IMG/VR virus record: IMGVR_UViG_3300009502_000174
Coordinates: 1-27,006 of that record
Reading direction: 5' to 3' (one strand)
Origin: a virus
Length of the DNA: 27,006 nt
In this document: piece by piece, positions 1 to 27,006 of the stretch
Numbering within the stretch: the stretch's first letter is position 1
Layout of the letters: each line of letters begins with the position of its first letter
Program-made: the position numbers and the translations under genes
Notes under the pieces: model-generated
What the model was told of the DNA's origin: nothing
Seen by the model: the letters and a program-made list of their open reading frames with translations, nothing else
The model's database searches: none

Positions 1-3000
1 CAAGTGGAAGAGGAAGGCACTAAGTCAGGCAATGAGTCAGCACCAAGTAAAGAAAGTAAAAAAGAAACAGTGCAAATTCCTATAGGACATAGCTCTAAAG
101 CAAAGCAAGATATTCCTAGATATATGTATCATGATATTCCTCATGTTAGTCTTGAACAATCAGAGGGTTTAAAAGCTTATGATTTACGAAAAGGCGATAG
201 ACCAGCAGTAGATGTATTTAATAATGTTTCACCAGATGATAAGTTTATTTGGTTACGCCCAGAAAAAAAATATGACAGTTCTGTTAAAGTTGATATGAGT
301 AAATTGACTCCAGAAGATATGCGTATGGCTGGTGGTGAAGCTGAGTCAGTATTACATCATGGTAGTATTCCTGAGAGTGCCATTGTAAGGGAAAAGAAAT
401 CAGAATCTGAGGGGGGTGTGAAAGCAGTTGATCCGCAATCTGTTGAGAGTAAAGGAATTATTTCCCGACAAGTACCTGCGGAAGAGGAGTCTAAGGAAAC
501 TAATAATATTGATACTTTAAAATCTTATGGTGAAAAATTTAATACAGATAAAAAAAATAATATGAAAGTAGCAATGGATGCTTGGATAAAAATGGGGATT
601 CATTCACGTATATTAGATAATAAGATACCACAGTTTATTAGAGATGGAATAAAGAAAAAGGGTTCAGCCTTTCATTGGCAAAATCCAGATACTGGGGTAG
701 ACGAAATAATCATAAACCCTTATTCAAAAAATTGGGACGATCCTAAATGGTATGCAATTCATAATGGATCGGATGGGAATAAATTCTATTCATCGTCTGA
801 CCCCGCCCGCATGTTGTTACATGAGTATGCTCACTATTTATATGGGGATTCCCCCAGTGCAGAACATAATTTTATTAATGATCATCATTTTAAAAGTGTT
901 GTAAAGGAACAAGTTGGTGCATACGCTGCGTCAAATGTAAAAGAATTTATAGCGGAAGTTTATGTCGGATTGCAGACAGGAAAAAAATACTCTGATCAAA
1001 TTATGGATCATTATAATAGCTACAAACAAGATAACTTTCATTACTCAGAAAAAACAAAAGATCATAAAGCCACATTTGATAATTATCTTGCATGGAGAAA
1101 AACTAAAACAAAAGATAAGTTCACATACAAATCTACCAATCGTCCGATATGGATGGGCTTTGGGAGTGTGATTAAACAGGATTACACCAAGATCGATGAC
1201 AGAACATTTACAACTGAAAAAGAAATACCTGAAGAATTATGTGTTACGTTGGAGTTAGAAAAAGTATCAACGAAGGATGCAGACTTCAAAGAAGAAGAAC
1301 ACCCACGTGCTAAAGAAGGTGAGCATGGTGGGGAATTTGTTGCTAAGGGAGCAGGTGGTGGTGGAGCGTCTTCTAAATCTGAAGCGTCCCATGAAAGTAA
1401 AAAGACGGAGAAAATTCAAAAGACACCCAAGAGCAAGTATCTTTACCACGTGACGTTTACGAAAAATGTTTCTAAAATAAAAGAAAAGGGTCTTCTTCCT
1501 TTTCAAACTACCAACTGGAAAACAGGTGAAGGTAAAAGATATGGAGCGGGTGAAGTTTACGCATTTGAAAATGCACATGATGCTGTTCACTGGGCAGCTA
1601 AAATGGATTGGGATTTTAGAAAAGAGATTGGCGGGGAAAGCAAGGGTGGTATCTCTATTGTAAAAATAAAAAACAATGGTGATTGGAAAGAAGATACAAA
1701 TGATCCTCTGGCACACGTTGGTGGAAAGGGTAAATGGTTTAAGAGTGAGTCACGTGTAACACCAGAAGATGTTGTAGAGCACCTTCCTGTTAAACAAGAT
1801 TTGATAAAACGATATATAGCAGAAGAAGACTTGTCTGATGTATTTGAAAAAGAATCGAACGGCAGTGGATCGTCTTCAGAATTACACGAAGAAATTGAAC
1901 CACCTTCTAAAAATGTAATACACCCAGATACTGTTGCTAAGCTTGAAGCTGGCAAGAAACTTAAAATGTATCGAGCTATGCAACTCATTGATGGGAAACT
2001 ATATCCACCTATGTCTGCAATGATAGGAAATAAGTTAAGACCACCTATAGAAATTGGGAAGTGGGAGCAGTCAGTAGAAGCCCCAGAGCTTGCTGATAAG
2101 GAAGGTAAGTTTAAATTAGAAAAAGGCAATAAGAAGACAGTACCAGCAAGATACAATCCGTACTTTCATACATCTACTTCACCACTTAATGATCAATTTT
2201 CGGAGGCATACAACCGACCAAATTTGGTTGTTGTTGAAGTGGAAATACCAGAGAGTGAATTAACAAGTGGCTATAAGGCAGAGAATGCAAAAGATGTAGT
2301 TGGTGAAGTGAATTGGCACTCTGGGGTTGTGAATACTAAATTACCAAAAGAGTCACAAAGGAAGATCATTTTGTCACGTTACTCAAAAGCAATTCGAGTT
2401 GTGCCCGATGATGAGGTGGCTAAAATTATTGCTCCTGCAATAAAGAAGAATAATGTTCCTGTTCCTGAGAACACTATAACACCATCTTTAAAAAAGGAAT
2501 TAATTAAGCGTGGTGTTAATGTTGTTCCAGCTCAGAAGATTGATCGCACAAAGAAAGTAACAGATTACCAATCCTTTTTTGACAGCTTCTTACAAAACAG
2601 AAAAACGATTGATGGGAAATCAGAAATAGCAAAAGCAAGTTATGTGGAGTCCACAAAGGAACGGCAGGACGTAGCGGAGGCTGTTGAGGATGAGGTTGCA
2701 GGTAGTATTGTGAATGCAGAACGCACAGCGGGTAACTCCCCATTTGATATTATTGTCGGCAACATTGCACTGGAGATTAAATCACTTATTGAAACTGATG
2801 TTGAACGTGTGCAGATGCGTAAAGATAGCAGGGAGAATAAAGAAGTTTTCTTAAAAGACAACCCTGATTTAATTGGTATGACAATTCTTGTTGATCGTAG
2901 AAACCCAGAGCCTGTTACAATTTATTTCAAGGAAGGTGTTGGTGCATTTCGTGTCGGCAGTATGGAGAAGATCGAAGCACCATCATTAAAAGAAGCATTG

Positions 3001-3462
3001 CTGAAAATACCATTGATCGGCAGTCATGTAAAAGAAGTAGAGAACCAAATCTTGTTTGACAGCTTCTTACAAAACAGAAAAACAAAGGACAAATTAAGCA
3101 CTATGAAATTTCAAGGATTAGATATCACCATCGAAAATGAAGTAGGATCACAAAGGCATTGGAAGTCAGCTACAGAGGAAGGTGTGATAACAATGAAAGT
3201 GCCCTATGGATATATAAATGGAACGGTGGGGGCTGATGGTGATGAGCTTGATTGTTTTGTCGGCAAGAGTCAGTATGCACCCAGTGCATTTATTGTACGA
3301 CAAATGAATGAGCAGGGGTATGATGAAGAGAAAGTTTTTCTGGGGTTCGATACAATTGAAGAAGCAAAGGAAGCTTACTTACAGCACGTGAATAAGGAAG
3401 CCATCATGGGTGACATCACCGAAATGGCTATGCACTTATTTAAGGCAACTCTTTACAATTAG
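1..3462 (+). CDS. Large multidomain phage head-region protein, 5' end missing (HExxH, ART-like, PD-(D/E)xK-like and InPase-like domains)
   Basis: The frame is open to the left edge, so the start is not visible; 1,152 residues are seen from position 4 (numbering used here). Visible segments: residues 33-130 begin with a YMYH motif and end in GSIPESAIV, resembling a degenerate ADP-ribosyltransferase (ART)/Tpt1-like fold. Residues about 170-390 carry HEYAH (H273, E274, H277), a zinc metallopeptidase signature, with E314 or E318 as possible third ligand. An HPRAKEG linker (433-439) of the type common in phage head proteins follows. Residues 476-605 open with YLYHVT, a second ART/Tpt1-like domain. 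Residues 640-840 contain YRAM (R657) and STS (724-726), which could be an R-S-E type ART. Residues 905-985 hold D915 and EIK (924-926), a PD-(D/E)xK-like pattern. Residues 1034-1152 match the phage InPase-like C-terminal domain (D1078, D1080, D1083). Position before the minor head gene suggests a portal-linked or head protein. Functions are inferred from motifs only. Confidence 0.75.
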   Translation, partial: QVEEEGTKSGNESAPSKESKKETVQIPIGHSSKAKQDIPRYMYHDIPHVSLEQSEGLKAYDLRKGDRPAVDVFNNVSPDDKFIWLRPEKKYDSSVKVDMSKLTPEDMRMAGGEAESVLHHGSIPESAIVREKKSESEGGVKAVDPQSVESKGIISRQVPAEEESKETNNIDTLKSYGEKFNTDKKNNMKVAMDAWIKMGIHSRILDNKIPQFIRDGIKKKGSAFHWQNPDTGVDEIIINPYSKNWDDPKWYAIHNGSDGNKFYSSSDPARMLLHEYAHYLYGDSPSAEHNFINDHHFKSVVKEQVGAYAASNVKEFIAEVYVGLQTGKKYSDQIMDHYNSYKQDNFHYSEKTKDHKATFDNYLAWRKTKTKDKFTYKSTNRPIWMGFGSVIKQDYTKIDDRTFTTEKEIPEELCVTLELEKVSTKDADFKEEEHPRAKEGEHGGEFVAKGAGGGGASSKSEASHESKKTEKIQKTPKSKYLYHVTFTKNVSKIKEKGLLPFQTTNWKTGEGKRYGAGEVYAFENAHDAVHWAAKMDWDFRKEIGGESKGGISIVKIKNNGDWKEDTNDPLAHVGGKGKWFKSESRVTPEDVVEHLPVKQDLIKRYIAEEDLSDVFEKESNGSGSSSELHEEIEPPSKNVIHPDTVAKLEAGKKLKMYRAMQLIDGKLYPPMSAMIGNKLRPPIEIGKWEQSVEAPELADKEGKFKLEKGNKKTVPARYNPYFHTSTSPLNDQFSEAYNRPNLVVVEVEIPESELTSGYKAENAKDVVGEVNWHSGVVNTKLPKESQRKIILSRYSKAIRVVPDDEVAKIIAPAIKKNNVPVPENTITPSLKKELIKRGVNVVPAQKIDRTKKVTDYQSFFDSFLQNRKTIDGKSEIAKASYVESTKERQDVAEAVEDEVAGSIVNAERTAGNSPFDIIVGNIALEIKSLIETDVERVQMRKDSRENKEVFLKDNPDLIGMTILVDRRNPEPVTIYFKEGVGAFRVGSMEKIEAPSLKEALLKIPLIGSHVKEVENQILFDSFLQNRKTKDKLSTMKFQGLDITIENEVGSQRHWKSATEEGVITMKVPYGYINGTVGADGDELDCFVGKSQYAPSAFIVRQMNEQGYDEEKVFLGFDTIEEAKEAYLQHVNKEAIMGDITEMAMHLFKATLYN
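2578..2606 (+). repeat. 29-bp direct repeat, left copy, before PD-(D/E)xK-like cassette
   Basis: This stretch is identical to 3055-3083 and encodes the peptide FDSFLQNRK. The two copies are 477 bp apart, exactly 159 codons, so they are in the same frame. They bracket the PD-(D/E)xK-like segment. Recombination between the copies would remove that segment without shifting the frame. Confidence 0.9.
3055..3083 (+). repeat. 29-bp direct repeat, right copy, before InPase-like domain
   Basis: This is a perfect copy of 2578-2606, again encoding FDSFLQNRK. It lies about 10 residues before the start of the C-terminal InPase-like domain. Sharing at nucleotide level, including third codon positions, points to recent duplication or recombination rather than convergent linker sequence. 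Confidence 0.9.
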
Positions 3463-3471
3463 GGGGGAAGT

Positions 3472-3519
3472 ATGATCGATTTTTTAATTGCTTTTGGAAT
3501 AGTAGTTGGGGGGGGATAG
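3472..3519 (+). CDS. Possible short membrane peptide ending at a G8 tract (candidate frameshift)
   Basis: The ATG at 3472 follows a purine-rich GGGGGAAG site and reads 15 residues (MIDFLIAFGIVVGGG) before a TAG at 3517. The stop comes just after eight consecutive G (3508-3515). A one-base backward slip on the G tract would join the frame that continues as IGTILLLKYLTYIL and runs without a stop into the next gene. That product would be about 108 residues with a clean N-terminal membrane helix. This may be a programmed frameshift, a phase-variable tract, a sequencing error, or a non-coding leftover. It is not confident as a stand-alone gene. Confidence 0.3.
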   Translation: MIDFLIAFGIVVGGG

Positions 3520-3581
3520 GAACAATATTACTTTTGAAATATTTAACATACATTTTATTTACTAAGGAGGGGAGAAAGAAT

Positions 3582-3797
3582 ATGAATCCATTTACAAGGG
3601 GGCTTCAGCGAAACAAAAATTCTACACAAAGTGAACTGATACGTTTAGAAGGAAAGCTTGATTTTGCTTTATTAAAAATTGCATGGTTGCAAGATGTGAT
3701 GGAGCTTCAGTTAGATGATATGAACTTACTGATGAAGCATCTTGGTTTAAAATTTAATAATGAGCCAGCTAAACGAGAAATCGTAAAGGATAAATAA
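3582..3797 (+). CDS. Small predicted helical/coiled-coil protein
   Basis: A 71-residue protein. The ATG at 3582 is chosen because AAGGAGG (3564-3570) lies upstream; a TTG at 3534 in the same frame would give a longer form but has no SD. After a basic N-terminus (RGLQRNKN), residues 18-55 form a leucine-rich amphipathic stretch (LIRLEGKLDFALLKIAWLQD), suggesting a coiled coil. The same frame upstream encodes hydrophobic residues that could be attached by a frameshift on the preceding G8 tract. In phages, a membrane helix plus short coiled coil is seen in various small accessory proteins, but I do not recognise this family. Function unknown. Confidence 0.6.
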   Translation: MNPFTRGLQRNKNSTQSELIRLEGKLDFALLKIAWLQDVMELQLDDMNLLMKHLGLKFNNEPAKREIVKDK

Positions 3798-3799
3798 CA

Positions 3800-4153
3800 A
3801 TGAGAGTATTGGGGACAATAACAAAGGAAGATATAAAAGAGTCAAAAAAGAAAAGACCCAAATTTGGGGATTCCTCTTCTTCCCCGATAAAATTCCCTAA
3901 GCTCAACAAGGGTGACAAGGTAGATATAATCTGGCTGGATGCATACAACCCACAGTTAATTTCTTGGGCTGAGGATGAAGAGATCATAAAAGCAATTAAC
4001 ACGGAAGACGCAACGGCAGAGAGCAGAGGTTATTTTTATTGTGAGTGTAAAGGACATATATACATCTACGGGGATAAACTGGATATCACTTACTCACGTG
4101 TAACAGGAATTCCTAAAGGTTGTATCATTAAAATAAAAAAGGAAAAGAAATGA
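3800..4153 (+). CDS. Small uncharacterised phage protein
   Basis: A 117-residue protein starting two bases after the previous stop. It has a lysine-rich N-terminal third (KKKRPK, then a serine/proline linker). A compact second half follows a pattern of alternating strands: KVDIIWLDAYNP, then GYFYCECKGHIYIYGDKLDITY and IPKGCIIKIKK. The motif of a beta strand followed by WLDA is, from memory, frequent in small phage early or accessory proteins that are otherwise uncharacterised. It overlaps the next gene by four bases (ATGA), implying translational coupling. No enzymatic residues are recognised. Confidence 0.65.
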   Translation: MRVLGTITKEDIKESKKKRPKFGDSSSSPIKFPKLNKGDKVDIIWLDAYNPQLISWAEDEEIIKAINTEDATAESRGYFYCECKGHIYIYGDKLDITYSRVTGIPKGCIIKIKKEKK

Positions 4154-4377
4154 TAGCTTACAAAGAAGTAATGGTTAAGCATTTTGAAATTGAGTTTATT
4201 AATTGTGATAAATGTGGAAAGGTGATTACTCCCGATAATACATTTGAGTACCAAGAGATTTATCGGATACATTTTTGGGGAGGGTATGGTAGTGTATTTG
4301 GTGATGGGACAGAAGTAGATTTGTCTTTTTGTCAGCATTGTTTGAAAGAATTGGTGGGGCAGTATGTTAAGGAATAA
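4150..4377 (+). CDS. Small Cys-pair (zinc-knuckle-like) protein
   Basis: A 75-residue protein whose ATG overlaps the previous stop (ATGA). Two CxxC pairs are present, CDKC near residues 19-22 and CQHC near residues 63-66, spaced as in a small zinc-binding fold. Between them sits an aromatic/glycine-rich segment (HFWGGYGSVFGDGTEVD). Small proteins of this pattern occur in phage genomes and are usually uncharacterised. It could be a regulator or a structural zinc protein; there is no DNA-binding helix I can point to. Its end overlaps the start of the following membrane micro-protein by 14 bases. Confidence 0.6.
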   Translation: MIAYKEVMVKHFEIEFINCDKCGKVITPDNTFEYQEIYRIHFWGGYGSVFGDGTEVDLSFCQHCLKELVGQYVKE

Positions 4378-4501
4378 TGGGAAAATAAAACCAAGCGTTT
4401 TTGAATTCATAAGAAGCTTCTCTGCTGAAGGTAAATTAATGACACTTCTTATTCTTTTATTAATGGTTGCTATTATTGTCAGGATACTGGTGGTGATTTA
4501 A
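4364..4501 (+). CDS. 45-residue single-helix membrane protein
   Basis: This short gene begins inside the end of the zinc-knuckle-like gene. Its ATG follows GGTGGGG. It ends with TAA whose last base is the first base of the ATG of the minor head gene (TAATG), so it fills the gap exactly and probably couples translation of its neighbours. The product has a basic N-terminus (MLRNNGKIK) and an uninterrupted hydrophobic segment from about residue 26 to the end (MTLLILLLMVAIIV, then RILVVI). This fits one transmembrane helix with the N-terminus in the cytoplasm. Location among head genes is unusual for a holin, but a small holin or anchor role is possible. Not a family I recognise. Confidence 0.6.
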   Translation: MLRNNGKIKPSVFEFIRSFSAEGKLMTLLILLLMVAIIVRILVVI

Positions 4502-5520
4502 TGTACACTCTTGTTGGCTTCTACGACAGCGGTAAAAAAGAGAAGATAAAAACCAAAAAGGGAACTGTTGCAAAAAAAGCAACAACTGAAAAAGAAGTAC
4601 CAAAGAAGGTAGATCGATTTGCAAAGGTGCGTGCAGTAGAGGCATCTGCATTTGAGAAAACCAAATCAGTTGAAACATTATATGCAAGCCAGCTGGTGAG
4701 TGTAGCGAAACAGATTGGGCAACTCATACAGCGTTACGATCCAGAAAAGCTTGATGATAATATTGAGTTGATCAAAGCCCTGTACAATTTTTCAAATCAG
4801 TTGACAGATTGGGCATTGCAGGTATCCAAGAAAGTTGTTTACCAATTAAATAATAATGATCTTCAGGCGTGGAATAAGCATAGTGAGCGGATGTCAGCAG
4901 GTGTGAGAAGGGAAGTGACTACATTCCCAGTTGATGCCCAGTTAAAAAAATACATGGATGATCAAGTTGAATTGATTAAATCCTTACCGATAGACGCTGC
5001 AAAAAGAATACATAAACTTGTATACAAAAATTTGTATGAAGGTACAGAGCGGGCGAAGGGATTAGCAAACCAGATAATGGAAACAGAAGGTGTTTCCAAG
5101 TCTAATGCGATGCGGATCGCACGCACAGAAATATCACGCATAGGCACTGGGTTGACAGAGGTGCGTGCTGAAAACTCAGGATTGGCTTGGTATATATGGC
5201 ACAGCTCCCATGATATACGCACACGTTTAAGCCATAAATTAATGAATAATGTTGTGTGCCGATGGGAAGAGCCACCGAATCCTGAAAAGTTATTTCAGGG
5301 TCGGAGTGAAGGTAAAATAAAGGTAGGAAAGCCTTACGATTCGTACCATAGTGGCAACACGTTCAATTGTCGCTGTTTTCCCTCCCCTGTAATTAGGATT
5401 AGTGATATCACTTTCCCAGCACAGGTATTTTATGATGGGAAATTGCGTACGATGAATCAAATGCAATTCGCCAAAATAGCAGAGGGTGAACTGGCTTATC
5501 CTGTGTCAAAAGTGGCGTGA
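4501..5520 (+). CDS. Minor head / head morphogenesis protein (SPP1 gp7 / Mu gpF type)
   Basis: A 339-residue protein. The C-terminal third has the layout of the phage Mu F-like domain (PF04233). It carries NAMRIARTEISRI, then WYIWHSSHDIRTRLSH, NNVVCRWEEPPNP, and the closing YHSGNTFNCRCFPSPVI with its Cys pair. The N-terminal half is lysine-rich and helical. Members of this family are minor capsid proteins, often ejected with DNA or bound at the portal vertex, and are usually encoded just after the portal. That supports the large upstream protein being portal-associated. The start overlaps the preceding micro-gene by one base. No deviations from the family are evident. Confidence 0.85.
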   Translation: MYTLVGFYDSGKKEKIKTKKGTVAKKATTEKEVPKKVDRFAKVRAVEASAFEKTKSVETLYASQLVSVAKQIGQLIQRYDPEKLDDNIELIKALYNFSNQLTDWALQVSKKVVYQLNNNDLQAWNKHSERMSAGVRREVTTFPVDAQLKKYMDDQVELIKSLPIDAAKRIHKLVYKNLYEGTERAKGLANQIMETEGVSKSNAMRIARTEISRIGTGLTEVRAENSGLAWYIWHSSHDIRTRLSHKLMNNVVCRWEEPPNPEKLFQGRSEGKIKVGKPYDSYHSGNTFNCRCFPSPVIRISDITFPAQVFYDGKLRTMNQMQFAKIAEGELAYPVSKVA

Positions 5521-5532
5521 AAATTAAAAATT

Positions 5533-5565
5533 ATATGTGATGCAATAAGGAATTTTGCAACATAT
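5533..5565 (+). terminator. Hairpin after the minor head gene (weak terminator-like)
   Basis: ATATGT and TGCAA on the left pair with TTGCA and ACATAT on the right, giving 11 base pairs with a two-base bulge and an eight-base loop, followed by an A/T-rich tail. It lies between the minor head gene and a promoter-like site. The T tail is broken, so it may be a weak terminator or an RNA-processing hairpin. Confidence 0.35.
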
Positions 5566-5585
5566 TTAATAAATTCAAATAGTTG

Positions 5586-5616
5586 TTGTGTTGTAGCGGT
5601 AGAAAAGAAGTATAAT
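5586..5616 (+). promoter_or_regulatory. Sigma70-like promoter before the capsid module
   Basis: A perfect TATAAT (5611-5616) lies 19 bases after TTGTGT (5586-5591). Spacing is slightly long and the -35 is imperfect. The 132-bp gap it occupies is the largest between 1 and 7596, and a hairpin precedes it. It would drive the small gene at 5653 and the protease-scaffold gene. Confidence 0.4.
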
Positions 5617-5652
5617 TCGCTTATTATAGAAGAACAATACAGGAGAATACCT

Positions 5653-5880
5653 ATGTTTTTGCACTTATTGAATATTGTTGATGGACGAGTTTGTGATGCA
5701 AGATTTAAAGGAAAAGATGCCCGTTCCGAAGAAGATGATAATATTATGAATTACAATTCAAGTGAATTGGAAACAATGAAAAGAAGGATTGCTGCAAATC
5801 AATCCTCTATATTTTCATTAGCTGAAATTGAAGCTGAGTTGAAAAAACGACAAGCTGAAAAAGAAAGTTTTCAAAAGTAA
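5653..5880 (+). CDS. Small uncharacterised protein before the protease-scaffold gene
   Basis: A 75-residue protein with AGGAG seven bases before its ATG. The N-terminal half (LLNIVDGRVCDARFKGKDAR) is mixed. The C-terminal half is strongly helical and charged (MKRRIAANQSSIFSLAEIEAELKKRQAEKE), suggesting a short coiled coil. It is the first gene after the promoter-like site at 5586-5616 and stops 12 bases before the next start. I do not recognise it. Its position hints at a role in early capsid assembly, but no sequence feature proves this. Confidence 0.6.
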   Translation: MFLHLLNIVDGRVCDARFKGKDARSEEDDNIMNYNSSELETMKRRIAANQSSIFSLAEIEAELKKRQAEKESFQK

Positions 5881-5892
5881 TAAGGGACATTG

Positions 5893-7596
5893 ATGCGATT
5901 TTATACCACTGAACAGTTAAGCCCTAGAATTGCTGAAACACCTGAAGGTTTTTTATGTTGTTACGATGTGGCTATTTGCCGTACAGGTGAAATGCAATAC
6001 AGGGATTCAGAAGTACCTGTTACTGCGAAAAACGGGGTTGTTACTATTAGACGCAGTGAGGAAGAGGTATTTAATGACAAGACTATTGCCTCATTTCTTG
6101 GTAAAAGCATTACCCTTGATCACCCGAATACCTTTGTTACACCAGAGAACTGGCAGACATTAGCACATGGGACGATTCAGAATGTGCGTAGAGGTACTGG
6201 GGAACAGGATGATTTACTATTAGCTGATTTATTAATTACAACGGAGAAAGCAATCGAGCTGGTCAAAGCAGGATTGAGAGAAGTTTCCTGTGGCTACGAT
6301 GCCGAATACTCCGAAATAGAAGAGGGTATAGGGCTACAAAAAGATATTATCGGAAACCATCTAGCGTTGGTAGATAAAGGACGTGCTGGGAGTCGGTGTA
6401 GAATAAATGATAAGAAAACGATCTGCGATCACTGTGGTGATTGTAAAGGAAATTGTAATATTAAACAGGAGGAAGTTGATATGAAATCAAAGATTAAATT
6501 TTCAGATAAAGTGAAGGCAGCAATCAAAATGATTACCGATGCAGCTGCGGAAGTTGATGAAACGGATGAAGAGAAAGCTGCACGTGAGGCTAAAGAAAAA
6601 GAAACACAGGATAAATCACAAAAGGCTAAGGGCAATTTCATTAAGGATGTAGAGGAAACTGAGGAAGAGAAGAAAGCCCGTGAGGAAGCTGAAAAGAAAA
6701 CAGGGGATGCTGAGTCCACATGTAATTGTGCTGAACTGGCAGATCGTATTTCAAAGCTGGAAGAAGTTATTGCCGAGCTTGTGAAGTCTGATGAAGAGGT
6801 TCACGCTGCAATGGATGCTATTATGAAAGATGCTGACGAAGAGGAAGAAACCCCCGAAAAGAAAGCTGAGAAAGCTGCTGAGTTGGCTGAAATAAAAGCA
6901 CGTGAGAAATCAGAAGCTGAAGATAAGAAGAAAACAAAGGATGATGCAGAAGCTGATCAGAAAAAATTAGCGGGGGCTATTACTAATAAAGACGCTGATG
7001 AAACTGAGGAAGAGAAAGTTGCACGTGAGGCAAAGGAAAAAGAAGAGAAGACTGCTGACGCTGAAGAAACTGAAGAAGAGAAAACAGCACGTGAAGCTAA
7101 AGAGAAGGAAGCTACGGATAAGAAAACAAAGGATGATGCTGAATCTGATGCAAAGAAATTAGAGCTTGCTCAGACCGCTGATGAAGATGAATCAGAAGAA
7201 GAGAAACTTGCTAAACAGCAAGAAGCAGAAAAGAAAGAAACAATGGATAGCTGGAATGATATCGCTTATCGTGTTGGATTGCTTGCACCTGAAATGAATA
7301 TTTCCAAGCCGACACAATATCATAAGACAGTTGTTGAAGTAATTAAACGGGAGGCTTTGAAGAGAGCTCTTACTACGGATTCTCAGATGGTAGAGCCTTT
7401 TGTTAAAGTTAAAAATATTAATTCACTTTCTGGTGCACAGTTGGATGCTGCTTTTGTCGGTGCGTCTACGTTGATAGCCAAGATAAATAACACGAAGGTA
7501 CAGGTTGGTCGTGTTAAAGTGAATGATGCTGGCACGCAGGTCGCAACGAGTGTTCGTTCGATTAATGAAACAAACAAGAATTTCTGGAAACGATAG
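5893..7596 (+). CDS. DUF2213-type prohead protease fused to acidic scaffold
   Basis: A 567-residue protein; the ATG at 5893 is preferred over TTG at 5890 because of AAGGGA upstream. Residues 1-175 match DUF2213, a family found just before capsid genes and presumed to be the capsid maturation protease (segments SITLDHPNTFVTPENW, LREVSCGYDAEY, GNHLALVDKGRAGSRC). A Cys cluster (CDHCGDCKGNC) follows. Residues from about 197 form a highly charged scaffold-like region with five repeats of an ETEEEKxAREAKEKE unit and two copies of KKTKDDAE. A less charged C-terminal domain of about 115 residues ends in INETNKNFWKR, typical of a capsid-interaction tail. A strong internal start at 6481 may yield the scaffold alone. 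Confidence 0.8.
   Translation: MRFYTTEQLSPRIAETPEGFLCCYDVAICRTGEMQYRDSEVPVTAKNGVVTIRRSEEEVFNDKTIASFLGKSITLDHPNTFVTPENWQTLAHGTIQNVRRGTGEQDDLLLADLLITTEKAIELVKAGLREVSCGYDAEYSEIEEGIGLQKDIIGNHLALVDKGRAGSRCRINDKKTICDHCGDCKGNCNIKQEEVDMKSKIKFSDKVKAAIKMITDAAAEVDETDEEKAAREAKEKETQDKSQKAKGNFIKDVEETEEEKKAREEAEKKTGDAESTCNCAELADRISKLEEVIAELVKSDEEVHAAMDAIMKDADEEEETPEKKAEKAAELAEIKAREKSEAEDKKKTKDDAEADQKKLAGAITNKDADETEEEKVAREAKEKEEKTADAEETEEEKTAREAKEKEATDKKTKDDAESDAKKLELAQTADEDESEEEKLAKQQEAEKKETMDSWNDIAYRVGLLAPEMNISKPTQYHKTVVEVIKREALKRALTTDSQMVEPFVKVKNINSLSGAQLDAAFVGASTLIAKINNTKVQVGRVKVNDAGTQVATSVRSINETNKNFWKR
6467..6483 (+). promoter_or_regulatory. Internal ribosome binding site and ATG for scaffold-only product
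   Basis: AGGAGG (6467-6472) sits eight bases before an in-frame ATG (6481), right at the junction between the protease-like part and the charged scaffold part. A 371-residue scaffold would result, ending at 7596. This mirrors lambda Nu3 inside gene C. The SD is better than that of the full-length gene. Confidence 0.65.
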
Positions 7597-7651
7597 TCAA
7601 GCAGGTGTTCAAAATCTTATTGGTCATAGACCGTGGGAGAACACAAGAAAA

Positions 7652-7671
7652 ATTGAATTAAACAATTCAAT
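7652..7671. other. A/T-rich inverted repeat between scaffold and cement genes
   Basis: ATTGAATT and AATTCAAT are perfect eight-base arms around AAAC, in the 110-bp gap 7597-7706. No T tract follows, so it is not a standard terminator. It may be an RNA stability element or an operator. The rest of the gap holds only the cement gene's SD (AGGAGG at 7692-7697). Confidence 0.35.
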
Positions 7672-7706
7672 GGTGATTTAGTTTAAGTTTTAGGAGGATT
7701 TTAAAT

Positions 7707-8189
7707 ATGTCAAACGCTTTTTTATACAGAATGCCAGCAGGTATTGCTGGTGATGTGACTCGCAGGGAACAGGCGGTCATTGAGGCTCAAATGCTCGATG
7801 CTGATACTGATACACCTAAAGAGTACGGAATTCCCGTTGTAATGACTTCGGGAAAACTCCAGCATCATAATGGTGATGGTGAAGTCACATATGGCTTCTT
7901 GGTTCGTCCGTACCCGACACAGGGTTTAACAAATGAAGCTCTGGGTACTGCTACACCGCCTACTGCTCTTCCCGCTGATGTACTTCGCAGAGGGTATATG
8001 ACAGTGAAAGCTGTTGGTACACCCACCAAAAATGCACAGGTTTATGTTGCATGGGATGGAGCTAATATTGGCAAAGTTCAGTCAACACATGGTGGAAACG
8101 AAGATGCTATCCCGCAGTGTTTCTTCATGGGCACTGGTGATGCAGATGGAAATGTCGAAATTTCTTTCAACATTTCAAACGCACTGTAA
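7707..8189 (+). CDS. Head decoration / structural cement protein (Gp24-like)
   Basis: A 160-residue protein with AGGAGG nine bases before the ATG. The opening FLYRMPAGIAGDVTRREQAVIEA and the later KEYGIPVVMTSGKL and YGFLVRPYPTQG are, from memory, hallmarks of the phage structural cement family. These proteins bind the outside of the capsid and stabilise it after expansion. It lies immediately upstream of the major capsid gene, as in related phages, and is short and beta-rich as expected. The C-terminal part (AVGTPTKNAQVYVAW, then EISFNISNAL) fits a small beta barrel. Likely highly expressed. Confidence 0.75.
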   Translation: MSNAFLYRMPAGIAGDVTRREQAVIEAQMLDADTDTPKEYGIPVVMTSGKLQHHNGDGEVTYGFLVRPYPTQGLTNEALGTATPPTALPADVLRRGYMTVKAVGTPTKNAQVYVAWDGANIGKVQSTHGGNEDAIPQCFFMGTGDADGNVEISFNISNAL

Positions 8190-8206
8190 AAATGGAACGT
8201 TGGTTA

Positions 8207-8224
8207 CTTATTAAAAGTAATAAG
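8207..8224. other. Short A/T-rich inverted repeat before the capsid gene
   Basis: CTTATTA and TAATAAG pair around AAAG in the 67-bp gap between cement and capsid genes. No T tract follows. It resembles the repeat at 7652-7671 in position (just before an SD) but not in sequence. Confidence 0.3.
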
Positions 8225-8256
8225 AAAAACAAATAAGATTCATAAGGAGAAATTAA

Positions 8257-9261
8257 ATGATTACTTACGATAAAATGACTCTCGATTCCACAGGTGCATT
8301 CCTTGTTGGTGAGTTAGAGAGATTAGACCAGACCTTGCATGAGCCACTCGTCAGTGTGACGTGGGGACGTGACATTGATCTGCGAGAAGATGTCAGCATA
8401 GCTGATGAAAGTTCAAGTTACACCAATTCAACTTTTGCAGCTGCTGGTGGCATGAATTCTGGTGGAGTTGGCAAAAGCAAGAACTTCATCGGTAAAGATT
8501 CCAATTCGATTACTGGTATCGCATTGGATATCGGTAAGACCTCCAGCCCCTTGTACCTCTGGGGAATGGAAGTGTCCTATACGATTCCTGAATTGCTTTC
8601 TGCTCAACAGATGGGTCGCCCCGTTGATGATCAGAAGTTCAAAGCGATGCAGTTGAAGTATCAGATGGATATCGATGAAATGGTTTACATCGGTGATTCT
8701 GGTTTAACCAAATATGGGTTGCTGAATTCCACAGTTGTTACCTCTGGCTTCGTTGCTACGAAGACCCACGGTTACACTGAATGGATGAGTGTTGGTTTGA
8801 CCGCTGCTGCAACACCTGCTGAAATTCTGGCAGATGTCAATGCACTGTTGAACTCTTGCTGGAGTGCTTCGGGTTTTGCTATCTGCCCCAGTAAGCTGTT
8901 GCTCCCGCCCGCACAGTTCGCTTACATTACATCACAGACAGTTTCTACTGCTGGTAATGTTTCGATCCTGAAATTCTTGCAGGATAATTCTATTGCCCTT
9001 TCCGTAAATGGTAAGGCTCTGGATATTCAGCCCTGCAAGTGGTTGACAGGTCGTGGAACTGTTGGTGGTTCACCTTCCAATGCTTCTGAAAGAATGGTTT
9101 GCTATACGCAGGACAAAATGCGTGTTCGCTATCCGTTAGTTCCGTTGCAGAGAACCCCGCTAGAATACAGATCGATATTCCATCTCACTACGTACTTCGG
9201 AAGATTGGGGGTACTAGAGGTGGTCTATCCAGAGACACTTTATTTTGCCGATGGCATCTAA
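8257..9261 (+). CDS. Major capsid protein (DUF2184 type)
   Basis: A 334-residue protein with AAGGAG upstream of the ATG. It matches the DUF2184 capsid family (HK97-like fold) in length and in several segments. These are LVSVTWGRDIDLREDVSIADE, then LYLWGMEVSYTIPEL, QLKYQMDIDEMVYIGD, and the C-terminal FHLTTYFGRLGVLEVVYPETLYF. It forms the icosahedral shell and would be the substrate of the upstream DUF2213 protease. Its base composition is visibly richer in GC than its neighbours, as expected for a very highly expressed gene with selected codons. A strong hairpin follows the gene at 9303-9336. Confidence 0.85.
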   Translation: MITYDKMTLDSTGAFLVGELERLDQTLHEPLVSVTWGRDIDLREDVSIADESSSYTNSTFAAAGGMNSGGVGKSKNFIGKDSNSITGIALDIGKTSSPLYLWGMEVSYTIPELLSAQQMGRPVDDQKFKAMQLKYQMDIDEMVYIGDSGLTKYGLLNSTVVTSGFVATKTHGYTEWMSVGLTAAATPAEILADVNALLNSCWSASGFAICPSKLLLPPAQFAYITSQTVSTAGNVSILKFLQDNSIALSVNGKALDIQPCKWLTGRGTVGGSPSNASERMVCYTQDKMRVRYPLVPLQRTPLEYRSIFHLTTYFGRLGVLEVVYPETLYFADGI

Positions 9262-9302
9262 TGCAGTCGTAGCAAGGGTTTCAAGGATTTGATTTTTAAC
9301 AA

Positions 9303-9336
9303 ATAGTGCAGTAGGAATAAAATCCTACTGCACTAT
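9303..9336 (+). terminator. Strong 14-bp hairpin closing the capsid gene
   Basis: ATAGTGCAGTAGGA pairs perfectly with TCCTACTGCACTAT around a six-base loop (ATAAAA), 42 bases after the capsid stop. No U tract follows, so it may terminate inefficiently or protect the 3' end of capsid mRNA. It separates the capsid gene from the endonuclease promoter. Confidence 0.6.
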
Positions 9337-9342
9337 AAACCA

Positions 9343-9372
9343 TTGACCAAGTTGTTGTAAGAAGAGTACAAT
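9343..9372 (+). promoter_or_regulatory. Sigma70-like promoter for the homing endonuclease
   Basis: TTGACC (9343-9348) and TACAAT (9367-9372) are 18 bases apart, each close to consensus, and sit 24 bases before the endonuclease ATG, just after the capsid hairpin. An independent promoter is common for free-standing homing endonucleases. Confidence 0.5.
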
Positions 9373-9395
9373 TGAAATAAAAGAAAGAAGTCATA

Positions 9396-10154
9396 ATGAT
9401 AATTTATAAAATAAAAAATAATATCAATGGGAAGATTTACATTGGGCAGACGAAAGGGAAACTGACCAATCGCATTACCATACATATCAGAGATAATAAA
9501 TTTCCTATTGCCAAAGCTTTAAACAAATATGGAATTGAATCGTTTACGATTTCGGTAATAGATCATGCAGACACAAAAGAAGTTTTAAATGAGAAAGAAA
9601 TTTATTGGATAAAAACTTTAGATTGTAAAACACCCAAAGGCTACAACGTCACAAGCGGGGGCTTCGGAACTGTTGGGCGTGTGTGGACTGAAGATCAAAA
9701 AGTGGCACAAGCAAAACGAATGTTGGGTGACAGTAATCCAATGAGTAATCCTAAAACAGCAAGAAAAGTAGCTGAATCTAATATTGGTAGAAAGCGATCA
9801 GATGAAACAAAAATAAAACAAAGTGTTGCTTCATTAGGAAAACCAAAATCAGAAGCTCATTGTGAGAATATATCTAAGGGGCTTATGGGGCATGAAGTAT
9901 CTGATGAAGCTAGAGAGCTCTTACGCATTGCCCATACAGGCACTAAACAATCAGAAGAAACAATTGCTAAGAAAAGAGGAGTACCACAAACCGAAGTAGC
10001 CAATAAAAAACGAAGTGATACAATGGCAAATAAACCTCTTACAGAAGAACACAAACAGGCTTTAAGAAAACCACATAAAATGACAGAAGTTGGAAGAGCA
10101 GCAATTGCACTATCAAATAAACATAGAGGACATCAAGAATACCTTGATGCGTAA
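9396..10154 (+). CDS. Free-standing GIY-YIG homing endonuclease with NUMOD3-like repeats
   Basis: A 252-residue protein. The N-terminal GIY-YIG nuclease domain is clear: IIYKIKNNINGKIYIGQT, catalytic Arg candidate R26, and NEKEIYWIKTLD with E66/E68 as metal-binding Glu candidates. From about residue 98 there are several NUMOD3-type DNA-binding modules (GDSNPMSNP, then SDETKIKQSVASLGK, SDEARELLRIAHTG, SEETIAKKRG, TEEHKQALRKP). The arrangement is that of T4 Seg-type endonucleases. It cuts DNA of phages lacking it and spreads by repair. It is inserted between capsid and downstream head genes, has its own promoter, and is A-rich compared with the capsid gene, consistent with separate acquisition. 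Confidence 0.9.
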   Translation: MIIYKIKNNINGKIYIGQTKGKLTNRITIHIRDNKFPIAKALNKYGIESFTISVIDHADTKEVLNEKEIYWIKTLDCKTPKGYNVTSGGFGTVGRVWTEDQKVAQAKRMLGDSNPMSNPKTARKVAESNIGRKRSDETKIKQSVASLGKPKSEAHCENISKGLMGHEVSDEARELLRIAHTGTKQSEETIAKKRGVPQTEVANKKRSDTMANKPLTEEHKQALRKPHKMTEVGRAAIALSNKHRGHQEYLDA

Positions 10155-10186
10155 TTAAACAATAACAAAAGAAAGGGAAGAGAATT

Positions 10187-10606
10187 ATGATTATCGATTT
10201 AAAAAGATGCATAGAATTTCCAGAAGCTAACGGGGGAAAGAAACTGTTACAAGTAGGAAGGCACACTGTTGATAGCAACATGTTAGATCATTGGTTTGTA
10301 AAAGCGTTGATCAACGAAGGCACTATCATTTTACTTGGTGACAAACCACCCGCTCCTGTTACACTCATTTATCCAGATAAACCCATTACCCATCGAGTAG
10401 AAGTTCAAGGTGTATCAATGCGTGGGACATTACCAGCAGTGAATACCGAGGCTGAAGTTGTACCTGTATTTGATGCAGAAAAACCAGGGAAGATAAAAAA
10501 ACTTTTGGCGAAAGATAAAAAGCCAGCGGTGAAAGAGGATAAAGTTACTGCAAAGAAGCCTGTTGCAAAGAAACCAGTTGTAACTATTAAACGAAGAGCA
10601 AAATAA
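10187..10606 (+). CDS. Uncharacterised head-region protein with Lys/Pro-rich (histone H1-like) tail
   Basis: A 139-residue protein with GGGAAGAG before its ATG. The first 80 residues look folded (QVGRHTVDSNMLDHWFVKAL, then INEGTIILLGDKP). The last 35 are almost only Lys, Ala, Pro and Val with repeated KKPVAKKP-type units, ending in IKRRAK. Such tails bind nucleic acid or act as flexible linkers. It lies between the capsid and connector genes, where small head fibre, head accessory or linker proteins are found in related phages. I cannot name the family. The next gene starts directly after its stop. Confidence 0.6.
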   Translation: MIIDLKRCIEFPEANGGKKLLQVGRHTVDSNMLDHWFVKALINEGTIILLGDKPPAPVTLIYPDKPITHRVEVQGVSMRGTLPAVNTEAEVVPVFDAEKPGKIKKLLAKDKKPAVKEDKVTAKKPVAKKPVVTIKRRAK

Positions 10607-11335
10607 ATGGCAAAATATTTTACTACCAAACAACCGTCTGAAGAGTACTCCGTCAGTTTTGACTTTGCTGATGTGTTAGGTGATACTGAAGAAATTGCTT
10701 CAGCGAGTATTACGGCAGTTGATCAAACAACACTGGAAAATGTTTCAACTACTATTCTGGATTCAACCCAGCAAGCTGAAACACCTTCCGTTGTTTATGC
10801 ATGGGTACAGGGTGGTGAATCAGGACATAATTATTTACTTACCTGTCAGATAGTTGGTGATGCAGGTTCAGTCTATGAATTGGAAGCAGTGCTTCCTGTT
10901 TTAGAAATAACAGCTTCAACTGCTGGTTTTGATATTGATGCATTCAGGGAAAACTTTCCTGAGTTTGCAAGCAGAACAAAATACCCTGATGCAGTTGTTA
11001 CATTCTGGTCGGGTATAGGAACAAAATTATTGAATGAAATACGTTGGGGTGATTTACTCACACATGGACTGTCCTTATATACAGCACATTCCTTAGTTAT
11101 AGCGAAAGCAAACTCTGGAAGTGAAACAGCTGGTGGTGATGCTGGGTTTGGTTATGGGGAAGGATTGATTTCAAGTAAAGGTGTTGGTGGGGTAAATGTT
11201 TCGTACAACATTCAAGAGGTAGCTATTGATGGTGCTGGAGAATATAATTCAACGACTTATGGTCGGCAGTTTATTAAACTTGCAAAGATAGTAGGTAGTG
11301 GTGGGTTACAGGTTCTTTCTCAAACGGATTACTAA
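10607..11335 (+). CDS. Head-tail connector (DUF4054) fused to an N-terminal beta-sandwich domain
   Basis: A 242-residue protein. Residues 105-242 match DUF4054, a head-tail connector family: FRENFPEFASRTKYPDAVV, then LLNEIRWGDLLTHGLSLYTAH, then a glycine-rich loop and YGRQFIKLAK. DUF4054 proteins usually stand alone. Here residues 1-100 add a beta-rich segment (SVSFDFADVLGDTEEIASAS, then AWVQGGESGHNYLLTCQIV). It resembles the small Ig-like phage protein often encoded separately nearby, sometimes annotated as fibre-tail adaptor. The fusion is visible as one open frame. The ATG follows the previous stop without a gap. Confidence 0.7.
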   Translation: MAKYFTTKQPSEEYSVSFDFADVLGDTEEIASASITAVDQTTLENVSTTILDSTQQAETPSVVYAWVQGGESGHNYLLTCQIVGDAGSVYELEAVLPVLEITASTAGFDIDAFRENFPEFASRTKYPDAVVTFWSGIGTKLLNEIRWGDLLTHGLSLYTAHSLVIAKANSGSETAGGDAGFGYGEGLISSKGVGGVNVSYNIQEVAIDGAGEYNSTTYGRQFIKLAKIVGSGGLQVLSQTDY

Positions 11336-11866
11336 ATGAGCAAACTTGATTTCGGAATAAAGAATTATGGATTGGGTGTTGCTGCAATTACTTTTGTTGA
11401 TAAAGAATTGCAAGCCGATAAGATTCTTGCTGATGTAATTGCAGAGATAGCAGAGCTTGAATGTCTTGTTGGAATTCCCAGTAAGAATGCAAGTAGAAAA
11501 GATGGGAATGTAAATAATGCCGAATTACTTTTCTGGCATACAAAAGGATCACCTGTTCATGGTTACCCCGCACGTCCATTGATCGAACCAGCACTGGAAG
11601 CAAGTGGAAATAAGGAAAGGATTGAAGAAGATTTGGGTGTGGTGGCAGAACTTGCAATGAAGGGTGATGCAAAGGGAGCAAAAGAATTTTTAGGTATTGC
11701 TGGGCAAGACGCTGTAAATATGATTCAGCTTTGGTTTGATGATCCACGTAATGGCTGGCAACCTGATGCACCTGCAACCATAAAGAGAAAAGGATCAGAG
11801 GAAGTTTTGCGGGATACGCATGAAATGCAGAAGGCAATCACGTATGTTATCACAGGTGCAGAATAA
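11336..11866 (+). CDS. Neck / head-tail completion protein (HK97 gp10-like)
   Basis: A 176-residue protein starting right after the previous stop. It contains a segment typical of tail completion or neck proteins: LECLVGIPSKNASRKDGNVNN, LLFWHTKGSPVHGYPARPLIEPAL, and a C-terminal helical part (NMIQLWFDDPRNGWQPDAPAT). The motif of a target sequence for entry at the neck followed by PARP(F/L) is shared by gp10-like and Mu gpG-like proteins. These join the filled head to the tail. Exact family assignment is uncertain, but context between connector and tail genes supports it. Confidence 0.6.
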   Translation: MSKLDFGIKNYGLGVAAITFVDKELQADKILADVIAEIAELECLVGIPSKNASRKDGNVNNAELLFWHTKGSPVHGYPARPLIEPALEASGNKERIEEDLGVVAELAMKGDAKGAKEFLGIAGQDAVNMIQLWFDDPRNGWQPDAPATIKRKGSEEVLRDTHEMQKAITYVITGAE

Positions 11867-12238
11867 ATGATCAACATGAGTGAAATTATAAAATCCCCTG
11901 AGTTTGCACAGTCCTTTACAGTGATGCGTTCTAAGGGAGAATTTGTTAATGGTAGATGGACAGAAGATACACCAACATCAATTGCAATGTATGGTGTAAT
12001 TCTTCCAGTACAGGGGGTTGATTTAATACAAGCAGCAGAAGCAGATAGGACAAAAGGTTTGTTAGAATTTTTTAGTACACAGCCAATGTACATTACAAGA
12101 CGGGAAACATCCACAATGGAAGCGGGAACGTCTGATACAATAGTTTGGCATGGCAGCACTTATAGAATACATAATATAAAAGATTATTCGGATTTTGGAT
12201 TTTATTCAGCAATAGCAACACGGACGGATGGTGATTAG
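11867..12238 (+). CDS. Small head-closure / neck protein
   Basis: A 123-residue protein. ATG 11867 abuts the upstream stop; ATG 11876 (MSE) is an alternative. The core is beta-rich, with FTVMRSKGEFVNGRWTED near the N-terminus, followed by AMYGVILPVQGVDLIQAAEA, and a C-terminal DTIVWHGSTYRIHNIKDYSDFG. This resembles SPP1 gp16/HK97 gp9-type stopper proteins, in which a small beta barrel closes the connector. The gene overlaps the next by one base. Assignment rests on layout and general fold pattern. Confidence 0.55.
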   Translation: MINMSEIIKSPEFAQSFTVMRSKGEFVNGRWTEDTPTSIAMYGVILPVQGVDLIQAAEADRTKGLLEFFSTQPMYITRRETSTMEAGTSDTIVWHGSTYRIHNIKDYSDFGFYSAIATRTDGD

Positions 12239-12849
12239 TGGCTGATACAGTATTAACGATGGTTCAGTTTGAAGATTTAATACAAGCAGTCACTGTTGAT
12301 ATACTTGGCTGGGCTGATTTATCACCATCAAAAAATAATGATGTGCGGATCGGTTGGTTGAACGCACCAGCTTTTAAGAGAAGTGAAAATATTGTTTTTC
12401 TAAAAGGGACAGAGCAGGAAGGGCAGTATAATAAACAAAGGGACGTGATCAGTGTTGATCGTGTGGTTTCAGTATCACCACCTATATCAATGGTCACGCA
12501 ACGAACAGGATACACACGAATAATGCAAGTTGATTATCTTATATATGGAAGCGACTCCTATGAAAATGCACAGGCAATAAGAGATGGTATGTTTTCTCCA
12601 GATATTCGGTATAGATTAGCGAATCAAAATCTTTATTTGATTCCTAATATGGAAGCACCAAAAAGATCACCAGAATTATTTGCAACACAATGGTGGGAGA
12701 GAACGGATTTAACAATAAGTTTTAATGAATTGGTAATAAGAGAGCCAGAAGTAAATCCGATAGACAGTGCAGAAGTTATCACGCAAAGTGATGTTGGTAT
12801 ACTTTCTGATGTAGAGATAACATCAACATTGGAATCAATAACAGAATAA
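12238..12849 (+). CDS. Neck / tail terminator protein (gp12-like)
   Basis: A 203-residue protein. The GTG start is taken because its G is the last base of the upstream TAG, with continuous coding from there. The layout matches the phage neck terminator gp12-like domain: FEDLIQAVTVDILGW, VRIGWLNAPAFKRSENIVFL, YTRIMQVDYLIYGSDSYENA, and TQWWERTDLTISFNELVIRE. These proteins cap the tail tube and dock it to the head. The last 35 residues are acidic and serine/threonine-rich, possibly a flexible tail. It directly precedes the sheath gene as in DUF3383-type myoviruses. Confidence 0.65.
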   Translation: MADTVLTMVQFEDLIQAVTVDILGWADLSPSKNNDVRIGWLNAPAFKRSENIVFLKGTEQEGQYNKQRDVISVDRVVSVSPPISMVTQRTGYTRIMQVDYLIYGSDSYENAQAIRDGMFSPDIRYRLANQNLYLIPNMEAPKRSPELFATQWWERTDLTISFNELVIREPEVNPIDSAEVITQSDVGILSDVEITSTLESITE

Positions 12850-12865
12850 CGGAGGATATAATATT

Positions 12866-13996
12866 ATGACAGCCCCAGTAAGTTTAAATTTGGACACATT
12901 GATCAACATTACGGAGTACGTTTCACCGCTTGCTGCCCCCAGAGCGACTTTTAACCAGCTTCTGGTTATTGGTACAGCAGGGGGAGCAATATTTGATGTG
13001 GGTGAACGAGTGCGTGAGTATACAGCTGCTGCTGATATGCTTGACGATGGTTTTTTAATTACCGATCCTGAGTATCTTGCAGCGTTACTTTATTTTTCAC
13101 AATCACCTGCACCGACCACATTATGGGTTGGGTACAAAGCAACAGCATCACCTGTTGAATCATACGTTGAAGCAATTACAGCTTGTAGAGCAGCAAACTT
13201 CGAATGGTATGTTGGTGTATGTTTGGATGCACTAACAGCGGATCATGAAGCATGTGCTGCATGGGCAGAGGCAGCAGTACCGACAAGCATATACGCTTTT
13301 ACTACTGATGAAGCTGCGGTAATAACTTCGGCAACAACAGATATCTTTTCAACATTGAAAGGACTGTCTTACAGCAGAACAATTGGACAGTACTCAACTG
13401 ATGATCCTTATGCAGTTGTAGCAATCATGGGTTATGCAATGGGTGCAAACACAGGGCTGGCAAATTCTGCATATACATTAATGTTCAAAGGTGAAGTTGG
13501 AATTGCGGTAGAACAATTAACACAAACACAAGTTGGTTACATTGATGATAAGCATGGTAACGTGTATTTGTCATACGGTAACTATTATAATATTTTCCAG
13601 AAAGGTATAATGGCAAATGGGGTTGACTTCAGTGAGATTCTTCACATGGATATGCTTCGTAATGACATTCAACTTTCAATTATGGATTTGTTGTATGGAA
13701 CACCGAAGATTCCGCAGACAGATGTTGGGCAGACAATGCTTTTACATGCTTGTAATATTTGTTGCCAAGCAGCGGTAAATAGAGGATTTCTTGGTGCAGG
13801 GACATGGACAGGTGTAACAGTATTGAATGTGAAGAACGGTGACATGTTACCGCTAGGTTATGTTTGTCAGTCAGCTCCATATGCAACACAATCACAGGCT
13901 GATAGGGAAGCAAATAAATCAATGCCTATTTACGTGTGTATTAAGTTAAGTGGAATTGTGAAGAGCGTTGTTATCGGAATTTATTTAAACCGTTAG
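12866..13996 (+). CDS. Contractile tail sheath protein (DUF3383)
   Basis: A 376-residue protein with GGAGG ten bases before its ATG. It fits DUF3383 (sheath-like) in length and in key segments: an N-terminal APRATFNQLLVIGTAGG, EYLAALLYFSQSPAPTTLWV, AIMGYAMGANTGLANSAYTL, and a C-terminal NGDMLPLGYVCQSAPYATQS. Sheath subunits stack around the tube and contract on infection. Its presence, followed by a tube gene, is the main evidence that this phage has a contractile tail. No truncation is evident. Confidence 0.85.
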   Translation: MTAPVSLNLDTLINITEYVSPLAAPRATFNQLLVIGTAGGAIFDVGERVREYTAAADMLDDGFLITDPEYLAALLYFSQSPAPTTLWVGYKATASPVESYVEAITACRAANFEWYVGVCLDALTADHEACAAWAEAAVPTSIYAFTTDEAAVITSATTDIFSTLKGLSYSRTIGQYSTDDPYAVVAIMGYAMGANTGLANSAYTLMFKGEVGIAVEQLTQTQVGYIDDKHGNVYLSYGNYYNIFQKGIMANGVDFSEILHMDMLRNDIQLSIMDLLYGTPKIPQTDVGQTMLLHACNICCQAAVNRGFLGAGTWTGVTVLNVKNGDMLPLGYVCQSAPYATQSQADREANKSMPIYVCIKLSGIVKSVVIGIYLNR

Positions 13997-14028
13997 TATA
14001 AAATAAAAAGATTTGGAGGATTTTAGTT

Positions 14029-14472
14029 ATGGCTGGACAACATACAACTTATAGTTTTTTAGATATGTCTGGAGCAATAGTACACCCCAGTTATGGTGTA
14101 TTTCAATTTACTGGTGAAGGAGTTGGTCAGTTAACAGTTACTATGACTACTGATAGAACTGATCATAATATTGCAGCGGATGGGACAGTAATGGTTTCAA
14201 AAATGGCTGGTAATAATGGTGGTGCTGAAATTAAGTGCCAACAAACAGGATTGCTAAATAAATATTTAGTTGGTCTTTACAATTATCTGTTAATTGCTGA
14301 TACAAGTGAATGGGCACAGACTACAATGTTTATTCGTAATGCAAGTGATGGAACAAGTCATGTTCTTTCTGGTATTAGTTTCAATAAACTTCCAGATAAG
14401 GCATACGCTTCAAAAGGAGATTTGGTAGATTGGAAATTAATGGCTGCTGATGTTCAGACGTTAAATGCATAA
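14029..14472 (+). CDS. Tail tube protein (DUF3277)
   Basis: A 147-residue protein with GGAGG upstream. The family pattern is clear: TYSFLDMSGAIVHPSYGVFQ, then TVTMTTDRTDHNIAADGTVM, NNGGAEIKCQQTGLLNKYL, and GDLVDWKLMAADV near the C-terminus. DUF3277 proteins form the inner tube and always lie next to the DUF3383 sheath. An 85-bp gap follows (14473-14557), holding only a small TTTCAA/TTGAAA inverted repeat and the next SD. Confidence 0.8.
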   Translation: MAGQHTTYSFLDMSGAIVHPSYGVFQFTGEGVGQLTVTMTTDRTDHNIAADGTVMVSKMAGNNGGAEIKCQQTGLLNKYLVGLYNYLLIADTSEWAQTTMFIRNASDGTSHVLSGISFNKLPDKAYASKGDLVDWKLMAADVQTLNA

Positions 14473-14557
14473 TATGTAAATTATTGGGTCAGAAAGAGCA
14501 TTCGTGCTGATGAGGGTTTCAATTTTGAAAAAATAATATAATGAAGGGGGAAGAAGT

Positions 14558-15007
14558 ATGGTACAACGAGAAACATTCAAGGATATTACAATTGGGTCAA
14601 GAAAATTTAGATTAAATAAGTTTGATGCTTTAACGGGGTCGTACATTGTTTACACCCTGCTTACTCAGATTTTACCAATGGGGTTAGATGAAAAAGTAGA
14701 AGGTCTAGCAGGGCAGGATCGTTCAAGTCTTCCAACAATGAGTAAAGATAGTTTTATTTCATTGATGCGGGATTGTTTAAAAGTATGTTCAGAAATAAAG
14801 ATGGTAAATAATATTGTAGCCCCCGTTCCCATTATGTTGGGAGATGGAAGGTGGGCAGTTCCTGATTTGGAAACAGATACGGTTACAGTTATGCTCCTTA
14901 CTGTGCAAGCATTGGGGTTTAACGTAACCGATTTTTTTACCGAAAACGCATTGGAGGAAATGAAGGCGAGTTTTTCGGAGTTGAATTTATCCAATGTGAA
15001 AATGTAA
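14558..15007 (+). CDS. Tail assembly chaperone, upstream frame
   Basis: A 149-residue protein with GAAGGGGGAAG before the ATG. The position between tube and tape measure, helical character (LTGSYIVYTLLTQILP, then FISLMRDCLKVCSEIKMV) and length fit the tail assembly chaperone (lambda gpG-like). Such genes often make a second, longer product by -1 frameshift. Here a T5 run (14971-14975) near the end could allow it: slipping there would join the next frame to give about 208 residues. The stop is two bases before the following ATG. Family assignment is by context and general pattern. Confidence 0.6.
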   Translation: MVQRETFKDITIGSRKFRLNKFDALTGSYIVYTLLTQILPMGLDEKVEGLAGQDRSSLPTMSKDSFISLMRDCLKVCSEIKMVNNIVAPVPIMLGDGRWAVPDLETDTVTVMLLTVQALGFNVTDFFTENALEEMKASFSELNLSNVKM

Positions 15008-15009
15008 AT

Positions 15010-15183
15010 ATGTATGCATATGCCCCAGTAATGAATGGGGCTTGGCAACAACATCAAGTATGGGACGGTACTTATACATTTGGTGACTTGCTCGATTGGC
15101 ATGAAATGTTTACAGTTAAGAATGAGAATGAAAGACGTGTTAGAGAATGGTCAGAAAATCAGCAAAAGGATATAAATAGATGA
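15010..15183 (+). CDS. Small protein between chaperone and tape measure (DUF6889-like, or gpT-like extension)
   Basis: A 57-residue product from ATG 15010, ending in TGA that overlaps the tape-measure ATG (ATGA). No SD precedes it. It is therefore made by reinitiation after the chaperone stop two bases upstream, or as the C-terminal extension of a -1 frameshift product; the frame is open upstream to 14923. The pattern APVMNGAWQQHQVWDGTYTF, then LLDWHEMFTVKNENERRVRE, recalls a small family placed after the chaperone in related phages, with an activity-free helical tail. The conserved size, exact overlap and hydrophilic helix support a real gene. Confidence 0.6.
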   Translation: MYAYAPVMNGAWQQHQVWDGTYTFGDLLDWHEMFTVKNENERRVREWSENQQKDINR

Positions 15184-16553
15184 CAGCTACTGATGTAATA
15201 CGAGAGTATCTAGTAAAACTTGGTTTTCAAGTTGATACCGCTGCATATAAAAGAATGCATGATCTTTTAGATGGGCTTACTAAGAAAATTGGCACTAGCA
15301 CATCTGACATGGGTAAAAAGTATTTAAAGTACGGTGCTATTGCTGCTAGTGCCATTACTGCTATTGATACTGCTCTTGTGGCTCAGGTTGGAAAAACAAT
15401 CAAGGCAGACATGGAATATCAAAAGTTTGCTTTGCATATGTATACTGCACCAGCGATGGCAAAAAAAGTTTCAATTGCTATGGCTACAATGGGTGAGTCC
15501 ATTGAAGACATGGCTAATATTCCTGAGTTAAGAGAAAATTTTAACAAGCTGATGCTGTTAATGGATAAGCTAAAGCCTAAAAATATGGCAGAGGATGAAA
15601 AGGAATATAGACGATTACGTGATATAGCTTTTCAATTTAAAGAATTAAGTGTCACAGGGAAGTTTTTTGCCGATCAAATGGTTGCCAGTTTAGCACGTAA
15701 ACTATCACCTGAATTAGATTATGTTTCAAATAAATTAAAATCAATGCAGGAATTTTTTATCGAACACCGAGAAAATATTGTTGAGTCTGTTTCAAATAAA
15801 TTAAAAACTATGGCAACTGTAACTAAAGCTGTAGCTGGCACATTAGGGGTTATTGCTGCTGGATTTCTTGCATTTAAAGGGTGGGGAATTTTAAAAAATA
15901 TAGGGGGCTTTGGTAAAAATTTATGGGATGGGATAAAAGGCAATGCCCAGTTATCGTTAAATATTGCAAAAGCAAAGGCGATAGAAGCTGCTACTGGGGT
16001 GCAACCTGTATTTCTTACTAATCCTGAAGATATAAAAGGTGGTGCAGTAAACAATGCTACTGACACTCTAAGGAATTTGGGTTCTTTAGGCACATTATGG
16101 GGAGTAATGAAAGGGTACATTGCAGCTGGTTTAGCATATATGGTTACGCTTATTGGTGGGCTGTCTATCGGATGGATAATTGCAATTTTTGTTGCTATAT
16201 TGGCAGCTCTTGGTTTGGGGTGGCTATATTATAAATTTAAAACAGACCCCAATAAACCAAAGGAACAAGGATTTGTAAGCTGGTCAAAGGATTATATTTT
16301 AGATGCCCCCCGAAAAGCTAAAATAAATGCTGAGGCAGGAATAACACGCAATCCTTATATGGGATTTAATCCTTTAAAAAACTTGTTTAATTTTAACAGC
16401 AATGTTGATGTCACTAAAAACGCTAACACACCGCAACAAGAGCCTACTGTTAATGTAACTACCAATGCTGATCTTGTTGTAAACACTAAGGATGGTACTG
16501 CTGTAGTTAGGAATCAGCGTACAACTATACAAACTGTTCCAGCAATGCAATAA
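15180..16553 (+). CDS. Tape measure protein (short)
   Basis: A 457-residue protein starting in ATGA overlap. The N-terminus (VIREYLVKLGFQVDTAAYKR) and long helical middle fit a tape measure protein, which sets tail length and is ejected during DNA entry. Hydrophobic segments are at about 216-236 (AVAGTLGVIAAGFLAFKG) and 312-352 (AAGLAYMVTLIGG, then IGWIIAIFVAILAALGLGWL), as expected for membrane insertion. If about 1.5 angstroms of tail per residue applies, the tail would be near 70 nm. A 19-bp direct repeat (15722-15740 and 15788-15806) encodes VSNKLK twice, 22 codons apart. The C-terminal 70 residues are Asn/Thr-rich. Confidence 0.75.
   Translation: MTATDVIREYLVKLGFQVDTAAYKRMHDLLDGLTKKIGTSTSDMGKKYLKYGAIAASAITAIDTALVAQVGKTIKADMEYQKFALHMYTAPAMAKKVSIAMATMGESIEDMANIPELRENFNKLMLLMDKLKPKNMAEDEKEYRRLRDIAFQFKELSVTGKFFADQMVASLARKLSPELDYVSNKLKSMQEFFIEHRENIVESVSNKLKTMATVTKAVAGTLGVIAAGFLAFKGWGILKNIGGFGKNLWDGIKGNAQLSLNIAKAKAIEAATGVQPVFLTNPEDIKGGAVNNATDTLRNLGSLGTLWGVMKGYIAAGLAYMVTLIGGLSIGWIIAIFVAILAALGLGWLYYKFKTDPNKPKEQGFVSWSKDYILDAPRKAKINAEAGITRNPYMGFNPLKNLFNFNSNVDVTKNANTPQQEPTVNVTTNADLVVNTKDGTAVVRNQRTTIQTVPAMQ
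15722..15806 (+). repeat. Two copies of a 19-bp direct repeat inside the tape measure gene
   Basis: The same 19 bases occur at 15722-15740 and 15788-15806, 66 bp apart (22 codons), both encoding VSNKLK. In a tape measure gene, in-frame duplications change protein length and so tail length. Confidence 0.7.
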
Positions 16554-16558
16554 TAGGT

Positions 16559-17065
16559 ATGACAATTTATAATGTAACTACAAATTATAAAATAATAATG
16601 GTTGATGGTGATACCCCAACTATTGCATCATCGTCACTTAAAGGCTCTGATTTTATAAAATCTGTTTTAAAGGGTATTGCATGGGCTGAAACACGGGGGA
16701 GAAGAGATGCATATACAGCACAAGGAGCATTGGTAACTGAAGGACGATATAAAGGGGAAAAAGCTCAGGGGAAATATCAAATTATGCCAACAAACTGGAA
16801 ACAGTGGTCAGAGCAAGCGGGGCTTGGAAGTAATGCCCCAATGACACCAGAGAATCAGGAGATAGTTGCTGCACACCATGCTAGAGCTTTACAATTGTTG
16901 TTTGGTAATAATGCTGATTTAATATCAGGGGCATGGTACACAGGGGAAAGAAATATTCAAAAGCTTATAGCGGGTGATACAAGTAGATTAAATGTACGTG
17001 ATGTAAGCAAAACAACAAGCATTAGCCAGTATATGGAAATAGCAAAAGCAGGGAGAAAACGATAA
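16559..17065 (+). CDS. Virion-associated lytic transglycosylase
   Basis: A 168-residue protein with SLT/transglycosylase motifs. These are a catalytic Glu in GIAWAETRG (E44), GKYQIMPTNWKQW (residues 71-83), and the late PMTPENQEIVAAHHARALQL and SGAWYTGERNI. It would cleave peptidoglycan glycan strands so that the tail tube can pass the cell wall. It lies between tape measure and baseplate genes, the usual place for a tail-carried lysin, and lacks a signal peptide. The start ATG at 16559 has only a weak AGG upstream. Confidence 0.8.
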   Translation: MTIYNVTTNYKIIMVDGDTPTIASSSLKGSDFIKSVLKGIAWAETRGRRDAYTAQGALVTEGRYKGEKAQGKYQIMPTNWKQWSEQAGLGSNAPMTPENQEIVAAHHARALQLLFGNNADLISGAWYTGERNIQKLIAGDTSRLNVRDVSKTTSISQYMEIAKAGRKR

Positions 17066-17067
17066 CC

Positions 17068-17985
17068 ATGTTAGATCAATTTCTTTTTTTAAAATCATTG
17101 TCGGTATTCCCATCTACTACGCCCACACTTCCCCAATTACCAAATATGCCGAAGTCACCAAGTTTACCGCAAGTTCCAAATCCACCTAAGTTCCCAAATT
17201 TAAACTTGCCATATAATAATGCTGTTAATACGGTTGCCAGAAATGCGGTGGGGATTGGGCAGATTGCGATGGCAGCTGTTAGTAGTTTTTTACCAAGAGC
17301 GGAAACTCTTTATATTAGTGATCCCAAAGGAACACAATTCTTTTTTGATGGTGTAATGAGAGAGGATCACACCTTTATAAGAAAAATAACCGAGCATCCT
17401 GTTCAAGACGGTGCAAATATAACAGATCACTCATACCAAATGCCTGATATACTTATTCTTGACGTTATGATGAGTGAAGCAATGAGATCAATTAAGCCAT
17501 TACAATTTGGCGACAAACCGTGGTCAACTAAAAATTGGTCATTAACTGCTGCTTCTCAGGGTTCAGGCGGGTTATCTTCCTTAGCGTATACAACTACTAG
17601 GAATACAATGAATTTGTTTGCTAATGTTAAGACTAAAACTAAAGTTCGCCCCCGATCAGTTTCAGCGTATGAAGAACTTGTAAAAATGCAACGATCTGGG
17701 TTGCCTGTCAGTGTTCAAACAAGATTAAAATTATATGAGAACATGTTAATTGAAAGTATTAAAATACAGGACGATGAAAAAACGGTTTATAGTATGGTTG
17801 CCACTATTACATTTAAAGAAGTATTTGTAAGTAAATCTGCGGGAGTTGTCGAAGAAAGTAAGAGCCAATATAAGCTACCGCCCGTATTTGAGGGAGCAAG
17901 TATGCCCAAAACAAGAGACGAGGGGTTGATGGATTATGTTCATACTGTTAATGAGGGGAGAAGCAGCAACCTTCCTCTTCCATAA
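17068..17985 (+). CDS. Dit-like baseplate protein with proline-rich N-terminus
   Basis: A 305-residue protein starting two bases after the previous stop. Residues 20-48 are Pro-rich with spaced repeats (LPQLPNMPKSPSLPQVPNPP). From about residue 93 it fits the Dit-like phage tail family: FFFDGVMREDHTFIRKITEHPV, then GANITDHSYQMPDILILDVMM. A later segment is VSVQTRLKLYENMLIESIKI. Dit-like proteins bridge the tube end and the hub. A hydrophobic segment (VGIGQIAMAAVSSFLP) lies between the Pro-rich part and the core. Pro-rich N-termini are seen in some relatives; its role here is unknown. Confidence 0.7.
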   Translation: MLDQFLFLKSLSVFPSTTPTLPQLPNMPKSPSLPQVPNPPKFPNLNLPYNNAVNTVARNAVGIGQIAMAAVSSFLPRAETLYISDPKGTQFFFDGVMREDHTFIRKITEHPVQDGANITDHSYQMPDILILDVMMSEAMRSIKPLQFGDKPWSTKNWSLTAASQGSGGLSSLAYTTTRNTMNLFANVKTKTKVRPRSVSAYEELVKMQRSGLPVSVQTRLKLYENMLIESIKIQDDEKTVYSMVATITFKEVFVSKSAGVVEESKSQYKLPPVFEGASMPKTRDEGLMDYVHTVNEGRSSNLPLP

Positions 17986-18015
17986 ATAAAAGAATAAAAG
18001 GATAAAAGGATAACA

Positions 18016-18345
18016 ATGACATTACAAGTAATTCCAGTAAGCACATCTCCATACCAATCTTTTGATTATGCTATTACAATTAATGGTGTCCTTACTAATT
18101 TTCATTTTAATATAAATTATAATATGACCGCTCATTATTGGGTAATGACTGTTAGCAATGCTTCTACTTTAGAAATACTTATTGATTCTCTCCCATTGGT
18201 AGTTAATGGTAATCTTTTAGAGCAGTATGATTATTTACAAATAGGAAGTGCTTATATTTATAATTGGGGGAACGTTGCAATGGATTCACCCGATGATACA
18301 AACTTAGGAACAGATTTTCAATTAATATGGGATGATAATAAATAA
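18016..18345 (+). CDS. Baseplate plug-like protein (Pam3 gp18-type)
   Basis: A 109-residue protein. The pattern QVIPVSTSPYQSFDYAITIN, then FHFNINYNMTAHYWVMTVSN, LVVNGNLLEQYDYLQIGSAY, and a terminal TNLGTDFQLIWDD matches the small beta-rich family represented by cyanophage Pam3 gp18, a baseplate component. It always lies between the Dit-like and hub genes in related phages. An unusual row of AAAGGATAA-like repeats precedes the ATG (17990-18012), which may serve as an SD. The next gene starts immediately after its stop. Confidence 0.65.
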   Translation: MTLQVIPVSTSPYQSFDYAITINGVLTNFHFNINYNMTAHYWVMTVSNASTLEILIDSLPLVVNGNLLEQYDYLQIGSAYIYNWGNVAMDSPDDTNLGTDFQLIWDDNK

Positions 18346-19323
18346 ATGTCTATTAAAGGAATACCAAAGGTAAGCAGTTACAATACAAAGTATTACAACC
18401 GCCAGTGGGAGATTAGCGTTTCGTTGGATACAGGCAAGACTGTGTATCTATCTGCAAGTGACCCAACGAAACAAGCAGATTTAAAATGTGTTTTCACGAT
18501 TCCATCGGGCATGCAGATTCCTCTTTATGGAGATGTAACAGTTTATAATTTAAGTAAAAATTCTATAGCAGAAATTATGAAGAGTGGAACAGGTTTAACA
18601 GTTAAAGCAGGTTATTATGGGAGCGGTGTTAAGGGTGAATATGGTACAATCTGGAATGATTTTGGAATAATGCAGTGTTTAACTGAAAAAATAAATGGGG
18701 TTGATTTCGCACTTACTATACATTCTTCTAACGCAAAATATCTTATAGAGAAGTTTATAGCAGAAAAGTATGTTGAGGCTAATACTGAAACCTTGCGAGA
18801 TCATGCTGAGAGATCACTAACTAGCGGGAAGTTTAAAGTAGCAGCAAAAACAAGTGCTCTTCAAGCAGAGTTAGTAAGTCGAGGAAAGATTACTTATGAT
18901 ACTGGTTATAATGTGGTGCGGGAATACGCTAGAAATACAAATCAACTTTTTGGAGTTGATCCTAAAACTGGAGAAGTTATTTGGATGAAGGATTCAGCAG
19001 TAGATACAGTTCCAATAAAGGTGGGGAAAGAGTATGGGTTGCTTTCCCAAATTACTAAACTACAAAAAGGAATTACGTATCGCTGTTTGCTAGACCCTAA
19101 TATACGCTGGTTATCTAAATTAGAGGTAATAAAGGGTACGTATGTTAAAGAGTTTTATCGAACGATAAATAATGTTCCTGCGGAATTAAAGGACACAGAG
19201 CAACAATACTATACCACATCACTTGTGACTCATGTTGGAGATACTAGAGGAAATGATTGGTATTCAGAAGTTAAGGGTGAAGTTGATCCCTCTAACGCAA
19301 TAAGCCCACTAAATAAAAAATGA
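18346..19323 (+). CDS. Baseplate hub protein (gp27-like)
   Basis: A 325-residue protein starting directly after the previous stop. Beta-rich N-terminal half (LKCVFTIPSGMQIPLYGDVT, then VYNLSKNSIAEIMKSGTGLT, VKAGYYG) is typical of gp27-type hub proteins. A later pattern NQLFGVDPKTGEVIWMKDS and a domain with TYRCLLDPNIRWLSKLEVIK also fit. The hub connects the tube to the spike; it lies directly before the spike gene. No enzyme residues are seen. Assignment is by position and pattern. Confidence 0.65.
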   Translation: MSIKGIPKVSSYNTKYYNRQWEISVSLDTGKTVYLSASDPTKQADLKCVFTIPSGMQIPLYGDVTVYNLSKNSIAEIMKSGTGLTVKAGYYGSGVKGEYGTIWNDFGIMQCLTEKINGVDFALTIHSSNAKYLIEKFIAEKYVEANTETLRDHAERSLTSGKFKVAAKTSALQAELVSRGKITYDTGYNVVREYARNTNQLFGVDPKTGEVIWMKDSAVDTVPIKVGKEYGLLSQITKLQKGITYRCLLDPNIRWLSKLEVIKGTYVKEFYRTINNVPAELKDTEQQYYTTSLVTHVGDTRGNDWYSEVKGEVDPSNAISPLNKK

Positions 19324-19329
19324 GGTTCT

Positions 19330-20118
19330 ATGGCAGGGATAGATTATAGTACATTATTCAGAGTATCAAATTCATTAGAAGATAACATCATGCGGATGTT
19401 TGATAATTTTGCTTTTCGTTTACGTGTGGCTTCCCCCGCTGTTGTTAAATCGTTTAATCCAGATATGCAAACCATTACAGCTCAACTATGTATTGATGAA
19501 AGTGTCTATGGTGAAATAACAGCTGTCCCCGTGTTGCCCGATATTCCTGTATATATGTTTGGGACTAAAAACTTTTCTATAACAGCACCTATTAAAGAGG
19601 GGGATGAGTGTTTACTTATTTTTGCGGATACTTGTATTGATGATTGGTTTGTACGTGGTGGAACTGGGAGAAAATCAAAAGATATTAGACGGCATAGTTT
19701 GAATGATCCCTTTGCCCTTGTTGGTTTCCGCAGTCAGCCAAATGCAAAAACATTGGTAGCTTATAACGAAGATGATCTGGAAATAAGAAATGAAGATAGG
19801 TCAGTAAGGGTTACAGTAGCAGATGATAAAATTACATTAGCAGTAGGAGATTCAACTACTTCGGTTGTTGAAGATGGGACTATTACTATAGATACAAATG
19901 GGACAACTGTTGTAATAAAGGATGGGGAAGTTACAATTACATCCACCAAAATAAACTTGGGGGCATCTTCTGGGTTAAAAAAATTAATTGATGAAAGATT
20001 GATTGCTATATACAATGCACATTTCCACACTGATACTACTACGGCTGGGGTAACAGGTCAGCCTACCGTTTCGCTAGTAGCTGCAAATTGTGCTACAATA
20101 AATACAGAGGCAAAATAA
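19330..20118 (+). CDS. Baseplate spike (Gp138 N-terminal domain type)
   Basis: A 262-residue protein with GAGG before its ATG. The N-terminal OB-like part (LRVASPAVVKSFNPDMQTIT, then VPVLPDIPVYMFGTKNFSIT, EGDECLLIFADTCIDDWFVR) matches the Gp138 N-terminal domain. From about residue 150 come short beta repeats (VRVTVADDKITLAV, TITIDTNGTTVVIKDGEVTIT) that would form a beta-helix. Near the C-terminus NAHFHTD carries H231 and H233, placed like the metal-binding HxH of phage spike tips, followed by a GVTGQPT loop. It punctures the outer membrane during contraction. Confidence 0.75.
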   Translation: MAGIDYSTLFRVSNSLEDNIMRMFDNFAFRLRVASPAVVKSFNPDMQTITAQLCIDESVYGEITAVPVLPDIPVYMFGTKNFSITAPIKEGDECLLIFADTCIDDWFVRGGTGRKSKDIRRHSLNDPFALVGFRSQPNAKTLVAYNEDDLEIRNEDRSVRVTVADDKITLAVGDSTTSVVEDGTITIDTNGTTVVIKDGEVTITSTKINLGASSGLKKLIDERLIAIYNAHFHTDTTTAGVTGQPTVSLVAANCATINTEAK

Positions 20119-20484
20119 ATGAGAGTACGTAGATTAGATGCAACAGGTGAACCAGTATTCGGGCAGGGAAAAAATGATTATCTTGTTGATGAGTATGCAG
20201 TTGCTCAAGTAATAATTACTCACCTGAAATTATTTCTTGGTGAATGGTGGGAGGATATTACTCAGGGTGTCCCGTGGTGGGAAGAAATAATGGGACAGGT
20301 AGGAACTAAAAAGGAAGTAATAGATCGAATTCTACAAAAATCAATTTTGGATACTACTGGAGTAAAAAATATTACTTATTTGGATACTGGTTTTTATTCC
20401 AGCACAGGTGAATACTTTTTCTATTGCCAAGTAGATACAATTTATGGAGCAATAACAATCACCAATAATCAGGGAGGGGCATAA
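20119..20484 (+). CDS. Baseplate wedge protein (gp25-like)
   Basis: A 121-residue protein with ATG right after the previous stop. Segments AQVIITHLKLFLGEWWEDIT, GVPWWEEIMGQV and KEVIDRILQKSILDTTGVKN are typical of gp25/gpW-like baseplate proteins. These carry a short N-terminal strand, an EWW-type core and a beta hairpin (YFFYCQVDTIYGAITITN). The gene is one base-overlapping (TAATG) with the baseplate J gene, the standard partner order. Confidence 0.75.
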   Translation: MRVRRLDATGEPVFGQGKNDYLVDEYAVAQVIITHLKLFLGEWWEDITQGVPWWEEIMGQVGTKKEVIDRILQKSILDTTGVKNITYLDTGFYSSTGEYFFYCQVDTIYGAITITNNQGGA

Positions 20485-21722
20485 TGGCTTACTTTATTCC
20501 GTATTGTGACGATAGTGGCTTCCACATTCCCACTTATCAAGATATACTCGATTCATTAATTGAAGGGGCACAAAGTGTTTACGGTGTTGATGTTTATCTG
20601 GGGATTGATTCTACAGATTACCAGTTTTTATCCATCATCGCTTTAAAACTTTTTGATTCTCTACAAGCAGTTCAGTTAGCATGGAATAATACAAGCCCCA
20701 CAACCGCAGTAGGTTCTGGGCTTTCATCCATTGTTAAATTAAACGGTATAGCAAGGAAGGCAGCGACATATTCTGAATGTACCGTAGAATTAACAGGCAC
20801 ACGGGCAACGACAATTAATAATGGTGTTGTGCAGGATGAGAATGGTGTTAAGTGGAATTTACCAGTAACAGTAACATTGCAAGCAGCTGGCTCACCACTT
20901 GGTGAATATTACTATCTGAGTTGTACAGCAAAAGCACAGGATGTTGGAGCGATAACGGCATTACCGAATACGATCACAAGCATTGTTACCCCGACTTACG
21001 GATGGACACGTGTAAATAATTCAACTGCTGCAACAGTTGGAACAGCTGTAGAAACTGATGCCCAGTTAAGAGTACGGCAAGCACTAAGTGTTTCAATGCC
21101 ATCAATAACAAAACTTGATGGGACAATTTCTGCTATTGCTGCCCTTGATAATGTCACACGTTATAGAGTGTATGAAAATTATTCTCATGTTGCTAATACA
21201 TATGGTGTAGCTCATTCTATTACTGCTATTGTTGAAGGTGGGGACAATACTGAAATAGCTACAGCCATCTATAATAATCGTGGAATTGGTTGTGCTATGA
21301 ATGGGGCTATAACAATTCCCATAACAAGCACAGTAACTGGATTGGTCACAAATATACAATTCTCTCGACCAGATTACGTCCCAATTTATACAAAGATTTA
21401 TGTATACCCCTTAATAGATCAGATCACAGGGGATACCCTATATACAACAGCAGATACAGATGCCATTGAAGCAGCCGTACTTGCCTATTTAAACAGTTTA
21501 CAGATTGGTGATGATCTGACTATTTCTGGTTTGTATGGTGCTGCTCTATCTATAATGGACGATTTATCAACTCCTATTTTTTCAATTAAAAATCTGACTG
21601 CTGGGATAGATGCTAGTCCACAAGCAACAACTGATATTACTGTTGCATTTGATCATGTTGTTTCTGGTGAAGCAACAAACATACAGGTTATAATTGTTGG
21701 TAATAATGGTAGTCCAGTTTAA
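20484..21722 (+). CDS. Baseplate J-like wedge protein
   Basis: A 412-residue protein with GGGAGGGG before the ATG. Family features include the N-terminal YQDILDSLIEGAQSVYG, DYQFLSIIALKLFDSLQAVQ, then SGLSSIVKLNGIARKAATYS, followed by a strand-rich core and TDAQLRVRQALSVSMPSITK, and a C-terminal QIGDDLTISGLYGAALSIMD. Baseplate J proteins build the wedges together with the gp25-like and DUF2612/I-like proteins on either side. Length is normal for the family. Confidence 0.85.
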   Translation: MAYFIPYCDDSGFHIPTYQDILDSLIEGAQSVYGVDVYLGIDSTDYQFLSIIALKLFDSLQAVQLAWNNTSPTTAVGSGLSSIVKLNGIARKAATYSECTVELTGTRATTINNGVVQDENGVKWNLPVTVTLQAAGSPLGEYYYLSCTAKAQDVGAITALPNTITSIVTPTYGWTRVNNSTAATVGTAVETDAQLRVRQALSVSMPSITKLDGTISAIAALDNVTRYRVYENYSHVANTYGVAHSITAIVEGGDNTEIATAIYNNRGIGCAMNGAITIPITSTVTGLVTNIQFSRPDYVPIYTKIYVYPLIDQITGDTLYTTADTDAIEAAVLAYLNSLQIGDDLTISGLYGAALSIMDDLSTPIFSIKNLTAGIDASPQATTDITVAFDHVVSGEATNIQVIIVGNNGSPV

Positions 21723-21732
21723 GGAGTAAAGA

Positions 21733-22560
21733 GTGGGAACATTTTTTCTAAGATTACCGACAGAAGATAGATACTTTGAAGTGGTAACAGGGGTGGGAAG
21801 TCCTGAAGAAGTTACTATTACTGAGGTGTTTATTCCACCAACTGCTGTTTTGGAAAATGCAACGCCTAAAACAGTTGTTACAACGGAAGCCCCTTATACA
21901 CATTTATTGGAAGATTATACTGCTCTGGTGACATCACAGTATCAATTGTCCACTAAATTTCTTGATTGGCTACGTGTATCCTTACGGATGCTAACTTATT
22001 CTGATGATGTTACAAATAACTTGCAAGTTCTTTTTGATATTAATGATACGATTGTTGAGTATGCAGATCAATTAGGAATATTAGTATTACAAGGTGACGG
22101 AACTTTAGTACAAGAGGCTGGAGAATATACCCCTATATCAGATTACCCTAACCCTGTTCTTGATATTATTGGAACGATAGTAGGATGTCCAAGAAAAATT
22201 AAATTTCAACCAACCGATCCAACAGTAAGTCCTGTTCTTGATGATGAAACTTACAAAAAACTTTTAAGAGCAACAATAGGGAAAAATAATTGGGATGGGA
22301 ACATTGATAGTTTGCAACCACTTTGGAAAGAATTATTTGGTGGTGGTTCTATTCAAGTTGTAGATAATTTAGATATGTCAATTACAATTACAGCATCGGC
22401 TGGTTTGACAAGCATTGTGTACGATTTGATTATGAATGATTACATTGTTCCTAGACCGCAAGCTGTTTGGATTACTGGATTTGGATTACCTGTGCATCCG
22501 CTTTGGGGCTGGGGATATGATAACGTTTACATTGGTGGTTGGAATCATGGGTATTATTAA
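21733..22560 (+). CDS. Baseplate protein (DUF2612, P2 gpI-like role)
   Basis: A 275-residue protein. The GTG start is chosen because AAGGAG lies just upstream. The second half matches DUF2612: ILDIIGTIVGCPR-like sequence around residues 143-156, DDETYKKLLRATIGKNNWDG, LWKELFGGGSIQVVDN, and a C-terminal repetitive aromatic GWGYDNVYIGGWNHGYY. The first 90 residues are an N-terminal extension beyond the usual start of that family. It sits between baseplate J and the fibre gene, the position of the wedge protein that anchors fibres. Confidence 0.7.
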   Translation: MGTFFLRLPTEDRYFEVVTGVGSPEEVTITEVFIPPTAVLENATPKTVVTTEAPYTHLLEDYTALVTSQYQLSTKFLDWLRVSLRMLTYSDDVTNNLQVLFDINDTIVEYADQLGILVLQGDGTLVQEAGEYTPISDYPNPVLDIIGTIVGCPRKIKFQPTDPTVSPVLDDETYKKLLRATIGKNNWDGNIDSLQPLWKELFGGGSIQVVDNLDMSITITASAGLTSIVYDLIMNDYIVPRPQAVWITGFGLPVHPLWGWGYDNVYIGGWNHGYY

Positions 22561-22573
22561 AGGAGAATAAATT

Positions 22574-23461
22574 ATGGCAGCAAATAAATTTTTACAATGG
22601 AGAACAACAGCAACAAACCCAATGCAAAATGATACTGCATATGCTGCTGATACTATTCGAGAAACAGGTGCGAAGACAGGGGACATTTGTGATCCTGAAA
22701 TGGATAATAAATTCAGGCATCAGATGTCGATATTCATATCTGCCTTCGGAGATATGATGGTTGCTAAAGGCTATGATATGTCTGATGCAAGTAAATCAGA
22801 TTTGATTGTAGAATTAGCACATATTATAACGGAAGCTGAAGGTGCTATTGATTATACTGCAAGTAGTGGTAAATTATTTCTTACAAATAAACCTACTATT
22901 CCAGCAGCACAAGTACAAACAGATTTTAATGCTACTACGGGAATGGGAGTGTTATTAAATAAAGCAACATTACTTAGTTTAATTACTGCTGCTGGGATAC
23001 CTACTGGAGGTGTTATTCCTTATCCATCTTCGACAACTATTCCTGCTGGTTTTCTTGAATGTGACGGTTCGGCAATATCACAGACAACTTATAGTGCATT
23101 GTATACAGCTATTGGTTCGTCTGTATATGGTACGGGTGTGGGTACTTTTAGACTCCCTGATTACCGTGGTAGATTTTTACGTGGTAGAGATTTTTCGGCA
23201 GGACGTGATCCTGATAAAGCAACCCGTGTTGATGCTAATATACCACCAAATGTTGTTGGTGATGTTGTTGGTTCTATTCAAGCAGATGCATTTAAGAGCC
23301 ATACTCACGGTATTGACAATGAAGCACTTGCTCATTCAAGTCCAGGAATTAATAATAATGCTCGCCCTTCTAATGGAGCATATTCTATTGGCAGTACAGG
23401 GGGAGCTGAAACACGCCCAATAAATATAAGTGTTGCATGGATAATTAGAACTGGTTTATAA
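22574..23461 (+). CDS. Short tail fibre with collar-type receptor domain
   Basis: A 295-residue protein with AAAGGAG before its ATG. Residues 143-200 match the phage tail collar domain: GFLECDGSAISQTTYSALYT, VYGTGVGTFRLPDYRGRFLR. Close to the end is KSHTHGID, as in many short fibres with metal-binding HxH tips. The N-terminal part (LQWRTTATNPMQNDTAYAAD) probably anchors it to the baseplate, and KLFLTNKPTIPAAQVQTDFN marks the usual mid-fibre segment. It is short, so the fibre is compact. A chaperone gene follows. Confidence 0.8.
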   Translation: MAANKFLQWRTTATNPMQNDTAYAADTIRETGAKTGDICDPEMDNKFRHQMSIFISAFGDMMVAKGYDMSDASKSDLIVELAHIITEAEGAIDYTASSGKLFLTNKPTIPAAQVQTDFNATTGMGVLLNKATLLSLITAAGIPTGGVIPYPSSTTIPAGFLECDGSAISQTTYSALYTAIGSSVYGTGVGTFRLPDYRGRFLRGRDFSAGRDPDKATRVDANIPPNVVGDVVGSIQADAFKSHTHGIDNEALAHSSPGINNNARPSNGAYSIGSTGGAETRPINISVAWIIRTGL

Positions 23462-23486
23462 TTAAAATTAGAAAGGAAGGGAAACT

Positions 23487-23969
23487 ATGATAATTTATAA
23501 TTACGATTCAATTACATTAGAATATATTGGAGAATCAGAAGCAAGGCTTGATCCAGAAGAAACAAGAATACAAAAGAAAGAAATATGGTTACTTCCTTTA
23601 TATGCTACATTTATAAAACCAATAAAAGTAGCAAAAAATAAAGTGGCTGTTTTTGTTAATGATAAATGGATTGAGGCACATGATTATAGAGGACAGTTAG
23701 TTTATTCAAAAGATAATCCTGTTAATACTTTCATTGTAAATGCCATTGGTAGTATACCATCAGAGTATACTTTAATAGCCCCTGCTTGTGAATTCCCGAA
23801 ATGGGATGTTGATAAAGGATGGGTTGTTGATACTGTTGCACAAGAAGCAGCTATACAAGAAGCAGCTATACAAGAGGAAATGAAATCAATAACTGTTGCT
23901 ATCAGGGAACAGGCAATAGCTAATCTGGCTGCAAAACAAACAACAACGGTAATCAAACGCAGGAAGTAA
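23487..23969 (+). CDS. Tail fibre assembly protein
   Basis: A 160-residue protein. The pattern IIYNYDSITLEYIGESEARL, IWLLPLYATFIKP, KNKVAVFVNDKWIEAHDYRG is typical of tail fibre assembly chaperones (Tfa-like), encoded next to the fibre. Before the C-terminus there is a tandem duplication of five residues (QEAAI twice) created by two identical 15-bp units (23841-23870), then a helical, Gln/Ala-rich end closing with VIKRRK. GAAAGGAAGGGAAA upstream serves as SD. Confidence 0.75.
   Translation: MIIYNYDSITLEYIGESEARLDPEETRIQKKEIWLLPLYATFIKPIKVAKNKVAVFVNDKWIEAHDYRGQLVYSKDNPVNTFIVNAIGSIPSEYTLIAPACEFPKWDVDKGWVVDTVAQEAAIQEAAIQEEMKSITVAIREQAIANLAAKQTTTVIKRRK
23841..23870 (+). repeat. 15-bp tandem repeat in the fibre assembly gene
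   Basis: CAAGAAGCAGCTATA occurs twice in a row and a partial third copy (CAAGAG) follows. Each unit adds five residues in frame, so copy number could vary by slippage without loss of function. Confidence 0.9.
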
Positions 23970-23970
23970 A

Positions 23971-24477
23971 ATGAAGCCAATTATTTTAATCGGTGCTGCT
24001 GAAAGAACATTAAGAGATATTGCAAGTTTTGATTTGCTTTGCGACAACTACGACAGCATGGCAATCGGGCTTGATGCAATCGATAAATGTGAATTTCCGA
24101 TTAATTATATAGCGTCATACCACGATGAAGATTTTAAAAAAATAAAAGAAAAATTAAAAACAAAAGGATTTCATAATTACAAACTCATCCACCATAAATT
24201 AAAAGATGGAGTTGATATAGTAGAAGAGCATCTAGCACCATCAGGTAGTTCAGCTTTACTGGGGGCGGTGGCAGCAATTCGATTAGGATACACAAAGATT
24301 GTTTTATGCGGTTGCCCATTAATAGGGATCGCCAGCACCAAGTATGATTATGCTCTGTTTCAAAAAGGATGGGTTCATAGAGAAAAGGAAGTAAAACCTT
24401 ATGTGAAATCAATGAGCGGTTTTATAAAAGAGAAATTTGGTGAACCAACAATTGAATGGATTAATGATGGAAAATAA
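23971..24477 (+). CDS. Rossmann-like protein of the fibre/sugar cluster
   Basis: A 168-residue protein with GGAAG before its ATG. It starts with IILIGAAERTLRDI, a nucleotide-binding-like strand-loop-helix. A second half carries GSSALLGAVAAIRLGYTKIV followed by LCGCPL. From memory this resembles DUF115/glycosyltransferase-like proteins that contain a Ser-Gly-x-x-Ala-rich loop before a strand, found near surface-sugar genes of phages and bacteria. IASYHDEDF (around residue 47) may be equivalent to the HP/HDE-type motif of that group. It may bind a nucleotide sugar. The HNH gene overlaps its last 14 bases but the reading frame looks intact. Confidence 0.5.
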   Translation: MKPIILIGAAERTLRDIASFDLLCDNYDSMAIGLDAIDKCEFPINYIASYHDEDFKKIKEKLKTKGFHNYKLIHHKLKDGVDIVEEHLAPSGSSALLGAVAAIRLGYTKIVLCGCPLIGIASTKYDYALFQKGWVHREKEVKPYVKSMSGFIKEKFGEPTIEWINDGK

Positions 24478-25069
24478 AAATAGAAAACTATGTGCGTGTG
24501 GTTGTAAAGAGCAGGTTACGTGGAATAAGGTTTATAAGCGTTGGAATACATATATTCATGGACATCATATCAGAGGAGAAAACAACCCTCAAAAAGCATT
24601 AGCTGTTAGAGAAAAAACTTCTAAAACATTAATGGGGCATATAGTAACTAAAGAAACATTACAGAAAATAATAGATAAAAGAAAGTTGCAGGTTTTTTCT
24701 AAAGAGGATTGTAAAAAAATGTCTGATTCCCAAATATTGCTTTGGAGTAATTCTGGGGAAAGGAAACAAAAAATGTCAGAAAGAATGTCAGGGGAAAACT
24801 CCCCTAGTTGGAAAAATGAAAAATCTAGTAGGTTGTACTCTGGTGATTTTAGCAACAGGTTGAAAGAAATAATAAGATTCAGAGATGGTAATGTATGCGT
24901 TCTTTGTTTAACACCAGAGTTTAAGCTAAATAGAAAATTAGATATTCATCATATAGACTATGATAAATATAATTGTAGTTCAGATAATTTAGTTTCGTTG
25001 TGCCCATCATGTCATTCAAAAACTAATGGCAATAGGGAAGATTGGCAATCGGTATTTGCTAGTCAATAA
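24464..25069 (+). CDS. HNH homing endonuclease
   Basis: About 200 residues from ATG 24464 (ATG 24467 is equally possible). It starts with a Cys-rich module (KLCACGCKEQVTWNKVYKRW, then IHGHH) of the type found in NUMOD/zinc-binding homing endonucleases, followed by a basic helical linker. The C-terminal part is an HNH nuclease: CVLCLTPEF, KLDIHHIDYDKYNC, NLVSLCPSCHSKTN, where HH supplies the catalytic His and two CxxC pairs hold structural zinc. It overlaps the previous gene by 14 bases and is A-rich. It is probably a mobile insertion into the sugar cluster, not part of its function. Confidence 0.85.
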   Translation: MMENKNRKLCACGCKEQVTWNKVYKRWNTYIHGHHIRGENNPQKALAVREKTSKTLMGHIVTKETLQKIIDKRKLQVFSKEDCKKMSDSQILLWSNSGERKQKMSERMSGENSPSWKNEKSSRLYSGDFSNRLKEIIRFRDGNVCVLCLTPEFKLNRKLDIHHIDYDKYNCSSDNLVSLCPSCHSKTNGNREDWQSVFASQ

Positions 25070-25076
25070 AAAATAA

Positions 25077-25098
25077 CACTCTAGCAAGGAGTGGCTAG
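25077..25098 (+). other. Overlapping, mutually exclusive stems in the glycosyltransferase leader
   Basis: CACTC (25077-25081) can pair with GAGTG (25089-25093), or CTAGC (25081-25085) with GCTAG (25094-25098); both cannot form together. The SD-like AAGGAG (25086-25091) lies in the loop of one and partly in the stem of the other. The leader 25070-25130 also has the gene's own GGGGAAAAGGGGAA site. Confidence 0.35.
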
Positions 25099-25130
25099 AA
25101 AACTAATTTTGTGAAAGGGGAAAAGGGGAA

Positions 25131-25877
25131 ATGAAAGTATCAGTACTTAGTAAAATGTATAATGAGGTATTGATTGCTCCGTTTTTTTTAGATCATTATT
25201 CATTTGCAGATGAAATCATAGTTAATCTTGATGTTGATTCCAATGATGGAACAATTGAACTTTTAGAAAAATCTCCCCAAGTAAAAATTCATTGGAGCAC
25301 CTGTATCGGTGGTCAGAACGAAAGGATATTTACAGAAGAAGAAAATAAATTAGCTTCTGAATGTAAATCTGATTGGTTGTTCTACGTTGATGCCGATGAA
25401 TTTCTTTTCCCCCCAAATAATTTATCAATTAATCAAGCTTTAGAATTAGCCAATGGGAATGTAATATATGCTTCTATGTGGCAAGTATATAAACATGAAA
25501 CTGATAAGGAGCTGGATTATAATGAACCCGCACTTTTTCAAAGAAGGCATGGTGATCCGAATAGGACTGATGGATATAATGCTCATTACAATAAGCCAAC
25601 TATTATCAAGCCTGAAATTAATATTAAATGGCATGAAGGACATCAGTACTATTTTGAAAATGAAAAAATAAAAGTAACTGATAATATAGTTTTTGATGGT
25701 GCTCATTGGAGGCTTCCCGATATTAAAATGACAATTGAGCGTAGAATACTTGGGCGTAAGAATAGGTTTTCAGAAGAGAGTTTAGTAAATGGTTGGGGTG
25801 GGCAACATTTTGATATTACAGTTGAGAAGATTTTAGCTGAATATGAAGAACATAAAAATGATCCAATACTATTTTAA
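25131..25877 (+). CDS. Glycosyltransferase (GT2/GT92-like, GT-A fold)
   Basis: A 248-residue protein with strong GGGGAAAAGGGGAA site. GT-A features are KVSVLSKMYNEVLIAPFFLD at the N-terminus, LDVDSNDGT (residues 33-41), and WLFYVDADEF with D87/D89 as the metal-binding DxD. Later HWRLPDIKMTIERRI is a helix that often follows. It would transfer a sugar from a nucleotide donor to an unknown acceptor. Neighbouring epimerase-like and Rossmann-like genes suggest a short pathway that glycosylates the virion or alters the host surface. No membrane segment is visible, so it should be cytosolic. Confidence 0.75.
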   Translation: MKVSVLSKMYNEVLIAPFFLDHYSFADEIIVNLDVDSNDGTIELLEKSPQVKIHWSTCIGGQNERIFTEEENKLASECKSDWLFYVDADEFLFPPNNLSINQALELANGNVIYASMWQVYKHETDKELDYNEPALFQRRHGDPNRTDGYNAHYNKPTIIKPEINIKWHEGHQYYFENEKIKVTDNIVFDGAHWRLPDIKMTIERRILGRKNRFSEESLVNGWGGQHFDITVEKILAEYEEHKNDPILF

Positions 25878-25889
25878 AAGGGGGTAATA

Positions 25890-26297
25890 ATGGATAGAAA
25901 ATACTTTCCATCAGTAGCACAGATGATTGATCGTCTGGTTATCATAACCATCAAATCAATTAAGATTGCTGAGAACAAGGAAGAATATGAAAAAGAAGCA
26001 TCTGAAATAATGCATGATCTTGATTTATTATTGGGAGAAAGACAAGGGGGATTTATTCGAGCAATTATTATTAATGCTTTTATAAATGAGAGCATCTGGG
26101 CAAATGAATCTAAAGCAAGGTCAGGCGGTGATGATCAAGGGAAAATGTTATTGTTTACCCATTCTCTTAATTCTGTAAGGTCGGCATCGATGAATAAAAT
26201 AAGTGAATTGCTTGGTGGCAGAAAAGATTTGAAATTGGATTATATGAGTCCTGAGTTAACAAAGAAATATGGATATGACTTTGATGGTGTTCTATGA
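25890..26297 (+). CDS. Uncharacterised helical protein of sugar clusters
   Basis: A 135-residue protein with AAAAGGGGG before the ATG. Segments SVAQMIDRLVIITIKSIKI and YEKEASEIMHDLDLLLGERQ are long helices. From memory, similar proteins with a (L/M)IDRLxIxxxKxxx motif occur next to epimerase and glycosyltransferase genes in LPS/capsule clusters and phages, with no assigned function. A Lys/Arg-rich central segment and a C-terminal YMSPELTKKYGYDFDG follow. Its end overlaps the epimerase gene (ATGA). Association with the cluster is the only functional clue. Confidence 0.55.
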   Translation: MDRKYFPSVAQMIDRLVIITIKSIKIAENKEEYEKEASEIMHDLDLLLGERQGGFIRAIIINAFINESIWANESKARSGGDDQGKMLLFTHSLNSVRSASMNKISELLGGRKDLKLDYMSPELTKKYGYDFDGVL

Positions 26298-27006
26298 TGA
26301 ATAAAGATTCTAAGATATTAATTACTGGCGGGACAGGGATGGTAGGGCATGCCCTTCATGCTTTATTATTATCTATAGGATATTCAAATATTCATATTAC
26401 TGGAAGTAAGTTTTGTGATTTAAGGAATACTTCAGAAGCTAAAACTTTCTTTGAGATACAACAACCTGATTATGTTTTTCATCTTGCTGCTCAGGTATAT
26501 GGTAGCGGAGGGAATGCAAAATATAAAGCTGATGTATTATTTAATAATGCGATGATTAATATGAATGTGATTGAGTTCTCAAGAAGAGTTGGGGTTAAGA
26601 AAATTACAGCGATGGGATCGGGTTGTATCTACCCAGAATTTGGAAGAGGGAAAGCATTGACAGAAGATCAAATCTGGTGGGGAGAACCACATGGCTCTGA
26701 AGATTCTTATGCTCACACAAAAAGATTTATGCTTGCTCAATTACTAGCTAATGAAGAACAATATGGAATGGACTTCGCTTATGCTATCAGCGGGAATCTT
26801 TATGGAGAGTATGATAATTTTGATATTGAGAATGGTCATGTAGTTCCCGTATTAATAGCAAAGTTTTATGAAGCCGTTCAAAATAAATATTATGTTACTC
26901 CGTGGGGAACTGGTGCAGCAATTAGAGATTTTACCTACGGGGAAGATGCAGCAAAAGCATTATATCTTTTGATGGAAAATGTAAATGGTGTAATCAATAT
27001 CGGCAG
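26294..27006 (+). CDS. NAD-dependent epimerase / GDP-L-fucose synthase-like, 3' end missing
   Basis: About 237 residues before the right edge. The start ATG at 26294 overlaps the upstream TGA. Rossmann NAD(P) site GGTGMVGHA (GxxGxxG) opens the protein. The short-chain dehydrogenase-type catalytic set appears as SGCIYP and YAHTKR (Tyr and Lys). PDYVFHLAAQVYGSGG, ISGNLYGEYDNFD and HVVPVLIAKFYEAV fit GDP-L-fucose synthase (WcaG/Fcl-like), which makes GDP-L-fucose from GDP-4-keto-6-deoxymannose. The partner dehydratase, if phage-encoded, is not in view. The substrate could differ; only the family is well supported. Confidence 0.8.
   Translation, partial: MMNKDSKILITGGTGMVGHALHALLLSIGYSNIHITGSKFCDLRNTSEAKTFFEIQQPDYVFHLAAQVYGSGGNAKYKADVLFNNAMINMNVIEFSRRVGVKKITAMGSGCIYPEFGRGKALTEDQIWWGEPHGSEDSYAHTKRFMLAQLLANEEQYGMDFAYAISGNLYGEYDNFDIENGHVVPVLIAKFYEAVQNKYYVTPWGTGAAIRDFTYGEDAAKALYLLMENVNGVINIG

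Follow-up and report, generated by a model that had tools for sequence, protein, structure and literature searches.

The window analysed here is an entire virus record of 27,006 bases, and probably represents part of a tailed-phage genome. It opens with ORF1 (positions 1-3462, + strand), a multi-domain, or polyvalent, protein of 1153 amino acids, which its gene position and the portals of relatives mark as most likely the C-terminal extension of a portal. ORF1 is open at its 5' side, being truncated at the 5' end of the record (window base 1), and any portal part would be missing from the record. Downstream on the same strand are a MuF head protein (4501-5520; PF04233, E 2e-12), a DUF2213 head maturation protease/scaffold protein (5890-7596; PF09979, E 7e-46; PHROG 530 'head maturation protease'; PHROG 1961, E 6.6e-95) and the major capsid protein (8257-9261; PF09950, E 8e-71). 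Further late genes come after these, among them one for a DUF3383 protein. Within the DUF2213 protein there are six diverged copies of a DETEEEKxAREAKEK repeat, irregularly spaced (6550-7233). Directly 3' of the capsid gene is a GIY-YIG endonuclease gene (9396-10154; PF01541, 3.8e-9), which is likely to be a homing endonuclease, and among the late genes there is an HNH-like ORF (24437-25069; PF01844, 3e-4, slightly below the cut-off), after which come glycosyltransferase- and epimerase-like ORFs.

ORF1 is predicted to be a chain of modules, in the order metallopeptidase-like, ART-like, module D, PD-(D/E)xK nuclease and inorganic pyrophosphatase (InPase), all encoded on the + strand. The first is a zincin-like segment (481-1140), recognised by its HEYAH motif at 820-834 only, and with no match in Pfam. 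It is followed by EEEHPRAKEGEHGGEFVAKGA (1291-1353), a linker of the PRxxxGxF type that is found before modules in many relatives, and by a segment (1381-1800) with weak similarity to ART and RNA 2'-phosphotransferase domains (PHROG 5470, E 0.007; Pfam PARP and PTS_2-RNA, E about 0.06). Module D (1915-2520) is an unnamed domain with a 61% identical homologue in locus L116, this homology ending just before the first copy of the repeat described below. The last module is a type I InPase-like domain (3094-3450; PF18823, E 1.6e-30), whose profile match of 106.2 bits against a gathering score of 26.8 bears out the InPase-like domain that had been proposed downstream of the repeat. With an InPase, a PD-(D/E)xK domain, an HExxH motif and a weak ART match, ORF1 contains several of the conflict-type domains by which polyvalent proteins are recognised.

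The nuclease domain is flanked by a direct repeat. The sequence TTTGACAGCTTCTTACAAAACAGAAAAAC is found as an exact match at 2578-2606 and 3055-3083 (+ strand), the two copies being spaced by 477 bp, or 159 codons, and both lying in the single open frame of ORF1, with copy 1 encoding the peptide FDSFLQNRK. Every other exact direct repeat in the window is shorter. In 60 Markov-1 simulations of the same length and dinucleotide composition, repeats reached 18 bp at most, and the perfect in-frame 29-bp repeat of the original prediction is therefore both exact and far beyond chance. Both copies lie precisely in inter-domain linkers, one on each side of the nuclease domain: module D homology, as seen in the comparison with L116, stops before copy 1 and nuclease homology starts after it, while nuclease homology stops before copy 2 and the InPase starts after it.

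The 29 bp form the exact 3' core of an imperfect 53-bp pair (2554-2606 and 3031-3083) with 85% identity. A pairwise comparison of the 24 bp to the left of the exact core (2554-2577 in copy 1 and 3031-3054 in copy 2, both + strand) gives eight differences. Over the 30 bp to the left 16/30 positions are identical, and identity is at chance beyond this and to the right. That 29 perfect base pairs stand beside 24 with eight differences suggests that the linker DNA has recently been duplicated or gene-converted. An insertion element was rejected, since no inverted repeats bound the segment, and a foreign origin on grounds of composition was rejected, the GC3 of the module (34%) being inside the range of the late genes.

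It could be argued that the repeated peptide is itself functional, as a docking helix, a dimerisation helix or a processing site, and that selection at the protein level has maintained both copies. Copy 2 is indeed predicted to lie within a well-scored helix, its diverged left part being a predicted helix that runs on from the nuclease domain, and loosely similar peptides of the form IIKDYLRSR end head-module ORFs in contigs L010 and L014. However, these peptides were chosen by eye, and the pattern also fits the N-termini of tape-measure proteins. Moreover, FDSFLQNRK is absent from all homologues, no other viral contig carries it in a related protein, and selection on the protein leaves unexplained why every synonymous position is identical as well, so that we regard this explanation as very doubtful. 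A degenerate-pattern search for FDSFLQNRK as a phage motif gave unrelated matches only, and the more specific idea of a docking tag, which came from similarity judged by eye only, was discarded.

The segment between the copies includes PFDIIVGNIALEIKS and, at 2623-3009 (+ strand, residues 875-1003), a PD-(D/E)xK nuclease-like domain. Searched as a single sequence, the segment gave no matches in viral contigs, genome contigs or phages; Pfam, NCBIfam and PHROGs hold no model for it, and there is no sequence match in the PDB. A match to phage WTB that appeared to run across the segment was rejected, since it combines a low-complexity linker with a genuine match in the InPase. Relatives were instead found using a degenerate DNA pattern built from E-I-K-[ST] ... 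G-V-G-x-F-R, which we take to be the signature of the family. It identified six stretches, all six of them encoding relatives, and alignment-based scans then brought the total to 34 IMG/VR loci. Four residues are invariant in the 12 sequences aligned (12/12): the helix glutamate E896 (2686-2688), D916 of a PFD motif (2746-2748), and E925 and K927 of the ExK motif E-I-K (2773-2781), all on the + strand. The last three are those originally picked out as D915, E924 and K926, which are present in the sequence with a numbering that is one too low when counted from window base 1.

An AlphaFold2 model based on the alignment has a pLDDT of 85, where folding of the segment as a single sequence gave 38 and was useless. 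The elements of the model follow in the order H27-43, E47-49, E58-60, E63-70, H82-94 and E99-106, which is the core alpha-beta-beta-beta-alpha-beta arrangement of the PD-(D/E)xK fold. The best match among solved structures is Hjc (VIA Z 10.7, rmsd 2.8 over 103 residues), other matches being the SPARDA nuclease subunits (Z 9.9), RecU (8.2) and DpnI (7.1), and Hjc also takes the top rank in Foldseek (1ob9, E 8e-4). The model thus has the restriction-endonuclease-like fold that the original prediction had anticipated. Together with the intact motif, it gives good support to the segment being a genuine PD-(D/E)xK domain with a complete metal-dependent nuclease motif and predicted nuclease activity. 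The family is new and apparently uncurated, and the phage protein that holds it is of a known kind. A search of 398 genomes from the phylum of G001, run without a positive control, found no prophage with the nuclease domain.

Among the relatives, the nuclease domain ends its protein in 29/30 of the loci parsed, and in most it is preceded by a [HQED]PRxxxG[EKR][FW] linker. The sole exception of the 30 is L107, in which the domain is internal and lies between two such linkers. The domain is carried by portals of the PF04860, PF06381 and Portal_Mu families, by MuF proteins and by an InPase protein, among others; some of its carriers have a His_Phos, 2'-5' RNA ligase or ART domain, and some copies stand alone. 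The family recurs in unrelated phages, on their portals and MuF proteins, and so provides a defined group of DNA nucleases predicted to be carried in the virion.

The relatives also demonstrate that these modules move. L104 and L107 have two modules in common, one of the GGFTV type (42%) and the other the nuclease domain (49%), arranged in opposite order with matching linkers between them. A closer pair is provided by L108 and L110, contigs that are about 95% identical. Their cargo proteins, of which that of L110 lies between the MuF and XkdF-type protease genes, differ by two modules, both in frame: a 414-bp module of L108 is absent from L110, and a module of about 450 bp in L110 is absent from L108. 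The nuclease domains of the two contigs agree fully up to a point shortly before the catalytic D, after which identity falls to only about 60% for the rest of the domain. Cargo exchange, including that of the nuclease domain, therefore happens in nature, and L108/L110 offers a clean example from nature of how nearly identical phages can gain, lose and replace their cargo modules. Since the L108/L110 breakpoint falls inside the nuclease domain, module exchange needs no linker repeat. The cargo proteins are encoded at 1186-4566 in L108 and at 4812-8369 in L110. In L108 a GIY-YIG-like ORF begins directly 3' of the cargo gene, and the MuF gene of L110 (2214-4034) has an intein-splicing-like match (PF14890, 7e-5) in its C-terminal half.

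In the original prediction, the 29-bp repeat was taken to be a domain-swap cassette through which related phages exchange effector domains. The exchange itself is seen, only elsewhere, in the two pairs just described. An active cassette would imply a population in which the 477-bp unit is present 0, 1 or 2 times, with in-frame loss and duplication and with other effectors swapped in. The perfect 29 bp next to the diverged 24 bp would fit such a recent or re-homogenised tract, as would the gain, loss and replacement of modules in close relatives elsewhere, and in L104 a module is bracketed by two other linkers that share an exact in-frame repeat of 16 bp. However, a second phage with the 29-bp repeat was not found, an exact repeat of at least 15 bp bracketing the nuclease domain is present in 0/29 homologous ORFs, and the L108/L110 breakpoint is in no repeat. 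In addition, neither an exact empty site nor another domain between the copies was found in the portal-bearing relatives or the 29 nuclease homologues, a set that does not include close siblings. The alignment of homologues thus produced no relative that lacks exactly the 477-bp segment or has a substitute in its place, counter to what had been expected of a cassette, and we consider an active cassette to be improbable.

Exchange is plausible, and the 29-bp repeat as a cassette device is plausible but unproven. Deletion through the repeat would keep the frame, which is a possibility and not an observation; if active, the repeat would allow an effector within a virion protein to be switched in and out by simple means. 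A DNA-identical linker repeat is unusual, and is known here from one phage. As to its origin, our guess is that linker DNA was most likely duplicated, or used a second time, when recombination joined the nuclease and InPase modules. The relatives compared include neither an intermediate nor an empty site that bears on this origin.

Related contigs were retrieved via the major capsid protein and their portal loci were compared. In these contigs the portal gene is upstream of the MuF gene. The portals have a conserved core and a C-terminal extension of 27 to 697 residues, in which the cargo differs or is absent: the extension in L048 contains an InPase, and most portal relatives have no cargo. 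Two further extensions were named from sequence by eye, that of L007 (2562-5156) as topoisomerase IB-like and that of L010 (3-2666) as pentapeptide repeats plus an ART-like domain. Because ORF1 precedes the MuF, protease and major capsid genes, and relatives have cargo-extended portals in that position, ORF1 is most likely the extended C-terminus of a portal protein. The earlier description of ORF1 as a virion protein is partly supported by its position beside the MuF, head protease and capsid genes and by the portals of relatives; any portal part of its own would fall outside the record. It is worth adding that an N-terminal tag resembling MLLxxLxIxxGRVxxKD is common to otherwise unrelated ORFs between the portal and capsid genes, and is found at 5653-5880 in the window, 5141 in L007, 1612 and 4710 in L009, 2 and 5872 in L011, 944 and 5752 in L014, and 2410 and 4567 in L046. 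It is perhaps a prohead targeting or cleavage signal.

We therefore favour, as reasonably probable, the reading that ORF1 is a polyvalent virion-associated protein, probably a portal extension, with a duplicated linker around its nuclease domain. The available text of Iyer et al. (2017; PMC5512222) describes polyvalent proteins of phages and conjugative elements which, like ORF1, are multi-domain and encoded in the head module, and includes an InPase-portal fusion (BcepF1.124) as well as MPTase and ART domains; neither the PD-(D/E)xK family of ORF1 nor DNA-identical repeated linkers turned up in that text. The Pbunavirus portal (E217 gp19, Epa7) is likewise a portal-type protein that ends in the same InPase domain and has an adjoining MuF gene, but unlike ORF1 it has neither the nuclease domain nor the repeat. 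The MuF polymorphic toxins of temperate phages (PMC5576092) also have C-terminal effectors, in many cases nucleases, on a head protein encoded beside the portal, whereas the cargo of ORF1 is most likely on the portal side and its nuclease is internal. The Tox-REase families of polymorphic toxins (PMC3482391) are effectors of the restriction-endonuclease fold with E, D and ExK, as here; in the available part of that paper, MuF or portal delivery is not given for them, in contrast to the ORF1 family. Finally, the Hjc and RecU resolvases have the same fold and the same E, D, ExK constellation as the ORF1 domain (Z about 7 to 10.7), but are only about 10-18% identical to it, and the ORF1 domain is part of a predicted virion protein.

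With this arrangement, ORF1 would be made together with the head, and its cargo tail would lie inside the head. From that position the tail may enter the host along with the genome, where the nuclease could cut host or competitor DNA and the InPase and ART-like parts could act on metabolism. The main alternative is that the nuclease has a role in packaging, as an Hjc-like resolvase tethered to the portal and removing branched DNA, in the way that T4 endonuclease VII acts beside the portal gp20 (PMC10893049). Both the fold, which is nearest to Hjc and RecU, and the fusions of the domain with portals of three different families would favour such a role. Its neighbours on the same chain are nevertheless enzymes of the cargo type (InPase, ART, His_Phos and 2'-5' RNA ligase), and the domain is also found on MuF proteins and alone. 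Furthermore, the C-terminus of the E217 portal is a barrel projecting into the head, directed away from the motor; that structure was built for residues 97-528 of 765, the InPase-bearing tail not being resolved (PMC10329688). A packaging role is on balance unlikely. A combined version, in which a portal-tethered Hjc-like nuclease family acts in packaging or ejection and is held here in a repeat-bounded unit that is lost or duplicated in frame, varying the portal cargo, has in our judgement only a slim chance of being correct.

In an unrelated contig, L088, several spaced TGGTATAATACACxCATGA elements, which are promoter-like, were observed at 11749-13857.
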